DNA from: Candidatus Promineifilum breve
GTDB taxonomy: Bacteria; Chloroflexota; Anaerolineae; Promineifilales; Promineifilaceae
NCBI RefSeq assembly: GCF_900066015.1
Contig: NZ_LN890655.1
Location: forward strand, 3,264,726 to 3,328,725
DNA: 64,000 nt
Direction of reading: 5' to 3'
Shown: in pieces, positions 1 to 64,000 of the stretch
How the letters are laid out: the number at the start of each line of letters is the position of its first letter
Numbering within the stretch: the first letter of the stretch is position 1
Position numbers and translations under genes: made by a program
Notes under the pieces: generated by a model
Told to the model about the DNA's origin: nothing
The model's database searches: none
Seen by the model: the letters and a program-made list of their open reading frames with translations, nothing else

Positions 1-1
1 C

Positions 2-3000
2 ACCTTCCCGCCGCAAACCATCGCCGAGCGGGCCTATTTCGAAGCGCCCATCGTCGTCATCAACCAGGACCCGGCAAGCGGCGTGCCGGCCGATCCCGAC
101 ACCAACCCGCCCAATAACCAGCCGCCGGTGAATAGCCCGCCGCTCGACGCGCCGGGCTATGCCGACAGCGCCCGGCCGGTCGTCGCCATGCTCGGCCGCC
201 CCAGCCGCCTGGTCTTCAAGGTGCCGGCCGGCCACACCATCCCGTTCACGACCGAGGGCGTGCTCGACTGGTCGGCGCTGGAACTGAGCGTCAACCCCAT
301 CGCCGCCATCGGCCGCGAGCCGACCAGCGAGGAGATCGCCGCCGCGCCGGGCATCCAGTCGCCGCAGGCCACGGAGACGGCGCTGGAAATGCCCTACCGG
401 CTGATCCTCTCGCCCACGGCCGAGGTGGCCTGGAATCACCGCTCGGCGGCCTTCACCCATCACGGCCGGACGGAGATGTGGCACACGCGGATGCAGTTGC
501 GCGCCATGGATGAGAATGGCGAGCCAATGGTCGAGGAACTGACGCGGGTCAACACCGCCCCCCTGCGCGCCATCTGGTCGCCCGACTACAACACCAGCCG
601 CGGCCTGGACACCACCGCCCAAGACCCGGAATTGCAGCGCACGGCCATGGCCCCCAACGACCGCCACCAGATCGTCATCCTCACCTCGGCCTTCCACGGC
701 TTTCTGGTCAAGAAAAAGATCAGCTTCCCGCTGATCCAGATGGTGGGGTTCAACGCTATAGGCCCGGCGGCCGGCAACGTCGCCGAATTCGCCAAACGCC
801 CGTCGGCGTACCTGCCCAAAGGTAGCTACGAGGTCACCGTACCCTACGTGCCGGAACCGATTGAGGCGCGGCAGGTCATGCTGTCGCCGTTGGGCGGCTG
901 GCTGAAGTCGCGTGGCCATTGGGATCCGCCCTTCGCCGCCCCGCCGCCCGACCTGCCCTCGCCCGACGATATTTTCGATGACATCTTCGACAACATCGGT
1001 GACATCATTGTGCCCGGCCTGCCACGGCCCCGCGCGCGCATCGCTAACCCAGTGGAGCGCATCGGCTTCCATGACCTCATCCTGCCCGACTTTATGATCA
1101 AGCAGGGTTCCGGCCAACTCGACCTGTCGGAGTGGGTCCACATCGCCACCCAGGGGCGCGACCATTACGTGCGCATCGTCTACGAGGGGGAGTTGTGGCC
1201 CTACCGCCACCGGGCGGCGCTGGTGAAGATCACCGAACGTAAATTTAAGGAGGTCGGCGGGATCGTCGGCGCCTACATGATCCAGCGCATGTTCATCGTC
1301 GTGCGCGAGCCGGAGAAGCGTTACAACGACCGCCGCCTGCCCTATCGCCGGGTGCGCCTGACGACCCTGGTCACACCCGACATCGCCGAGCCGGAGATCA
1401 AGCCCGGCACGGCGCGCTCATTCTGGGTCGAGGTGATGACGGGGACGGGCGAGGTCTACTTCCCGTTCCACGGCATCGCCGAAGACCACAACGGCCAGGA
1501 GTCGGATTTCGCCATCCCCATGATGTTCGTCTCCATCTCCGACCTGCCGGACAACGCGGCCACGGTCGCCAAGTTCTACAACGCCAAGGACATGATCGTC
1601 GAGCGGCAGGCCAACGTCCCCGGCCAGAAGATCACCTTCGCGCCCAAGAACAAAAACGGCGACACCACCAACGACAACACCGAACTGGTCACCGAGACGA
1701 TCAACTTCGTCGTCGATCCGGTGGAGGTCGCGCCGCGAATGCTCATGGCCGCGGTCAAGATTCCCCAGGTCAAGGAACTCCTCGGCACGGATCAGCCCAC
1801 GACCATCCGCTACTCGCCCGATTATCTGGCCAACGACTTCGACGGGGCCAACGGCGTCTTTGCCGAGATCGCCAAGCTGGATAACGGGACGTACAACGAC
1901 GAAAACCCGTTCGCCGGCATTCTGGCCGACACGCTGGGGGCGACGTTCAACTCCAAGCAGGCCGGCGGCATCGCCACGCCCAATATGTCCATCTCGACGT
2001 TGACGCGCGAGCTGGGGCCGGTGGCCGGCAAGGCGGCCGACGCCCTCATCGACGCCTTCAAGCCGAGCGATTTCTTCGGCGATGGGCTGTCCTTCCTGTT
2101 CGGCACGTTCGATCTGGCTAAGCTCATCCCTACTGGGCCGCTGGGCCAGAACGCGCCGCAGATGAAGATCACCACTGTCGACATCCCCGGCGGCAAGGAG
2201 ATCACCGCCTGTCTCAACTGGAACCCGCCGCTCACCGATGTCGATCTGGTCATCGCCGAGTTCAAGAAGGATTACAAGCAGGCGTCGCTGTTCGAGATCG
2301 TCGGCTGCATCGTGAAAGAGCTAAAGCTCGACGGCAGCCTGCTCAGCGAGCCGACGTTCGACATGACCGGCAAACTGACCAACTTCCAGGTCATCATCCT
2401 GGAATCGGTGACGGTCAACTTCCTCGAATTCGGCTTCGAGAGCCACAGCGGCGAGAAGATGGACGTCACCGTCAAGCTCGACCCGGACAAGCCGCTGGCC
2501 TTCGGCGGCGACCTGGAGTTTGTCGAGGAGTTGCGCAACGCCATCCCGCCCGACCTCTTCGGCGACGGGCCGTTTCTCGACATCAGCCCCACGGGCATCA
2601 CCGCCGGCTTTTCCTTTGCCCTGCCGCCCGTGGCCGTGGGCGTGTTCGCCCTGAAGGACGTCAGCCTGGGCGCGGCCATGACCCTGCCCTTCACCGACGG
2701 CAAGCCGGTGTTCGACTTCAACGTCTCCACGCGCGAGAAGCCGTTCCTGTTGTCGGTCAGCATCTTCGGCGGCGGCGGCTTCTTCCGCTTGCAGATCGAC
2801 ACGGCCGGCTTCAAAATGATCGAGGCGGCCTTCGAGTTCGGCATCACCTGCGCCCTCGATCTGGGCGTCGCCAGCGGCGAAGTCCACGTCATGGCCGGCA
2901 TCTACTTCTCTCTCCAGCGCAAGGATCCCGGCACCGACCTGACGGCCATCCTCTCTGGCTACCTGCGCATGGGCGGGTCGCTGGAAGTGCTGGGCATCAT

Positions 3001-3223
3001 CAAGGTCTCGGTCGAGTTCAATCTGAGCTTCACCTATGACAGCGGCACGGAGAAAGCCTACGGCCGGGCGACATTGACCGTTGAGGTCGAAGTGCTGTGC
3101 TTCAGCGCCTCGGTCGAATTGACCGTCGAGCGCGCCTTCGGCGGCGAGAGCGGCGACCCGAAATTCGGCGAGATGTACGACACGGCCGACAAATGGAGCC
3201 GCTACGCGCTGGCCTTCGCTTAG
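2..3223 (+). CDS. Very large protein of unknown function, 5' end outside the window
   Basis: The reading frame is open from the first bases, so the start lies upstream; 1073 residues plus the stop are visible. A GTG at 83 is possible but has no clear ribosome binding site. I see no signal peptide, catalytic motif or nucleotide-binding loop. A Pro/Asp-rich linker (IFDDIFDNIGD) lies around visible residue 325. The last 220 residues or so are alternating hydrophobic/glycine-rich strands (for example SIFGGGGFFRLQID), which suggests a long beta-sheet architecture and faintly recalls DUF6603-type proteins. The next gene follows 86 bp downstream on the same strand and is equally large and unrecognised, so the two probably work together. 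Function unknown. Confidence 0.75.
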   Translation, partial: TFPPQTIAERAYFEAPIVVINQDPASGVPADPDTNPPNNQPPVNSPPLDAPGYADSARPVVAMLGRPSRLVFKVPAGHTIPFTTEGVLDWSALELSVNPIAAIGREPTSEEIAAAPGIQSPQATETALEMPYRLILSPTAEVAWNHRSAAFTHHGRTEMWHTRMQLRAMDENGEPMVEELTRVNTAPLRAIWSPDYNTSRGLDTTAQDPELQRTAMAPNDRHQIVILTSAFHGFLVKKKISFPLIQMVGFNAIGPAAGNVAEFAKRPSAYLPKGSYEVTVPYVPEPIEARQVMLSPLGGWLKSRGHWDPPFAAPPPDLPSPDDIFDDIFDNIGDIIVPGLPRPRARIANPVERIGFHDLILPDFMIKQGSGQLDLSEWVHIATQGRDHYVRIVYEGELWPYRHRAALVKITERKFKEVGGIVGAYMIQRMFIVVREPEKRYNDRRLPYRRVRLTTLVTPDIAEPEIKPGTARSFWVEVMTGTGEVYFPFHGIAEDHNGQESDFAIPMMFVSISDLPDNAATVAKFYNAKDMIVERQANVPGQKITFAPKNKNGDTTNDNTELVTETINFVVDPVEVAPRMLMAAVKIPQVKELLGTDQPTTIRYSPDYLANDFDGANGVFAEIAKLDNGTYNDENPFAGILADTLGATFNSKQAGGIATPNMSISTLTRELGPVAGKAADALIDAFKPSDFFGDGLSFLFGTFDLAKLIPTGPLGQNAPQMKITTVDIPGGKEITACLNWNPPLTDVDLVIAEFKKDYKQASLFEIVGCIVKELKLDGSLLSEPTFDMTGKLTNFQVIILESVTVNFLEFGFESHSGEKMDVTVKLDPDKPLAFGGDLEFVEELRNAIPPDLFGDGPFLDISPTGITAGFSFALPPVAVGVFALKDVSLGAAMTLPFTDGKPVFDFNVSTREKPFLLSVSIFGGGGFFRLQIDTAGFKMIEAAFEFGITCALDLGVASGEVHVMAGIYFSLQRKDPGTDLTAILSGYLRMGGSLEVLGIIKVSVEFNLSFTYDSGTEKAYGRATLTVEVEVLCFSASVELTVERAFGGESGDPKFGEMYDTADKWSRYALAFA

Positions 3224-3227
3224 GTGT

Positions 3228-3284
3228 GATCAGGTGCGACGCACTCCGGTGCGATGCACTTTCTGAAGTGCGTCGCACCTGATC
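3228..3284. repeat. Perfect 18-bp inverted repeat between two giant genes
   Basis: Arms at 3228-3245 (GATCAGGTGCGACGCACT) and 3267-3284 are exact reverse complements around a 21-nt loop. The loop holds a further near copy (GGTGCGATGCACT). It starts 4 nt after the upstream stop codon. It has no T-run, so it is more likely a dispersed palindromic repeat than a classical terminator, but it could still stabilise the upstream mRNA end. Confidence 0.8.
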
Positions 3285-3309
3285 CCACCCGGTAGTAGGA
3301 GTAACCCCT

Positions 3310-6300
3310 ATGAGTCCACAACAAACAGTCCTATTCACCATCATCCCCCGCGGCATCACCACCGAGGTCGGCCCGTCGCCGGTGTCGGTCATCGTCTCGC
3401 CGCGCCTGATCGGCGACAAGCGGCTGGGTTCCTTTCCCGATTGGGTCACCTGGACAACCATGCTGCGGGAGCGCGGCCTGACGCTGACCATCCGTTGCGG
3501 GGCGGAAACCACGCGTGTCGCCATCGACCGGGAAATCTTGCAGCCCAAGCTGTGGCAGCAGCTTTTCAACGAGGACACCTTCGTCCGCCCGTTCGAGTAC
3601 CCCGACTACGCCGAGCGCGGGATGCTGACCTATTCGGTGCGCGAGACGCTGAGCGCCCTCAAGATGGTCTATCAGGAAGCGGCCGTCGAATTGGCCCTGC
3701 CCACCGACGGCGGTCAGGGGCACGAGGGGTACGGCGGCAATCGCAACAAGCTGGCCGGGATGCTGGAAGGGCTGGACGTGCATTGGGACGGGCGGAAGGC
3801 GGCGCGCTGGCGGGCGGCCCTGCGCGACGGCAACAAGAAGCAGACCAGCCGCGTGCGCCGGTCGGCCAATCGGGTGCTGGATAGCGAGGGGCTGATCATC
3901 ACCCAACGCACCCCCGACACCCCGTCGGCGTTGCAGAGCACCGCCCTGCCGTTCGCCGTGTTCCACCACATGCCCACGCCCGGCCGCAAGGACAACCCGG
4001 TGACCATCGACACGGCCGAGGTCATCGACTTCCACTGGGCGCTGACGTCGTTGAACAGCTACCCGGCGCTATTGCGCGCCCTGGGGCTGGTGTTCGATCT
4101 GGAGCTGCCGGCCGAGTTCGTGGCCGCCACCGCGCCGGCCAAGTTTGGCACACTGGCCGTGGTGGATACCTCATGGGAGTGGCAGGTGGCGACGAAGATG
4201 CCCGCCCTGGAGACGGCCTACGTCAACCTGCCGCTGGGCAACAACCGCCTGTTTCTCACCGCGCCGCACGTGTTGTGCCGCTCGTCGTTGCCCGCGGCCG
4301 ACTGCGGCCCATCGCCGGCGACGTTGGCCGTGGGCCTGATCAACCTCGACCCGACCGCCTTCGGGCTGGCCCAGGTGGACGTGGACGGGGGAATGCACAA
4401 GACGATCATCGTCGCCGAGACGTTCCACAACCCCGACGCCAGTAGCAACACCGCGCCCAATCCCCAGCCGCAGGCCGCGCCGCACCCCGAAGTCTACGAC
4501 CGCGACGCCACACTGCCCGCGCTGCGCTCCGGTGGCTTCTCGCTCTTCGCCGACGAGCGCGGGATGCAGTTGATGAGCCACATGTCGCAGTCGCAGACGT
4601 TCAACGAGGCGATCGAGAGCGGCGGGGCGCAGAAGCGGCCGTTCTTTGCCGAGGATTTGCTGCGCGGCTACCGGCTGGACGTGTGGGATTCCCACACCGC
4701 CGACTGGCACTCGCTCCACCGCCGCGTGGGGGTCTACCAGATCGGCGAACTGACCTTCGAGCCGGGCGAGGAAGAGGGCTTCGTGCAGACGGCGGCCATG
4801 CAACCCGCCCCCGGCGCGGCCGAAGGGGCGGACGGCACCGACCTCTACCTCCACGAGGCCATCGCCCGCTGGGCCGGCTGGAGCCTCAGTGTGCCCATGC
4901 CCGGCAAGCATCTGAGCCGCCACAGCGACCCGGACATGGCCGTGCAGCCCGAGGGGGACACGTCCGACGACTATCTGGAGAACCAGCCCGACACGCCGTT
5001 CAAGATGACGGTCGCCTACGACATCGCGCCGGGGTCGCTGCCGCGGTTGGCATTCGGCCGGCGCTACCGGCTGCGCGCCCGCGCCGTCGATCTGGCCGGC
5101 AACAGCCTGCTCCATAACGCCCCGCTGGCCGCCGCCCTGTCGCTGGTCATGGGCCTGCCGCGCAACCCCAACGGCCAGCCCTACCTGCGCTACGAGCCGG
5201 TGGACGCGCCGATGGTCGTCATCCGCGACCCGCTGGCCGTCACCGGCAACGGTTCGACCGTCGACCGGCTGGTCATTCGCACGTTCAACGACGGCATCGC
5301 GCAGGACGAAGCGGCAGCCGACCTGACGGCCAACGACCGCCACCTGCTGCCGCCGCGCACCAGCGTGGAGATGGCCGAGCGGCTGGGCATGTTTGATGAC
5401 GCCGCCGGCAAAATCAAGGCCGACGCCGCGACCTACCAGCTTATCGTCGACCGCGATGCCGGTGAACTGAACACGCAAACCATCGCTATCGCCGGGCAGG
5501 AACCGCGCGACTTCCCGGTGGAGCCGGCTGAGGCGATTGACGCGCTGGTCTATCTGCCCGACGTATTGGCCGAGGGCGCGGCGCTGCGTGGCCTGCCCGG
5601 CGCGCCCAATAGCACGATAGCCGGCACTGGGCCGGGGGGCGGCGGCGCGGCGGCCCCCATCGACTACACGCCGCTCAACGACCCCAACCCGCGCCCCGGT
5701 TCGGCCACGCTCATCAGTTTCGATGGCGGCGGTGATTGGCAAAGTCGGGTTGGCCTGCGCCTGACATTGGCCGAGCCGGCGGCCGGGCAGACCGATCTGC
5801 GGCCGCAGTGGGATGCCGCCAACCGAGTGCTGACCGTCTACCTGCCCAAGGGGCGCACGGCCATCACGCCGTTGAGCAGCTACCTCAGCCCCCGCGGCCT
5901 GAAGCTGATGGGCCAATGGGAGTGGCTGCGGCAATATATCGAATTGGTTACCGTGTTCTTGCCGCAGCCGCAATATTTGCAGCCCGGCGCGGCCGTCGAT
6001 AAGGTCAACCATGTCCTGCAACTGGCGGCCGAGGGCGGGCATTGGATGATCAACCCGCCGGCGCTGCTGACCCTGGTTCATGCCGTGCAGCAGCCGCTCG
6101 GCCGGCCGCGCTTCATGCCGCTCAACGTCGATCACGATGATAAGCTGGGCGACGCCGACCCGCTCCACACCGCGCCGGTGCGCGACCGGCAAGACCCGGT
6201 GGAGCTGGCCCCCATCACCGCCTGGCGGCGGCTGGGCCAGACCGACGCCTATCTGATGGGCGCGCTGGCCGTGCATGGGGCGGGCAGCGGGCAGATCGAT

Positions 6301-7740
6301 CTGCGCGCCGCCTGGTCGGAGCCGCTCGACGACCCCGCGCAACCGGCGTGGCAACTGGTCGACCGCGCCGCCCACGTCGAGACGATCCCCCTGCCCAATA
6401 CCAACGAGGCTTATCTCTTCGCGCCGGAGGTCGATCCGCGCGCGGTCGGCTACTATGATCCCGAACACGACCAGATCGTCTTCGTGCGCCTGTGGGATCG
6501 CGGCGGGCCGCTCGATCAGGGCTACGGCAACTACTTCTCACAGGCCGCCCCCCGCCACAACTTCAACGACACCAAGCGGCGCAAGGTGGCCTATACCGCC
6601 ATCGCCTCTTCGCGCTACCGCGAGTATTTCCCGACCGACGCGCAGCAAGCCGAGGCCGGGTTGCCGCCGCTGGATTTCACTCGCCACAGCGAGCCGATCA
6701 TGGTCGATGTGCCGGCGAGCGAGCGGCCGGTGGCCCCGTCGGTGGCCTACGTCCTGCCCACGTTCGGCTGGCAGCGGCAGACCGACACCAACATGAAGCG
6801 CAGCGTGCGTTTTGGCGGCGGCTTGCGCGTCTATCTGGAGCGGCCGTGGTTCTCGTCGGGCGAGGGGGAACTGCTGGGCGTGGCCCTGTGGAGCGGCAGC
6901 AACGGCCCGCTCAACGAGGCCAACCGCGACAAATACAAGGCCTACTTCACCCAATGGGGCATGGACCCCATCTGGAAGACGGCCGACCTGAACTACGCGC
7001 CGGGCACGTATCATTTTCCCGACCGGGTGGCCGAGGATTTCAACGTCTCGCTGGAGGAGAGCGCGGCGCGGCTGATCAGTGGCCAACCGGGCCGGGTCAA
7101 CGTGGCCGGCTTCCCGGTGGAGTATGATCCCGAACGCCGCTTGTGGTTCGCCGATTTGAACATCGAGACCGGCGACACCTACATGCCTTTTGTGCGACTG
7201 GCCCTGGCGCGCTATCAGCCGCACGCGCTGGTGGACGCGCAGATTTCGCGCGTGGTGCTGGCCGACTTCGCCCAATTGACGCCGGATCGCTCGGTGTTGA
7301 TCACCGTCGATCCCGGCGCGCCGCGCCAGTTGCGGGTGGTGGTGTCGGGCGTGGCTCCCATTGGGCCGCGGGCCGTGGTGAAGGCCGATCCGCCGCCGCC
7401 GCAGACCGCCGCCCGGCCAACGCAAATCCGCGTGCGCGCCCAGCGCCACGGCCCGACGGCCTCCGACCTCGATTGGGAGGACGTGGCCGACCCGCAGGCG
7501 GCCCTGGTCACCCCGCTGTTCGATGTCGTCCACCCCTCGAATCAGGATTTGGCGATGTGGGGCGGGCTGGTCACCTTCGGCCCGCAGGCCGGGCAGGGGC
7601 GCTACCGGCTGCTCATCGAGGAGCATGAGTACATCTCCTCCGACTACACGCTGCCGGACGGCAATGCCGTGGCCCAGGCCGGGCGGCTCATCTTCGCCGA
7701 GACGGTGGAGGTGGATGAAGTGTTGTTGCCGCTCACGTAG
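3310..7740 (+). CDS. Very large protein of unknown function (1476 aa)
   Basis: ATG 3310 is preceded by AGGAG at a good distance (tagtaggagtaacccctatg). The 1476-residue product has no signal peptide, membrane segment or recognisable catalytic motif. Around residues 584-600 it has a stretch (YRLRARAVDLAGNS) typical of Ig/fibronectin-like beta sandwiches, and a glycine-rich linker lies near residue 770. Many Trp/Tyr-rich strands suggest a multidomain beta protein. It lies 86 bp behind another giant gene, apparently in one transcription unit. A structural, surface or assembly role is possible, but nothing in the sequence shows it; I do not recognise the family. Confidence 0.85.
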   Translation: MSPQQTVLFTIIPRGITTEVGPSPVSVIVSPRLIGDKRLGSFPDWVTWTTMLRERGLTLTIRCGAETTRVAIDREILQPKLWQQLFNEDTFVRPFEYPDYAERGMLTYSVRETLSALKMVYQEAAVELALPTDGGQGHEGYGGNRNKLAGMLEGLDVHWDGRKAARWRAALRDGNKKQTSRVRRSANRVLDSEGLIITQRTPDTPSALQSTALPFAVFHHMPTPGRKDNPVTIDTAEVIDFHWALTSLNSYPALLRALGLVFDLELPAEFVAATAPAKFGTLAVVDTSWEWQVATKMPALETAYVNLPLGNNRLFLTAPHVLCRSSLPAADCGPSPATLAVGLINLDPTAFGLAQVDVDGGMHKTIIVAETFHNPDASSNTAPNPQPQAAPHPEVYDRDATLPALRSGGFSLFADERGMQLMSHMSQSQTFNEAIESGGAQKRPFFAEDLLRGYRLDVWDSHTADWHSLHRRVGVYQIGELTFEPGEEEGFVQTAAMQPAPGAAEGADGTDLYLHEAIARWAGWSLSVPMPGKHLSRHSDPDMAVQPEGDTSDDYLENQPDTPFKMTVAYDIAPGSLPRLAFGRRYRLRARAVDLAGNSLLHNAPLAAALSLVMGLPRNPNGQPYLRYEPVDAPMVVIRDPLAVTGNGSTVDRLVIRTFNDGIAQDEAAADLTANDRHLLPPRTSVEMAERLGMFDDAAGKIKADAATYQLIVDRDAGELNTQTIAIAGQEPRDFPVEPAEAIDALVYLPDVLAEGAALRGLPGAPNSTIAGTGPGGGGAAAPIDYTPLNDPNPRPGSATLISFDGGGDWQSRVGLRLTLAEPAAGQTDLRPQWDAANRVLTVYLPKGRTAITPLSSYLSPRGLKLMGQWEWLRQYIELVTVFLPQPQYLQPGAAVDKVNHVLQLAAEGGHWMINPPALLTLVHAVQQPLGRPRFMPLNVDHDDKLGDADPLHTAPVRDRQDPVELAPITAWRRLGQTDAYLMGALAVHGAGSGQIDLRAAWSEPLDDPAQPAWQLVDRAAHVETIPLPNTNEAYLFAPEVDPRAVGYYDPEHDQIVFVRLWDRGGPLDQGYGNYFSQAAPRHNFNDTKRRKVAYTAIASSRYREYFPTDAQQAEAGLPPLDFTRHSEPIMVDVPASERPVAPSVAYVLPTFGWQRQTDTNMKRSVRFGGGLRVYLERPWFSSGEGELLGVALWSGSNGPLNEANRDKYKAYFTQWGMDPIWKTADLNYAPGTYHFPDRVAEDFNVSLEESAARLISGQPGRVNVAGFPVEYDPERRLWFADLNIETGDTYMPFVRLALARYQPHALVDAQISRVVLADFAQLTPDRSVLITVDPGAPRQLRVVVSGVAPIGPRAVVKADPPPPQTAARPTQIRVRAQRHGPTASDLDWEDVADPQAALVTPLFDVVHPSNQDLAMWGGLVTFGPQAGQGRYRLLIEEHEYISSDYTLPDGNAVAQAGRLIFAETVEVDEVLLPLT

Positions 7741-7793
7741 ACGGCGGACGACGGACGACAGACCACGGTACATCTGCCCGCCTCGCGTCCCGG

Positions 7794-7823
7794 TTGGCCG
7801 GGCATGGCCGCCTGTGCTATGCT
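7794..7823 (+). promoter_or_regulatory. Candidate promoter for plsY-GT2
   Basis: TTGGCC at 7794-7799 and TATGCT at 7818-7823 are separated by 18 nt, and TGC directly before the -10 box gives an extended -10. It lies 31 nt upstream of the plsY start. Prediction by eye only. Confidence 0.4.
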
Positions 7824-7854
7824 TGCGTCCATTCTCTGAGGTCTTGACTCATCA

Positions 7855-8457
7855 ATGCTCTATCCTCTGGGCTGGGCGCTGCTCGCTTTTTTATGTGGCT
7901 CATTGCCGTTCTCCGTTTGGCTACCCCGACTGGCGGGCGGCCGGGACGCGCGGCAGTTCGGCGACGGCAACCCCGGCGCGACCAACGCGTTCCGGGCCGG
8001 CGGCGCGGGCGTGGGCCTGGCGGTGTTGCTGCTCGACATCAGCAAGGCCGCCGCGCCGGTGGGGATGGCCTACTTTCAATTCGGCTGGCGCGGCTGGCCG
8101 ATGCTCCTCATCGCCACAGCCCCCGTGCTGGGCCATGCCTTCTCCCCCTTCCTGCGCTTTCGCGGCGGCAAGGCGCTGGCCCCGGCGTTCGGCGCGTGGA
8201 TTGGCCTGACGCTGTGGCAGTTGTCGCTGCCGGTGCTGCTGCTTGTGCTGCTGTGGCGGGCGGCGCTCGACGTGGACGGCTGGGCGGTGCTGCTGGCCCT
8301 CGCGTCGCTGCTGGTCATCATCCTCGTCTGGCAGCCTGAGCTGCTGTTCCTGGCCGTGCTGGCCGGGCAGATGGTGATCCTGGCCTACACCCATCGCGCC
8401 GGGCTGCGCCGGCGGCCACACTGGCGGCTGGGGCGCGGCCGACCGTCCGCCGGTTGA
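7855..8457 (+). CDS. plsY: Glycerol-3-phosphate acyltransferase PlsY
   Basis: Integral membrane enzyme that transfers acyl groups from acyl-phosphate to glycerol-3-phosphate, the first step of phospholipid synthesis. The three family motifs are present in order: GSLPFS (residues 15-20), GDGNPGATNAF (36-46) and GHAFSPFLRFRGGKA (93-107), with hydrophobic membrane segments between them. The 200-residue length fits the family. The basic, hydrophilic C-terminus ends 10 nt before the next glycosyltransferase gene, so the two are probably co-transcribed. PlsX is not in the window. Confidence 0.9.
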   Translation: MLYPLGWALLAFLCGSLPFSVWLPRLAGGRDARQFGDGNPGATNAFRAGGAGVGLAVLLLDISKAAAPVGMAYFQFGWRGWPMLLIATAPVLGHAFSPFLRFRGGKALAPAFGAWIGLTLWQLSLPVLLLVLLWRAALDVDGWAVLLALASLLVIILVWQPELLFLAVLAGQMVILAYTHRAGLRRRPHWRLGRGRPSAG

Positions 8458-8467
8458 GCCGCCGCCC

Positions 8468-9619
8468 ATGTTCCAACACTCCCTGATTTACGATCTCATC
8501 GCCTTCCAGGCTGTCCTGTGGCTGATCGCGCTGAGTAACACCTGGGTACTGCGCCGGGCCAGACGGCACGCCCCCCCGGCCCATCTGCCGCGCGTCTCCG
8601 TCCTCGTGCCCGCCCGCAACGAGGAAGCCAACATCGAGCGCTGCGTGGCGTCGCTTCTGGCCCAGGATTACCCCGATTTCGAGGTGCTGGTGCTGGATGA
8701 CGAATCGACCGACGGCACGGGCTGCATCCTGGCGAGACTGGCGGCGGCCGACCCCCGGCTGCGCGTGCTGTCCGGCCGGCCGCTGGAGGCGGGCTGGCGG
8801 GGCAAGAACTGGGCCTGCGCCCAACTGGCGGCCCAGGCCAACGGCGAACTGCTCTTCTTCACCGACGCCGACACCCACCACCAGCCCCAGACGTTGCGCG
8901 CCTTCGCCACGGCGCTCATCGGCGAAGGGGCTGACCTGTTGGGCGGTTTCCCGCGCCAGGAGGTGGAAACGCTGGGCGAGCAGTTCATCGTGCCCTTCTT
9001 CTCGTGGGTCGTCTACTGCTTCACGCCCTTGGCGCTGGGCTACCGGCTGCGATTCCCGGCCCTGTCCACGGCCGTGGGCCAGGCGCTGCTGTTTCGCCGC
9101 GCCGCCTACGAGGGCATCGGCGGCCACCGCGCCGTGCGCGCCGCCATCGTCGAAGACCTGGCCCTGGCGCGGCAGATCAAGGCCCACGGCTACAACTGGC
9201 GCATGATGCGCCTGACCGATCTGGTCGCCTGCCGCATGTACCGCACCGGCGGAGAGGCGGCGGCGGGGCTGTCCCGAAACCTGTTCGCCGCCTTTGACTT
9301 CCGGGTTATCCCCTATGTATTCGCCTGGGCGTGGCTATTGGTCATGTTCCTGGCCCCCTTTCTGGCCCTGGGTCGCCACGCCCTAGGCCAACCGGTGGAC
9401 GCGCCCGTGGCCGCCATCCTCGTCTGCATTGGGCTGGCGTTGGGCTTGTGGCTGTTCGTCTACCGGCAACTGGGCTTGCCTTTGCGGCTGGCCCCGCTCT
9501 ATCCGTTCACGATGCTGGTCATGGTCGGCGTCGCCTGGCGTTCGTTGTGGCTGGGGTTGCGGGGGCGGTTGGAGTGGAAGGGGCGGGGGATGGGGGGGGT
9601 GAGGGTTAGATTGTTTTGA
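8468..9619 (+). CDS. Family 2 glycosyltransferase, membrane-bound, CruC/CrtQ-like
   Basis: A GT-A fold glycosyltransferase with an N-terminal membrane helix (about 8-26), nucleotide-sugar motifs VPARNEE (47-53), DDES (77-80) and DAD (133-135), and three or four membrane segments in the last 100 residues. The architecture and the GWRGKNWAC stretch after the DDES motif resemble carotenoid glycosyltransferases (chlorobactene glucosyltransferase CruC, diaponeurosporenoate glycosyltransferase CrtQ) and HpnB-like enzymes. The acceptor cannot be fixed from sequence. The start is 10 nt after plsY, so a membrane-lipid or carotenoid-glycoside role is reasonable. The last codons are unusually G-rich. 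Confidence 0.8.
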   Translation: MFQHSLIYDLIAFQAVLWLIALSNTWVLRRARRHAPPAHLPRVSVLVPARNEEANIERCVASLLAQDYPDFEVLVLDDESTDGTGCILARLAAADPRLRVLSGRPLEAGWRGKNWACAQLAAQANGELLFFTDADTHHQPQTLRAFATALIGEGADLLGGFPRQEVETLGEQFIVPFFSWVVYCFTPLALGYRLRFPALSTAVGQALLFRRAAYEGIGGHRAVRAAIVEDLALARQIKAHGYNWRMMRLTDLVACRMYRTGGEAAAGLSRNLFAAFDFRVIPYVFAWAWLLVMFLAPFLALGRHALGQPVDAPVAAILVCIGLALGLWLFVYRQLGLPLRLAPLYPFTMLVMVGVAWRSLWLGLRGRLEWKGRGMGGVRVRLF

Positions 9620-9640
9620 GACCGCCGGCGGCCGAAAGAA

Positions 9641-9712
9641 AAACGCCAAGACGCCAAAGACGCAAAGGATGAAGAAAATCTTTGCGTCCTTTGCGCCTTG
9701 GCGTCTTTGCGT
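9641..9712. repeat. Imperfect inverted repeat of CGCAAAGACGCCAAG type
   Basis: The left half (aacgccaagacgccaaagac, continuing gcaaag) and the right half (ctttgcgtcc through ggcgtctttgcgtt) are imperfect reverse complements. They fill the gap between the convergent GT2 gene and the propeller-protein gene. This motif type recurs as a dispersed intergenic repeat in many bacteria; a decayed relative (acgcaaag) sits near 32770. Confidence 0.65.
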
Positions 9713-9731
9713 TAATTCTTTCAGCGGTCGG

Positions 9732-12700
9732 CTAGTTCATCGCAAACCCGTCGATCTTATACTTCGGGTTGCTGAAGCCGTGCTGCGCGCCCTGCCAGAA
9801 CCGATCGACCGTGGCGCAGGCGCTATTGCTGCCCGTGGTCGGCCCGACGCAGCGGCCGATATCGTAGGTATTGACCGTCAGCGCCCCAAACACCCACTTC
9901 TTGTCCGGCGCGAAGAGGATGTCGCCCGTGGCCGGGTCGATGCCCGCCGCCACCATGTCGCCCAACTTGGGCAGCGCGTCGCTGCTGTCGAAGTAGAGGT
10001 TCCACGTCCCAGCCGTGGTCGCCCCCAACTGGGTCGCGTCGAAGCGCAGTAAATCCTCGTCGGCCGCTTTGAGGGTCCCGGCCGGGCCGGTGACGCTGGC
10101 CCCGCCGCCGGTACTGAGCACCAGGTCGCCGTCCGGCGTAAAGGCGATGGCGTCGATCTTCTCGCCGCCCTTGGTCAGCTCCACGTCCGAGCCGTCGAAC
10201 CAGATGGCGAACGCGCCGGCCGTCGTTGCGCCGGTGCTTGTGGGCGTGAAGCGTAGGATGTCGGAGTCGTCGGCGGTGACGTTGAGCAAGCCGGGGAGAT
10301 TCTTCATTGGCTTGTCGAGGCTCATGAGGATGTCGTCGTTATCGAGAAATTCGAAGGCGCTGACGTCGGCTTTGGTTAGGCCGACGTCGGAGCCGTCGAA
10401 GAAGAGGCTCCACGTGCCGGCTGATTCGTCGTAGGTGAGGATGTCTTCGTCTTCGTAGGTTGTGCCGGAGAGAGTTAGTTTGGCAGTGGGAGAGAGATAG
10501 ATGACCGAGGGCGCGGGCGGCGTCAGGATCGCCGGAGCGCCTGGGTCGGTGATGATGCCGTTGGCGGTCAAGTCGCTGTCGCCCCGTTGGCCATCCACGA
10601 AGTGGAGCACGATTTTGTCCGGCAGAATCTCCGCGCCGGTCGTGCCGTCGTAGAGGAATTCGTACCAGTGGTCGGTGGATATGTCAGGCGTAGGGCCGAA
10701 TTTGTAGTAGGAATTGGCCGTTACGCCGCCTTCGAGGAAAATTTCCACCGTGGTCGCCGCGCCGTTCGCCAGCCCATCCATTCCGAATTCCAAAAAGCCG
10801 GCCGGGAACTCGGCGTCAGGTGGTTCCGTGCCGGGGGCAGGGTTGTCGATGGCCGCGACATCGGTTAATTCGATGCCGGCCGGTGCCGCCAGGGTGACGT
10901 ACTCGCTATCAGAGCTATTGGGTAGGGAAGTGACATTCGCTTGTTGGCTGTCGGGTGTGCCGTCGTTGTTGCCGTCGCCGTTGTTGGGGGCGGCGTTTTC
11001 GGTGGCTTCCGACGTTCCATCGTCGTCTTTATCACAAAATGATAATAGCGAATGGACAAACACATCCTTTATTGTTCCATTTATATCGTCATCAATTAGG
11101 CTGCTTGCCTCCGAAGAAAACGCGACGTAACATCCATCTGCTGAAATCGAGGGTTCATAGGATCCCCCATTTCCCTGTGTTCGGTTGGTGTGTAGGGAAA
11201 CAAGTGTTGTTTGACCGGTTTCGAGATCGTGGACAAAGACATCGCTATCGTTATTGTCATCTACGGCAATAAGGTTAGAAGCGTCGGAAAAAAAGGCAAC
11301 ATAGCGTCCGTTGTCAGACAGAGTCGAAGCCCCGGAGAAAGCGTTGCCGAATAAGCCATTGCTATGGCGTGATGCCAGTGTGATTTGCTCGGTTTCCAAG
11401 TCGTATATAAATACATCGGTCGCATTATTGAGGTCGTTATCTATCAAATCAGAGGCTTTGGAATAGAAAGAAACGTAACGACAGTTATCTGAGATAGAGG
11501 GTCCATAAGATCTTCCATTAGAAGGTGTGCCCGCGGTACTCCGTGACACTAGAACCGTCTGGCCTTCCAAAATATCATATACGAACACGCGGTCATTTGA
11601 AACGTTGATGCCGTCAACAAGGTTACTAGCCCTTGATTCAAATGCTATACATCGACCGTTTGCTGAAACCTCTGGCAAGTCTGAAGGTCCATTTCCCAAT
11701 GTTCCATCATTATTGCGTGAAACAAGCACCGTTTGACCTGTTTGTCGATCATGAATAAAGATATCCTTTACACCATTCGTATCTGCATCTACTAAATTGT
11801 TAGCCTCGGATGCAAACGCCACATAACGTCCATCAGATGAAATAGACGCATCACTGGAGTTCTCATTACCTCCCGATTCAAACTCATTACGTGAAATCAG
11901 TGTCATTTCCTCTGTTTCCAGGTCATATACGAAGATGTTGAGAAAATTACTAGAGCCACTGACCATAAGATTTGTGGCAAAGGAATGGAAAGCAACGAAT
12001 CGACCATCAGCCGAGATCGAAGGGCTAAACGAACCACTGTTTCCTATGGTGTCGTCTTGACCTTTTGATACAAGTGTCGTTTCGCCCGTTTCCTGGTCAT
12101 GAACGAAAACGTCGTAGCGGTCATTGGTGTCGTTATCGATGAATGTCGAGGCGAGAGACGCAAAAGCCACGAAGCGGCCGTCGGCCGAAATGGAAGGCTG
12201 GGTTGAAACATCGTCAGCTTCACTTCCGTCTGAGGCAAGGGAAGCCAGCGTTGTGCTGTCCGGGACTGGGCCCAAAACTATGCCCGCGAAGTCGACATCC
12301 GTTGCGTCGGGTGGCAGGGTGATAGAACGCGAGGTAGGGACGAACTCCAGCCCTGGCTTGGCCGCAGCGACGTTATGGGTGTCGGGAGTCAGGCCGGTCA
12401 GTGTGTAGTTGCCGTTGGCGTCAGTAATTGTGGTTGGATTGCCATCGACTGAGATGGTTGCGCCGGTGATAGGCAGGTTGGTGATGGAGTGAGAAACGTG
12501 ACCTGAAATGGATGAAAGGATCGGCGTAACGGTGAAATCTTGACTGCTGGCGTCCGGCGGGACTGTTATAGTTCGTGACGATGGAGTCGTCGTGTAACCC
12601 GGTACAGTGAGAGTGTGTTCACCTGGCAAGACGTCGTTGAAAGTGTAATTGCCGGTTGCATTGGTTTGCACGGTTACGGTTTCGTCAAGTAACACGTTGG

Positions 12701-14330
12701 CTCCTGGGATGGGGGAACCATTCGCAGTGTTAGTCACACGACCGGAGATGGAATAGTCAAGAATTTCCGCTACAAAGTCCTGTCCAGTAGCATCCGGAGG
12801 TACATTAACTTGAATCGAAATAGGTGAAAGCATGAAGCCTGACTTGGTCGCGGTAACTGTATAGCTTCCTGCCGATAGCCCGCCGATGCTGTAAATCCCT
12901 GAAGAATCGCTACCGGCGCAAGGGCCGCTCTGCACGCAAACCGTGACATCCGAGACAGGTAGATTAGCTTCATCGTTAACTTGGCCTGAGACAGAATACG
13001 ACGATTCACCACCTTGTCGATCGTGGATGAATATATCAATTGCGTTATTCATATCGCCAAGCACGAGATTGGAAGCGTATGAATCAAATACTACATAGCG
13101 GCCGTCGGTCGAGATTGCAGGTTTCTCCGACGCGTCATTTCCTTGCAGACCTCCTGAATCAACCGAGACGCGTGTCGTCTTTCCAGCCTCAAGTTCGTGG
13201 ACGAAGACGTCTAAATGTCCGTTCGTATCGTTGGGTATAATATTGGAGGCCCGCGAGAAAAAAGCTACGAAGCGGCCATTGGCCGAGACGGCGGGATCCA
13301 TCGACTCGTCATTTCCCTGTATACCGAGTGAATCAACCGAGATACGAGTCGTCGTCTCGGCCTGTCGATCATGAATAAAAACATCCCGTGCACCGTTTGT
13401 GTCGCCGGGGACCAGGTTGGAGGCGTCAGAGTAGAATGCTACTAAGCGACCATCTAGAGACATCGAGGGCCTATGCGATGCAGAATTGCCCTGCATTCCG
13501 AGCGAATCAACTGAGAGACGAGTTGTAGTCTCGGTCTGGCGATCATAGATAAATACATCCTTTGTGCCGTTGGTATCACCGAGGATGAGATTTGAGGCGC
13601 GGGATTCGAATGCTACAAAACGGCCGTCAGCCGAGAGAGCGGGGTCCGTCGATTCATTATTCCCCTCCACACCAGATGAATCGACTGAGGCGCGCGTCGT
13701 TGTTCCGGTCTCGAGATCGTGGACGAAAACGTCCGCAGCATTATTGTTGTCTTCTGGGACGAGATTGGAGGCACTCGAGAAGAAAGCTACGAAGCGACCA
13801 TCTTCTGAGAGGACGGGGTTCACCGATTCTCTATTCCCCTCCACGCTGGATGAATTGACAGAGGCGCGGATCGTGGTTCCGGTCTGGAGATCATGGATGA
13901 AGACATCCCATGTGCCATTAGTATCATTGGGGACGAGATTGGAGGCATCGGAATGAAACGACACGAAGCGTCCGTTAGCCGAGATCACGGGGCGATATGA
14001 TCCATAATTTGCCTGCGTGCCGGACGAATCGACTGAGACACGGGTCGTTGCTTCAGTTTGGCGGTTGTGGACGAAGATGTCGATTGCGCTATTGGTGTCG
14101 TCTGGGACAAGGTTCGAGGCTGGAGATCGAAACACTACCAATTGACCATCGGCCGAAATAGCGGAATCATCAGACCAGTTATTTCCCTGTGCACCGGAAG
14201 AGTTGACCGAGATAAGAGTTGTCACCCCCATACTCGTTGGTGCCGCAGCCGTTTCTCTCGGTCCTTGCCTAACTAAAACTATACCGAGTACGAAAACAAA
14301 TAGGAAAGCAATCCCCAAACGGCGATTCAT
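9732..14330 (-). CDS. Secreted multidomain protein: two seven-blade propellers, three carboxypeptidase-regulatory-like domains
   Basis: The 1532-residue product starts with a signal peptide (MNRRLGIAFLFVFVLGIVLV). Seven blades follow, each ending in a variant of DTNGxxDVFIHDRQTGTTTRxSVDS. Then come three carboxypeptidase-regulatory/Cna-B-like domains (SGQVNDEANLPVSDVTV, SGRVTNTANGSPIPGANV, SGHVSHSITNLPITGATI). A second set of seven blades (DVFVHDLETGQTTLVS type) follows, then an Asp-rich calcium-binding-like stretch (DKDDDGTSEATENAAPNNGD), a choice-of-anchor U-type domain (HWYEFLYDGTTGAEI) and C-terminal repeats around FDGSDVxLT. A strong SD (TAGGAGG) precedes the ATG. The propeller part is visibly less GC-rich than the C-terminal third. 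Probably an extracellular or surface protein; ligand unknown. Confidence 0.85.
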   Translation of the reverse strand: MNRRLGIAFLFVFVLGIVLVRQGPRETAAAPTSMGVTTLISVNSSGAQGNNWSDDSAISADGQLVVFRSPASNLVPDDTNSAIDIFVHNRQTEATTRVSVDSSGTQANYGSYRPVISANGRFVSFHSDASNLVPNDTNGTWDVFIHDLQTGTTIRASVNSSSVEGNRESVNPVLSEDGRFVAFFSSASNLVPEDNNNAADVFVHDLETGTTTRASVDSSGVEGNNESTDPALSADGRFVAFESRASNLILGDTNGTKDVFIYDRQTETTTRLSVDSLGMQGNSASHRPSMSLDGRLVAFYSDASNLVPGDTNGARDVFIHDRQAETTTRISVDSLGIQGNDESMDPAVSANGRFVAFFSRASNIIPNDTNGHLDVFVHELEAGKTTRVSVDSGGLQGNDASEKPAISTDGRYVVFDSYASNLVLGDMNNAIDIFIHDRQGGESSYSVSGQVNDEANLPVSDVTVCVQSGPCAGSDSSGIYSIGGLSAGSYTVTATKSGFMLSPISIQVNVPPDATGQDFVAEILDYSISGRVTNTANGSPIPGANVLLDETVTVQTNATGNYTFNDVLPGEHTLTVPGYTTTPSSRTITVPPDASSQDFTVTPILSSISGHVSHSITNLPITGATISVDGNPTTITDANGNYTLTGLTPDTHNVAAAKPGLEFVPTSRSITLPPDATDVDFAGIVLGPVPDSTTLASLASDGSEADDVSTQPSISADGRFVAFASLASTFIDNDTNDRYDVFVHDQETGETTLVSKGQDDTIGNSGSFSPSISADGRFVAFHSFATNLMVSGSSNFLNIFVYDLETEEMTLISRNEFESGGNENSSDASISSDGRYVAFASEANNLVDADTNGVKDIFIHDRQTGQTVLVSRNNDGTLGNGPSDLPEVSANGRCIAFESRASNLVDGINVSNDRVFVYDILEGQTVLVSRSTAGTPSNGRSYGPSISDNCRYVSFYSKASDLIDNDLNNATDVFIYDLETEQITLASRHSNGLFGNAFSGASTLSDNGRYVAFFSDASNLIAVDDNNDSDVFVHDLETGQTTLVSLHTNRTQGNGGSYEPSISADGCYVAFSSEASSLIDDDINGTIKDVFVHSLLSFCDKDDDGTSEATENAAPNNGDGNNDGTPDSQQANVTSLPNSSDSEYVTLAAPAGIELTDVAAIDNPAPGTEPPDAEFPAGFLEFGMDGLANGAATTVEIFLEGGVTANSYYKFGPTPDISTDHWYEFLYDGTTGAEILPDKIVLHFVDGQRGDSDLTANGIITDPGAPAILTPPAPSVIYLSPTAKLTLSGTTYEDEDILTYDESAGTWSLFFDGSDVGLTKADVSAFEFLDNDDILMSLDKPMKNLPGLLNVTADDSDILRFTPTSTGATTAGAFAIWFDGSDVELTKGGEKIDAIAFTPDGDLVLSTGGGASVTGPAGTLKAADEDLLRFDATQLGATTAGTWNLYFDSSDALPKLGDMVAAGIDPATGDILFAPDKKWVFGALTVNTYDIGRCVGPTTGSNSACATVDRFWQGAQHGFSNPKYKIDGFAMN

Positions 14331-14411
14331 GCCAACCTCCTAACGAGCCAAACCAACCGGTCACTAACGACGTGAGGAAATCCGGCGGCACGCGACAATA
14401 ACACTTTTGAC

Positions 14412-14440
14412 AGTATAGGGAATTTCCTGGCGAAACTCAA
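14412..14440 (-). promoter_or_regulatory. Promoter of the propeller-protein gene
   Basis: On the minus strand TTGAGT (14435-14440) and TATACT (14412-14417) are separated by exactly 17 nt, a close sigma-70-type match. It would give a 5' leader of about 75 nt before the ATG at 14330. No operator or riboswitch-like structure was evident in the leader. Confidence 0.6.
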
Positions 14441-14524
14441 GCGCGAGATGTCATCCAATTTCGCGTCGAATGTCATGCCATCGTGGATAATCGAATTCGC
14501 TAGAAGGAGGAAGTTAAATCACGA

Positions 14525-15604
14525 CTACCGCAACAAAAACCCCTCCCCCAACGGATCCCCCGGATCAATGAACCACTCATTCCGCCCCACCACATAAGCC
14601 GTCCCCGACACGCGCGGTACGACAGCCGGATACGGCCCAAACGTCATCGCCTCCACCACCTTCCCACTAAACGTCGTCCCCAAAATGCTCTCAACCACAA
14701 ACGGCTCCCGCAGCCCAATCTCCCCTTTCGCATAGTGCAATGCCGCCCGGCCGCTGACGCCCGTCCCGGTGGGGCTGCGGTCAACCTCGCCGTCGGCGAA
14801 GACGCACACCTCGCGCGAATGGTTGGCCGCATCATGGGCCGGGCCGACGAAGATGACGCCGTAGAGCAGGCTCAAATCCGGCTCGAACGGGTGCTGGGGG
14901 ATACCGGCGGCCATGACCGCCTGCTTGATGCGCGTGCCCAGGTCGATCAGTTGGCGGAAGTCGGCCGGGGCCAGGCCCACGCCGACCTCTTCGGCGGCGA
15001 CGTAGGCGTAGAACGCACCGCCAAAGGCCAGGTCGTAGCGCACGCGGCCGAGGCCGGGCACGTCCACCGTTTGGTCGAGGGCGTAGACGAATGACGGCAC
15101 GTTGTCGAACGACACGTGGGTAACCCGGTCTGTCTCGTCGTAATGGGGGTAGGCGGTGACGCGGCCGGCGGGGGTGTCCAAGCGTATGATAGCCGCTGGG
15201 GCGGCGACGCTCCCCTGCTCCCCCGCTCCCCGACTCCTGTCGGGCCCCTGCATCCCCTGCGCCGCCAGCAACCCCGTCTCAATCCCCACCTTCACCAACC
15301 CAATGACCCCATGGCCGCACATGGTGCTCCAGCCCTCGTTGTGCATGAACAGGACGCCCAGTGTGCCGTCGGGCGTGGTCGGCTCGGTCAGGATGCAGCC
15401 ATACATATCGGCATGGCCGCGCGGCTCCCACATCAGCGCCCGGCGCAAATGGTCGAGATGCTCCTGGGCATAGCGCCGTTTGGCGAGGATGGTGTCGCCG
15501 GGGATGGGCGGCAGCCCGCCGGTGATGATCCGTAACGGCTCACCGGCGGTATGCGCGTCTAGGGTGGTAATGCGAATCCAGTCAGCGGGTGGTTGCCAAT
15601 TCAT
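14525..15604 (-). CDS. trans-3-hydroxy-L-proline dehydratase (proline racemase family)
   Basis: Member of the proline racemase superfamily, 359 residues. The first catalytic cysteine is present (MCGHG, Cys96), but the second position, a cysteine in racemases/epimerases, is threonine (DRSPTGTG, Thr279). In this family a Cys/Thr pair is the signature of trans-3-hydroxy-L-proline dehydratase, which gives delta-1-pyrroline-2-carboxylate. I chose ATG 15604 because GGAGG lies 5 nt upstream; the open frame extends to 15742 but that part is repeat DNA. The gene stands alone, divergent from dnaK. No pyrroline-2-carboxylate reductase gene is in the window. Confidence 0.85.
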   Translation of the reverse strand: MNWQPPADWIRITTLDAHTAGEPLRIITGGLPPIPGDTILAKRRYAQEHLDHLRRALMWEPRGHADMYGCILTEPTTPDGTLGVLFMHNEGWSTMCGHGVIGLVKVGIETGLLAAQGMQGPDRSRGAGEQGSVAAPAAIIRLDTPAGRVTAYPHYDETDRVTHVSFDNVPSFVYALDQTVDVPGLGRVRYDLAFGGAFYAYVAAEEVGVGLAPADFRQLIDLGTRIKQAVMAAGIPQHPFEPDLSLLYGVIFVGPAHDAANHSREVCVFADGEVDRSPTGTGVSGRAALHYAKGEIGLREPFVVESILGTTFSGKVVEAMTFGPYPAVVPRVSGTAYVVGRNEWFIDPGDPLGEGFLLR

Positions 15605-15613
15605 AACGCCTCC

Positions 15614-15669
15614 GTAGGCGGAACTTCCAGTTCCGCATCTTAATTGGCGGAACTTCCAGTTCCGCCTAC
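15614..15669. repeat. Two copies of palindrome GGCGGAACTTCCAGTTCCGCC
   Basis: The near-palindromic unit occurs twice (15614-15636 and 15646-15669) with outer GTAGGC/GCCTAC ends, so the whole block can fold on itself. It sits in the divergent region between the hydroxyproline dehydratase and dnaK, just behind the dehydratase SD. Probably a dispersed palindromic element; it could affect either 5' UTR. Confidence 0.75.
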
Positions 15670-15789
15670 GCAACGCATATATTGTACCAACATAATTCTT
15701 ACACCTATTTTGTATCGTATAGACAACATTATCAGGTATCACTGAATACTGACTTATTGGAAACTGGATACTGAAAGAGGAGTAACGAC

Positions 15790-17673
<1,884 letters not shown>

Positions 17674-17677
17674 TCAT

Positions 17678-17715
17678 AAAAACCGGGTTTCTAGCCGAAA
17701 CCCGGTTTTTTATTT
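17678..17715 (+). terminator. Rho-independent terminator of dnaK
   Basis: Stem AAAAACCGGGTTTC (17678-17691) pairs with GAAACCCGGTTTTT (17697-17710) around a 5-nt loop and is followed by more T residues. It begins 4 nt after the dnaK stop. Confidence 0.9.
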
Positions 17716-17822
17716 AGAATCAATCCGTCTTTCCTTCCAGGCCGACACCCTAATACCGGGCGGCCTGTTACCCGCGGGCCGCGCGCCGGTTCACCCTGGC
17801 CCGGCCCGCGGATTCATTGGTA

Positions 17823-17860
17823 GAAGAATTGGCTACGGATTGATACGGAATAGACGGATT
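17823..17860. repeat. Dispersed AGAATTGGCTACGGATT-type repeat
   Basis: Contains AGAATTGGCTACGGATTGA followed by TACGGAATAGACGGATT. Related copies lie at 19291-19415, 27584-27676 and 30966-31019, so this is a dispersed intergenic family. The rest of the gap between the dnaK terminator and the lipoprotein gene holds nothing else I can identify. Confidence 0.7.
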
Positions 17861-17903
17861 TTCAGTAAACCGTAGCGTCTGTGGCTCATTCAGAAGAAGA
17901 ACG

Positions 17904-18536
17904 ATGAGAGCCAAAGGTAGGCTGTTGCTGGGAATCGCATTGGGGCTGGTGGCCGCGCTGGCTGCCTGCGACGATGCGCCGCCTACTTCGCCGCCGACCG
18001 TATCATCTCCCCTGCCTACGGACACGGCCGCCCCGCCGCCCACCGCCGCACCGACGGACACGCCCGCTCCCACGCCCACCCCGGTGACGCCGGTCGAGGG
18101 CGGCGCGCTGGCCCTCATTCGCGCCTTTGTCGATGCGCCCTACCGGGTGGTAGCCGTGGCCCGCAACCCGTTCGCGCCCTACACGCTGATCACGGCCACC
18201 GAGCGCGCCGCGGCCGATTGCGGCAGTCCCGAAGCGCCACAGCGCTGCACGTCGGACGAGACGTGTGGCTCCCTCTACACCTCTTCGCCATGCTTCTTCT
18301 TTGTCGAGCCATCGTTCGACGCCACGGCCGACCCGGCGACCCGCTACGTCGCCCGCTGGCCCGACGAGGCGACCCTGAGCGCCCTGGTGATCGATTCGTT
18401 TCGCTTTATCGATGCCCGCACCGTCGAGTTCCGAGCCGAGGGCGGCGATGGGGCTTACTCGGTGCAGGAAGTATGGTGGCTCGATCTGGTGACCGGCGCG
18501 GTGGCCTTGCAGAACCGGGTGGAGAGCGGTTCGTAG
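17904..18536 (+). CDS. Lipoprotein of unknown function
   Basis: The 210-residue product has a lipoprotein signal peptide with lipobox ALAAC (lipidated Cys22). A Pro/Thr/Ser-rich linker (about 25-65) leads to a globular domain of about 140 residues with several cysteines (DCGSPEAPQRCTSDETCG, SSPCFFF) that could form disulfides outside the membrane. The C-terminal half is beta-rich (VQEVWWLDLVTGAVAL). I recognise no family. It has no obvious operon partner. Confidence 0.75.
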   Translation: MRAKGRLLLGIALGLVAALAACDDAPPTSPPTVSSPLPTDTAAPPPTAAPTDTPAPTPTPVTPVEGGALALIRAFVDAPYRVVAVARNPFAPYTLITATERAAADCGSPEAPQRCTSDETCGSLYTSSPCFFFVEPSFDATADPATRYVARWPDEATLSALVIDSFRFIDARTVEFRAEGGDGAYSVQEVWWLDLVTGAVALQNRVESGS

Positions 18537-18575
18537 GATGCGGACAGCAGCATTCTGTGGTTCACTGGTTCATCT

Positions 18576-18645
18576 GACCACAGACCACTGACCACAGACT
18601 ACAGACCACTGACCACTGACCACTATTCGCTGTCCACTAACCACA
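18576..18645. repeat. Tandem GACCACTGACCAC-type repeats
   Basis: Several degenerate copies of ACCACAGACCACTG run up to the methyltransferase start. A reverse-complement relative (GTGGACAGTGGGTAGTGGACAGT) lies at 23477-23509. It leaves the methyltransferase ATG without a recognisable SD. Confidence 0.7.
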
Positions 18646-18647
18646 AC

Positions 18648-19310
18648 ATGTCCCAAAAACGAACCGACACTCAAAATAGCTACGACCGCATCGCCGATGA
18701 GTACGTCCGGCGCATTTATCACGAGCTGGACGGCAAGCCGTTTGACCGCGCCTTTCTCGACCGATTTGCGGAGTGGTTGCGCGGCCGGGGCGTTGTCTGC
18801 GATATGGGCTGCGGGCCGGGCCACGTCGCCCGCTACCTGGCCGATCGCGGGCTGGACATGATCGGCGTCGATCTGTCGCCGGGCATGGTGCGGCAGGCGG
18901 CGGCGCTGAACCCCGACATCCCCTTTGGCGTGGGCGATATGCTCCGGCTGGCTGTGGCGGACGGGGCGTGGGCCGGGATCGCCGCTTTCTACTCCATCAT
19001 CCACATCTCGCCGGACGAAGTTGTCGCCGCGCTCACCGAAATGCGGCGCGTCCTGTTGCCCGGCGGACTGTTGGCGCTGGCATTCCACCTGGGTGATGGC
19101 GCGGCGGTTCGGGTCGAGGAGATGTGGGCGCAACAAGTTGCGCTGGACTTCTGGTTCTACGGCGCGGCCGAGATGGTTGGCTATCTGGAACAAGCCGGCT
19201 TCCTCGTGGAGGAAGTCGGCGAGCGCGAGCCATACCCGCCCGACGTGGAGCATCAGAGCCGCCGGGCGTACCTGTTGGCGCGAAAGGCGGGAAGAATGGC
19301 TACGGATTAA
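18648..19310 (+). CDS. SAM-dependent class I methyltransferase
   Basis: Rossmann-fold methyltransferase of 220 residues. Motif I is VVCDMGCGPGHVAR (about 49-62), motif II includes MIGVDLSPGMV, motif IV is IAAFYSIIHI, and LLPGGLLALAF is the post-IV strand. The N-terminal YDRIADEYV is the usual lead-in of the Methyltransf_11/25 type. The substrate is not predictable. The last codons (GRMATD and stop) are read from a copy of the GAATGGCTACGGATTAA repeat, so repeat insertion seems to have supplied the present C-terminus. Confidence 0.85.
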   Translation: MSQKRTDTQNSYDRIADEYVRRIYHELDGKPFDRAFLDRFAEWLRGRGVVCDMGCGPGHVARYLADRGLDMIGVDLSPGMVRQAAALNPDIPFGVGDMLRLAVADGAWAGIAAFYSIIHISPDEVVAALTEMRRVLLPGGLLALAFHLGDGAAVRVEEMWAQQVALDFWFYGAAEMVGYLEQAGFLVEEVGEREPYPPDVEHQSRRAYLLARKAGRMATD

Positions 19311-19415
19311 GACGGAAAGGACGGATAAGAAGAATGGCTATTCGACACGGATTATTTAAATCCGTTTCTTCCGTACAAATCCGTAGCCATTCTTAAAAAA
19401 TCCGTAGCCATTCTT
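19291..19415. repeat. Inverted cluster of AAGAATGGCTACGGATT repeats between convergent genes
   Basis: Forward copies (GAAGAATGGCTACGGATTAA) at 19291 and at about 19330 face two reverse copies (AATCCGTAGCCATTCTTA) up to 19415. The block overlaps the end of the methyltransferase gene and touches the stop codon of the decarboxylase gene. It can form a long hairpin, so it may act as a bidirectional 3' end. Confidence 0.8.
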
Positions 19416-20133
19416 ATTTCTCCGCCTTTTCCAAATCCTCGGCCACGTCGCGCTGGAAATTCCACCCCAGGTAATACGAGGTCGTCGGCAGGGCCAACTC
19501 CAGTGTGTGGATCGGGTGGACGCCCACGCGCACCCGCCGCGGCCGGCATTCCAACAGATGCCCGCCGTGGGCCAGGTCATCGGACAGGAAGTGCAGGTGC
19601 ATCCCCGGCACGCTGACCGAGGCCATGAAGTCCGGGGTGTAGAAGCCGGCCAGCGTGCCCCGGATGTCGTGGAACTCGAAAACCGGCTGCTCTTTGGCGA
19701 TCTCCACCAGCGGGATGTAGCACTCTGACTTGGGCACGGAGCGCACCTTCATGTAGGCGAACTCCCCCTCGATGCGAAAGGCGTAGAAGATATTGGCCGA
19801 GGGCAGGGGCGCGCGCAGCCGGCGCAGGAACTCGTCGTAGCTCATCTCGCCGTCTAGCGCGGCGTGTTCCTCCGGCCGGTAGAACGTGACGCAGGCGAAG
19901 GGCGTCAGGGCGTCGTCGCCGACTTCCTGCACGCAGCCGTCGGCCGTCATCTGGTAGATGCGGCCGTCGAGCATGACCATCTCGCCATCGAGCAAGTCAA
20001 ACGTGCCCAGCCCGAAATCGCCGTGGCGCTTGATCTCGCTGAACGGCACGCGCTCCTCGTAGATGCCCTCGACGATGGCGTTGACGGGGGCGGAGAGGTA
20101 GAGGCGACTGACCGATTGATTATCCGATGTCAT
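19414..20133 (-). CDS. Alpha-acetolactate decarboxylase
   Basis: Converts (S)-2-acetolactate to acetoin and CO2. The 239-residue protein has the family zinc-site histidines HLH (179-181) and His192 (AHGGH) with the correct 11-residue gap, FDLLDGEMVMLDG near residues 45-57, and the typical PVNAIVEGIYE N-terminus. Usual names are budA or alsD. The acetolactate synthase partner is not here. Its ATG overlaps the stop of the upstream PD-(D/E)XK-like gene by 4 nt, suggesting co-transcription although the functions seem unrelated. A duplicated scrap of its 5' end occurs at about 21300-21340. Confidence 0.9.
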   Translation of the reverse strand: MTSDNQSVSRLYLSAPVNAIVEGIYEERVPFSEIKRHGDFGLGTFDLLDGEMVMLDGRIYQMTADGCVQEVGDDALTPFACVTFYRPEEHAALDGEMSYDEFLRRLRAPLPSANIFYAFRIEGEFAYMKVRSVPKSECYIPLVEIAKEQPVFEFHDIRGTLAGFYTPDFMASVSVPGMHLHFLSDDLAHGGHLLECRPRRVRVGVHPIHTLELALPTTSYYLGWNFQRDVAEDLEKAEK

Positions 20134-20873
20134 GCGCTTTGCTCCGGTAGCAGGCCCCGTGTCTTCAGGTCTATCAGAAAGTCGCCAATGAGGGTAGCGA
20201 GCATCTCGTTTGACTCGTCTTCCTGTTTCCTTCGCCGTTCCAGTTCATCTTGCAGCGTCTGCCCGAACTTTGACCACGACGTGGAGCCGAAGGTGATGCC
20301 GCCGTCGTTTGCGTCCAGCAAGGCAGGGATTGCCGAGCCGGTGCTTTCATGATCAAAGGATTGTTTGATGTCGGTGATCCTTAACGACCTCGATTTTACG
20401 AGAAACAACACGTAATGTTGTTTGACACCACCTTTTTCATCGAGATCCGTGTGGAGGGTGACGTATTTCTTTATTTGTTCGAGCGTGAGGCGGGCATCAA
20501 CCTTGGCCTCGATAAAGACCCGCGCTGTCGCCGACTCAAGATGCACGTCGGGTTGGATGTTTTTGTAATCCCAGGGCGTTCGTAGGGTGAGTGAAGCCAG
20601 GCCGGCGTCGGATTGGCCGATGCCAAATGGCTTCAGACATTCTCGCCGGATAGTTGAAGGAACAAGGCGCAACAAGACGTTAAGCAGGTAGTTCAGGGGT
20701 ACTTCCTCATGCCGCAGCCGCCTGTATACTTCTTTGATTCGCGCTTGGCCGCGCAACCGGGCTAAGTCGCGAGGTCTCAGGAGAAGGTGTTGCGGCTCCC
20801 AGGCGTAATGTTCGATGTAGCGATAGGTCAGTTCGGGCCAACCATCATCGTGTTGTTTCATTATGGAAGTCAC
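20130..20873 (-). CDS. PD-(D/E)XK nuclease-like protein of unknown function
   Basis: A 247-residue protein with IQPDVHLE (Pro-Asp at 108-109) followed by VFIEAK (Glu122-Ala-Lys124) and a basic helix (LTLEQIKKY). This spacing is the core of a PD-(D/E)XK nuclease fold. The rest is helical, with an Arg/Glu-rich C-terminus. The DNA is less GC-rich than the flanks. It overlaps the small upstream gene by 29 nt, so the two form a pair, possibly a nuclease with a regulatory or antitoxin-like partner. Nuclease activity is inferred from the motif only. Confidence 0.65.
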   Translation of the reverse strand: MTSIMKQHDDGWPELTYRYIEHYAWEPQHLLLRPRDLARLRGQARIKEVYRRLRHEEVPLNYLLNVLLRLVPSTIRRECLKPFGIGQSDAGLASLTLRTPWDYKNIQPDVHLESATARVFIEAKVDARLTLEQIKKYVTLHTDLDEKGGVKQHYVLFLVKSRSLRITDIKQSFDHESTGSAIPALLDANDGGITFGSTSWSKFGQTLQDELERRRKQEDESNEMLATLIGDFLIDLKTRGLLPEQSA

Positions 20874-21084
20874 TCAGAAGGGACAGGTTTCCCGAATTGG
20901 CTTGTTGGAAAGACTGGTTCAGCGACGCCTCGAACCTCGCGTCCATCTCGGCTTGGTCTTCCACATCATAACTGCCGATAGCATCTAATACTTGCGTCAC
21001 CCAGACCCGCATTCGCCGGTCAATCGCTGAGGTGATCATCTCTTCGAGTTCGTTGGGTGAAAGGTCTGCGAGGGTTGTTTCCAT
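20845..21084 (-). CDS. Small helical protein paired with the nuclease-like gene
   Basis: A 79-residue acidic helical protein (METTLADLSPNELEEMITSA start). Its N-terminal half resembles short antitoxin-like or adaptor proteins often found before nuclease or PIN-type genes, but I cannot name the family. Its 3' end overlaps the nuclease-like gene by 29 nt, a translational-coupling arrangement. Low-GC composition matches its partner. Confidence 0.6.
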   Translation of the reverse strand: METTLADLSPNELEEMITSAIDRRMRVWVTQVLDAIGSYDVEDQAEMDARFEASLNQSFQQANSGNLSLLSDFHNETTR

Positions 21085-21133
21085 AGTCTTTTCTCAATGG
21101 GTTATGATTAGATTATCTACATTATCGAAGGCG

Positions 21134-21363
21134 TTACGCAATAGTATAGCGCATGATCAACTGCGAGCTCGATGCCGGCCGACCTCAACAAAGCCCACCT
21201 CACGATAAACCGAAGCGATGCCCATGAAGCCGGAATACCCCGTCAGCTTCTTGCCCTCCAGCAGCGACGTTTGCATATCGATCGGATAGCCCTCGATGAT
21301 GGCGTTGACGGGGGCGGAGAGGTAGAGGCGGCTAACGTTAAGGGGTCTCTCGTCGGTGTCCAA
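21134..21363 (-). pseudogene. Chimeric remnant: acetolactate decarboxylase 5' end joined to acetyltransferase 3' end
   Basis: The first codons (VSRLYLSAPVNAIIEG) match the decarboxylase at 19414-20133, also at DNA level: about 33 nt (cgcctctacctctccgcccc and on) are identical. The following part (GFMGIASVYREVGFVEVGR) looks like the C-terminus of a GNAT acetyltransferase. The present frame stops at 21157, but a shifted frame continues with SQLIMRYTIA and a stop at 21134, a typical GNAT ending, so a frameshift is likely. Probably a recombination relic and not a working gene. Confidence 0.6.
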
Positions 21364-21392
21364 TTATCAGCACCATGAATTAACGAACTATT

Positions 21393-21788
21393 CTACTCAC
21401 CATGGTTCGCCTGTCCGGGGCGTTTCCAGGGCCAATGCCCCTCTATTTCAACCACTAATGACCAACTCAAAAAGGTGCGGATTACCACCAGCAAACCAAG
21501 GATCAAGACGCTCTCCAGCGTGGCTTCCAGGGCTACGGTCACGATGACATCGGCCGCCACGAGCATCTCTAACCCCAGCAGCAGGGTCTTGGCTAACGTG
21601 ACTTTGAGGGCATGATAATGATCGCCCGGAACGCGCTGTATCACACTGTACTGGACGAAGCGAGCTAAGGCGATGATGATGCCGATGGCGATAATCCCTA
21701 CCGCCAACACCTCTACGACGACGGCCGCTTCGTGGATCCACTCCGGTAAACTGCTTGATGTCCCGGAAACGATCATAGAAAATAGCAT
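21393..21788 (-). CDS. DUF1622 family membrane protein
   Basis: A 131-residue protein with three hydrophobic segments: about 20-45 (VVVEVLAVGIIAIGIIIALA), 68-90 (LAKTLLLGLEMLVAADVIVT) and 93-110 (ESVLILGLLVVIRTFLSW). Layout and the ALKVTLAKTLLLGLEMLVAADVI stretch fit the DUF1622 family of small inner-membrane proteins of unknown role. Alone, on the minus strand, 52 bp after the phosphodiesterase-like gene start region of the next unit. Confidence 0.75.
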   Translation of the reverse strand: MLFSMIVSGTSSSLPEWIHEAAVVVEVLAVGIIAIGIIIALARFVQYSVIQRVPGDHYHALKVTLAKTLLLGLEMLVAADVIVTVALEATLESVLILGLLVVIRTFLSWSLVVEIEGHWPWKRPGQANHGE

Positions 21789-21840
21789 AGGTATCCATTC
21801 CTCTTATGGCGTGACGATATTGAACCAGAACTCACGGGTT

Positions 21841-23454
21841 CTAGAGATACCCCAAGCCCCTCAGCCTGTCTTCAATCTGCTCCGCCTCTCCCGCATCAAA
21901 TCCCTGTTCGGCCGCCATACCGCTCTCATCATCCTCAGAAAACCGCACCGGCGCAGGATCGATCAGCGCCTCCACCAGCACCCGCCCGTCCATGACGCGC
22001 GGTACAGCCTCGCCCAATAGGTGCATGATCGTCGGGGCCAGGTCGAGGATGCTCGCCTCCGGCAGCGCCACGCCGGAGCGAATGCCCGCCCCGGCGGCGA
22101 TAAAGATCCCCTCGCGCCGGTGGCAGCCGGAGTCGCCGCGGATCTGGCTGGTCATCACCCGCCCCTCGGTGGCGAAGAGGGGGCAGGCGATCATGGCGTA
22201 GTGGTCTAGCTCCAGGTGCAGGTCGGGGCCGAGCGTGGCATAGGGGCCGTGATAGGCGTCGCGGCCGCGGATGAGCCTGGTCAGGATCGGCTGGCCGGCC
22301 TCGTCGCGCAGTTCGGCCAGCGCGTCGCTGACCTCGGTCAACCGCCGGTCGTACTCGGCCTCGGTCACGATGCCGTGCGGCTCGCGGCCGGCGCGGTTCA
22401 GGTACACCTGCCCCACGTGGCCCATGCTGTAGGCGATGGTCCGGCTCCAATCGACGCTGTCGAAGCTGAGGAACTTGCCCACCACGTCGTTGCGCGCCTT
22501 CTTGCTGACGCGGGCGATTGTGTTTTGCAGCCCCAGCCGGGCGATCCACTGGTAGGCGGTGGAGGGCGTGATGCCGTGGCGGAAGGCCCACGCCTTGAGC
22601 TGGGTCGTGGCGTCGGGCTTCAGCTTCATCAAGCCGCGCTCCATGAAGAAGACGTTCAGGTTGACCATGTTCTTCAGCGGGCCGAAGCCGTGGTCGGACA
22701 TGGCGATGGTCGTGGAGTTGGCTGGTAGGCGATCCATCAGGCGGCCGATCCAGCTATCGACGCGGGCGTAGCCGTCGCGGATGGCGTGCTCGTAGGGCGA
22801 ATCCTCGTAACGCTCATGGCTGTGATCCATGAAGCGCCACAGGGCATGCTTGGCGATGTCCATGGCGATGAAATGCACCATGAGCACATCCACTGGCTCG
22901 GCTTCCATTAGCTTCAGCGCCCAGCGGCCGTGGTGGTCGATCAGGTCGTAGATGTCGGCGATGAATTCGGCCTCGTTGCCCGGCTTGTATTGCACGTCGG
23001 GGGCGACACGATAGCGGCCCATCTCCGCCTCGTAGCGGTCGATGAGGTCGGCCGGGTGGCTGATGATGGCGTTGCGCGGGCTGAGGATGTCGGTCACCAT
23101 GAAGCCGTTGACGGGTTGCGGCGGGTAGGTGACCGGCACGTTGAGCACGCCGACACGATAGCCCAGATCGGAGAGCCGCCGCCACAGCGTCGGCTGGCGA
23201 ATGCGCGTTGAGTTGACCAGGGTGAAGTTTTCGCCGTGGGGTTGGATGAAGTCGAAGACGCCATGTTTGCCCGGGTTGGCGCCGGTCATAAAGGTCGGCC
23301 AGGCGGGGCTGGTGACCGGCGGCAGGGTGGAGGCCAGGTCGGCCGTCACGCCGTCGCCCATCAGCGCCGCCAGATGGGGCAGATAGCCGGCCGCCGCCCA
23401 GGGACGGATCAGGTCGAACGTGGCCCCGTCGAAACCGATGATGAGAAGTGTCAT
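21841..23454 (-). CDS. Alkaline phosphatase-superfamily enzyme (type I phosphodiesterase/nucleotide pyrophosphatase-like)
   Basis: A 537-residue enzyme with the metal-binding start LLIIGFDGATFD (Asp9), the nucleophile region TSPAWPTFMTGANPGKHGVFDF (Thr in PTFMTG) and the second metal site SDHGFGP. There is no signal peptide. Such enzymes hydrolyse phosphodiesters or phosphomonoesters; the substrate here is unknown. A paralogue lies at 25903-27567 on the same strand, separated by a GT2 gene and a HigBA module. The setting (GT2, flippase-like protein) hints at glycolipid or exopolysaccharide chemistry. Confidence 0.85.
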   Translation of the reverse strand: MTLLIIGFDGATFDLIRPWAAAGYLPHLAALMGDGVTADLASTLPPVTSPAWPTFMTGANPGKHGVFDFIQPHGENFTLVNSTRIRQPTLWRRLSDLGYRVGVLNVPVTYPPQPVNGFMVTDILSPRNAIISHPADLIDRYEAEMGRYRVAPDVQYKPGNEAEFIADIYDLIDHHGRWALKLMEAEPVDVLMVHFIAMDIAKHALWRFMDHSHERYEDSPYEHAIRDGYARVDSWIGRLMDRLPANSTTIAMSDHGFGPLKNMVNLNVFFMERGLMKLKPDATTQLKAWAFRHGITPSTAYQWIARLGLQNTIARVSKKARNDVVGKFLSFDSVDWSRTIAYSMGHVGQVYLNRAGREPHGIVTEAEYDRRLTEVSDALAELRDEAGQPILTRLIRGRDAYHGPYATLGPDLHLELDHYAMIACPLFATEGRVMTSQIRGDSGCHRREGIFIAAGAGIRSGVALPEASILDLAPTIMHLLGEAVPRVMDGRVLVEALIDPAPVRFSEDDESGMAAEQGFDAGEAEQIEDRLRGLGYL

Positions 23455-23476
23455 TGCGGGGGAGTATACCGCAAGA

Positions 23477-23509
23477 TAGTGGGTAGTGGACAGTGGGTAG
23501 TGGACAGTG
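23477..23509. repeat. Short tandem GTGGGTAGTGGACA repeat
   Basis: Two and a half copies of a 16-nt unit (AGTGGGTAGTGGACAG type) in the gap between the phosphodiesterase-like gene and the DUF2442 gene. Reverse-complement relative of the repeats at 18576-18645. Confidence 0.6.
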
Positions 23510-23571
23510 CTACGCGAGAGAGGTTATTGTTTGCCAATCGTTGTTAGGTATGGCTTTCGCCGGGTGAGATA

Positions 23572-23844
23572 TTAGACCGTTGGAATCGGCAGTGGGGTCC
23601 CCGTTGCCTCACTATAGAGTCCATCGGGATCGAGGTCGACGCCGTTCGGCCAAACCAATGTATGCGCCTCTGGGTCAACCGCAACCTGAGCGAAGAAAGC
23701 AATGTCTTCCAACGGCTTGAAAACACCACCTCGACCCCGCACTCGTCCTGCCAAATCAAGGTCTGCCTCCTCTCCATTGGCAAATATTAGGTGCAGAACA
23801 TAATCATGCAGATGGCGGACGCCGTTAATCCTGGGCAACATCAT
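23572..23844 (-). CDS. DUF2442 domain protein
   Basis: A 90-residue protein with the DUF2442 pattern: short N-terminal beta strands (LHDYVLHLIFANGEEADLDL), GVFKPLEDIAFFAQVAVD in the middle and LVWPNGVDLDPDGLY near the end. DUF2442 proteins often sit beside DUF4160 proteins in putative toxin-antitoxin pairs; no DUF4160 gene adjoins here. It lies 12 nt after the GT2 gene and may be the last gene of that minus-strand run. Confidence 0.75.
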   Translation of the reverse strand: MMLPRINGVRHLHDYVLHLIFANGEEADLDLAGRVRGRGGVFKPLEDIAFFAQVAVDPEAHTLVWPNGVDLDPDGLYSEATGTPLPIPTV

Positions 23845-23856
23845 ACCCTCACATTG

Positions 23857-24867
23857 TTATTCCAGAGAATCCCTTCCGATGATCTGTCGCACCCGATATA
23901 CCCTCAGGTCCTGGGTCTCATAATAGGTGCGCACGGTCAGTTCGGCGATAAGCCCCATCACGATGAACTGTACGCCGAGGATAACCAGCAAGACCGCCAG
24001 CAGCAGCAGAGGCCGGTCGCCGATGGTCATGGCGTTGAAACCGGCCATGCCGCCGGTGATGCCCGCCCACAGCTTCAGCCCGGTCAGATAGCCGCCGACG
24101 AGCGCGCCGAGAGCGAACAGGATGATCCCCCAGCGGCCGAATAGTTGCATTGGCCGGTCGCCGTATTTGCGCAGGAAGTGGATGGTGAACAGGTCGAGGA
24201 TGACGCGGAAGGTGCGCGACAGGCCGTATTTCGACGCCCCGGCCACCCGCGCCCGGTGGTTGACCGGCACCTCCGACATGCTGAAGCCGCCGAAGCTGAC
24301 CAGTTCGGGGATGAAGCGGTGCAGTTCGCCGTAGAGATGCAGATCGCGGACGACCTCGGCGCGGAAGGCGCGCAAGGAGCAGCCCCGGTCGCGCAGCCGC
24401 ACACCGCTGGTCTCGGCGATGAGCCAGTTGGCGACCCGCGACGGGAAGCGGCGCACGAGGTTGTCCTGCCGGTTCTCGCGCCAGCCGTTGACCACGTCGT
24501 ACCCCTTGTCCAGTTCGGCCAGCAGCCGGGGGATGTCGGCCGGGTCGTTCTGGCGGTCGGCGTCGAGGGTGACGATGACCCGGCCGCGGGCATGGTCGAA
24601 GCCGGCGGCGAAGGCTGCCGTCTGGCCGTAGTTGCGGCGGAAGCGGATGGCGACGATGTGGTCATCTTCGGCGGCCAGCTCTTGCAGGCAGGCGAAGCTA
24701 CCGTCCTTGCTGCCGTCGTCGATGAACAGGGCTTCATAATCGAGGCCCGTACTGCCCAGCGCGGCGCGAATCTCCTCGGCCAGCGGGCGCAGGTTGTCTT
24801 CCTCGTTGTAGACGGGGATGACGAGGCTCAGATCAATTGATTCAGGATGGGGTAAGGCTGTGGTCAA
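23857..24867 (-). CDS. Family 2 glycosyltransferase with two C-terminal membrane helices (DPM1/ArnC/GtrB-like)
   Basis: A 336-residue GT2 enzyme with VIPVYNEE (16-23), DDGS (50-53) and DADRQNDP (102-109), then two membrane segments (about 247-275 and 286-312). This is the layout of polyisoprenyl-phosphate glycosyltransferases, which load a sugar onto undecaprenyl or dolichyl phosphate at the membrane. NYGQTAAFAAGFDHA and RDRGCSLRAF are typical. The gene follows an unknown gene by 6 nt. With the flippase-like protein and two phosphodiesterase-like enzymes nearby, it may belong to an envelope glycan pathway. Confidence 0.85.
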   Translation of the reverse strand: MTTALPHPESIDLSLVIPVYNEEDNLRPLAEEIRAALGSTGLDYEALFIDDGSKDGSFACLQELAAEDDHIVAIRFRRNYGQTAAFAAGFDHARGRVIVTLDADRQNDPADIPRLLAELDKGYDVVNGWRENRQDNLVRRFPSRVANWLIAETSGVRLRDRGCSLRAFRAEVVRDLHLYGELHRFIPELVSFGGFSMSEVPVNHRARVAGASKYGLSRTFRVILDLFTIHFLRKYGDRPMQLFGRWGIILFALGALVGGYLTGLKLWAGITGGMAGFNAMTIGDRPLLLLAVLLVILGVQFIVMGLIAELTVRTYYETQDLRVYRVRQIIGRDSLE

Positions 24868-24873
24868 TCGCTC

Positions 24874-25194
24874 TCAATCCCCTGTAACCAAGAACTGTGG
24901 CACGTTCGTCAGCACATCCAGATACCACCACCACTCTTCCGGCGATGCGGCCGATTCGTTGCGCCACTGGGCCAAATCGGCCACGGCCACAATGGCTTGA
25001 TAGAACTGTTCGGCGTGGTAAAGCAAGCGCTGATCCGCGTCCGATAAGCGGTCCTGTTGTTCAGGAGTTAATTCTTGCCAAACGGCGGCAAGACGGCTGC
25101 GGGTCAGGAGCATATCCAGATGTTCCATGCCGCTTACGTCCGGGAATCTAACGTCGGTTTCGTATTGCACTAACCACGACTCCAGGTCGTTCAT
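24874..25194 (-). CDS. Hypothetical protein (106 aa)
   Basis: A predicted soluble helical protein (MNDLESWLVQYETDVRFPDV start; a Trp-rich patch SPEEWWWYLDVL near the end). I recognise no family. It sits 8 nt after the higA-like gene and 6 nt before the GT2 gene, so it is probably translated from the same transcript. The close spacing supports that it is a real gene. Confidence 0.6.
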   Translation of the reverse strand: MNDLESWLVQYETDVRFPDVSGMEHLDMLLTRSRLAAVWQELTPEQQDRLSDADQRLLYHAEQFYQAIVAVADLAQWRNESAASPEEWWWYLDVLTNVPQFLVTGD

Positions 25195-25202
25195 AGAAGC
25201 AC

Positions 25203-25574
25203 TTAGGCTGTTTCCAACTGGTATGTTTGGATGAGTACGTCGGCCGGAATGTCAAGTCCTGCGTGTAATCGACGGATCATGTCGAGAGATAGAGGCAGGC
25301 GCCGCTCTAAAACGGCCATCACTTCTCCTTCGTTGCCGATATACGGAACAAGGGCGCGCGGCGTTAGCTCCTGACGTTCTAGAAAGTGAAAAAGGGCTTC
25401 GATCGGATCGGGCGGACCAATCGGATCGGTTTCCCCTTCATAGGCTTCGATTAGGGTGACCAAAATATCCAGTTTGTCACCTTCCGGAGTATTTGGTTCC
25501 GCGCCCCAAAGTCGATCCAATTCGGCCATTGCCTCTTTATAATCTACTTCGTTTCGGATGGGTTTAATTTCCAT
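25203..25574 (-). CDS. higA: HigA-type antitoxin with HTH domain
   Basis: A 123-residue protein of the HigA antitoxin type: an N-terminal segment (IRNEVDYKEAMAELDRLW, EGDKLDILVTLIEAYE) followed by a degenerate XRE-like helix-turn-helix (LTPRALVPYIGNEGEVMAVLERRLPLSLDMIRRLHAGL). Such proteins bind and neutralise HigB and repress their own operon. The gene follows the toxin gene by 10 nt, the usual higB-higA order. Confidence 0.85.
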   Translation of the reverse strand: MEIKPIRNEVDYKEAMAELDRLWGAEPNTPEGDKLDILVTLIEAYEGETDPIGPPDPIEALFHFLERQELTPRALVPYIGNEGEVMAVLERRLPLSLDMIRRLHAGLDIPADVLIQTYQLETA

Positions 25575-25584
25575 GGCCAGCCCT

Positions 25585-25878
25585 TTAGATCGTACGCGCG
25601 TCTATCTTGTCGTAGTCGCGATGTGTTCCAATGAATCGAATGTAAACGATACCGCGTCGGTAGTCAACCGCTGTGATTAGACGATAGCGATTACCATGAA
25701 TATTAAAAACAATGCGGTTGTTTGCAATTATGCTGGCACTTCTATAGTCCGTTACCACATCTGCCGGAGACGTCCAATTTGCGGCTTTGGCTGTTGCATG
25801 CCAGTTTTTTAGCGATTGTTCGATATCGGGATGGTTTTGCCAAAACTCTCGCAATGTTCGGAGTGCAATGATTCTCAT
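25585..25878 (-). CDS. higB: HigB-type mRNA interferase toxin
   Basis: A 97-residue RelE-superfamily protein of the HigB type: REFWQNHPDIEQSLKNWH at the N-terminus, NNRIVFNIHGNRYRLITAVDY in the middle and VYIRFIGTHRDYDKID at the end, including the family's conserved GTHxxYDKID ending. Family members cleave mRNA, often on the ribosome. It is the first gene of the higB-higA pair and is AT-richer than its neighbours, fitting a mobile toxin-antitoxin module. Confidence 0.88.
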   Translation of the reverse strand: MRIIALRTLREFWQNHPDIEQSLKNWHATAKAANWTSPADVVTDYRSASIIANNRIVFNIHGNRYRLITAVDYRRGIVYIRFIGTHRDYDKIDARTI

Positions 25879-25902
25879 TTCAGATGTACGAATCTACTAG
25901 TC

Positions 25903-27567
25903 TCAGGCCACGTACCCCAAATCGCGCAATTTCTGCATCACCAACTCCTCTTCAGCATCGGTATAGAGCGCATCGCTGCCGACCCCATCGCCCGGCCCGG
26001 CCTGGCTATAGACGACCGGATTGGCGGCGTTGAACGCGTCGGTGAAGGCGGCGGTCAGGACGCGGCCGTCCATGTATTGCGGCACAGGTAGGCCCAGATA
26101 GTGCAGGATTGTCGGCGTCGGATCGAGCAGGCTGGCCCCCTCCAGCTTGGCCCCGGGGCGCACGCCCGGCCCGCGCAACCCAATGACCCCCTCCATGTGA
26201 TGGTGGCCGGTCTGGCCGGTGCTTGGCTCGATGATGTGGTTGGAGCCGAAGTCGGCGTGGCCGAAGGAGACGTATTTGGCCCGGTCGGTGTGGAGCACCA
26301 GATCGGGCAGGCGGGCGGCGCTGATGCCGTGGAACACCTCCTCGCGCCGGTAGACGACGGGCACAACCTGGCTGCCGTCTTCCGGGTCGCGTAGCTCTTT
26401 CGCCTGGGCGATGATGGCGTCGCGCACGGCCTCGTAGTCGGCCGGCTCAACCGCGCCATCCGGCCGCTGCCCCTTCACGTTCAGGTACACCTGGCCGAAG
26501 TTGCCGACGGAGAACGCCTTCGTCCGCGCCCAATCCACGTCGTTGAAGGACAGGAAGAAGCGCCGCAATGTCTTGCCGCCCCGGCCGCGCTTCACGTTCT
26601 TGCGCGCGTCGCTCAGGCCGAAGGCCGTCAGCCACTTGAGAGCGTTGATCGGCGTGACGCCCAGCCGAAAAGCGGCCCGCTTCAGCAGGCTGAGCGGCGT
26701 GCGCTTGAAGGCCAGCCAGCCGTTGGCCGCCAGCCAATTGTTGATGTGGAAGAATTTGTGGAACGGGCCGAAGCCGTGGTCGGACAGGACGATTGTGAGC
26801 GCCTCCTCCGGCACGAGGGCCAGCATCTCGCCCAGCAACCGGTCGACGGTCTCGTAATAGTCCAGGATGTCGGGCAGCACGCGGGCGGCCGTGGCCGGGT
26901 CGTGCAGCGGGTGCGTGTCGTCCACCAGATGCCAGATCTCATGTTGCAGGTTGTCGGTCGTCTCCAGCACGTAGATGAACAGATCCCACGGCTTCTCGCG
27001 CAACAGGTACTGCACCGAGCGCGCCCGGTCGATCTCCAGTTGCTTGCAGGCGCGGACGAAGATGGCCGGATCGACGCCGCGCCCTTTCTCCGACATGCGC
27101 AAGGGAAACGGGCCGCAGGCGTCGATCAACTCCCCCTTCAACTCCGGCGGATAGGTATAGTCGCTCTCCGGGCTGGGGGTCAGGAAGGAGCAGAGCATGA
27201 AGCCGTTCAGCGGCCGGGGCGGGTAGGTCATCGGCAGGCTGACGACGCCCACCTGTTTTCCCGCGGCCGAGGCGATCTGCCACACGGCGGGCACGGCCAC
27301 GGTCAGGCCGTTGGAGACGCGGATGTCGTACCCGTCCGGGGCGGGGTAGGTGAAGTCGATCAGACTGTGCTGGCCGGGGTTGGTGCCCGTGGCGAAACTG
27401 GGCCAGGCCGAAGCCGAGACGGGCGGAATGGTGGAGCGCAGACGGCCGCGCGCGCCTTCCTTCAGCAGCCGGGCCAGGTTGGGCAGCCGGCCCTCGTCGA
27501 GCCAGGGCTGCAATAAATCAAAGGTGATGCCGTCGAGACCGAAGACGGCGACTTTGGGTTGGGACAT
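25903..27567 (-). CDS. Alkaline phosphatase-superfamily enzyme, paralogue of the 21841-23454 gene
   Basis: A 554-residue enzyme starting MSQPKVAVFGLDGITFDLLQ; the open frame runs further upstream to 28617, but that part is the shadow of the flippase-like gene. The catalytic region is SASAWPSFATGTNPGQHSLIDF and the second metal site is LSDHGFGPFHKF. The C-terminal PTPTILHYLGLPVPQYMDGRVL is shared with the paralogue (DLAPTIMHLLGEAVPRVMDGRVL). No clear SD precedes the ATG because repeat DNA lies just upstream. Phosphodiesterase or phosphatase activity is expected; substrate unknown. Confidence 0.85.
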   Translation of the reverse strand: MSQPKVAVFGLDGITFDLLQPWLDEGRLPNLARLLKEGARGRLRSTIPPVSASAWPSFATGTNPGQHSLIDFTYPAPDGYDIRVSNGLTVAVPAVWQIASAAGKQVGVVSLPMTYPPRPLNGFMLCSFLTPSPESDYTYPPELKGELIDACGPFPLRMSEKGRGVDPAIFVRACKQLEIDRARSVQYLLREKPWDLFIYVLETTDNLQHEIWHLVDDTHPLHDPATAARVLPDILDYYETVDRLLGEMLALVPEEALTIVLSDHGFGPFHKFFHINNWLAANGWLAFKRTPLSLLKRAAFRLGVTPINALKWLTAFGLSDARKNVKRGRGGKTLRRFFLSFNDVDWARTKAFSVGNFGQVYLNVKGQRPDGAVEPADYEAVRDAIIAQAKELRDPEDGSQVVPVVYRREEVFHGISAARLPDLVLHTDRAKYVSFGHADFGSNHIIEPSTGQTGHHHMEGVIGLRGPGVRPGAKLEGASLLDPTPTILHYLGLPVPQYMDGRVLTAAFTDAFNAANPVVYSQAGPGDGVGSDALYTDAEEELVMQKLRDLGYVA

Positions 27568-27583
27568 AGTGGTTTTTTGGGAT

Positions 27584-27676
27584 AAAGAATTGGCTACGGA
27601 TTTTGACGGAAGAGACGGATTACCACAAATGCCGTTTTGATCCGTTTTTTCCGTGTCAATCCGTAGCCAATTCTTT
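27584..27676. repeat. Long inverted repeat of the GAATTGGCTACGGATT family
   Basis: The left arm (27584-27620: AAAGAATTGGCTACGGATTT and on) is matched by the reverse-complement right arm (27640-27676) with few mismatches and a loop of about 19 nt; a T-run follows on the plus strand. It separates two minus-strand genes, so the T-run is on the wrong side to terminate them. Confidence 0.85.
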
Positions 27677-27692
27677 TTTTGTTTGACCGTGA

Positions 27693-28694
27693 TTACACTT
27701 CGTGGGCCTCCGGCGGGCGGGCGAAGCTGAGGATACTGCGGAAGGCGTACATGAGGCCGCCCAGCAGCCCGGCGCTGAAACGCAGGAAGTAGAAGGCCAG
27801 CGACATGGACACGGCCGTGGCCGCGGGCACGCCCACGGGCACGAACAGGAACGTATAGATGCCCTCGCGCAGCCCCAGCCCGTTGAAGGTGATGGGCAGC
27901 AGGTTGATGATGGCGATGATGGGCACGAACAGGGCGAAGATGCGGAAGGGCAGGTGGATGCCCAACGCCCAGGCGATGGTCACCTGCACCAGGATCAGGT
28001 TGAGCGTGAACGGCAGACTGATGAGCAGCGACGAGATCAGCGCCCGCACGGGGTAGCGGTGAATCGTGTTGACCAGGTTCTCGAACTTGGCGTAGAAAGG
28101 CAGGCCGGTTGCCTTGGGGTAGAGGCGGTTGATCAGGCCGATGGGATTCGACCAGCGGGCGATGAAGAAGGCCACCGGGATACCCAACGCGGTGACGACG
28201 ATGAGCGCCCACAGGAACCAGGGCAGATCGAGCGTCAAGGCATGGGCCGCCAGATTCCACAGCAAGGCGACAAGGGCGATGAGCGACGAGCCGACCAGCC
28301 CGGTGACGCGCTCCATGAGCACCGAACTGAGGGCTTCCGCGCCGCGGCCGTGGCTCTGGCGCAGGCTGACGACCTTCACCAGATCGCCGCCGAAGCCCGA
28401 CGGGATGAAGTTGTTGGCGAAGAAGCCGATGTAATAGAGATAGACCAGATAGCCGAACTTGGGTTCGTCGTTGAGGGCGCGCAGCAGCACGTACCAGCGG
28501 TAGGCGCGGATGACGACATTGATCTGGAACAGCAGGAAGGCCAGCGCGTACCAACCCCAATGGATACTGGCCAGCGTCTGCACCACTTCCTGCAAGCTGA
28601 CGTGGCCGAAGAGCCACACCAGGAGCAGGATGCTGAGCGCGATTTGAGAAAGGCCAAGCAACTTCTTGCGGTTGGCGCGAACGAACTTGCCCAT
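27693..28694 (-). CDS. Lysylphosphatidylglycerol synthase/flippase-like membrane protein (UPF0104)
   Basis: A 333-residue polytopic membrane protein with about eight hydrophobic segments. The family marks are present: YRWYVLLRAL, FANNFIPSGFGGDLVKVVSL, VLMERVTGL and LPITFNGLGLREGIYTFLF. It matches the membrane domain of MprF (aminoacyl-phospholipid synthase TM region) without the cytosolic transferase domain; such stand-alone proteins are thought to move lipids or lipid-linked sugars. Upstream of the second phosphodiesterase-like gene on the same strand. Confidence 0.85.
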   Translation of the reverse strand: MGKFVRANRKKLLGLSQIALSILLLVWLFGHVSLQEVVQTLASIHWGWYALAFLLFQINVVIRAYRWYVLLRALNDEPKFGYLVYLYYIGFFANNFIPSGFGGDLVKVVSLRQSHGRGAEALSSVLMERVTGLVGSSLIALVALLWNLAAHALTLDLPWFLWALIVVTALGIPVAFFIARWSNPIGLINRLYPKATGLPFYAKFENLVNTIHRYPVRALISSLLISLPFTLNLILVQVTIAWALGIHLPFRIFALFVPIIAIINLLPITFNGLGLREGIYTFLFVPVGVPAATAVSMSLAFYFLRFSAGLLGGLMYAFRSILSFARPPEAHEV

Positions 28695-28797
28695 AAGGGG
28701 GGGATTATAGCACAGAGGCGATGAGGGCGATATGGGTGGTGTTGCGCTGGTTCGCCTACCGGTTGCCTACAAATGGAATAGAACCTATACTCTTCGT

Positions 28798-29100
28798 ATG
28801 CGAATCGAGTGGGATCAGCGGAAGAATCGCGCCAATGTTCGCAAACACCAACTCGATTTTGCGGATGCTTGGAAAGTTTTCCTGCGACCGTTGCTCGTGG
28901 CGCTAGACGAACGCAGCGGTCTCGAGTTTCCAGAAGATAGATTGATTGGTATTGGCATGTTGGATGAAACACGAAACGTCGTCATAGTCTTTACCGAACT
29001 CAATGAAGATGTCATTCGCGTCATCTCCTTAAGAAAAGCTTTAGCCCATGAACGAGAACGATATCAAGAAGCCTTCCGAGACGAATTTGGATCGGTTTGA
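28798..29100 (+). CDS. brnT: BrnT-type toxin
   Basis: A 100-residue RelE-fold ribonuclease toxin. I use ATG 28798 because family homology starts there (MRIEWDQRKNRANVRKHQLDF); the open frame runs back to 28732. The DERSGLEFPEDRLIGIGMLD and VIRVISLRKALAHERERY segments are typical of BrnT. Its 3' end overlaps the antitoxin gene by 53 nt, which couples their translation. Confidence 0.88.
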   Translation: MRIEWDQRKNRANVRKHQLDFADAWKVFLRPLLVALDERSGLEFPEDRLIGIGMLDETRNVVIVFTELNEDVIRVISLRKALAHERERYQEAFRDEFGSV

Positions 29101-29320
29101 CGAACTGACGGATGAGATGATCGACACGTCGGACATTCCCCCGTTGTCTGATGCATTCTTCAAGCGCGCCAGTTGGCGATTGCCAAAGCCGCTGGTAGCA
29201 ATAACATTGCAGGTTGAACCCGAAGTGTTAGCCTGGTTCAAAGAGCAAGGGGACGAGTGGGAACGGCGTGCTACAGCAGCGTTGCGTATCTATGCTGAAG
29301 CGCACCAGGAACCAGCGTAA
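29048..29320 (+). CDS. brnA: BrnA-type antitoxin
   Basis: A 90-residue protein with the BrnA layout: acidic N-terminus ending MIDTSDIPPLSDAFF, then a ribbon-helix-helix-like DNA-binding part (VAITLQVEPEVLAWFKEQGDEWERRATAALRIYAE). It binds BrnT and represses the operon. The overlap with brnT (toxin gene first) is the standard order. Confidence 0.88.
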   Translation: MNENDIKKPSETNLDRFDELTDEMIDTSDIPPLSDAFFKRASWRLPKPLVAITLQVEPEVLAWFKEQGDEWERRATAALRIYAEAHQEPA

Positions 29321-29322
29321 CT

Positions 29323-29757
29323 TTATTGCGTTAGAGCCTCATAGATTGTGCGTGCCAAAGCCCGTACATTGGCGCAATACGCCTCCGCTCCTCCTTCTAC
29401 TATATCCACCGCCGTCATCGTCCAATCGATCGGCCGCTCATACGCGCCCTGATTGCCCGGTCGGGCGGTGACCGACCACGAGCGATTGCCCGACGCGACT
29501 TGCTCGCGATTGCGGCGGCGAACGTCCGCCGGACTCAGCCCGCGCTCGATGAAATCAGCCAGCAGCCCTCGCGCGTAGGCCAGCCCCTCGGCCGAATAGA
29601 GGCTGGGGTGCTGCAAATGGTAGCATAGCACCATGAGATGGTGGACTTCCCCCAGTTCCGGCCGCTCGTTCTCCCAGAAGAGCATCTGGTGGAAGTCGTC
29701 CCGGCAAGTCCGACCGGCGTCGTGGAGTGCGCCGCATTCTGGGCATTGCGTGTTCAA
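29323..29757 (-). CDS. DUF5946 family protein
   Basis: A zinc-finger-like N-terminus (CPECGALHDAGRTCRDDFHQ) leads into MLFWENERPELGEVHHLMVLCYHLQHPSLYS, a combination typical of DUF5946 proteins of unknown function. No ATG lies just before the homology. I chose TTG 29757, with AAGGG about 9 nt upstream; another TTG lies further upstream. About 144 residues. It ends 2 nt from brnA on the opposite strand. Confidence 0.65.
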   Translation of the reverse strand: MNTQCPECGALHDAGRTCRDDFHQMLFWENERPELGEVHHLMVLCYHLQHPSLYSAEGLAYARGLLADFIERGLSPADVRRRNREQVASGNRSWSVTARPGNQGAYERPIDWTMTAVDIVEGGAEAYCANVRALARTIYEALTQ

Positions 29758-29871
29758 ATTCGTATTGCCCTTATTTTTGTACCCCAATCTGTATCTTATC
29801 CTATATCCTAATCGGCCGACAATCGCGCCACACTCATTTAGAGTAGAAGGATACCCAGGAGCAATCGACCT

Positions 29872-30954
29872 ATGAGAGCAATACGTATCACCGAACCAGG
29901 CAACCCCGACGTTATGCGTCTGGAAGAGATGGAGCTGCCCGAACCCGGGCCGGGCGAGGCGCGGGTGGCGCTGGCCTGCACCGGCGTCAACTTTATCGAC
30001 ACCTACCAGCGCAGCGGCCAATACAAGATGGATTTGCCCTTCATCCCCGGCAGCGAGGGCGGCGGCAAAATCGACGCCGTGGGGCCGGACGTGACGGCGT
30101 TCGCGCCCGGCGATCTGGTGGCCTTCGCCTCCAGCCCCGGCACGTATGCGGAATACGCGGTCGTGCCCGTGTCCAAGCTCGTCCCGGTTCCGCCCGGCGT
30201 CAATTTGATGACGGCCACGGCGGCCATGTTGCAAGGGATGACGGCCCACTATCTGACCCACGACACCTATCCCATCCGGCCCGGCGATACCGTGCTGATC
30301 CATGCCGCCGGCGGTGGGACCGGCCTGCTGCTGGTTCAGATGGCTAAGATGCGCGGGGCGCGGGTGCTGGGAACAGTGTCTACCGAGGAGAAGGAGATGC
30401 TGGCCCGCGAGGCCGGCGCGGATGAGATCATTCGCTACACCGAGCAGGACTTCGCCGGCGAGGTGAAGCGCCTGACCAACGGCCGCGGCGTCAATGCCGT
30501 CTATGATTCCGTTGGCCGCGACACCTTCCTCAAGAGCTTGAGTTGCCTGCGACCGCGCGGCTATCTGGTGCTGTTCGGCCAGTCGAGCGGCGCGGTGGAG
30601 CCGTTCGATCCCCAACTGCTCAATAAGGCCGGCTCGGTCTACCTGACGCGGCCCACGCTGGGCCACTATACCCAAAATGGCGATGAGCTTCGGCGGCGGG
30701 CCGGCGACGTGTTGGCCTGGGTCGTCGATGGCCGCCTGTCGGTGCGCATCGACAAGACCTTCCCGCTGGAGGAAGCGGCCGAGGCCCACCGATACATGGA
30801 AAGTCGCCAGAGCAAGGGCAAGGTGCTGCTGGGCACGCAATTGGGCCGGACGATGAAGATCGAGCAGTTGGATCAGGCGATGGATCGTCAGGATTTGGTG
30901 GACAAGGCCGGCTGGGACTCGTTTCCGGCCAGCGACCCGCCGACGAACTATTAA
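29872..30954 (+). CDS. NAD(P)H:quinone oxidoreductase-like (QOR/zeta-crystallin family) with C-terminal tail
   Basis: A 360-residue medium-chain dehydrogenase/reductase without the structural zinc-binding loop. The GroES-like domain has VNFIDTYQRSGQYKMDLPFIPGSEGGG, and the Rossmann domain has VLIHAAGGGTGLLLVQMAKMRGARVLGT (about 142-169). It reduces quinones or activated alkenes with NADPH. Homology to the family ends near residue 325 (GKVLLGT); the extra 35 residues end in AGWDSFPASDPPTNY, a short motif also seen at the ends of unrelated bacterial proteins. Confidence 0.87.
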   Translation: MRAIRITEPGNPDVMRLEEMELPEPGPGEARVALACTGVNFIDTYQRSGQYKMDLPFIPGSEGGGKIDAVGPDVTAFAPGDLVAFASSPGTYAEYAVVPVSKLVPVPPGVNLMTATAAMLQGMTAHYLTHDTYPIRPGDTVLIHAAGGGTGLLLVQMAKMRGARVLGTVSTEEKEMLAREAGADEIIRYTEQDFAGEVKRLTNGRGVNAVYDSVGRDTFLKSLSCLRPRGYLVLFGQSSGAVEPFDPQLLNKAGSVYLTRPTLGHYTQNGDELRRRAGDVLAWVVDGRLSVRIDKTFPLEEAAEAHRYMESRQSKGKVLLGTQLGRTMKIEQLDQAMDRQDLVDKAGWDSFPASDPPTNY

Positions 30955-30965
30955 GCGTCGCGGAA

Positions 30966-31019
30966 TAAGAAATTAGCTACGGATTAAACGGTATGGAGAC
31001 GGATGAAGACGGATAAGAG
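30966..31019. repeat. Degenerate TTAGCTACGGATT-family repeat
   Basis: Contains TAAGAAATTAGCTACGGATT and ACGGATGAAGACGGATAAGA, a decayed member of the family seen at 19291 and 27584. It lies between the oxidoreductase and the small Cys-rich gene. Confidence 0.6.
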
Positions 31020-31031
31020 GAGAAAGTAACG

Positions 31032-31280
31032 ATGGGAGTTTGTGACGTTTGCGGCAACAAGTATGACAAGAGTTTTCAGGTGATGATGAAAGGCGAGATG
31101 CACACGTTTGATAGCTTCGAGTGCGCCATCCACGCCCTCGCGCCGACGTGCGACCATTGCGGCTGTCGCATCGTCGGCCACGGCGTGGAGGCGCAGGGCG
31201 GCATCTTTTGCTGTGCCCATTGCGCCGAGCATATGGGTATCAGTTCGCTGCAAGACCGGACGACGGAGAGCGTACAATAG
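31032..31280 (+). CDS. Small cysteine/histidine-rich zinc-binding-type protein
   Basis: An 82-residue protein with CDVCG near the start, DSFECAIHAL, CDHCGCRI and FCCAHCAEHMG. Nine cysteines and several histidines are spaced like a double zinc ribbon or a prokaryotic metallothionein-like protein. AGGAG lies at good distance before ATG 31032. It may bind zinc or another soft metal. The adjacent sensor kinase gene is convergent, so no operon link is indicated. Confidence 0.7.
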   Translation: MGVCDVCGNKYDKSFQVMMKGEMHTFDSFECAIHALAPTCDHCGCRIVGHGVEAQGGIFCCAHCAEHMGISSLQDRTTESVQ

Positions 31281-31313
31281 ACCTGACAGGTCGGCCGCAG
31301 ACCTGTCAGGTCT
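31279..31313. repeat. Two AGACCTGACAGGT palindromes
   Basis: AGACCTGACAGGT (31279-31291) and AGACCTGTCAGGTCT (31299-31313) flank GGCCGC. The block overlaps the last base pairs of both convergent genes. Another copy of AGACCTGTCAGGTCT is at 40054-40068. Confidence 0.75.
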
Positions 31314-32742
31314 GGGGATTGCCCGGCAACCGGACGATGAAGGCCGAACCCCGCCCCACCTCGCTGGACACACTGATCTGCCCGCCGTGGGCCGTGACGA
31401 GTTCGTAGACAATCGCCAGCCCCAGGCCGGAGCCGCGGCCGTTCTCGCCCCGCGCCCGCGACTTCTCCAGCCGGTAGAAGCGCTCGAACACGCGCGGCAA
31501 CTCCTCGGCCGGGATGCCGGGGCCGCTGTCGGTGACAATGCCTTCCACTGACCCGCCCGCGACCCGCGTCGCCAGATGCACCCGGCCGCCGGCCGGGGTA
31601 TAGGCCAGTGCGTTATCGGCCAGATTGGTGAAGATTTGGGTCAGCCGGTCGGGGTCACCCATCGTCGGCAGCGGTATGGCGGCGTCCAGCGTCAGTTCGA
31701 TATCCTTGGCCCGCGCCCGCGGCAGTTGGCTGTGGTGCACGTCGGTCAGGAGCTGGCTCAGATCGACCGGGCGCATCTTGAGTTGCAATTGACCCGACTC
31801 CATGCGCGCCAGATCGAGCAACTCGTTGACCATCCGCTCCATGCGCCCCGCTTCATTATAGATCGTCTCGGCCGCTCGCTGGCGCTCGTCGGGGGCCTCG
31901 GCCGCGCCGTCGAGCAACGCCTGGCTCCAGCCGCTGATGGCCGTCAGTGGCGTCTTCAGGTCGTGGGAGACATTGGCCACGAAATCGCGCTGGGCCTGTT
32001 GGGTGGCCTTCACCTGGGCGGCCATGCTGTTGAAGCTGCCGGCCACGCGCTGTACCTCATCCGGGCCTTGGGGCGGCACGCGCTGGTCATAGTCGCCGCG
32101 GGCGATAGCCTCGGCCGCGCCGGCCATCGTGCCCAGCGGTCGGGCTACGGAACGGGCGATGATCAGGGCCAGCAACAAGGCCAGCAGCAGGGCCAACCCC
32201 CCGGCGTAGACCAGTGGCCGCAGGAAATACTCGTTGAAGAACTCGCCCGCCGTCGGCTCCGCCTGAGCATAGAAGATGAGGGCGCGGCCCAGGGCGGGGT
32301 GCGGCTCGGCGAAGACAAGCCAGCGGGAGCCGTTGGTATGGACGAAGGAGCCGAAGATGCTGTCGCGGCCGCCGTTGGTCAGGACGAGGCTCTGCGGTCG
32401 CTCGATGCTCGTCAATTCATCGCCCACCCAATCGTCGCCGGTGTTGGTATCGAAGACGATCTGTTCCGCTTCGGTATCGACAACCAGGATGCGCACGTCG
32501 GCCTGCTCCGAGGTGGTGAACAGCAAGCCTTGCAGTTCGTCGCCGCCCGCGCCTGATTCCCATAGCTGGAGCAGTTCGCGCTGGTTGGTGCGGCTGATGG
32601 CCGACAGACGCTCCAGCGATGGCAGCAGGCGGGCGTCGGAGACGGACGAGAAGGCGATCAGGGCCACGCCCACGATGAGTAACGCGGCCAGGATGACCGC
32701 CACGTAGGACCACAAGAGACGACTGCGAAGTGTGCGCGGCAT
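31306..32742 (-). CDS. Two-component sensor histidine kinase
   Basis: A 478-residue membrane kinase: TM1 about 8-32, extracytoplasmic sensor about 33-172, TM2 about 177-196, HAMP about 197-248, HisKA with phosphorylated His260 (NVSHDLKTPLTAI), and HATPase motifs (NLADNALAYTP, DSGPGIP, GRGSGLGLAI). It is last in a minus-strand run behind phnD-phnC-phnE. The OmpR-type regulator 6 kb upstream, before the IS982 element, is the likely partner. The sensed signal is unknown; phosphorus limitation is a fair guess from context. Confidence 0.9.
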   Translation of the reverse strand: MPRTLRSRLLWSYVAVILAALLIVGVALIAFSSVSDARLLPSLERLSAISRTNQRELLQLWESGAGGDELQGLLFTTSEQADVRILVVDTEAEQIVFDTNTGDDWVGDELTSIERPQSLVLTNGGRDSIFGSFVHTNGSRWLVFAEPHPALGRALIFYAQAEPTAGEFFNEYFLRPLVYAGGLALLLALLLALIIARSVARPLGTMAGAAEAIARGDYDQRVPPQGPDEVQRVAGSFNSMAAQVKATQQAQRDFVANVSHDLKTPLTAISGWSQALLDGAAEAPDERQRAAETIYNEAGRMERMVNELLDLARMESGQLQLKMRPVDLSQLLTDVHHSQLPRARAKDIELTLDAAIPLPTMGDPDRLTQIFTNLADNALAYTPAGGRVHLATRVAGGSVEGIVTDSGPGIPAEELPRVFERFYRLEKSRARGENGRGSGLGLAIVYELVTAHGGQISVSSEVGRGSAFIVRLPGNPQT

Positions 32743-32793
32743 AGAAGAAAATTAACCCAAAGATGCCCGGACGCAAAGAAAAAGAGGGGGATT

Positions 32794-35328
32794 TTAAACC
32801 AGCCGTTCGCGGGCCTTGGCGCTCAGGTAGTCCATCGTCCAGACCATGATGACGATGGCCCAGATGGCCGTGCCCGCCGCCCCGTACTGGTTCAGGCTGA
32901 CCCAGATGCGGAACTGCTGGCCGATGCCGCCGCCGCCGACAAAGCCAATCACTGTGGACATGCGGATGTTGATGTCCCACTGGTAGATGATGAAGGCCAG
33001 GAAGGGCGGCACGAGTTGCGGCGTGATGGCGTAGACCAGCGATTGCAGCCGCGTGGCCCCCGTGGCCGTGATAGCTTCCACCGGGCCGGGGTCGATCTCC
33101 TCGATGGACTCGGAGAAGAGCTTGCCCAGATTGGGGATATTGTTCAGCGCCAGGGCCAGCACCCCGGCAAACGGCCCCGCGCCCACCCAGGTAGCGGCGA
33201 TGAGGACGAGAATGAGCGGCTCAACCGAGCGCGTGATGTTGAACGTCGTACGTAGCGCGTAATAGACCGTCCGCCCCAACGGCGTGTTGCCCATGATGTT
33301 GCGGGCGGCCAGGAAGCTGAGCGGGATGGCGAAGATAGCCCCGATGGTCGTCGCCATGAGGGCCATGAGTAGCGTGACAATCGATAATCTCACGACCGTC
33401 CGCACTGTGTCGCTCAGTTGCCACGGCCCGGTGATCTCTTCGTAGGTGATCTCCACCCGCGCCGGTAAGGGTTGGGTTTCGGTGATGGCGACGATGGGGT
33501 TGATGGTCGTCTCCAGGCGCACGTTGCCGGCGTCGTCGGTGTCGCAACAGTTGGAGCGCACACGCAGGAAGCCGCCGTCGGGCAAGACCCAGCGAATGGA
33601 GACGGTGATATTGGGCGGCAGACGGGAGCCGGTGATGACCAGCGGATCGCCGGGGTCGCCGCAGGGGGCCGAGAGGGTGATGGCCGGGTCGGACGGCGCG
33701 CCCGGCTCGGCCACGCCGCAGGGCACGACCAGCGGGGCACTGATGGCGCGGGCCTCGGTCGGCCGGGTGAACAGATCGGGCACGGCGAACTCGCGGGCCA
33801 GGGCCAACCCCTGGGGCGCGCCGCGAATCAACTCAATCGGCTCGATGCGGGCCACGCGCCACGACCAGACAAACGCGGCCACGAAACCGGCCACCAGCAG
33901 CAGGCGAATGGCCGAGCGCAGGACCGGATTGCGGGTGGCGATAATCGGCCGGCCCTGGATGATGCGCTCGCGCAGCCAGCCGGAGACGTAGTCCAGCACG
34001 GCGACGACGATAATGATGGCGATGATGGCCGTCGCCATCGACGAGAAGCGATTGAGCCGCACCCACTGGATGACCAGGAAGCCCAGCCCGGCGTCGCTGA
34101 CCAGGCCGATGACCGTCGAGAGGCGCACGTTGATGTCGAAGCGGTAGAGGGTGAACGACGTGAACGTGGGCAGGATTTGCGGCAAAACGGCGTAGACCAC
34201 CATCTGCGCCCAACCGGCCCCGGTGGCCCGCACGGCCTCGATGGGACCGGGATCGATGCTTTCAATCGACTCCGAGTAGAGCTTGGCCAGCGCGGCCACG
34301 GTGTGGAACCACAGGGCCAGCGTCCCGGCAAACGGCCCCAGCCCCACCCAGACGACGAAGATGATGGCCCACATCAGGGTTTCGATGGAGCGGATGATGT
34401 TGAGCAGCGCGCGCACGACGTTGTAGATGGCGCGGGTGACTTTGTTGCCGCCCATCAGGTTGCGCGCCGCCAGGAAACTGACCGGCACGGCGAAGACGAC
34501 GCCCATGACCGTCGCCAGGAAGGCCAGGGCGATGGTCTCGCCGATCTTCTCCCAGACGAGGGCCAGCGTTTCCGTCGGTTGCAGGCGGCCGCTGGGGATA
34601 CTCTGCACGGCGCGCACGGCATGGGTCAGCGTTTCGCCGGGGCCGGGCTGCGACGTGAGGGGCACGGCCTGAGGCACGCGCAACGTGGCCTGGATGCGGC
34701 CGTCGGCGTCGGCCTCGAAGAGCACCAGTTGGCCGTCGAGCGTGGCCCGCAGCGGCGTGCCCAGCGGATCGACCCACTGCACCTGCCCCGCCTGGCCCGG
34801 CTCGAACCCGTCGCCCGTCACCTGGATCACGTCGCCCACTTCGGCGCAGGGGACGCTCAGGCTGAGGGTGGGGTTGGTGCTGGCGGCGCGGTTCGGCTCC
34901 GGCAGCGGATCGACACAGGGAACCATGATCGGCGCGACACCGGCAAAATCCTCGGTGGGGTATTCAAACAGCTCCGGGTTGAGCAGTGAGCGCAAATAGG
35001 GCTGGACGCTGGGCAGGCCGGTGATCAGCCGCGCCGGGCGCACCTCGGTGACGAGCGTCGCCGCGCCATAGAGGATGATGCCGATGAGCAGCAGGGCCGT
35101 CCCCCAGCGCGGTTCCTTGCCGTGGGCGATCTGGTAGGCGTCGCGGGCGTTCCAGAGCACCAGCAAGACGAGCGGGGCCAGCAGGGCATAGGCCCGCGTC
35201 CAGAGGATGAGGCCCAGCAGGGCGGCGACGGTCAGCAGCAGCACCACGCCGCGCGTCCGCTGTCTCAGGATGAACTGCCCGCTTCCGGGTACGATGAGCG
35301 ACAGGAGAGCCGGCAGCCAGGGATTCAT
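32794..35328 (-). CDS. phnE: Phosphonate/phosphite-type ABC transporter permease, two PhnE units fused
   Basis: An 844-residue protein holding two complete PhnE-type permease halves, each with an EAA-type loop (EAVRATGAGWAQMVVYAVLPQ; EAITATGATRLQSLVYAITPQ) and a shared VSFLAARN/LSFLAARN segment. Before each half is an extracytoplasmic domain with a repeated pattern: VPC, 15-20 residues, L-S-x-PC-x-x-GD, then a TG strand. The N-terminus adds two or three extra membrane segments. Normal PhnE is about 260-280 residues and dimerises, so this fusion would give the full membrane pore. 13 nt after phnC. Confidence 0.88.
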   Translation of the reverse strand: MNPWLPALLSLIVPGSGQFILRQRTRGVVLLLTVAALLGLILWTRAYALLAPLVLLVLWNARDAYQIAHGKEPRWGTALLLIGIILYGAATLVTEVRPARLITGLPSVQPYLRSLLNPELFEYPTEDFAGVAPIMVPCVDPLPEPNRAASTNPTLSLSVPCAEVGDVIQVTGDGFEPGQAGQVQWVDPLGTPLRATLDGQLVLFEADADGRIQATLRVPQAVPLTSQPGPGETLTHAVRAVQSIPSGRLQPTETLALVWEKIGETIALAFLATVMGVVFAVPVSFLAARNLMGGNKVTRAIYNVVRALLNIIRSIETLMWAIIFVVWVGLGPFAGTLALWFHTVAALAKLYSESIESIDPGPIEAVRATGAGWAQMVVYAVLPQILPTFTSFTLYRFDINVRLSTVIGLVSDAGLGFLVIQWVRLNRFSSMATAIIAIIIVVAVLDYVSGWLRERIIQGRPIIATRNPVLRSAIRLLLVAGFVAAFVWSWRVARIEPIELIRGAPQGLALAREFAVPDLFTRPTEARAISAPLVVPCGVAEPGAPSDPAITLSAPCGDPGDPLVITGSRLPPNITVSIRWVLPDGGFLRVRSNCCDTDDAGNVRLETTINPIVAITETQPLPARVEITYEEITGPWQLSDTVRTVVRLSIVTLLMALMATTIGAIFAIPLSFLAARNIMGNTPLGRTVYYALRTTFNITRSVEPLILVLIAATWVGAGPFAGVLALALNNIPNLGKLFSESIEEIDPGPVEAITATGATRLQSLVYAITPQLVPPFLAFIIYQWDINIRMSTVIGFVGGGGIGQQFRIWVSLNQYGAAGTAIWAIVIMVWTMDYLSAKARERLV

Positions 35329-35341
35329 GGCAAGCTACGTC

Positions 35342-36112
35342 TCAGGCGGCCGGTGTCGTGGCCGAGACCATCTCCGCCTCTTCGCCGTAGACCTCTTTGA
35401 ATTTCGCCGGCGTCAATTCCGACGGCAGGCCATCAAAGACGAGTTCGCCCGCTTTCAGACCCACGACGCGCGTGGCGTAGCGGTGGACGAGGTCGAGAAA
35501 ATGGAGGCTACAGAGGACGGTGATGTGGTCTTGCTGGTTGAGCAGTTCCAGATAGCGCAGGATGGAGTGGGACAGGACGGGGTCGAGGCTGGCGACTGGC
35601 TCGTCGGCCAGCAGGAGTTGCGGCTCCTGCATCAGGGCGCGGGCGATGCCGACGCGCTGCTGCTGGCCGCCGGAGAGTTGGTCGGCGCGGTTATCGGCCT
35701 TGTCGGCGATGCCCACGCGCTCCAGGGCGGCCACGGCCCGCCGGCGCTCCGTGGCCGAGAAGCGGCCGAACAGGCTACCGAAGGGCTGCACGTAGCCCAA
35801 CCGCCCGGTCAGCACGTTGGTCATCACGCTACTGCGCTTGACCAGATTGAAATGCTGGAAAATCATGCCGATCTGGCGGCGGATAAGGCGCAGTTCGGCG
35901 CTGTTGGCGGTGGTGATGTTTCGGCCGTTCCAGATGACCGCGCCGGAAGTGGGTTCGATCAGCCGGTTGACGCAGCGCAACAGGGTCGATTTGCCGGAGC
36001 CGGACAGGCCGATGATCGCCAGGAACTCGCCGTCCTGTACCTCGAAGCTGACGTCCTTGAGGGCGACGGTCCCGTCGGGGAAAACTTTGGTCAGGTTTTG
36101 AATTTGCAGCAC
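35342..36112 (-). CDS. phnC: Phosphonate/phosphite-type ABC transporter ATPase PhnC
   Basis: A 256-residue ABC ATPase with Walker [10 protein letters not shown] (35-43), Q-loop [11 protein letters not shown], signature [15 protein letters not shown] and Walker [27 protein letters not shown] after the Q-loop is characteristic of PhnC. It energises import through the fused PhnE encoded 13 nt downstream. It is separated from phnD by an 80-nt gap with a strong hairpin. Confidence 0.92.
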
Positions 36113-36148
36113 GCGCTTTTTCTCCCCTGAGCAGACTGCGCCAATGAA

Positions 36149-36180
36149 GGCTAACCGGAGGCTGAGGCCTCCGGTTAGCC
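36149..36180 (-). promoter_or_regulatory. Perfect 14-bp hairpin between phnD and phnC
   Basis: GGCTAACCGGAGGC (36149-36162) and GCCTCCGGTTAGCC (36167-36180) are exact reverse complements with a 4-nt loop. No T-run follows on the minus strand. Hairpins after binding-protein genes often protect that part of the mRNA and raise binding protein over membrane components; that role is an inference here. It could also be a dispersed palindrome. Confidence 0.7.
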
Positions 36181-36192
36181 ACAGACATAAAC

Positions 36193-37095
36193 CTATTGGG
36201 CCAGTTCTTCGATATTGAGTCCGGCGCGGCTCAGGTCCGCCCGGAAGGTGTCATAGAAGGCGTCGTTCGATTCGACCAGGGCCTCGATGTTGTAGAGGGT
36301 ATTGAGCGCTTCCTGCCCCTCGGCCGAGGCGGAGATCTCCAGCAGGGCGGCCACGATCTCGGCGCGCATCTCCTCCGGGAAGTCCTGGACGAAGGACACA
36401 CTGTCGTTGGGGATGTCGCTGGTGGTTGCCAGCACGACGACCTGCTCCAGCACGTCGGGGAACTCTTCCTCGATGCCGGTGCGGGCGTCGGCGAAGGTGG
36501 CCCCGGCGTCGCAATCGCCGTTGTAGACCTGGGTCACGACGTTGTTGTGCGAGCCGGCCTCAATCGTCTGGCTGAAGGCGGTGTCGGGGTCGATGCCCTC
36601 GGCGGCCAGCATGATGCGCGGGATGATGTAGCCGGAGGTCGAGGCCGGGTCGACCCAGCACATGACCTTGCCGTTCAGGTCGGCCAGCGTCTCGATGCCG
36701 CTGTCGGCGCGGACGATGATCTGCCCGGCGTAGGTGGACGCGCCGAAGCGTGACGTCGCCATGGCGGCATCGACGCCGCACTGCTCATTGGCCAGCACGT
36801 AGTTGAACGTGTTCAGCCAGCCGATATGGGCCTGCCCGGCGCACATGGCCTCGCGGACCGACGAGAAATCGGTGCCGACGTTGGCTGTGACCGTGAGGCC
36901 GGTCATTTCGGTCAACATGGTCGCCAGCGTATCGCCGCTGGCGATGATGTCCTGGGTGTCCCCCGACGGGACGAAGGACATGACGATGGGGTTCTCCGCT
37001 GTGCCCAGTTCAGGCTCACCGGCGCCACAGGCCACCAGGCCCACGGCCAGCAGGATTACCAAGCCAATAAAAAGGATCGTTCTACGGGCGTTCAT
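36193..37095 (-). CDS. phnD: Phosphonate/phosphite-type substrate-binding lipoprotein PhnD
   Basis: A 300-residue PhnD-family periplasmic-type binding protein, lipid-anchored by lipobox GLVAC (Cys23). Family segments include MSFVPSGDTQDIIASGDTLA, AHIGWLNTFNYVLA and DPASTSGYIIPRIML. It delivers phosphonate, phosphite or a related anion to PhnC/PhnE. The exact ligand cannot be read from sequence. No C-P lyase, phosphonatase or phosphite dehydrogenase gene is in the window. Confidence 0.9.
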   Translation of the reverse strand: MNARRTILFIGLVILLAVGLVACGAGEPELGTAENPIVMSFVPSGDTQDIIASGDTLATMLTEMTGLTVTANVGTDFSSVREAMCAGQAHIGWLNTFNYVLANEQCGVDAAMATSRFGASTYAGQIIVRADSGIETLADLNGKVMCWVDPASTSGYIIPRIMLAAEGIDPDTAFSQTIEAGSHNNVVTQVYNGDCDAGATFADARTGIEEEFPDVLEQVVVLATTSDIPNDSVSFVQDFPEEMRAEIVAALLEISASAEGQEALNTLYNIEALVESNDAFYDTFRADLSRAGLNIEELAQ

Positions 37096-37255
37096 ACTTA
37101 TCTCCTCGGTTTGAAAAGATGGGAAGGAAATTTGCCGCCGGGTGTCCCGCCCCGCGGCCTCTCGCGGTGGAAGCTATGCGAGATAAGGCAATGATAGTAG
37201 GCTTGGCGGGCTTTGCCAAGTCATTTTGGGATCGATCGCGATGTTAGCTTAGCGG

Positions 37256-37879
37256 CTACTGTTCCGCGGCGGGGTGGCAATAGGCGTAGTCGCGGACAGT
37301 CAGTTCGTCGCCGTCGCCCAGCGTGAAGGTAGAGACGGACGCCGGCGCGGGATAGCTGTCGGTGACGCCGCAATCGAGCAGGTCTTTCCGTTTTTCGGGG
37401 ATCAACGCGCGCCCCTTGGCCCACATGACGGCGAAGGCGATGGGGTCGGCATGGCTGACGCCGACGACGTGTTGCCCTGCATAATGCCGCCGGGCGTAGT
37501 CGAAGAAGCGCAATAGGCGGTCGAGGATGTCGCTGGGTTGCTCGTAGGGCGGGCCGGTGTGGGAATAGAAATCCCAATCACGGCGGGCCATCTCGGCCAC
37601 GGTTTGGCCGTCGTAGGACGAATAGATCTCGTTCAGCAGCACGTTTTCCATGACCGGCGGTGGCGACGAAAATTGGGCAGCGATGATCCCGGCCGTCTCG
37701 GCCGCGCGGGGCTGCGGGCTATGATAGACGGCCACGATGGGCAGCGCGGCCAGATAGCGCCCGGCGGCCATGGCCTGCTCGCGCCCCTCTTCGGCCAGCA
37801 CGAAACCGGGCAGGCGGCCGTAATAGACCTCGGTCGGATTATGAACCAGCCCGTGCCGCACCAATGATACTTTGGTCAT
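37256..37879 (-). CDS. Histidine phosphatase-family protein (phosphoglycerate mutase-like)
   Basis: A 207-residue histidine phosphatase with the catalytic VRHG (8-10), YHSPQPRAAETAGII and the C-terminal catalytic His in VVGVSHADPIAF. The family includes phosphoglycerate mutases, alpha-ribazole phosphatases and general phosphatases; the substrate is unknown. It lies between phnD and the response regulator. Without the IS982 element the regulator would stop only 27 nt upstream of it, so it probably belonged to the same operon. Confidence 0.87.
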   Translation of the reverse strand: MTKVSLVRHGLVHNPTEVYYGRLPGFVLAEEGREQAMAAGRYLAALPIVAVYHSPQPRAAETAGIIAAQFSSPPPVMENVLLNEIYSSYDGQTVAEMARRDWDFYSHTGPPYEQPSDILDRLLRFFDYARRHYAGQHVVGVSHADPIAFAVMWAKGRALIPEKRKDLLDCGVTDSYPAPASVSTFTLGDGDELTVRDYAYCHPAAEQ

Positions 37880-37927
37880 ACATGCTCCCCTTTGCCCACT
37901 CAGGCCTTACTCCCTGATACTTAGTTT

Positions 37928-38853
37928 ACCCAAGTTGCTACCTTGTTTAACAAAAAGGAGTCCATGAACTATCCTAGTGGTTGGTAACACGCCAATGTCC
38001 GCAACCAACCAGGAGTAATTCATGGACACCGAGATCATAACCATTTACTGTCTGTGTGACGACTTTTTGAAAGCGATGAACCACGTCGAAGACCGCCAAC
38101 GCCGCCTGATTGACGCCGAAGTGATGACCGTAGCCATTGTGGCTGCGCGGTACTTCGGCGGCATCATCGAGCGGGCACGGGTGATGCTGGCCGAGCCACG
38201 TTACATGCCCCTGATGGTGAGTCGGAGCCGGCTGAATCGCCGTCTGCGACGGGTCATGCCGCTCTTGCTGAGCCTCTTTGAGACGTTGGCCGAGGAGTGG
38301 AAGGCGCAGAACGAGGCGTCGTGGTACGCTCTGGACACCTTTCCGGTGGCCGCGTGTGACCCGTACCGCGTCATCCGCGTTCGTCTCTATGACGGCGAGG
38401 CGTATCGCGGCTATCAGGCCAGTAAGCGCCGGTACTACTATGGCCTCAAGCTCCATCTGATGGTTACCGCCCACGGTCAGCCGGTCGAGTTCTTCCTGAC
38501 CCCCGCTAGCTGTGGCGATGTCACCGGCTTGCAGTTGTTCAACTTTGACTTGCCGGAAGGCTCGCATGTCTATGCCGACAAGGCCTACAACGACTATCGC
38601 ATTGAAGACGAACTGACCCAGGTAGGCATTCACCTCTTGCCCCTGCGCAAGAAGAACTCCAAGCGTCCCCACCCAGCGTGGTTGACCACCTTGATTAGTG
38701 CCAAGCGCAAAGTCGTTGAGACGGCAGGCAGCCTGATCCAGCGTTGCATGCCCAAGAGCATTCATGCCGTGACCGCCGCTGGTTTTGAGATGAAGGTCGT
38801 CCTGTTCGTCCTGGGCCTTAGCTTGCATTATGTCCTAGGGTAGCAACTTGGGT
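37928..38853 (+). mobile_element. IS982-family insertion sequence, complete
   Basis: A 926-bp element bounded by 15-bp terminal inverted repeats (ACCCAAGTTGCTACC at 37928-37942; its reverse complement at 38839-38853). The flanks carry a 6-bp direct target duplication TAGTTT (37922-37927 and 38854-38859). It holds a single intact transposase gene. Ends, duplication and ORF look undamaged, so the insertion is probably recent. It sits inside the last codons of a response-regulator gene. Confidence 0.93.
38022..38843 (+). CDS. IS982-family transposase
   Basis: A 273-residue DDE-type transposase. The expected acidic residues can be placed in YALDTFPVAACD, YADKAYNDY and a later Glu such as KVVETAGSLIQ. 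YYYGLKLHLMVTAHGQPVEFFLTPAS is typical of the IS982/IS5-like transposase core. The SD (AGGAG) lies before ATG 38022. Its last codons run to within 10 nt of the right inverted repeat end and overlap, on the other strand, the new end of the response-regulator gene. Confidence 0.93.
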   Translation: MDTEIITIYCLCDDFLKAMNHVEDRQRRLIDAEVMTVAIVAARYFGGIIERARVMLAEPRYMPLMVSRSRLNRRLRRVMPLLLSLFETLAEEWKAQNEASWYALDTFPVAACDPYRVIRVRLYDGEAYRGYQASKRRYYYGLKLHLMVTAHGQPVEFFLTPASCGDVTGLQLFNFDLPEGSHVYADKAYNDYRIEDELTQVGIHLLPLRKKNSKRPHPAWLTTLISAKRKVVETAGSLIQRCMPKSIHAVTAAGFEMKVVLFVLGLSLHYVLG

Positions 38854-39519
38854 TAGTTTATAGCCGCGCCCCCAGACCGTCTCGATCTCCACGCCACTAT
38901 CGGCCAGCCGGTCGCGCAACTGGGCCACGTGGACATCGACGGTGCGCGTCTGGCCGTGGTACTCGTAGCCCCAGGCCTGATCGAGTAACTGGTCGCGCGA
39001 CAGCACCTGGTTAGCGTGGTCGGCCAGCGTCAGCAGCAGGTCGAACTCGCGGGCGCGCAAGATGATGGCCTCGCCGTCAACCAGCACCTCGCGGCTGGCC
39101 GGGTCGATGATGACGCGGCCGAGCTGGCGCGGCTTGTCCGGCCCCGGCCGCCCGCCGCTGGTGCGCCGCAAAATGGCCCGCACCCGCGCCACCAACTCGC
39201 GCGGGTTGAACGGCTTGGTCAGATAGTCGTCGGCCCCCATCTCCAGCCCGACGATCTTGTCGATGTCCTGGTCGCGGGCGGTCAGGATGAGGATGGGCAG
39301 GTTGCTCTCGGCCCGCAGGCGGCGGCACACTTCCCAGCCGTCCATCTCCGGCATCATCAGGTCGAGGATGAGCAGCGTGGGCGGGTCGCGGCGGGCCTGG
39401 GCCAGCGCCAGCGCGCCGTTCTCCACGGTCTGCACCCGGAAGCCTTCTTTCTCCAGGTACAGGCGGGCCAGATCGCGAATGCTGGCTTCGTCGTCGGCGA
39501 TGAGAATCGTGTCGGACAT
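38818..39519 (-). CDS. OmpR/PhoB-family response regulator with IS-derived C-terminal tail
   Basis: A 233-residue regulator: receiver domain with Asp53 (LLILDLMMPEMDG) and Lys102 (DDYLTKPF), then a winged-helix DNA-binding domain (RTVDVHVAQLRDRL, TVWGRGYKL). The last 11 residues (TQVATLGHNAS) are read from the right end of IS982. Across the element the old sequence would read GYKL-SIRE-stop, so only four native residues were replaced after the usual end of the fold. The protein probably still works. Likely partner: the kinase at 31306-32742. Confidence 0.9.
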   Translation of the reverse strand: MSDTILIADDEASIRDLARLYLEKEGFRVQTVENGALALAQARRDPPTLLILDLMMPEMDGWEVCRRLRAESNLPILILTARDQDIDKIVGLEMGADDYLTKPFNPRELVARVRAILRRTSGGRPGPDKPRQLGRVIIDPASREVLVDGEAIILRAREFDLLLTLADHANQVLSRDQLLDQAWGYEYHGQTRTVDVHVAQLRDRLADSGVEIETVWGRGYKLTQVATLGHNAS

Positions 39520-39526
39520 GGGAATT

Positions 39527-39655
39527 AGGAATTACGAATTAGGAATTACGAATTACGAATGAAGATGCGGGTGGCGGGTGGCGGGTGGCGGGTGGCGAGA
39601 ATATCACCCGCCACCCGCTACTCGCTACTCGCCACTTGCTACTCGCCACTCGCCA
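39527..39655. repeat. Simple tandem repeats before the response regulator
   Basis: Two blocks: AATTAGGAATTACG repeated three times (about 39531-39560), then GGCGGGTGGCGGGTGGCGGG facing CACCCGCCACCCGCTACTCG (about 39567-39655), which can form a GC-rich hairpin. The block overlaps the last codons of the RidA gene (VASGE). The response-regulator promoter would lie within or beyond it; I cannot place one. Confidence 0.7.
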
Positions 39656-40034
39656 CTCCCAACGCCACGCACTCGATCTCGACCAGGCCGCCTTTGGGCA
39701 GGCCGCCGACTTCGACGGTGGAGCGGGCCGGGAACGGCTCCGGGAAGTGGCGGGCGTAGACGGCGTTCATGGCGGCGAAGTCGGCCATGCTTTGCAGAAA
39801 GACGGTCGTCTTGACGACGCGCTCCAGGCTGGAGCCGGCGGCGGCCAGCACGGCCCGCAGATTGCTGATCACCTGCTCGGTCTGCGCCGCCACGTCGCGG
39901 CCGACGAGTTCGCCACTGGCCGGGTCGAGGGCCACCTGCCCGGCGGTGAAGATAAATTCGCCGATTCGGATGGCCTGCGAGTAGGGGCCGACGGCGGCGG
40001 GGGCATGTTCGGTGTGGATGCGTTCTTTGTTCAT
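39639..40034 (-). CDS. RidA-family reactive imine/enamine deaminase
   Basis: A 131-residue YjgF/YER057c/UK114 protein. It has the family marks AVGPYSQAI, FTAGQVALDPASGELVG, EQVISNLRAVLAAAG and PFPARSTVEVGGLP, whose Arg binds the substrate carboxylate. RidA hydrolyses 2-aminoacrylate and related imines released by PLP enzymes. The gene has an SD (AAGGAG) and no evident operon partner. Confidence 0.92.
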   Translation of the reverse strand: MNKERIHTEHAPAAVGPYSQAIRIGEFIFTAGQVALDPASGELVGRDVAAQTEQVISNLRAVLAAAGSSLERVVKTTVFLQSMADFAAMNAVYARHFPEPFPARSTVEVGGLPKGGLVEIECVALGVASGE

Positions 40035-40053
40035 TATCTCCTTTGCCGCTCTC

Positions 40054-40068
40054 AGACCTGTCAGGTCT
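40054..40068. repeat. AGACCTGTCAGGTCT palindrome
   Basis: A perfect 15-nt palindromic unit identical to one at 31299-31313, between ridA and the zinc-ribbon gene. Confidence 0.65.
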
Positions 40069-40077
40069 GACGGGTGT

Positions 40078-40662
40078 TTAGAATCTCTTCAATAATAATT
40101 GCCACGCATCGTCGCGGCGCTCGGCGGGCAGCAGCCACAACGCTTCGCTCTCCAGATTCAGGTCGAAGTCGAACGACTCCAGATAGTCGTCGCGCCGGGC
40201 CTCCAGCGAGACGATGACCAGTTCCAGCAGTTTGCGGGCGTCGGCCGGGGTGACGGCCGCCGGCTCAAAGGCCGCTCCCTCAGGCGGGATGATCGCCTCC
40301 AGGAACGGCTGCTTCTCCAGCAGCGCCGCCACCAGGTCGCGGGCCTCGGCCAGTTCGCAGGCCCAGGCCGGGATGTAGACCCGCCGCGGCTGGGCCCAGA
40401 AGGCTTGGGCGTCCTTCTCGGCCGAGCGGCCGCCCTGCGTCCGGCGCTGCTTGATCGTCACCCGGCCGCGATAGACCCAGAACGGCAGCCAGGACGCGGG
40501 TTGGGCCACGGTCGGCGCGGCATATTGAGCCGCCAGCAGGGCCAGCCCGCCCTCGCTGACGGCTACGGCCGCGCGGCAATTGGGACACTGGATGATCTGG
40601 TCATCCTGGCCGGGCGACAGGGCCTGATTGCATTTGGGGCAGCGCAACAGCAACAGTTTCAT
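40078..40662 (-). CDS. Zinc-ribbon protein of unknown function, third gene of a cassette
   Basis: A 194-residue protein with an N-terminal zinc ribbon (CPKCNQALSPGQDDQIIQCPNC, about 9-30). The rest is soluble: WLPFWVYRGRVTIKQRR, then PRRVYIPAWACELAEARDL, mirroring the phrases LVYLPFWRV and LVYFPVWLARY of the next gene upstream. Its start is 9 nt after the 378-residue zinc-ribbon membrane protein. I do not recognise the family; the shared 'PFW' strands suggest the three proteins form one apparatus. Confidence 0.65.
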   Translation of the reverse strand: MKLLLLRCPKCNQALSPGQDDQIIQCPNCRAAVAVSEGGLALLAAQYAAPTVAQPASWLPFWVYRGRVTIKQRRTQGGRSAEKDAQAFWAQPRRVYIPAWACELAEARDLVAALLEKQPFLEAIIPPEGAAFEPAAVTPADARKLLELVIVSLEARRDDYLESFDFDLNLESEALWLLPAERRDDAWQLLLKRF

Positions 40663-40671
40663 GGTTATCCG

Positions 40672-41808
40672 TCAGGGCAAGCGCCCTTTGCGGCTCATTT
40701 CCTGCAAGTCGTCGAGCACGGTCATGCCCGTCTTCATCATCTCCGGCAGGTCATCGAGGCCGGGAATGGTCCCGCCGAACAAGCCCTGGCCCGGCCCGCT
40801 GGCCGCCTTCTGGAACTCCTTGGGCTTGTCCTCGACTTCCTCGCCGTAGCGGAACTGGCGGTAGCCGTAGACGATGAGACCGATGCCGACGGCGATGGGC
40901 AGCAGCAGCAAGCCCAGGCTGTCATCATCGTTGGCGACTAGTCCGGCCAGAATCGTGCCGTTGACCAGCACCAGATTGCCCACGGCCAGCCCGGTCACCA
41001 AGGCCGCGGCGCGGTAGAGAATGTTGCCCGGCGCTTTGCCGTACATCACCTTGCCGCTGACGCCATCGACGACGACCTGATAGACGCGGTTGCGATAGGA
41101 GTAGCGGGCCAGCCAGACCGGGAAGTAGACCAGAGCGAACTCCGGCCGCATCAGTTGAATGTTCTCGTAACTGGTGGTCGTCTGCCCGGCGGCCGTCCGG
41201 CTGCGATAGAGGAAGTGGGCGCGGGCCTCGTCCTGGGCGGCGGTGCGCGATTCCGACGGCTCGAAGACCATCGCCTCGGCATGGAGCGCCTGGCTGTCGA
41301 AGGGCAACAAATCCTGGCGCGAGACGACGATGCGATGGACGCCGAACTCGGTCACGTCCACGGCGGCGTCGTTCCAGTGCATCGACTCGAAAACGTAATG
41401 CTCGTCGGGCTTGGTCTCGTCCTTGTCCTTGCGCAATCGGCCGAAGAGCCAGCCGGCCACGGTGGCCTCGACCCGCCAGAAGGGCAGATAGACCAGCAGG
41501 ATTTCCTCGATTTTGGCCGCCCGGCTCAGGTCGCGGGCCTTGCGCATACCCGACAGGAAGCCGCGCGCGGCGCTCTCGGCTCCGGCCCGGTCGATGCGTC
41601 GCGCCACCTGCCAGCGGCGCACGCCGCGCTCGCCCTGCACCAGCGAGTGCAGATTGCAATAGGGGCACTGGACGATGCGCACGCCCTCGGCGATGGGCAC
41701 GACGCCGCTGCAATTGGGGCAGATGAGGCCCTGGGCCTGCTCGCGGGCCGGGATGGGGGCGGGCGTGGGCAGGGGGGTGGGCAGGTCGGGCGGTGTCAGG
41801 GTGCTCAT
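40672..41808 (-). CDS. Zinc-ribbon membrane protein of unknown function, second gene of a cassette
   Basis: A 378-residue protein: Pro-rich start, zinc ribbon CPNCSGVVPIAEGVRIVQCPYC (about 30-51), a soluble middle part with LVYLPFWRVEATVAGW and LVYFPVWLARYSYRNRVYQVVVDGVSGKVMYG, then two or three membrane segments (about 263-315) and a short cytosolic tail. The segment YRNRVYQVVVDGVSGKV resembles peptidase-propeptide-like (PepSY-like) strands, as in the upstream partner (YKDNAYTALVDAATGQV). It starts 2 nt after the upstream gene, so they are co-translated. Confidence 0.7.
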   Translation of the reverse strand: MSTLTPPDLPTPLPTPAPIPAREQAQGLICPNCSGVVPIAEGVRIVQCPYCNLHSLVQGERGVRRWQVARRIDRAGAESAARGFLSGMRKARDLSRAAKIEEILLVYLPFWRVEATVAGWLFGRLRKDKDETKPDEHYVFESMHWNDAAVDVTEFGVHRIVVSRQDLLPFDSQALHAEAMVFEPSESRTAAQDEARAHFLYRSRTAAGQTTTSYENIQLMRPEFALVYFPVWLARYSYRNRVYQVVVDGVSGKVMYGKAPGNILYRAAALVTGLAVGNLVLVNGTILAGLVANDDDSLGLLLLPIAVGIGLIVYGYRQFRYGEEVEDKPKEFQKAASGPGQGLFGGTIPGLDDLPEMMKTGMTVLDDLQEMSRKGRLP

Positions 41809-41810
41809 GG

Positions 41811-42623
41811 TTAATACTTGCGCGAAACGGAGGCCGCGGCGATGAAGATGGGCACGGCCAGGGCCACGGCCACGCCCAGATAGATCAACGCGCCAATGGC
41901 GATGCCGACCGAGCTTTTGACGACATAGAAGGTGATGAGCGGGATGAGCGCGGCCAGGAAATAGGCCAGACAGCCAAAGCCGCCGATGGAAACGTAGGGC
42001 AGCTCGAATTTCTCCGGGTAGATGGCGGCGAACACCTGCCCGGTGGCCGCGTCGACCAGGGCGGTGTAGGCGTTGTCCTTGTAGCGATACTTGAACTGGT
42101 AGAGGGGCACGTGGACGAGCGAGATTTCGCGGATGGCCCCGGCGGCGATGCCCTCGTTCTCGGCCAGCCAGGCGCGCACGGCCGTGACCGGCACGGTCGG
42201 GCGGATAGCGTCGGCGTCCAGTGCGTCATCGAAAGGAACGAGATCGGCGGCGGGCACGCGCAGATTGCCCAACTCGACGATGGACAGGGCCGCCGCCGGC
42301 TTCAGGTGCACCACTTCCTGTCCTTTCTCCTCCGTCCGCGCCAGCCACATGGGGAAGAGTTGGAACTGTTGCGTTTCAATCTGGGCCGCCGTATCCAGCC
42401 CTTTCTCGGTCTGGTTGCCGGCCATCCAGCGGCGGAGGGCGGCGGCGGCCTGGGTGGCGTCGATGGTCGGCCGCACGGCGTAATGCAGCACGGCCTCGCT
42501 CTTGTCGAGGAAGTTGACCGTGCCGCAGAAATCGCAGGTGGCGTATTTCGCGCCTTGCTCCACCACCAGCGCGGCGGCGCATTGGCGGCAGAGGAGTTGG
42601 GTGGTCGTAATTACGTCAGCCAT
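41811..42623 (-). CDS. Zinc-ribbon membrane protein of unknown function, first gene of a cassette
   Basis: A 270-residue protein with zinc ribbon CRQCAAALVVEQGAKYATCDFC near the N-terminus, a soluble domain (VPLYQFKYRYKDNAYTALVDAATGQVF) and two C-terminal membrane segments (GCLAYFLAALIPLITFYVV; VGIAIGALIYLGVAVALAVP). I chose ATG 42623 (MADVITTTQ) because the extra 20 upstream codons look like leader sequence. First of three minus-strand genes spaced 2 and 9 nt apart, divergent from efp. Possibly a membrane complex; function unknown. Confidence 0.7.
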   Translation of the reverse strand: MADVITTTQLLCRQCAAALVVEQGAKYATCDFCGTVNFLDKSEAVLHYAVRPTIDATQAAAALRRWMAGNQTEKGLDTAAQIETQQFQLFPMWLARTEEKGQEVVHLKPAAALSIVELGNLRVPAADLVPFDDALDADAIRPTVPVTAVRAWLAENEGIAAGAIREISLVHVPLYQFKYRYKDNAYTALVDAATGQVFAAIYPEKFELPYVSIGGFGCLAYFLAALIPLITFYVVKSSVGIAIGALIYLGVAVALAVPIFIAAASVSRKY

Positions 42624-42676
42624 AGCCGGAAACCTTCGACCATGCCATTGTAACATGCCCCCGCCGCGTGGGGTAA

Positions 42677-42706
42677 TTGCCAATTACCCTACATTTATGC
42701 TAAACT
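42677..42706 (+). promoter_or_regulatory. Candidate efp promoter
   Basis: TTGCCA (42677-42682) and TAAACT (42701-42706) with an 18-nt spacer, about 50 nt before the efp start. The stretch between holds a small inverted repeat (AATGT-AGT-TGACATT). By-eye prediction. Confidence 0.45.
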
Positions 42707-42755
42707 GTAATGTAGTTGACATTATGTCTTGTAATGCAGGAGTAGAATACCCATC

Positions 42756-43313
42756 ATGATCGACGTGAATCAGCTCCGGCGTGGGGTGACCTTTGTCCAC
42801 GACGGCGCGCTGCTCAAAGTAACCGAATATAGCCACACCAAGCCCGGCCGCGGCAAGGCGACCATCCGCGTAAAGGTCCGCGACCTGCGCACCGGCACGA
42901 ATAAGGAAGTCACCTTTAGCTCCGGCGACCGCGTGGAAGACGTGCGGCTCGATAAAAGCCTGTTCCAATATCTCTATGACGACGGCACGTTCTACGTGTT
43001 CATGGATCAGAGCACCTACGAACAGAAGCAGGTCGTCCATAGCGTGCTGGAAAGCGACGCCAAATATCTGCGCGACAATATGGAACTGGAACTCCTTTCC
43101 TACGAGGGCGAGATCATCGATTACGAATTGCCCAAGACGATGGAGTTCGACGTCGTCGATGCCGAGAATGCCGTGGCCGGCGACACGGCCACCGGCGCGA
43201 CGAAAGAGGTGGTGACGGAAACGGGCTTGCGCGTGAAAACGCCCCTGTTTGTCCAGACCGGTGACCGGATTCGCGTGAATACCGACACCGGCGAATATCT
43301 CACCCGCGTGTAA
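42756..43313 (+). CDS. efp: Translation elongation factor P
   Basis: A 185-residue three-domain EF-P that relieves ribosome stalling at proline runs. Domain I carries the tip loop HTKPGRGKA; the residue that is lysine in E. coli (Lys34) or Bacillus (Lys32) is Arg32 here. Domains II and III are complete (FYVFMDQSTYEQ, KTPLFVQTGDRIRVNTDTGEYLTRV). An SD (GCAGGAG) precedes ATG 42756. Arg at the tip is the state modified by EarP-type rhamnosylation in some proteobacteria; no such gene is visible here. Confidence 0.95.
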   Translation: MIDVNQLRRGVTFVHDGALLKVTEYSHTKPGRGKATIRVKVRDLRTGTNKEVTFSSGDRVEDVRLDKSLFQYLYDDGTFYVFMDQSTYEQKQVVHSVLESDAKYLRDNMELELLSYEGEIIDYELPKTMEFDVVDAENAVAGDTATGATKEVVTETGLRVKTPLFVQTGDRIRVNTDTGEYLTRV

Positions 43314-43378
43314 GGACGCGCACGTACCGCGCGGCGACCGCGGGCCATTATCAACGTAGTTTGTTGTGGAGGGTTAAC

Positions 43379-43852
43379 ATGAGATGGGTATTGCGTAGAG
43401 GGAAGCCGGCCGGCCGCCTGTTCGTCTTGGCGGCGCTGATGCTGGTCATGTTGTTCCTGGTGGCCGCCCGACCGGCCGAGGCCCAGGGCAACGGCGTCTA
43501 TCACATCGTGCAGCGCGGCGAATATCTATCGATCATCGCCCAGCGCTACGGCACGACCCAACAGGCGATTCTGGCGGCCAACCCGCAGATCACCAACCCG
43601 AACCTGATCTTCGCCGGGCAAACGATCTTCGTGCCGTTTGGCGTCCAGCCGCCGCCGCCACCGCCACCCACACCCGTGCCCCCGTTGCCGCCGCCCCAAC
43701 CGGCCTGCCGGGCGTGGCACTACGTGACGCCGGGGCAGACGATGTTGATGATTAGCCGCTGGTATGGCGTCGATCCCTTCGCCATCGCCCGCGCCAACAA
43801 CATTTTCAACCTGAACCTGATCTTCGCCGGGACGACCCTGTGCATTCCGTAA
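43379..43852 (+). CDS. Secreted protein with two LysM domains
   Basis: A 157-residue protein. ATG 43379 has SD GGAGGG. A signal peptide (LFVLAALMLVMLFLVAARPAEA) is followed by LysM 1 (YHIVQRGEYLSIIAQRYGTT to GQTIFVP), a proline-rich linker and LysM 2 (WHYVTPGQTMLMISRWYGVD to GTTLCIP). LysM domains bind peptidoglycan or chitin-like glycans, so this is a small wall-binding or sheath protein with no catalytic domain. The stop codon runs directly into a repeat. Confidence 0.88.
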   Translation: MRWVLRRGKPAGRLFVLAALMLVMLFLVAARPAEAQGNGVYHIVQRGEYLSIIAQRYGTTQQAILAANPQITNPNLIFAGQTIFVPFGVQPPPPPPPTPVPPLPPPQPACRAWHYVTPGQTMLMISRWYGVDPFAIARANNIFNLNLIFAGTTLCIP

Positions 43853-43853
43853 T

Positions 43854-44112
43854 GTAGGGCGGGTTGGCAACCCGCCCCGCCGCGCCAAGTAATGGCGAAG
43901 TGGCGGGTTGCCTGATGATCGTCCACATCGATGGGCATTTTCGCGCGATGGATGAATCCATCGGCGGCTACACAAAACCACGTTAAAAGGCGTTGTCGCG
44001 TCTCTTTAACCGGTCTTGTCTAGCAGCAGCGGGTTGGAACTCGCGCCGCGAAAATGCCCATTCTTTTATTATCGCGTCCCGTCAGCCTGGGCGGGTTGCC
44101 AACCCGCCCTAC
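43854..44112. repeat. Composite inverted repeat (GGCGGGTTGGCAACCCGCC) between lysM and leuS 3' ends
   Basis: Outer hairpins TGTAGGGCGGGTTGGCAACC (from 43853) and GGGCGGGTTGCCAACCCGCC (44089-44108) are mirror copies. An inner inverted pair ATGGGCATTTTCGCGC (about 43932) and GCGAAAATGCCCAT (about 44049) lies between them. The block touches both flanking stop codons (the leuS TAG is part of the unit). No gene is seen in the 250 bp. Confidence 0.8.
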
Positions 44113-46694
44113 AAGGTCACCACGTTCACCAGGCGGCCGGGCACGACGATTGCCTCACGGATCGGCCGCTCGCCGATGGTCGCCCGCACCTTGGCATTGT
44201 CCAGCGCCGCCGCCCGCAGCGCATCCTCGTCCGCGCCGGCCGGCAGCGTCACCCGGTCGCGCAGCTTGCCGTTCACTTGCAGGACGATGGTCACTTCCTC
44301 GTCGGCGGCCAGCGCCGGGTCGAATTCCGGCCACGCGGCGCGGTGCACCGAGTCCTTCCCGCCCAGCACCTCGCGCCACACTTCCTCGGTCACGAACGGC
44401 GCGATGGGGGCCAGCAGCAGCGTCAGGTCGCCCACGGCCGCCCGCCATTGCCGCCCGCCGATGGGCCGCGACCGGGCGGCGTACAGGTCGTTGACGTACT
44501 CCATCAGCGCCGCCACGGCCGTGTTGAAGCGAAACCGGCTCATGTCGCCGGTGACGCGGCGGATGATCTTGTGCCGCTCGCGCTCGAATGCCTCATCGAA
44601 CGGCTGCCCGTTGTTCGGCCGCGCTGCCACCTCGTTCGCCAGCTTCCAGTAGCGCTCGATGAAGCGGGCCACGCCGACGATGCCCCGGTTGTCCCACAGC
44701 GCGTTGGCGTCGAACGGCCCCAGGAACAGGATGTAGGCCCGCAGCGCGTCCGTGCCGTATTGGGCCACCACCTCATCGGGCGTGACGACGTTGCCCTTCG
44801 ACTTCGACATCTTCAGCCCATCCTGCGGCGACAGCAGCATCCCCTGGTTGCGCAGTTGGGTGAACGGCTCGGCGAAATCGATCAGCCCTTCGTCAACCAT
44901 CACCTTGGTCCAGAAGCGGGCATACAGCAGGTGCATGATGGCGTGCTCGGCCCCGCCGACGTAGGTATCGACCGGCAGCCAGGCGCGCACGGCGTCGGGA
45001 TCGAACGGCCGCTCGCTCTCGTGGGGGCTGGCGAAGCGCAGGAAGTACCACGATGAGCAGGCGAAGCCATCCATGGTGTCCGTCTCGCGCCGGGCCGGGC
45101 CGCCGCATTGCGGGCAGGTCGTGTTGACCCACGCCTCGGCGCGGGCCAGCGGCGAGCGGCCGTCGCCCGACGGCGTGAAGTCGGCCACGTCGGGCAGCAG
45201 CACCGGCAGGTCGGCCTCGGGCACGGCCACCGCGCCGCAGGCCGGGCAGTGGATGATGGGGATCGGCGCGCCCCAGTAGCGTTGGCGGCTGATCAGCCAG
45301 TCGCGGAAGCGGTAGGCCACGCGCGGCCCGCCCCGCCCGGCGGCGGCCAGGTCGGCGGCGATGCGCGCCCCGGCCTCGGCCGAGGGCAGGCCGCTGTAGG
45401 GGCCGGAGTTGACAACGATACCCGGCGCTTCGTAGGGGTGAACATCCCTGTTCACCCCTTCTTCGCTCGGCTGGCTTTCAGGGTGAACAGGGATGTTCAC
45501 TCCTACAGGTGGCGGGTTATTGGGGTGAACAGGGATGTTCACCCCTACAGGTGGCGGGCTATTGGGGTGAACAGGGATGTTCACCCCTACGATTGGCAGC
45601 TCGTAGCGCCGGGCGAAGGCGAAATCGCGCGCGTCGTGGCCCGGCACGCCCATCACCGCGCCGGAGCCGTAGCCGCCCAGCACGTAATCGGCCACCCACA
45701 CCGGCACGGCCGCGCCGGTCAGCGGGTGGGTGGCGTAGGCCCCGGTGAAGACGCCCGTCTTGGCCTTGTCGGTCGCCTGGCGCTCGATCTCGCTCAGCCG
45801 CCGCGCCGCCTCGACGTAGGCCGCGACCTCGGCCGCCCGCGCCGGTGTGGCGATGCGCTCCGCCAGCGGGTGCTCCGGGGCCAGGGCCAGGAAGGTGACG
45901 CCGTACAGCGTATCGGGCCGGGTGGTGAAAGTCGTCACCTCGTGCCCGCCGACCGCGAAAACGACGTCGGCCCCCTCGGAGCGGCCGATCCAATGGCGCT
46001 GCATCTCCTTGATACGCTCCGGCCAGTCGATCGTGTCCAGGTCGGCCAGCAGCCGCTCGGCGTACGCGGTGATGCGGAAGTACCACTGCTCCAGCTCCTT
46101 GCGCGTCACGATCGAATCGCAGCGCCAGCAGCGGCCGTCCTCCACCTGTTCGTTGGCCAGGATGGTGCGGCAATGGGGGCACCACCATTGGCTGCCGGGG
46201 GCGCGATAGGCCAGCCCGCGGCGGAACAGCAGCCGGAAGAACCATTGCGTCCAGCGGTAGTAGGCCGGGTCGGTGGAGTCGATCTCGCGCGACCAGTCGT
46301 AGGAGCACTCGACCAGTTCCATCTGGCGGCGGTAGTTGGCGGCGAAGCGGACGGTCGTCTCGCGCGGGTGGATGGCGTGGGCGATGGCGTAATTCTCGGC
46401 CGGCAGCCCAAAGGCGTCCCAGCCCATCGGATGCAGCACGTTGTAGCCGCGCATGCGCTGGAAGCGGGCGCTGACGCAGGTGGGGATGTAGTTGCGGCAA
46501 TGGCCGACCGACAGGCCATCGCCCGACGGGTAGGGGAAGAAATCCAGGATGTAGGCGTTGGGCTTGGCCGGGTCATCGCCGGTCCGATACAGATCCATCG
46601 CCCGCCAGCGCGGCCGCCATTTGTCTTGCAGCGCGTGGAAGTCGTAGGGCCGGTCGGCGGCGCGGGCGCGGCGGGTCATCGGTTGGCTGGTCAT
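44109..46694 (-). CDS. leuS: Leucyl-tRNA synthetase with repeat-derived insertion
   Basis: A bacterial-type class Ia synthetase of 861 residues that charges tRNA-Leu. The HIGH-type motif is in PYPSGDGLSVGH, and KMSKS is in GLKMSKSKGNVV (about 628-640). The editing domain has TTFTTRPDTLYGVTF and GVPGHDARDF. I chose ATG 46694 with SD AAGGAG. Right after LPIVGVN at the editing-domain edge, about 55 residues (about 369-421) are read from palindromic repeat DNA, giving PPPVGVNIPVHPNN units. Upstream lie a Leu-rich leader ORF and two hairpins. The stop codon is inside another repeat. Confidence 0.95.
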   Translation of the reverse strand: MTSQPMTRRARAADRPYDFHALQDKWRPRWRAMDLYRTGDDPAKPNAYILDFFPYPSGDGLSVGHCRNYIPTCVSARFQRMRGYNVLHPMGWDAFGLPAENYAIAHAIHPRETTVRFAANYRRQMELVECSYDWSREIDSTDPAYYRWTQWFFRLLFRRGLAYRAPGSQWWCPHCRTILANEQVEDGRCWRCDSIVTRKELEQWYFRITAYAERLLADLDTIDWPERIKEMQRHWIGRSEGADVVFAVGGHEVTTFTTRPDTLYGVTFLALAPEHPLAERIATPARAAEVAAYVEAARRLSEIERQATDKAKTGVFTGAYATHPLTGAAVPVWVADYVLGGYGSGAVMGVPGHDARDFAFARRYELPIVGVNIPVHPNSPPPVGVNIPVHPNNPPPVGVNIPVHPESQPSEEGVNRDVHPYEAPGIVVNSGPYSGLPSAEAGARIAADLAAAGRGGPRVAYRFRDWLISRQRYWGAPIPIIHCPACGAVAVPEADLPVLLPDVADFTPSGDGRSPLARAEAWVNTTCPQCGGPARRETDTMDGFACSSWYFLRFASPHESERPFDPDAVRAWLPVDTYVGGAEHAIMHLLYARFWTKVMVDEGLIDFAEPFTQLRNQGMLLSPQDGLKMSKSKGNVVTPDEVVAQYGTDALRAYILFLGPFDANALWDNRGIVGVARFIERYWKLANEVAARPNNGQPFDEAFERERHKIIRRVTGDMSRFRFNTAVAALMEYVNDLYAARSRPIGGRQWRAAVGDLTLLLAPIAPFVTEEVWREVLGGKDSVHRAAWPEFDPALAADEEVTIVLQVNGKLRDRVTLPAGADEDALRAAALDNAKVRATIGERPIREAIVVPGRLVNVVTL
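45432..45590. repeat. Four GGGTGAACAGGGATGTTCACCC palindromes inside leuS, three in a 42-bp tandem array
   Basis: Copies begin at about 45432 (opposite centre), 45480, 45522 and 45564. The last three are spaced exactly 42 bp, separated by AGGTGGCGGGTTATTG-type linkers. Since 42 is a multiple of 3 the frame is kept and the array is translated as 14-residue units. Similar palindromes are normally expected in gaps between genes. Confidence 0.88.
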
Positions 46695-46728
46695 GTTGTC
46701 TCTCCTTGTCATCGATCCGGTCTAAAAT

Positions 46729-46762
46729 GAAAAACGACCGCGGGTGGGTTCCCGGCGGCCGT
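46729..46762 (-). terminator. Second terminator-like hairpin in the leuS leader
   Basis: On the minus strand a GC-rich stem (ACGGCCGCCGGG pairing with CCCGCGGTCGT, one bulge) is followed by TTTTT. It ends about 35 nt before the leuS start, so it would stop transcription before the gene unless it is prevented. Confidence 0.6.
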
Positions 46763-46786
46763 CCGTTAGATGGATCAATGGGGGAC

Positions 46787-46813
46787 AAAAAAGCCGCAGG
46801 GAGCGCCTGCGGC
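46787..46813 (-). terminator. Terminator hairpin in the leuS leader
   Basis: On the minus strand GCCGCAGG, a short loop and CCTGCGGC are followed by TTTTTT (A-run at 46787-46792 on plus). A textbook intrinsic terminator, lying between the leader ORF and leuS. Confidence 0.8.
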
Positions 46814-46860
46814 CGGTGCGTTGTCTGGTCAGTTGGTCAATCGATCACGCTTGCGGGCAG

Positions 46861-46904
46861 GCACGGGTTATTCGGCGCGTAACGCGCCAAGTAATAAGCC
46901 GTGC
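46861..46904 (-). promoter_or_regulatory. Hairpin formed by the leucine-codon region of the leader ORF
   Basis: The leader ORF RNA can fold into a stacked hairpin: GCACGG (plus 46861-46866) with CCGTGC (46899-46904), TTATT with AATAA, and GGCGCG (46874-46879) with CGCGCC (46883-46888). The consecutive Leu codons lie in its arm, so a ribosome stalled there would open it. This is the usual geometry of an attenuator's first stem. Confidence 0.6.
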
Positions 46905-46933
46905 AGTCGAGCGAAGTTGCGTGATGGGTTCAT
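46868..46933 (-). CDS. Leucine-rich leader peptide of leuS (21 codons)
   Basis: ATG at 46931-46933 opens a 21-codon frame that contains ARLHGLLLGAL and ends in TAA at 46868-46870. Five of 21 codons are leucine, three of them the rare TTA in otherwise very GC-rich DNA, with a TTA-TTA-CTT run. The frame lies in the leuS leader ahead of two terminator-like hairpins. Function inferred: its translation rate senses charged tRNA-Leu. No strong SD; the 5' leader would be only about 10-15 nt long. Confidence 0.7.
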   Translation of the reverse strand: MNPSRNFARLHGLLLGALRAE

Positions 46934-46950
46934 GTCGTTCACTTGAAGAT

Positions 46951-46979
46951 AGGGTAGCATAGGCAGAGGCAGAAGTCAA
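46951..46979 (-). promoter_or_regulatory. Candidate promoter of the leuS leader
   Basis: On the minus strand TTGACT (46974-46979) and TACCCT (46951-46956) are spaced by 17 nt. Transcription would start about 10-15 nt before the leader ATG. The 130 bp further upstream to the Imm26 gene hold nothing else that I can identify. Confidence 0.5.
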
Positions 46980-47112
46980 TTGGGGCTGGGGATTTTTGTT
47001 ATGTTTCAGCGAATCTAACACCCCTATGGCAAATTCATAGTCGAGAACGATGCCTGGAAATAGGCGGAGCATTATTTGATGAACTGCCGAGTAACTTGCT
47101 GGGAGCAGGACT

Positions 47113-47577
47113 ATGACTCAGGGGAACCTTAACGACACAAAGCGACATAGAGTCAAGCCCGGAGATATTTTTGCAATCCCACTGCCAACAGAAACATTTG
47201 CAGTTGGAATCGCGTTGCACATCTCCAAGTATTTCAAAAATGGAATGCTTGCGGGTTACTTTGACAGATGTTTCTTATCGATAGATGCCATCAACATTAG
47301 TGAACTCGAACCCGAATTTGCGTTCACGCCGAACTACACTAGCAAACGGATCGTTGCTCTCGGTGAATGGCCAATCATAGGCTATAGCGAGGCGCTTCTT
47401 GCCAGAGCAACAGTCCCTATTTTGGTGAGTGTTACCACCCTATTTTACAAAGATGAGGTTGTTGGACAGTTAGATTCTATTGAGGAAACGAAAGATTATG
47501 AACGTTTGGCTGGGCAAGGAAAAGAGTTTGTAGAGATTAAATTGCGAAGGTATTTCCAGTTGACTGGATGCATCTAG
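47113..47577 (+). CDS. Imm26-type immunity protein
   Basis: A 154-residue protein starting with KPGDIFAIPLPTETFAVGIALHIS, the hallmark of the Imm26 (immunity protein 26) family of polymorphic-toxin antidotes. Later segments (WPIIGYSEALL) fit. It is clearly AT-richer than the core genes and lies next to RHS fragments, so it is most likely an orphan immunity gene kept after loss of its toxin. An SD (GGGAG) precedes ATG 47113. Confidence 0.7.
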   Translation: MTQGNLNDTKRHRVKPGDIFAIPLPTETFAVGIALHISKYFKNGMLAGYFDRCFLSIDAINISELEPEFAFTPNYTSKRIVALGEWPIIGYSEALLARATVPILVSVTTLFYKDEVVGQLDSIEETKDYERLAGQGKEFVEIKLRRYFQLTGCI

Positions 47578-48203
47578 ACCGGGTAATAACGTTGAGTCGA
47601 GATCCGCTGATGGTAATCAGGTCAATGACCACTCGCGACAACGGGACGATCCTCTACACCCCCTTCCCCGACTTCGAGGAGAGCATACCGGCCGGCGGGA
47701 CGGTCACTCAGCGCACCAGCTATACGCTGGCCGGGCAGCTCATCGCCGTGCGGGTGCGGGTAGGGACATCGGGCAACGGGACGCTCTCCTACGCCTATGG
47801 CGACCATTTGGGCAGCGTGTCGGCCTGGAGCGACGCGGCGGGTGTGTACCTGCCCAACTCCACTGCATTATTCGAGCCATACGGCGGCTTCCGAATCCAG
47901 CCGTTGGCGACGGTCAATCCGGGGGTTAGCGACCGGGGCTTCACCGGGCATCGGATGAATAATACGGGGGATAATAACCTGGGCCTCATCTACATGAATG
48001 CCCGGTACTACTTGCCGGAGGTGGGGCGGTTCATTAGTGCGGATACGATTGTGCCCGATCCGGGGAATCCGCAATCCTATAACCGCTACAGCTACACGCG
48101 CAATAACCCAGTGAATTTGACCGACCCGACGGGGCATCGGGAGACAGACTGGTGTGAAATTGGTACCTACTGGCAAAGGTTCACTAGTTTTTTCGGCAAC
48201 TAA
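47568..48203 (+). pseudogene. RHS repeat-associated core fragment with truncated toxin tip
   Basis: The C-terminal RHS core is well preserved: YAYGDHLGSVSAWSD, GHRMNNTGDNNLGLIYMNARYYLPEVGRF and NPVNLTDPTGH, the hallmark after which toxin domains start. Only 21 residues follow (ending FTSFFGN), too short for a toxin. At the 5' end the homologous reading ADGNQV/MTTRDNGTILYTPFPDFEES is broken by one extra A at about 47624. The bulk of a normal Rhs protein is missing. The ORF could be translated but is a remnant. Confidence 0.8.
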
Positions 48204-48218
48204 GATAGGAGTCGAGGC

Positions 48219-48803
48219 ATGCAAACGCGGGTTCGTGTTCGACTTATGAAGCTCGCCATACTTCTTGGCGTTTTGCTCGCTGCCGTGGTAGCGATCATTT
48301 TGCTGCTATTCGTGCAAGACCTCATTCGAGACCCCTGGCTAACCTTAAGGAGCCAAAGAGTCGGCCAATATGCAATCGACTATCCGGTGGGCTGGTCGGT
48401 TGACATATTTACAAATGGGTCTCATGGCGATCAGGAGCAGGTGGCGCTTTTCCAGCAACGACTTCCCCTTCGTCTGTATCCAGTGGTCGTCATTCGACGC
48501 AAATCATTTACCAACCCCTCGCTACAGGATGTCGCCGATTGGGGAGAACAGCGAATTTTGGAACTGTACTCAGACCCAGGCGACCAATACGAATTGTTGC
48601 CGGCAGAGAGGGTGACGCTAAATGGAAATCAAGTCATCACAAGAAAGTACACTACAGCCATTCAAACGCCACTTCCACTTGTCAGGAAAGACGCCTATAT
48701 TGTCCGTCAAAGCGATGGTTTTATCATTACCTTGACAGCTACTCAGGAGGGCTTTCCTAACGCCGAGGCGATTTTCGATCATATGGTAAGTACCTTTCAA
48801 TGA
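48219..48803 (+). CDS. Membrane-anchored PsbP/Mog1-like protein, unknown function
   Basis: A 194-residue protein with one N-terminal membrane helix (about 10-33) and an extracytoplasmic domain containing YAIDYPVGWSVDIF, VVVIRRKSFTNPSLQDVADW and EAIFDHMVSTFQ. That layout (IDYPxGW start, 'F..M..TF' end) is typical of PsbP/Mog1-fold lipoprotein-like domains. SD AGGAG before ATG 48219. It follows the RHS tip by 15 nt, the usual place of an immunity gene, and is AT-richer than the core genome. An immunity role is possible, not shown. Confidence 0.65.
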   Translation: MQTRVRVRLMKLAILLGVLLAAVVAIILLLFVQDLIRDPWLTLRSQRVGQYAIDYPVGWSVDIFTNGSHGDQEQVALFQQRLPLRLYPVVVIRRKSFTNPSLQDVADWGEQRILELYSDPGDQYELLPAERVTLNGNQVITRKYTTAIQTPLPLVRKDAYIVRQSDGFIITLTATQEGFPNAEAIFDHMVSTFQ

Positions 48804-48834
48804 ACTGAAATGCCATAGAAATAAAGAGAGATGA

Positions 48835-48993
48835 CTGAAACAACGGCGACATGCGATTGGGTACATAAACTCTGTCAATCCATTGACGACAACTAATGCG
48901 AATTTGGAAGATATTTGGCAAGCTGCCCAGAGAGTATATTACGAATATCCAACGCTATTGGAGGCAGCTCGTCGTACCCTATTCGGTGAGTAG
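48835..48993 (+). other. Open 52-codon fragment without normal start
   Basis: Frame reads IGYINSVNPLTTTNANLEDI, then a helical part (WQAAQRVYYEYPTLLEAARR) and a stop at 48991-48993, immediately before the next gene's SD. It has no ATG/GTG start in frame. It may be the tail of a lost toxin or immunity gene in this decayed locus. Confidence 0.35.
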
Positions 48994-49004
48994 GAGGTTA
49001 AGTT

Positions 49005-49832
49005 GTGGATATCTGGCACAGAATTACATTCCATAAGCTTGAAGAGATGGAAGGAGAGTTGAACAACCTGAGCGTGAAGTATAAGAAAGTTCCATTATTT
49101 GGCGATTCATATCTTATTTCCTTTGATATTGCTGAATCGGATCCTAGCTGGCCGTTGGTAGCCAAGTTTGTTCAGCAGAAAAATGCTCCAAATATTTACG
49201 ATACCATCTTCACTAAACAGGAGATTCTAGAAGCCGAGTGGGTTCGCTTGAAGCCCATCTTTGAGCAAGGTTATCCGCAACCGAAAGACACCTTTGAATG
49301 GCGGGACAATACTTTCTCCTTTGTATGTCATAAATGTGGAATAGCTCATGGACAGAAAGCCCCCTTTCATTTAAGAAAGGAACCTAAAATGGGCAAGAAT
49401 GACTTCCTGTCCCTCTATTGGGCATATACACTTTTCTGCAATGCAAAAGTGATAGCTGTATTCGATGCTAACCAGTTTCAGGGCTATGAAGCATTGGAGG
49501 CACTAATACATAGAACAAACCAGTCTTCCAAAACGGTTAAGCAGTTATTTGTACCCCACATCGCTAAACCAGGACTGGCAGATTTAGATAAGGAGCAGCC
49601 GGAGACCTGTCCTTCTTGTGGATTGACTAAGTACCTCTACCATAAGCGAGGGTATATTCACATTCAAAGGGATTCACTAAACACAGATGTTGATTTCCAG
49701 CTAACACATGAATGGTTTGGGAGTGGTGGAAGGAATGCATTCCGTGAGTATTTGATATCTCAGAGAGTGGCGCGTGTAATCCTGGAGCAGGGATGGCGTG
49801 GAGTGGTCCTTAAGCCGATTGAGCTTGTTTAG
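49005..49832 (+). CDS. Unknown protein in Rhs island with two CxxC pairs
   Basis: A 275-residue protein. GTG 49005 is well supported by AGGAGG 7 nt upstream. Residues of note: CHKCGIAHGQKAPFHL (about 107-122) and CPSCGLTKYLYHKRG (about 204-218), two CxxC pairs that could share one zinc. GKNDFLSLYWAYTLFCNAKV lies between them. There is no signal peptide. AT-rich, sandwiched between two RHS fragments, so an orphan immunity or toxin-related gene is likely; I do not recognise the family. Confidence 0.65.
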   Translation: MDIWHRITFHKLEEMEGELNNLSVKYKKVPLFGDSYLISFDIAESDPSWPLVAKFVQQKNAPNIYDTIFTKQEILEAEWVRLKPIFEQGYPQPKDTFEWRDNTFSFVCHKCGIAHGQKAPFHLRKEPKMGKNDFLSLYWAYTLFCNAKVIAVFDANQFQGYEALEALIHRTNQSSKTVKQLFVPHIAKPGLADLDKEQPETCPSCGLTKYLYHKRGYIHIQRDSLNTDVDFQLTHEWFGSGGRNAFREYLISQRVARVILEQGWRGVVLKPIELV

Positions 49833-49846
49833 TTGTAAAAATAAAG

Positions 49847-50023
49847 GTGGGCACGGCCACGCCGACCCAGTTCGCCTACGACGCCGACGGCCAACGGGTG
49901 ATGACGACCCGCCACGACGGCACAATCGTCTACACTCCCTTCCCCGCCTCCGAGGAGAGCCTACCGCCCAGTGGTTCAACGATCCAGCACACCGGCAACT
50001 CTATTACCCTCCACAGAGTATAG
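49847..50023 (+). pseudogene. Second RHS repeat fragment
   Basis: An uninterrupted frame reading FAYDADGQRVMTTRHDGTIV, then YTPFPASEESLPPSGST and a stop at 50021. It aligns with the 5' part of the fragment at 47568-48203 (MTTRDNGTILYTPFPDFEES) and shows where that copy has its extra base. It has no start codon context of its own and breaks off after 59 codons. The DNA is GC-rich like the core genome, unlike the genes just before it. Confidence 0.75.
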
Positions 50024-50086
50024 AGCAGCCCGACTTCGTTGCCCTCCCGTCCCCCTTTCGTTGCTTACGCATCCCCCTGACTGTGC

Positions 50087-50092
50087 TATACT
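50087..50092 (+). promoter_or_regulatory. Extended -10 element upstream of cdaA
   Basis: TGCTATACT (TATACT at 50087-50092 preceded by TGC) gives an extended -10 match about 78 nt before the cdaA GTG. No convincing -35 box at the right distance. Confidence 0.4.
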
Positions 50093-50170
50093 TGGCCCGA
50101 AATATACGCTCATGCGCGCTCGCGGCCGACAGCCCGCCCGAACACAACCGGCGTTCGCCTGGCCCCCTCG

Positions 50171-51058
50171 GTGTCCGTCCCTCGCCACGGGGCGCCGGCC
50201 GCGTCGCCGCTGAGCACACACGGCCGGGCACTCTTGGATACTTTCGACAGCGTACTGGAAAGATTCGCGCTCATCAGTTACGTCGATCTCATCGACATCC
50301 TGCTCGTCACGCTGATCATCTTCGGCGTGCTGATGCTCATTCGCGGCACGCGGGCGGTGCAGGTGTTGCGCGGCCTGCTGGTGCTGGCGGCGTTCGTCTT
50401 CATCCTGGCCCAAATCTTTGAGTTGCAAGCCTTCACCTGGCTGGTCGACAACATGCTGCCCGTGCTGTTGATCGCCATCCCGGTCATCTTCCAGCCGGAA
50501 TTGCGCCGGGCGCTGGAGCAACTGGGCTTGGCCGGCCGCTATCTGCGCATCTTCCGCCGCGACGAGAGCAACCCGGTCGTCGATGCCTTCAAGGACGCCG
50601 CCCTGCGCCTGTCCCAGCGGCGGCACGGCGCGCTGGTCGTCTTCGAGCAGGACACCGGCCTGCAGGAGTACATCGACACCGGCGTCGTGCTCGATGCCGA
50701 CCCCTCGGCCGAGCTATTCCTGACCATCTTCAACAAGCACACCGAACTCCACGACGGGGCCATCATCGTGCGCGGCAACCGGCTGGCGGCGGCGGCCTGC
50801 GTGCTGCCCCTCAGCACCAGCAGCCTGTCCGACCGGCAGATGGGGCTGCGCCATCGCGCCGCGCTGGGCATCAGCGAGGTCAGCGACGCCGTGGCCGTGG
50901 TCGTGTCCGAGGAAACGGGCCAGGTGTCCATCGCCCACAACGGCCGCATCCTGCGCCGCCAGGACATCGCCCGGCTCGATACCATTCTCAACGCCTTTCT
51001 GACCGGGCCGCGCCAACCGGATTTTCTGGGGAGAGCCAGCAGTGAACCGCGCGCGTGA
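50171..51058 (+). CDS. cdaA: Diadenylate cyclase CdaA (c-di-AMP synthase)
   Basis: Membrane-bound enzyme joining two ATP into cyclic di-AMP. Three N-terminal membrane helices (about 38-105: LIDILLVTLIIFGVLMLIRG to FTWLVDNMLPVLLIAIPVIF) lead to the DAC domain with the catalytic DGA (LHDGAIIVRGNR) and RHR (GLRHRAALGISE) motifs. The GTG at 50171 is the longest start; the real one may be a little downstream. It overlaps cdaR by 17 nt and is the first gene of cdaA-cdaR-der. c-di-AMP controls potassium and osmotic balance in other bacteria. Confidence 0.93.
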   Translation: MSVPRHGAPAASPLSTHGRALLDTFDSVLERFALISYVDLIDILLVTLIIFGVLMLIRGTRAVQVLRGLLVLAAFVFILAQIFELQAFTWLVDNMLPVLLIAIPVIFQPELRRALEQLGLAGRYLRIFRRDESNPVVDAFKDAALRLSQRRHGALVVFEQDTGLQEYIDTGVVLDADPSAELFLTIFNKHTELHDGAIIVRGNRLAAAACVLPLSTSSLSDRQMGLRHRAALGISEVSDAVAVVVSEETGQVSIAHNGRILRRQDIARLDTILNAFLTGPRQPDFLGRASSEPRA

Positions 51059-52466
51059 ATTTCTGACCAATCTGGCGACGTTCGCCCTGGCCCTCGTCCT
51101 GGCGTTCTTCATCTGGATGTCGGCTTCCGAGGCCCAGGACCCGATCCGCACCCGCTTTCTGGAGATCCCCATCGCCTACGTCGGCCTGCCCGACGGGGCG
51201 GCGCTGGTCAATCCCGACCCGCGCGAGACGGTGCAAATCCGCCTGGAAGGGCCGGATTCGGTCTTGCAGGCCCAAAACCCCGAGGACTTCACGGCCACGG
51301 TCGATCTGAGCCAGGCCCCCTCGGGCGAAGAGACGTCGCTGCCCATCAACGTCACCGCCCTGCGGCCGGGGGCGACCATCTCCTTCATCACCCCGGAGGA
51401 GGTCGACGTCTTGCTGGAACAGGAAGTGACCTACCAGGTGCCGGTCGAACTGGAGTTTCGCGGCTCGGTGGCCCGCGGCCATACACAGAACGAGCCGCTC
51501 ATCGAGCCGCCGGCCATCCGCGTCAGTGGCCCGGAGAGCCGGGTCAGCCAGCTCAACTTCGCCCTGGTGACCGTCTTCCTGAACAACACCGCGGCCACCC
51601 TGGTCGAGACCTCGGTGCCCATCTTCTATGACCAGTCAGGCCGCGTCGCCAGCGTCACCGGGCTGGACGTCAGCCACGACGAAGTGACCGTCACCGTCCC
51701 GGTCGAGGAGTCGGCCGGCTTCGCCGACAAGCTGATCACCGTGACCTGGACGGGCGACCCGGCCCCCGGCTATCGCCTGCTCAGCGTGACGGCCGATCCG
51801 CCCAGCGTCCTGGTCGAGGGCCGCCCGGCGCAGGTCAACCAGTTAGCCAGCGTCACGACCGAGCCGATCGACATCAACGGGCTGACGGAGTCCTTCTCGC
51901 AGGCGGCCGTGCTGACCCTGCCGCAGGGCATCACCATCGACCCGGAGCAGACGGTGACGGTCAACATCCAGATCGAGCCGATCCTGACCACGTCCACGTT
52001 CAACCGGATGCCCGACCCGCGCGGCCTGCGCGCCGGCTATGAGGCCGTGGTCGAGCCGGAGCAGGTGCGGGTCATCCTCTTCGGGCCGCTGCCGGTGCTC
52101 GACGCGCTGGCCGAGAATGACGTTCGCGTTATACTCGACCTCTTCGGGCTGGAGCCGGGCACGTATTCAATCGTGCCCGACGTGGACGTGCCCGACCGGG
52201 GCATCGAAATTCGCTCGGTGCTGCCGTCGGCGGTCACGGTGACCATCCAGGAAGCGGAAGAGGCCACGCCGGAGGCGGACGGTGGTGGGGCCTTGGTGGC
52301 GACTGCGCCGGCGGCCATCGAGCCGGCGACCACAGCCCGCACGATTACCACCGCCTCGAATTCCACGCCGGGCCGCGCCACCCCGGCGATTTGTTATCTA
52401 ATGGTGTCCGGCATCACATCGGCCGGATTACAAGAAATCTGCATTGAGAGGCACACGCCCAAATGA
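51042..52466 (+). CDS. cdaR: CdaR/YbbR-domain regulator of CdaA
   Basis: A 474-residue protein with one N-terminal membrane helix (FALALVLAFFIWMSASEAQD) and several extracytoplasmic YbbR repeats (EIPIAYVGLPDGAAL, VPVELEFRGSVARGH, ITVTWTGDPAPGYRLLSVTA), followed by a Thr/Ala-rich C-terminus. YbbR proteins bind and modulate CdaA. GTG start; it overlaps cdaA by 17 nt and der by 4 nt (ATGA), so the three are translationally coupled. The last 40 residues or so are low-complexity and may be poorly conserved. Confidence 0.9.
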   Translation: MNRAREFLTNLATFALALVLAFFIWMSASEAQDPIRTRFLEIPIAYVGLPDGAALVNPDPRETVQIRLEGPDSVLQAQNPEDFTATVDLSQAPSGEETSLPINVTALRPGATISFITPEEVDVLLEQEVTYQVPVELEFRGSVARGHTQNEPLIEPPAIRVSGPESRVSQLNFALVTVFLNNTAATLVETSVPIFYDQSGRVASVTGLDVSHDEVTVTVPVEESAGFADKLITVTWTGDPAPGYRLLSVTADPPSVLVEGRPAQVNQLASVTTEPIDINGLTESFSQAAVLTLPQGITIDPEQTVTVNIQIEPILTTSTFNRMPDPRGLRAGYEAVVEPEQVRVILFGPLPVLDALAENDVRVILDLFGLEPGTYSIVPDVDVPDRGIEIRSVLPSAVTVTIQEAEEATPEADGGGALVATAPAAIEPATTARTITTASNSTPGRATPAICYLMVSGITSAGLQEICIERHTPK

Positions 52467-53830
52467 GTCGTAAAGCAATCGTGGCCTTCGTCGGCCGCCC
52501 CAACGTCGGCAAATCGACGCTGTTCAATCGCATCATCGGCCGCCGCCTGGCCGTCGTCTCCGACGTGGCCGGCACCACCCGCGACCGGCTCTACGCCGAT
52601 GCCGAGTGGGGCGGCGTGGCCTTCACCGTCGTCGACACCGGCGGCATCGAGCTGACCGAGGGCCACAACACGGCCCCCCTGTCCGAGGATTCGGAGCAGT
52701 TCCTGCCGCTCATTCGCCAACAGGCAGCCGTGGCGATGGAAGACGCCGACGTCATCGTCCTCGTGGTCGATGGGCAAGCGGGCATCACCACCGCCGACCG
52801 CGAGGTGGCGGCCATCCTGCGCCAGACGAAGAAACCGGTCGTCATCGCCGCCAACAAGCTGGAATCGAGCAAGCTGTGGGATACGGCCTACGAGTTCTAC
52901 GAACTGGGCCTGGGCGAGGTCATCGCCGTGTCGGCCCTGCACGGCTCCGGCACGGGCGACCTGCTCGACGCCATCGTCGACGGCTTGCCGCCCTTCGACC
53001 CGGCCGACGACGTGGAAGACCAGTCGATCCGCATCGCCATTCTGGGCCGGCCCAACGTCGGCAAATCGACGCTGCTCAACAAGATGGTCGGCGAGGAGCG
53101 GGTCATCGTCAGCCCCATCGCCGGGACGACGCGCGACGCCATCGACGAGAAGCTGCGCTGGCACGGCCAGGATTTCACCATCATCGACACGGCCGGCATC
53201 CGGCGGCGGGGCAAGATCGACCAGGGCATCGAGAAATACAGCGTGCTGCGGGCCATCAAGACCCTGCGCCGGGCCGACGTGGCCCTGCTGCTCATCGACG
53301 GCGAGGAGGGCATCACCTCCCAGGACGCCCACATCGGCGGCATGTTGACCGATGAGAACGTCGGCGTCATCGTGCTGGTCAACAAGTGGGACGTGGTGGA
53401 GAAAGACAGCCACACCATGCCCGAATACGAGAAGAAGGTGCGCGACGACTTGAACTTTCTGGCCTATGCGCCGCTGTTGTTCATCTCGGCCGAGACCGGC
53501 CAACGGGTCAACAAAATCCTGGGCGCGGTCATGGAAGTCCAGGCCGCCCGCCACCACCGCCTGTCCACGGGCCAACTCAACGATCTGCTGCGCGACATCG
53601 TGGTCCACCACCCGCCGCCGACCAAAGCCGGCACGCAACTCAAGTTCTACTACGCCACCCAGGTGGCCCTGGCTCCGCCGACGTTCGTGTTCTTCGTCAA
53701 CCGGCCGGAGATGGTCCACTTCGGCTACCAGCGCTACATCGAGAACCGGCTGCGCGAGCGCTACCCGTTCACCGGCACGCCGGTGCGGCTCATCTTCCGT
53801 GGCCGGGGCGACAATCCCGACAAACCTTAA
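52463..53830 (+). CDS. der: Ribosome-assembly GTPase Der (EngA)
   Basis: A 455-residue protein with two tandem GTPase domains, each with G1 GRPNVGKST (about 10-18 and 194-202), G3 (DTGGI; DTAGI) and G4 (NKLE; NKWD), and a C-terminal KH-like domain (GTQLKFYYATQVALAPPTFVFFVN). Der helps 50S subunit maturation. It overlaps cdaR by 4 nt, linking c-di-AMP synthesis and ribosome assembly in one operon. Its stop overlaps the convergent GT4 gene by 4 nt. Confidence 0.96.
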   Translation: MSRKAIVAFVGRPNVGKSTLFNRIIGRRLAVVSDVAGTTRDRLYADAEWGGVAFTVVDTGGIELTEGHNTAPLSEDSEQFLPLIRQQAAVAMEDADVIVLVVDGQAGITTADREVAAILRQTKKPVVIAANKLESSKLWDTAYEFYELGLGEVIAVSALHGSGTGDLLDAIVDGLPPFDPADDVEDQSIRIAILGRPNVGKSTLLNKMVGEERVIVSPIAGTTRDAIDEKLRWHGQDFTIIDTAGIRRRGKIDQGIEKYSVLRAIKTLRRADVALLLIDGEEGITSQDAHIGGMLTDENVGVIVLVNKWDVVEKDSHTMPEYEKKVRDDLNFLAYAPLLFISAETGQRVNKILGAVMEVQAARHHRLSTGQLNDLLRDIVVHHPPPTKAGTQLKFYYATQVALAPPTFVFFVNRPEMVHFGYQRYIENRLRERYPFTGTPVRLIFRGRGDNPDKP

Positions 53831-55002
53831 TCGCCGCCGGCTTCCCACATCGCCAGTAACGCGATCAGTGCCTCTTTCATCTGCCGGCCGATCTGAGGGA
53901 TGCTGTTGCCGGCCAGATAGCGGGCGTGGCCGGCGGCGGCGATGCGTTCGCGCCAGGCCGGGTCATTCTTCAATTCGCATAGCCCATCGGCCAACGCCTG
54001 CGGGTTATTGCGCTCGACGAGAACCACTTCCTGCCGGTCGGCCAGCGCGGCGCGGATGGTCGGCGAGTCGCCGGAGATGACCGGCCGGCCCATCGCCAGC
54101 CCCTCCCAGACCTTGTTCTGCACGGTGAATTGCGCCTGGCGCGTGGTGCCGAAGACGCCCAGGCAGACGTGGGCCTGGGCCAGACTATCGAGCAGTTCGT
54201 CCTGGCTGACAAAACCGTGGAAGGTGACGTTGGGCAGGGCCAGTTCGGCCGCGCGGCCCATGACGCGCTCCTTCTCCGGCCCGCTGCCGTAGAAATGGAA
54301 GCGCACGTCGGGGTCATCGCGCAGCCGGTCGGCGGCGTCGATGATCACGTCCATGCCGTGCGACGGCAGGTAGCCGCCGTGGTAGGTGACGCGAAAGTGA
54401 TCGTCCGGCGGTTGCAGCGGGCGGGGGTGGAAGACCGTCTCGTCCGCGCCGTGGGGCACGTAGCGGAAGCGCTCCAGCGGCAATTTGTATTTTTGGGCGA
54501 TGTAGCCGCCATATGCGGGGTTTTCGGCGATGAGCAGATCGGGCCGGCGCAGGCCGCCCCGTTCCAATTGGAAGATGAGGCGGCCGGTGGTGGGATGCGT
54601 CGCCGTCAGGCCCCGCTCCTCGGCCACCAGGTGCAGCGACATGAGGATGTCGAGGGCCACCGGCCGGCCGCGGCCGTGGGCCAGGCGGCGGCCCAGATAG
54701 GCGTCGAACTGGCCGGGGTAGCCGATGAGCATGACGTCGTAGGGTGGGGTGTGGCGGTGCGCCCGGATGAGTTGGGTATAGGCCCCGGCCACGCGCCGCC
54801 AGAAGGCCGGCCGCCGCCAGCCGCCGCTGGCCTGGGCCACGCGATCTTCAATCCCCTGCCACAGCGTCACGTGGCAGACCTGCACGACCACGTCGGGCTG
54901 GGCCTGTAGCCCCTTCAGCACGATCTGATTGCGCGTGTAGCCCGCGCGATAGGCGCCGAAGTAGCAGACGCGCAGAGGATTTTCGGGGGAAAAACGAACC
55001 AT
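53827..55002 (-). CDS. Family 4 glycosyltransferase
   Basis: A 391-residue GT-B fold enzyme. The C-terminal domain has VTYHGGYLPSHGMDVIIDAA, FHFYGSGPEKERV, NVTFHGFVSQDELLDSLAQAHVCLGVFG and KVWEGLAMGRPVISGDSPTIR, the retaining GT4 donor-binding pattern with the E-x7-E-like site partly kept. The N-terminus (LRVCYFGAYRAGYTRNQIV) suits an acceptor domain. Role in cell-surface glycan synthesis is probable; sugar and acceptor unknown. It stands alone on the minus strand, divergent from the SDR-like gene. Confidence 0.85.
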   Translation of the reverse strand: MVRFSPENPLRVCYFGAYRAGYTRNQIVLKGLQAQPDVVVQVCHVTLWQGIEDRVAQASGGWRRPAFWRRVAGAYTQLIRAHRHTPPYDVMLIGYPGQFDAYLGRRLAHGRGRPVALDILMSLHLVAEERGLTATHPTTGRLIFQLERGGLRRPDLLIAENPAYGGYIAQKYKLPLERFRYVPHGADETVFHPRPLQPPDDHFRVTYHGGYLPSHGMDVIIDAADRLRDDPDVRFHFYGSGPEKERVMGRAAELALPNVTFHGFVSQDELLDSLAQAHVCLGVFGTTRQAQFTVQNKVWEGLAMGRPVISGDSPTIRAALADRQEVVLVERNNPQALADGLCELKNDPAWRERIAAAGHARYLAGNSIPQIGRQMKEALIALLAMWEAGGD

Positions 55003-55049
55003 GACCGGCGATTATAGCAGCGGGCGGGCGGCGCAGTACAATTAGGCGC

Positions 55050-55913
55050 ATGATTTTCGTCACCGGGGCCACGGGCTTCATCGGGCGGGCGCTCGGCCGC
55101 GCCCTAGACGGCGGCGGCCACACCTGGCGGCCCTATAGCGGCCGGCTGAACGAGCCGGAGAAGCTGCGCGCCGAGCTGGAAGGGGTCGAGACGGTCATCC
55201 ATCTGGCCGGGGCCGAGGCGCGCGGCAGCAACCGGCTGTTGCTCCACGTCGACGTCGAGGGCACGCAGCGGCTCATCGAGGAAGCGCGGCGGGCGGGCGT
55301 CGGCCGGCTCGTCGTGCCCAGCCGGCTCAATGCCGACCCCCATTCGATGCACCCCCTGCTGCGGGCCAAGGGCGAGGTGGAGCGGCTGGTGCGGCAGGGG
55401 GGCATCCCCTACACGATCCTGCGTACGGCGACACTGTTCGGCCGCGACGACCGGTTCAGCGAAATTATCTATAGCCTGGCGCTGTGGTCGTGGCCGTTGG
55501 CCTGGGTGCCGGGCGGCGGCAAGACGCCGATGCAGCCGCTGTGGGTCGAAGATTACATCCATTGCCTGATCCACTCCCTGAACCGGCCCGATGTGGTCAA
55601 CCGAACCCTGACGCTTGGCGGGGGCGATTTGATCAACTACCGCCAGATCGTGCAAACCATCCTCCACGTCACCGGCCAGAAGCGATTGCTGTTTCCGCTG
55701 CCCCTGACGCCCTCGCGGCGGGTGGCGCGGCTGTTGCTGGGCTGGTGGTATTGGCCGCCGGTCAGCCGCTACTTCACCGACCGCCTCTTCATGCCCGACG
55801 TGACCGATCAGGACGGCGTGCAGCGCCTGTTCGGCTTCCGCCCGGCGCGCTTTGGGGAAACGATTACGTATCTCAACCGGCCGGGCTTGCGGTGGCGGCT
55901 GTTTCGGCATTAG
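55050..55913 (+). CDS. NAD(P)-binding SDR-like protein (NDUFA9/NmrA-type)
   Basis: A 287-residue atypical short-chain dehydrogenase with the N-terminal GATGFIGRAL Rossmann motif (5-14), VIHLAGAEARG, the KGEVERLVRQGGIPYTILR region and a C-terminal hydrophobic stretch (RRVARLLLGWWYWPPVSRYF). The active-site YxxxK of classical SDRs is missing, as in the complex I NDUFA9-like/NmrA group that bind cofactor and may act as epimerase-like or structural proteins. Substrate unknown. Confidence 0.82.
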   Translation: MIFVTGATGFIGRALGRALDGGGHTWRPYSGRLNEPEKLRAELEGVETVIHLAGAEARGSNRLLLHVDVEGTQRLIEEARRAGVGRLVVPSRLNADPHSMHPLLRAKGEVERLVRQGGIPYTILRTATLFGRDDRFSEIIYSLALWSWPLAWVPGGGKTPMQPLWVEDYIHCLIHSLNRPDVVNRTLTLGGGDLINYRQIVQTILHVTGQKRLLFPLPLTPSRRVARLLLGWWYWPPVSRYFTDRLFMPDVTDQDGVQRLFGFRPARFGETITYLNRPGLRWRLFRH

Positions 55914-55996
55914 CGCCGGTTGACATCAGACCGCGAAGGGGCAAATATGGTATACTGTTCATCGAAGCGCTTGCCCATGCGCCTCAGGAGTCAACT

Positions 55997-56701
55997 ATGA
56001 CCACGAAAGAGATTGACGCGCCGACCAGGGAGCCAACCTTGCCGTTGCGCATGAGCTACGAAGCGTATCTCGACTGGTGCGACGAAGATACCCATGCCGA
56101 ATGGGTTGACGGTGAGGTAATCGTTCACATGCCGCCTTTTGACGTTCATCAACTTGTTCTGAACTACCTGAATCACTTGCTAGATCTATACGTTATTCAG
56201 CTGGATCTCGGAAAAGTGTTTATTGCTCCCTTCGAGATGCGCCTTCAGACCGAAAATAGCGCCCGCCAGCCGGATATTTTCGTCGTCATCGGCGAGAACC
56301 AAAAGCACCTCAGCCGCGAACGAATGGATGGCCCGGCCGATCTGGTGGTCGAGATCATCTCTCGCGACAGCGTCCGCCGCGACCGGCACGACAAATTCCA
56401 GGAATATCGCCGGGCCGGCGTGCGCGAATATTGGGTTATCGACCCGCGTCCCGGCCGAAACCGCGCCGATTTTTACCGGCTGGACGCGACGGGTGAGTAC
56501 GAACTATATGCGACGGAAGACGATGAGCGAGTCGAGTCGGCGACCATCCCCGGCTTCTGGCTGCGCCCGGCCTGGTTGTGGCCCACCAGCCGCATGCCTT
56601 TGCTGGATGCCTTCTACGAAATTCGCGGTCTCACGGCCGAACAGACGGCCGAAATCCGCAAAATGCTGGGCACGAGTGGCGAGGCTGATTCAGCCGCCTA
56701 G
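55997..56701 (+). CDS. Uma2-family (DUF820) putative restriction-type endonuclease
   Basis: A 234-residue PD-(D/E)XK-fold protein. Family marks: EAYLDWCDEDTHAEWVDGEVI, RQPDIFVVI (catalytic Asp), PADLVVEIISRDSVRRDRHDKFQEYRRAGVREYWVIDP (Glu and following residues). ATG 55997 has SD AGGAG; the open frame extends upstream but only as a shadow of the SDR gene. Uma2 proteins are very numerous in cyanobacteria and Chloroflexota; their function is unsettled. It overlaps mutY by 12 nt tail to tail. Confidence 0.88.
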   Translation: MTTKEIDAPTREPTLPLRMSYEAYLDWCDEDTHAEWVDGEVIVHMPPFDVHQLVLNYLNHLLDLYVIQLDLGKVFIAPFEMRLQTENSARQPDIFVVIGENQKHLSRERMDGPADLVVEIISRDSVRRDRHDKFQEYRRAGVREYWVIDPRPGRNRADFYRLDATGEYELYATEDDERVESATIPGFWLRPAWLWPTSRMPLLDAFYEIRGLTAEQTAEIRKMLGTSGEADSAA

Positions 56702-57784
56702 CTCCAACCGCAGTTGCCCGATGATTTTCCGGTTCGTCACGGCGAAAGCGTAGCGCTCTACGTCGTCGAGCGTCACCCAGGCGTGGTCGGCCACGGCCAG
56801 ATGTTGCGGTTCGCCGCCGTTGTAGGCGGCGTGGAAGGCGTGGACGGTGATGCGAAAATGGGTGAAGGCGTGGGCCACGGCGAGCACGAAGGCTCCCGGC
56901 TCGACCGCCAGCCCCAACTCCTCGCGAATCTCGCGCCGCAGCGCCTCCGGCATCGTCTCGCCCGGCTCGACCTTGCCGCCGGGGAATTCCCACAACCCGC
57001 CGAGCAGCCCGGCCGCCGGTCGCTGGGTGATGAGAAACCGACCTGTCCGCGTTGGCCCGCCGTCTTGCCAGATGACGGCCGCCACCACGTCATGGTGGGG
57101 TGTGGCGCGGCGCGCCGGGCGCACTGGCCGCTCCAACTGCGTGCCCCGCCGCCGGGCCAGGCAGAGCGCGTTCAGCGGACAGATGAGGCAATGCGGCGCT
57201 TGCGGCGTACAGATCTGCTGGCCCAGTTCCATGAGGGCCTCATTGAAGTCGCCGGGGCGCGTGGCGGGCAGGGCGGCCGCGGCCAGCGCCCAGAATTCGC
57301 GCTGCGCGGCCGGCTGCGTAATGTCCCGGTCGATGTCGAATAACCGGCTGAGGACGCGGATGACGTTGCCGTCCACGGCCGGCGCGGCCACGGCGAAGGC
57401 GATGGAGGCGATGGCCCCGGCGGTGTAGCGGCCGATGCCCGGCAGCTTCAACAATTCGTCCACGCCGCCGGGCAGACGGCCGCCATGCTCCTCGACAACG
57501 ACCCGTGCCGCGGCATGGAGATTGCGCGCCCGGCTGTAATAGCCCAACCCTTCCCAAACCTTCAACACCTCATCGAGCGTGGCGCCGGCCAATGCTTCGA
57601 CCGTCGGGAAGCGGGCCATCCACCGCTCATAGTAAGGCAATACGGCGGCGATCTGCGTCTGCTGCAGCATGATCTCCGCCACCCAGACGGCATACGGCTC
57701 TTTCGTCCGCCGCCAGGGCAGGTCGGCGTGGCCGGCGTCCCACCAGGCGAGGAGGGGGGTGGGTAGGTCGGTGGGGTTGAGCAT
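56690..57784 (-). CDS. mutY: A/G-specific adenine glycosylase MutY
   Basis: DNA repair enzyme removing adenine opposite 8-oxoguanine, 364 residues. It has the catalytic Glu region EIMLQQTQ, HhH motif LPGIGRYTAGAIAS, catalytic Asp in VDGNVIRVLSR, the [4Fe-4S] cysteines CTPQAPHCLICPLNALC and a C-terminal NUDIX-like domain whose box GGKVEPGETMPEALRREIREELGL is intact. The intact NUDIX box is unusual in MutY, where it normally serves only 8-oxoG recognition. A G-rich repeat lies directly upstream. Confidence 0.94.
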   Translation of the reverse strand: MLNPTDLPTPLLAWWDAGHADLPWRRTKEPYAVWVAEIMLQQTQIAAVLPYYERWMARFPTVEALAGATLDEVLKVWEGLGYYSRARNLHAAARVVVEEHGGRLPGGVDELLKLPGIGRYTAGAIASIAFAVAAPAVDGNVIRVLSRLFDIDRDITQPAAQREFWALAAAALPATRPGDFNEALMELGQQICTPQAPHCLICPLNALCLARRRGTQLERPVRPARRATPHHDVVAAVIWQDGGPTRTGRFLITQRPAAGLLGGLWEFPGGKVEPGETMPEALRREIREELGLAVEPGAFVLAVAHAFTHFRITVHAFHAAYNGGEPQHLAVADHAWVTLDDVERYAFAVTNRKIIGQLRLELGG

Positions 57785-57793
57785 GATTGGTTG

Positions 57794-57894
57794 GCAGGGG
57801 GGCGGGGGAGCAGGGGAGCAGGGGGGCGGGGGAGCGGGGGAGCTTATTGGCGCGATCTTTCACCCCTGCTCCCCTGCCCCCCTGCTCCCCCGCT
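57794..57894. repeat. G-rich inverted repeat (GGGGGAGCAGGGG units)
   Basis: A run of GGGGGAGCAGGGGAGCAGGG-type units (57794-57842) faces the complementary CCCCTGCTCCCCTGCCCCCC block (57861-57894). It can form a long hairpin and, on either strand, G-quadruplexes. It fills the gap between the MBL gene end and the mutY start. Confidence 0.8.
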
Positions 57895-57898
57895 TTCT

Positions 57899-58906
57899 TC
57901 ATCCCCTTACATACAGCACGACAGGATGACTCGTGCGCTCGATCTCTTCCAGGTTGGCGGCCATCAGTTCGCCGCGCTGATGCAGGTATTCGACGTGCGC
58001 GCCTGCCTCCTCCAGGGCCAGCAGGATGTGGTAGCTATCGACGCGGCCGAACAGGTCGCGGCTGATTTCGGCGATTGATTTCGGCTCGCGGCAGATCTCC
58101 ATGACCCGCGCCAGCCGTTCGTCGTGGGCCTGGCGGATGACGCCGATGCGCCCGGCCACGTCGGCAATCGGCTCTTCGTGGCCGCCCAGCCCCAGCGTGA
58201 AGCCCGACAGATTGGCAATCTTGTCCAGCGAATTGAGGTAATGGCTGAGGCCCATGTGGTGGGTGATGCTCTCCGGGGCCTGGTGGGGGGTGATGCGCGA
58301 CAGGACGTGGTCGGCCGTCAGCAGCACGTCGTCCACGTGCAGGCAGACCTGGCCGGGGCAGTGGCCGGGCACGTGGTAGACGCCGATGTCGCCCACCGCC
58401 GGCCGCCCTTCCTCCAGCAGAAAATCGACCGGCGTCGAACGGTAGTAGGTCTTGGCGAAAAGGTAGACGCTCATGAGCACTTCGCGCTGCTCGGCCGAGA
58501 CGCCCGCGCCTTCCAGAAACGTCTCCAGCCGCCGGAAGGCGAAGACGACCCGCTCCTCGTGGTTCGACAGGACGCGCCGGTCGAGGATGTGGATGCCGAC
58601 GGGGGCGGCCGTATAGCGGCGCACGAAATTCAGGCCGCCGAAGTGGTCGATGTGGCCGTGGGTGATCAGGATCGTGCCGACGTCGGCCAGCGTGAAGGCA
58701 CAGCCGAACGTTTCTTGCAAGCCGGCAAACCCGGCCAGCAGGTCGGCGTTGGGCTGCTCCATGCCCGACCCGCAATCGACCAGGATGGGCCGGTCGCCGT
58801 CGTCGATGACGTAGATGTTATTGACCAATGTCGGAAACGACCGCACGGGAAACGAATAAATGATCCGCCCGTTGCCGGTCTGAAAACGTTGCGGGGCTTT
58901 CATCAT
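57899..58906 (-). CDS. MBL-fold metallo-hydrolase
   Basis: A 335-residue metallo-beta-lactamase-fold hydrolase with the metal motif THGHIDHFGG (HxHxDH), later ligands in VPGHCPGQVCLHV and LLTADHVLSRI, and a C-terminal helical domain with a winged-helix-like part (SIAEISRDLFGRVDSYHILLALEEAGAHVEYL) as in LACTB2-like enzymes. Its ATG overlaps the kynU stop by 1 nt (TGATG), so it is the third gene of the kyn operon. It may act on a kynurenine-pathway or CoA-type metabolite; the substrate is not evident. Confidence 0.87.
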   Translation of the reverse strand: MMKAPQRFQTGNGRIIYSFPVRSFPTLVNNIYVIDDGDRPILVDCGSGMEQPNADLLAGFAGLQETFGCAFTLADVGTILITHGHIDHFGGLNFVRRYTAAPVGIHILDRRVLSNHEERVVFAFRRLETFLEGAGVSAEQREVLMSVYLFAKTYYRSTPVDFLLEEGRPAVGDIGVYHVPGHCPGQVCLHVDDVLLTADHVLSRITPHQAPESITHHMGLSHYLNSLDKIANLSGFTLGLGGHEEPIADVAGRIGVIRQAHDERLARVMEICREPKSIAEISRDLFGRVDSYHILLALEEAGAHVEYLHQRGELMAANLEEIERTSHPVVLYVRG

Positions 58907-60174
58907 CAGGTCACTCGCAGGTCGGCCGCGTCATGCCGTTCGTAGAGGCGTTCGACGACCACGCGGCGCAATCGTTCGACGGCCTCATATAGCTCGCTAA
59001 ATGTAGTGTAGAGCGGCGCAATCCCCAGGCGGATGTTATCGGGCCGCCGGAAGTCGGGCAAGACATTGACGTCGCGGATGAGGGCCAGATTGATCCGCAA
59101 CCCTTCCTCGTGGCCGAGGGAGATGTGGGAGCCGCGCCGGGCCGGGTCGCGCGGCGAATTGAGGCGGAATCCGAGCGATGCCAGGCGCTCATCATAGAGG
59201 GCCAGCAGGTATTCGCTGAGCCGCACCGAACGGGCGCGCACCTCGGCCATGCCCGCCTCCAGCAGCAACTCGACGCCCGGCTCCACGGCCGCCAGCGACA
59301 GGATGGGCGGCGTGCCGCTGAGGAAGCGCTGCCGTCCGGCGGCCGGGGCGTAGTCGAGGGCGAAATCGAACGGATCGCGTTGGCCGATCCAGCCGCTGAT
59401 CGGGTTGTCGAGCGCCCCCTGCAAGTCGCCGCGCACGTAGAGGAAAGCCGGCGCGCCCGGCCCGCCGTTGAGATATTTGTAGGTGCAGCCGACGGCCAGA
59501 TCAGCCGCCGCGCCGTGCAGGTCGACCAACACCGAGCCGGCCGAGTGGCTGAGGTCCCACAGCGCCAGCGCCCCGGCGCGGTGGGCGGCGGCGGTGATGG
59601 TCGCCATGTCGTAGACGTAGCCGCTCTTGAAGACGGTGTGGGACAGCGACACCAGCGCCGTGTCATCGTTGATGGCGGCGCAAATCGCCTCGGCCGGGCC
59701 GTGGATGCCGTCGGCCGCGGGGATGACGCGCACACGCCGCCCGGTCAGCGCTGCCGCGCTCTGCAAGATGTAGAGGTCGGACGGAAAATTGAGATCGTCG
59801 GTCAGGATCGTTTGCCGGTCGGGCCGGGCGGCCAGTGCCGCCAGGGTTAGCTTGTAGAGATTGACCGAGGTCGAATCGGCCAGGATGACCTCGCCCTCGG
59901 CCGCGCCGACGAGCCGGGCGATCTTGTCGCCAATGCGCCCGGCGGCCTCGAACCAGCCCTCGCCCCAACTGCGCACGAGGCGTTGCCCCCACTCGCGTTG
60001 GATCACCTCGTCCAGGCGGGCGACCGTGGCCCGCGGCAGGCGGCCGAGCGAGTTGCCGTCCAGGTAGATCAGGTCGGGGTCGTCGATGACGAACCGCTCG
60101 CGGAAGGCGGTTAGCGGATCGGCGGCGTCTAGCTGACGCGCGGCCGCCAGGCTGAAGGACGCAGCCACGCTCAT
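58906..60174 (-). CDS. kynU: Kynureninase
   Basis: PLP-dependent enzyme cleaving kynurenine to anthranilate and alanine, 422 residues. IYLDGNSLGRLPRAT opens the fold; SWGEGWFEAAGRIGDKIARL and LSHTVFKSGYVYDM are family segments; the PLP lysine lies in GCTYKYLNGGPGAPAFLYV. The C-terminus ends in the usual small domain (DNIRLGIAPLYTTFSELYEAVERLR). The start overlaps the kynB stop by 4 nt (ATGA). Tryptophan 2,3-dioxygenase is not in the window. Confidence 0.95.
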   Translation of the reverse strand: MSVAASFSLAAARQLDAADPLTAFRERFVIDDPDLIYLDGNSLGRLPRATVARLDEVIQREWGQRLVRSWGEGWFEAAGRIGDKIARLVGAAEGEVILADSTSVNLYKLTLAALAARPDRQTILTDDLNFPSDLYILQSAAALTGRRVRVIPAADGIHGPAEAICAAINDDTALVSLSHTVFKSGYVYDMATITAAAHRAGALALWDLSHSAGSVLVDLHGAAADLAVGCTYKYLNGGPGAPAFLYVRGDLQGALDNPISGWIGQRDPFDFALDYAPAAGRQRFLSGTPPILSLAAVEPGVELLLEAGMAEVRARSVRLSEYLLALYDERLASLGFRLNSPRDPARRGSHISLGHEEGLRINLALIRDVNVLPDFRRPDNIRLGIAPLYTTFSELYEAVERLRRVVVERLYERHDAADLRVT

Positions 60175-60815
60175 TGCCCGGCGGGGATGGCGCGCAACAT
60201 GGCCCGCACCGGGCTGCCGTCGCCGCCGACGATCTTGAGCGGGAAGGCGGCCAGTTCGTACAGCCCATCGGGCACTTCGCTCAGGTCAAGCCCCTCCAGG
60301 ATGAGGATGCCGTTGCGTTGCATGGCGTGGTGGCCGTCCAGCGTCTTGCTGTCGGGCGCGTCCATCGACGGCGCGTCGGCCCCGTAGAGGACGATGCCCC
60401 GCTGCCCCAGATAGTCGGCCAGTTCCGGGCTGGGATGGACGAACTCTTTTTGGAAGGTGCGGCGATCGGCCGTGCTGGCGCTCGACTTGACCAGCAGACG
60501 CGGCGCGCGCCCCAGGTCATGCCCGGCGAAATCGTCCGGCGTCAGCGGCCCCGCTGGTTTGGCGACGCTGATCACCTGCGCCGGCCCCCAGTAGGCGGCC
60601 AGATCGACCTTCTCCAGCGTCGCGCCGTCGTCGGTGAAGTGGTACGGGGCATCGACGTGGGTGGCCGTGTGGGCGCTCAGGGTCAGCGTCGTCACGTTGA
60701 CCGTGCTGCCCTCGGCGATGCGGCCGGTCGAGCGCAGTTCATAGTCCGTATCGCCCGGCCAGACGACCATGCCCGCAAATAACGGGCGGCTGATGTCATA
60801 CAATCGTTCGCTCAT
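60171..60815 (-). CDS. kynB: Kynurenine formamidase (cyclase family)
   Basis: A 214-residue metal-dependent hydrolase that turns N-formylkynurenine into kynurenine and formate. It has the family motif HTATHVDAPYHF, GDTDYELRSTG near the start and LYGADAPSMDAPDSKTLDGHH toward the end. First gene of kynB-kynU-MBL, all overlapping. No clear promoter is seen in the 100 bp shared with the divergent glycosidase gene. Confidence 0.92.
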   Translation of the reverse strand: MSERLYDISRPLFAGMVVWPGDTDYELRSTGRIAEGSTVNVTTLTLSAHTATHVDAPYHFTDDGATLEKVDLAAYWGPAQVISVAKPAGPLTPDDFAGHDLGRAPRLLVKSSASTADRRTFQKEFVHPSPELADYLGQRGIVLYGADAPSMDAPDSKTLDGHHAMQRNGILILEGLDLSEVPDGLYELAAFPLKIVGGDGSPVRAMLRAIPAGQ

Positions 60816-60916
60816 CGTTCGGTTTCTCCCATGTTATCCGTGGTAGATTGTGGTTGAGTATAGCCGTTCTATGGGATATGGGACAAAACCGCCTTGTGTG
60901 GCAAAATAGCGTTTGA

Positions 60917-62743
60917 ATGAACAAGTGGCGCGCGCGCATCTGGTGGCCGGTGGCCGCCGTGTTGGGGCTGCTGGGGCTGACGCTGGTCGTCATGGCCCAG
61001 GGCGACGGCCGCGACTATCTGCCCGTCGTCCTGCGCGGCCCGGTCTCCACCGGCGACCCGGTGGTGAAGATCAACTTCCAACCGGCGGCGGCCGAGGTGC
61101 CGCCCGGCTATTGGCCCGACAGCGGGGCGGTCTTCGGCAACCGTGGCAACGGCTTCAGCTACGGCTGGAACGCCGACAACAGCGCCACGACCCGCGAGCG
61201 CAACTCCCCCCTGGCCCCCGACCAACGCTACGACACGCTTATCCATCTGCAAAAGCCGGAGAACCCCGACGCCGTATGGGAGATCGCCCTGCCGCCGGGC
61301 ATCTACGACATCTATGCCGCCGCCGGCGACCCCGACGCCTCCGACGGCTTCATGCACAGCCTGGCCGAGGGGCTGGCGCTGGTGAACGGCGCGCCGAGCG
61401 ACAGCCGCCGCTTCGTTGACGGCACGGCCAATAGCCTAAGCGTCACCGACGGCCGCCTGACCGTGCGCAGCGGCCCAAGCGCGGCCAATAACAAGCTGCT
61501 GTTCCTGGAAATCTACAAGCTGGCCGACCTGCCCACGCCGACGCCCACCGCTACGCCCACGGCGTCGCCGACGCCAACCGCGTCGCCCACGCCCCCGGCG
61601 GGCATGACCGAGTTTCGCGGCCTGTGGGTGACGCGCTTCGACTGGACGCGCTTCAACCAACCGGCCGACCCGGCCCGGATTGACGAGATCGTGGACAACG
61701 CCGCCGACGCCGGCTTCAACGCCATCTTCTTTCAGGTGCGCGGCGCGGCCGATGCCTACTACACGCCGGGGCTGGAGCCGTGGGCGCAGCGGGTCAGCGG
61801 CGGCGCGTTCGGCCAACCGCCGTCGCCTTTCTGGGATCCGCTGGCCTACTTCATAAGCCGCGCCCAGGCCCGCGGGCTGCAACTCCACGCCTACGTCAAC
61901 GTCTATCCGGTGTGGGACAATTGCACCAACCCGCCGCCATTGACCAACCCGACGCCGCTCTACTATCTGTTACAGAGCGCCCACGGCACGAGTGACGACA
62001 AGCTCAACGGCCTGCAATGGACGACGTTCGATCAGATCGCCTGCGGCGATTACATCTATGCCGCCCCGCCTTCGGCCGCCTTCCGGGCGCATATGAAGGC
62101 CGTCGTCGCCGATCTGGTCGAGCGGTATAACGTGGACGGCATTCATCTGGATCGGATTCGCTACATCAACCGCACGACCTCGTGCGACCCGGTCAGCGAG
62201 GCGGCCTTTGGCGCGCCGTGTTTCACCAGCAACGGGCTATCATACGAGGACTGGCAGCGGCAGCAGGTCAATGAATTGGTGCGCGAGTTGTATGAGGACG
62301 TGATTGTCCCGGTCGGGCGCGACGTGTGGCTGACGGCCGCCGTCTGGCATACCTACCGTGACCTGTGGGGCTGGGGCTATAGCCAGGGCTACAGCGACTA
62401 CTATCAGGATTCGCAAGCGTGGGTGAAGGGCGGCTATATCGACGCCATCTCGCCGATGATCTACTCCAGCAACCCAGAGACCTTCCGGCTGGAGCGCTGG
62501 CGCACGCTGGTGGAGAACTTTCAGGCTAACCGCGGCGACCGCTTCATCATCCCCGGCATCGGCGGCGATCAGACGCCGTTCAGCGAGATCGCCGACCGCA
62601 TCGCCGCCGCGCGGCAGTTGGGGACGGCCGGCCACGCCATATTCTCCTATACGGCGCTGGAGGGCCACGACTACTTCGACGATCTGGCCGCCGGGCCATA
62701 TGCCACGCCCGCGGCCGTGCCCGACCTGACCTGGCACGATTAA
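60917..62743 (+). CDS. Secreted GHL10-type (DUF187) glycoside hydrolase with N-terminal carbohydrate-binding-like domain
   Basis: A 608-residue protein: N-terminal signal/anchor helix (WWPVAAVLGLLGLTLVVMA), a malectin/CBM-like beta domain (about 50-200: VKINFQPAAAEVPPGYWPDS to LFLEIYKLA), a Pro/Thr linker (about 205-230) and a TIM-barrel domain with FRGLWVTRFDWTRF, GFNAIFFQVRGAADAYY, GLQLHAYVNVYPVW, VDGIHLDRIRY and GHAIFSYTALEG, the GHL10/YngK family pattern. Family members act on cell-wall-type glycans. A GT4 gene follows by 21 nt, likely in one operon. Confidence 0.88.
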   Translation: MNKWRARIWWPVAAVLGLLGLTLVVMAQGDGRDYLPVVLRGPVSTGDPVVKINFQPAAAEVPPGYWPDSGAVFGNRGNGFSYGWNADNSATTRERNSPLAPDQRYDTLIHLQKPENPDAVWEIALPPGIYDIYAAAGDPDASDGFMHSLAEGLALVNGAPSDSRRFVDGTANSLSVTDGRLTVRSGPSAANNKLLFLEIYKLADLPTPTPTATPTASPTPTASPTPPAGMTEFRGLWVTRFDWTRFNQPADPARIDEIVDNAADAGFNAIFFQVRGAADAYYTPGLEPWAQRVSGGAFGQPPSPFWDPLAYFISRAQARGLQLHAYVNVYPVWDNCTNPPPLTNPTPLYYLLQSAHGTSDDKLNGLQWTTFDQIACGDYIYAAPPSAAFRAHMKAVVADLVERYNVDGIHLDRIRYINRTTSCDPVSEAAFGAPCFTSNGLSYEDWQRQQVNELVRELYEDVIVPVGRDVWLTAAVWHTYRDLWGWGYSQGYSDYYQDSQAWVKGGYIDAISPMIYSSNPETFRLERWRTLVENFQANRGDRFIIPGIGGDQTPFSEIADRIAAARQLGTAGHAIFSYTALEGHDYFDDLAAGPYATPAAVPDLTWHD

Positions 62744-62764
62744 GGCACTCGTCAACAATCCACA

Positions 62765-64000
62765 ATGAACGTCGAACCACAAGACGATGATCCGTTGGCT
62801 GAACTGCGGCGGCGGGCCACCCTGCGCGAGTTTACCTTTGTCTCGGGCGCGCCCGTGGTCGGCGGCCTGATGGCCCGGCTGCGCGCCGCCTGGAACAGCG
62901 TGGCGACCAAGTGGCAGGCCCGGCCGGTGATGGCCCAGCAATCGGCCTTCAACCGGGCGCTGGCCGACTGGCTGGCCCAACCGCCAAACGCGGCCGAGGT
63001 GGACGAGCGGCTCATCGCCCAGGATCACCGGCAAACGGCTTTAAGCGGCGAGATGGCCCGGCTGACGGCGCAGGCGCGGTGGGCGCGCGGCGAGCGAGCC
63101 GAACGACGCCCGCGCCTGGCCTATTTCAGTCCGCTGCCGCCGTCGCCCAGCGGCATCGCCGACTATAGCGCCGAGTTGCTGCCCCATCTGGCCGAACTGG
63201 CCGACATCACCCTTTTCAGCGATCAGCCCGAAGTTGACATCCTCGGCTTACCGAGCTACGCGACGGGCGACTACCCGGCCCTGCGCCACGCCTTCGACCT
63301 GCCCCTCTACCAGATGGGCAACAGCGACCGGCACGAGGCGATGTTTGCGATGATGATGCAATATCCGGGGGTTGTCGTCTTGCACGATTATTTCCTCCAC
63401 CACTTCATCCACTACCACACCGTCGGGCGCGGCGACTGGCCCGGCTACGAGCGCGAAATGGCCTACGCCGGTGGGCGCGACGGCCGCCGCCGGGCGCGCG
63501 CCATACGCGACAATCAGGCCACGTTCCCCTTGTTCGATGAGCCGCTCAACGCCCGCCTGATCGATGCCGCCGTGGGCCTCATCGTCCATAGCGACTTTGC
63601 CGCGCGGCGAGCGCGCGCCGCCCGGCCGGGTTTGCGCGCGGCGGTCATCGCCGCGCCGGTTGCGCCCCACCCCGGCCGATCGCGGCGCGCGCAGTTGGGC
63701 GTGGCCGATGACGCCGTGATCTTCGGCAGCTTCGGCCAACTGACGGCCGAAAAGCGGATCGACACTGCCCTGCGCGCCTTTCGCCGGGTGCGCGAGCAGT
63801 ATCCCCACAGCCGCTTCCTGCTGGCCGGCGGGGCGCAGCCCGACATTGACCTGCCGCGCCTGCTGGCCGATCTGCAACTGGCAGATGCGGTCATCGCCAT
63901 CGGTCACGTGGCCGAACTGGGCGAGTTCGTGGACTGGATCCACACCGCCGACGTGGTGGTCAATCTGCGGCAGCCGACGGTGGGCGAGACCTCGGCCGTC
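62765..64000 (+). CDS. Family 4 glycosyltransferase, 3' end outside the window
   Basis: ATG 62765 opens a frame that stays open to the last base; 412 codons are visible. A hydrophilic N-terminal part of about 115 residues precedes the GT-B fold, which starts LAYFSPLPPSPSGIADYSAELL, the usual opening of trehalose-/mannosyl-type GT4 enzymes. VVLHDYFLHHFIHYH and VIFGSFGQLTAEKRIDTALRAF, then HTADVVVNLRQPTVGETSAV at the edge, include the donor-site glutamate region. The extra N-terminal domain suggests a multidomain glycosyltransferase. Follows the secreted glycosidase by 21 nt. Confidence 0.85.
   Translation, partial: MNVEPQDDDPLAELRRRATLREFTFVSGAPVVGGLMARLRAAWNSVATKWQARPVMAQQSAFNRALADWLAQPPNAAEVDERLIAQDHRQTALSGEMARLTAQARWARGERAERRPRLAYFSPLPPSPSGIADYSAELLPHLAELADITLFSDQPEVDILGLPSYATGDYPALRHAFDLPLYQMGNSDRHEAMFAMMMQYPGVVVLHDYFLHHFIHYHTVGRGDWPGYEREMAYAGGRDGRRRARAIRDNQATFPLFDEPLNARLIDAAVGLIVHSDFAARRARAARPGLRAAVIAAPVAPHPGRSRRAQLGVADDAVIFGSFGQLTAEKRIDTALRAFRRVREQYPHSRFLLAGGAQPDIDLPRLLADLQLADAVIAIGHVAELGEFVDWIHTADVVVNLRQPTVGETSAV

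Follow-up and report, generated by a model that had tools for sequence, protein, structure and literature searches.

The window, the whole stretch of 64,000 nucleotides analysed here from Candidatus Promineifilum breve (contig NZ_LN890655.1), carries on its minus strand a second leucine--tRNA ligase gene, leuS2, preceded by a promoter, a short leucine-rich open reading frame (ORF), an intrinsic terminator and a second T-tailed hairpin (Table 1). The product is a full bacterial LeuRS, and its start was placed at ATG 46694, behind the ribosome-binding site AAGGAG (46707-46702); the in-frame ATG at 46712 was rejected as a start. LeuRS2 proteins, in the window and in its relatives, have S-V-G-H or SMGH in place of the expected class I signature HxGH. 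The gene upstream of the leader lies in divergent orientation.

Table 1. Positions (window numbering) of the features in and upstream of leuS2.
Feature	Position	Strand	Evidence or remark
-35 element TTGACT, leader promoter	46974..46979	-	TTGAC[A/G/T], N17-18, TGn, TAnnnT in nearly all 23 leaders
Extended -10 element TGC-TACCCT	46951..46959	-	-10 hexamer itself 46956-46951
Leader peptide ORF, MNPSRNFARLHGLLLGALRAE*	46868..46933	-	conserved in relatives
Control codons TTA-TTA-CTT (Leu run)	46889..46897	-	Leu kept through synonymous changes TTA/TTG/CTC within the genus
Hairpin 1:2 over Leu codons and ORF end	about 46861..46904	-	MFE fold
Strand 2, GUGCCUGC, predicted antiterminator 5' half	46857..46864	-	complementarity and folds
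Strand 3, GCAGGCGC, predicted antiterminator 3' half and terminator 5' arm	46803..46810	-	complementarity and folds
Intrinsic terminator, 9-bp stem, 5-nt loop, T-run	46787..46814	-	compensatory changes in 6/9 pairs
Second T-tailed hairpin, putative element	46729..46762	-	-20.5 kcal/mol
leuS2, leucine--tRNA ligase, 861 aa	44109..46694	-	TIGR00396, 955.9 bits; editing and anticodon-binding domains; KMSKS

The leader ORF runs from ATG 46933 to TAA 46868 (21 codons) and encodes MNPSRNFARLHGLLLGALRAE, with five leucine codons that read, in order, CTG, TTA, TTA, CTT and TTA. Three of the five are thus TTA, which accounts for 31 of the 1,549 leucine codons (2%) in 28 long ORFs of the window, so that an earlier sequence-only reading, which had picked out this ORF for its TTA-TTA-CTT run and its rare TTA codons, was correct on each count. 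An in-frame ATG at 46960 was ruled out as the leader start because it falls inside the promoter, which makes ATG 46933 the likely start. The promoter motif lies directly upstream in nearly all of the 23 leaders compared, with a mean score of 10.6 (5.1 in shuffles). From its spacing, transcription is predicted to begin near 46944, only about 10 bases ahead of the leader ATG; the distance from the -10 element to the ATG is 7-17 nt in several leaders, which would make them nearly leaderless. Transcription starting downstream of the hairpins had been named in the sequence-only reading as evidence against its view; the conserved promoter upstream of the leader points the other way.

The minimum free energy (MFE) fold of positions 46695-46979 includes both the hairpin over the leader ORF and the terminator (z = -4.9; none of 200 shuffles was as stable), in agreement with the hairpin over the Leu codons and the terminator ahead of leuS that had been proposed. 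A consensus scan placed the terminator stem at 46814-46792, with the T-run reaching 46787, and double compensatory changes, which had been suggested as a check on the hairpins, were found in the terminator. The second T-tailed hairpin fared less evenly: it is followed by TTTTT and does fold at the energy given in Table 1, which 2 of 500 shuffles matched, but the consensus terminator scan did not call it, and by eye it is present in only some relatives (L043, L049 and L236, being absent in L039, L051 and L056).

Conservation was assessed with the LeuS protein as query against the genome (G000) and its relatives, from which the upstream regions of 91 leuS genes, the window's included, were collected. 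A leucine-containing leader ORF with a terminator was present at all 22 same-family leuS orthologs with usable upstream DNA: 17 passed a strict detector (three or more Leu within 4 codons, in an ORF that ends 10-60 nt before a terminator), four with weaker Leu runs were recognised by eye, and one, in which a methyltransferase gene sits between leader and leuS, was reached through a covariance model. Across the class, 27 of the 91 regions were detector-positive for Leu, 10 of these in other families of the class Anaerolineae, so that the leader ORF and its Leu codons are kept, as the sequence-only reading had asked, within the genus and the family and, beyond them, elsewhere in the class. On the reverse complement of the leuS upstream regions and in five shuffles the detector gave no positives. 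As its criteria were fixed after the first loci had been seen, the guards are the later loci, where 13 of the 34 regions not looked at until the criteria had been set were positive, and the amino-acid control, in which any other amino acid gave 0-2 positives each over the 91 regions. The 36 regions L059-L094, mostly of the other (T-box) leuS type, were all negative, and the 80 nearest leuS genes, mostly from other phyla, yielded one detector hit, L096, a Chloroflexi record matching relative G020.

The covariance model (R1), run against the genome and 39 relatives, had a single match in G000, the window leader; its strongest matches elsewhere were leuS2 leaders, together with L236, which precedes a methyltransferase-leuS2 pair, and L237, where leuS2 has been lost. 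At L237 (G016:C5 about 23891-24035) the leader MMMIWNGRIALLLLDNPISCRVLPV and the terminator persist without leuS2, and a short scar reads LYARFWTKVMA. A leader-like ORF with a terminator also lies ahead of an ABC-F family gene (L241, G017:C485:2164-2309). At L044, L046, L047, L048, L054 and L055 an extra short Leu-codon ORF (for example, NLLLLSRPAAA) stands between terminator and leuS and overlaps a strong hairpin without a T-run, possibly as a second layer of control.

The sequence near the end of the leader ORF, GUGCCUGC, is complementary to GCAGGCGC in the 5' arm of the terminator. In relatives the strands change in sequence while the pairing persists (in L049, UUGGGCUGG with CCAGCCC; in L052, CGUCUGGGAG with CUUCCCAGACG); in L051 strand 2 carries a mismatch. 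Duplexes of strands 2 and 3 from the same leader had a mean energy of -17.6 kcal/mol, compared with -15.3 kcal/mol when strands were swapped between genera (3 of 10,000 derangements were as good), a result that speaks for the set and not for each leader, since a GCCUG/CAGGC core is common to much of the family and single swaps therefore often pair. When folded in silico with a ribosome held on the Leu codons, 22 of 23 leaders formed 7 or more antiterminator pairs before strand 4, which completes the terminator, was present; with the ribosome placed on the stop codon all 23 formed the terminator, as did 22 of 23 as free RNA. With strand 4 complete, most relatives favour the terminator even while the ribosome is stalled, so that the antiterminator has to form first for the model to work; folding order matters in textbook attenuators as well. 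The gap between leader stop codon and terminator is 53 nt in the window and 18-39 nt in relatives, a consequence of the earlier stop codon of the window ORF, which would leave strand 2 only partially blocked by a ribosome at the stop codon (5 residual pairs).

Compared across relatives, the leader ORF, its Leu run, the promoter, the terminator and the complementarity of strands 2 and 3 make it very probable that leuS2 is governed by a classical ribosome-mediated transcription attenuator. The region offers a promoter upstream of the leader ORF, a short translatable ORF with a codon run matching the amino acid of the controlled gene, an intrinsic terminator between that ORF and leuS and, in folding calculations, an antiterminator that excludes the terminator according to the position of the ribosome. 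Translation of the leader, stalling, the response to leucine and the start site are the parts of the model that we infer. Under this model, a ribosome would start on the leader peptide almost as soon as transcription begins near 46944. With ample charged tRNA-Leu it would reach the stop codon and cover strand 2, the terminator would form, and most transcripts would end near 46787; with charged tRNA-Leu scarce it would stall at TTA-TTA-CTT, strand 2 would pair with the 5' arm of the terminator, and transcription would read through into leuS2. If the leader were not translated, hairpin 1:2 would leave the terminator free to form. The proposal that leuS is controlled by ribosome stalling at Leu codons, made from the window alone, is thereby supported by conservation, by the compensatory changes in the terminator, by the complementarity of strands 2 and 3 and by the predicted promoter.

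An improbable alternative is that the leader acts through translation or Rho, stalling serving to expose or hide signals of leuS with the intrinsic terminator not the target; the extra Leu ORF and T-run-less hairpin before leuS at L044, L046, L047, L048 and L054 would suit such a scheme, but in the compared leaders the terminator is U-tailed, shows compensatory changes and is matched by an antiterminator. We consider it more improbable still that the nascent peptide itself arrests the ribosome, GLLLG sensing leucine or a drug independently of uncharged tRNA: GLLLG is indeed conserved in the genus, but the leader peptides beyond it are alike mainly in their Leu codons, which indicates that codon identity and not peptide sequence has been kept, and the constraint near the ORF end tracks RNA pairing. 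Any sequence contains many short ORFs, but a chance ORF beside an unrelated terminator of an upstream unit is highly unlikely given the conservation, the amino-acid specificity, the control counts and the divergent upstream gene. The chance that the leader is a T-box or other known riboswitch is close to nil, as T-boxes are common in this genome but the T-box model (RF00230) matches only elsewhere in it, and neither that model, the Rfam amino-acid leader families nor any other Rfam family matched the leuS2 leader at gathering score, with nothing relevant at E up to 10.

The other leuS gene of G000, at C1:3782357, does have a T-box (L004), and further T-boxes precede serS, alaX-like, valS, thrS, asd and trpB-like genes and another synthetase gene (target names assigned by reading translated sequences), which makes apt the earlier remark that Gram-positive synthetase genes usually use T-boxes. 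The T-box leader of the other leuS (L087, G000:C1:3781500-3782500) contains a complete tRNA-Ala(GGC) gene between specifier part and antiterminator, with a tRNA-Ala(CGC) gene directly upstream, and this arrangement is conserved in the genus and in several other genera (also L078-L085, L062, L066 and L071). A leader of the same kind as that of leuS2, MKPYIQNDLVLALIGLVLIINKGAHAVG, precedes the ilvB-leuA operon (L222, G000:C1 about 269719-269588, minus strand), with a conserved Ile/Leu/Val peptide, an antiterminator (CUGUUGGG/CCCAACAG) and a terminator. As comparable leaders were found at 13 of 18 ilvB loci in relatives, ribosome-mediated attenuation is probably in general use in the lineage alongside T-boxes.

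Classical leuS attenuators have been predicted in Streptomyces coelicolor and S. avermitilis (Seliverstov 2005, PMC1262725), where no Firmicutes synthetase gene is placed under classical attenuation, and RNA-seq of S. lividans revealed a leaderless leuL2, MRAVRLLLSEPR, with a terminator before leuS (PMC8079986). Like the leuS2 leader, these consist of a short Leu-run peptide, an antiterminator and a U-tailed terminator before leuS, and the leaderless transcription in S. lividans is approached by several Anaerolineae leaders. The present case differs in phylum, in that the S. lividans peptide has no by-eye resemblance beyond the Leu run, and in that the gene under attenuator control is a second leuS, the other copy in the same genome having a T-box. 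Stalling at codons of its own amino acid likewise controls a synthetase gene in the pheST attenuator of gamma-proteobacteria (cited in PMC1262725), for Phe rather than Leu and in a different phylum, whereas the ilv/ivb-type leaders (ilvB of Actinobacteria, PMC1262725), represented in G000 before ilvB-leuA, follow the same principle with a mixed Ile/Leu/Val run and a biosynthetic target. The Actinobacterial LEU element is a conserved pseudoknot upstream of leuA (PMC1262725). T-boxes (RF00230), reported from the Chloroflexi genus Dehalococcoides (PMC2494555), do the same job of sensing amino-acid shortage for synthetase genes, but bind tRNA directly.

With leuS attenuators already reported in Streptomyces, the leuS2 leader represents a known mechanism in a new phylum, and seems to be the first such case described from Chloroflexota; the open-licence literature searched contained no report of leader-peptide attenuation in that phylum, which is weak evidence. 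The unusual part of the case, as read from sequence, is the pairing of leucine sensors on two leuS genes. Leucine shortage may be sensed in one cell by two unrelated RNA devices, leuS1 having a T-box with a tRNA-Ala gene inside and leuS2 an attenuator that works by codon stalling, and we suggest tentatively, at somewhat less than even confidence, that leuS2 could encode a second synthetase made only under certain conditions and induced at a threshold of its own, such as when LeuS1 falls short or is blocked by an inhibitor. The predicted switch, conserved across the class Anaerolineae and found alongside a sister gene with another type of leucine sensor, would extend the ribosome-mediated attenuation of synthetase genes to Chloroflexota, and paralogous genes of a single genome would allow T-box control and codon stalling to be compared directly in a natural setting.
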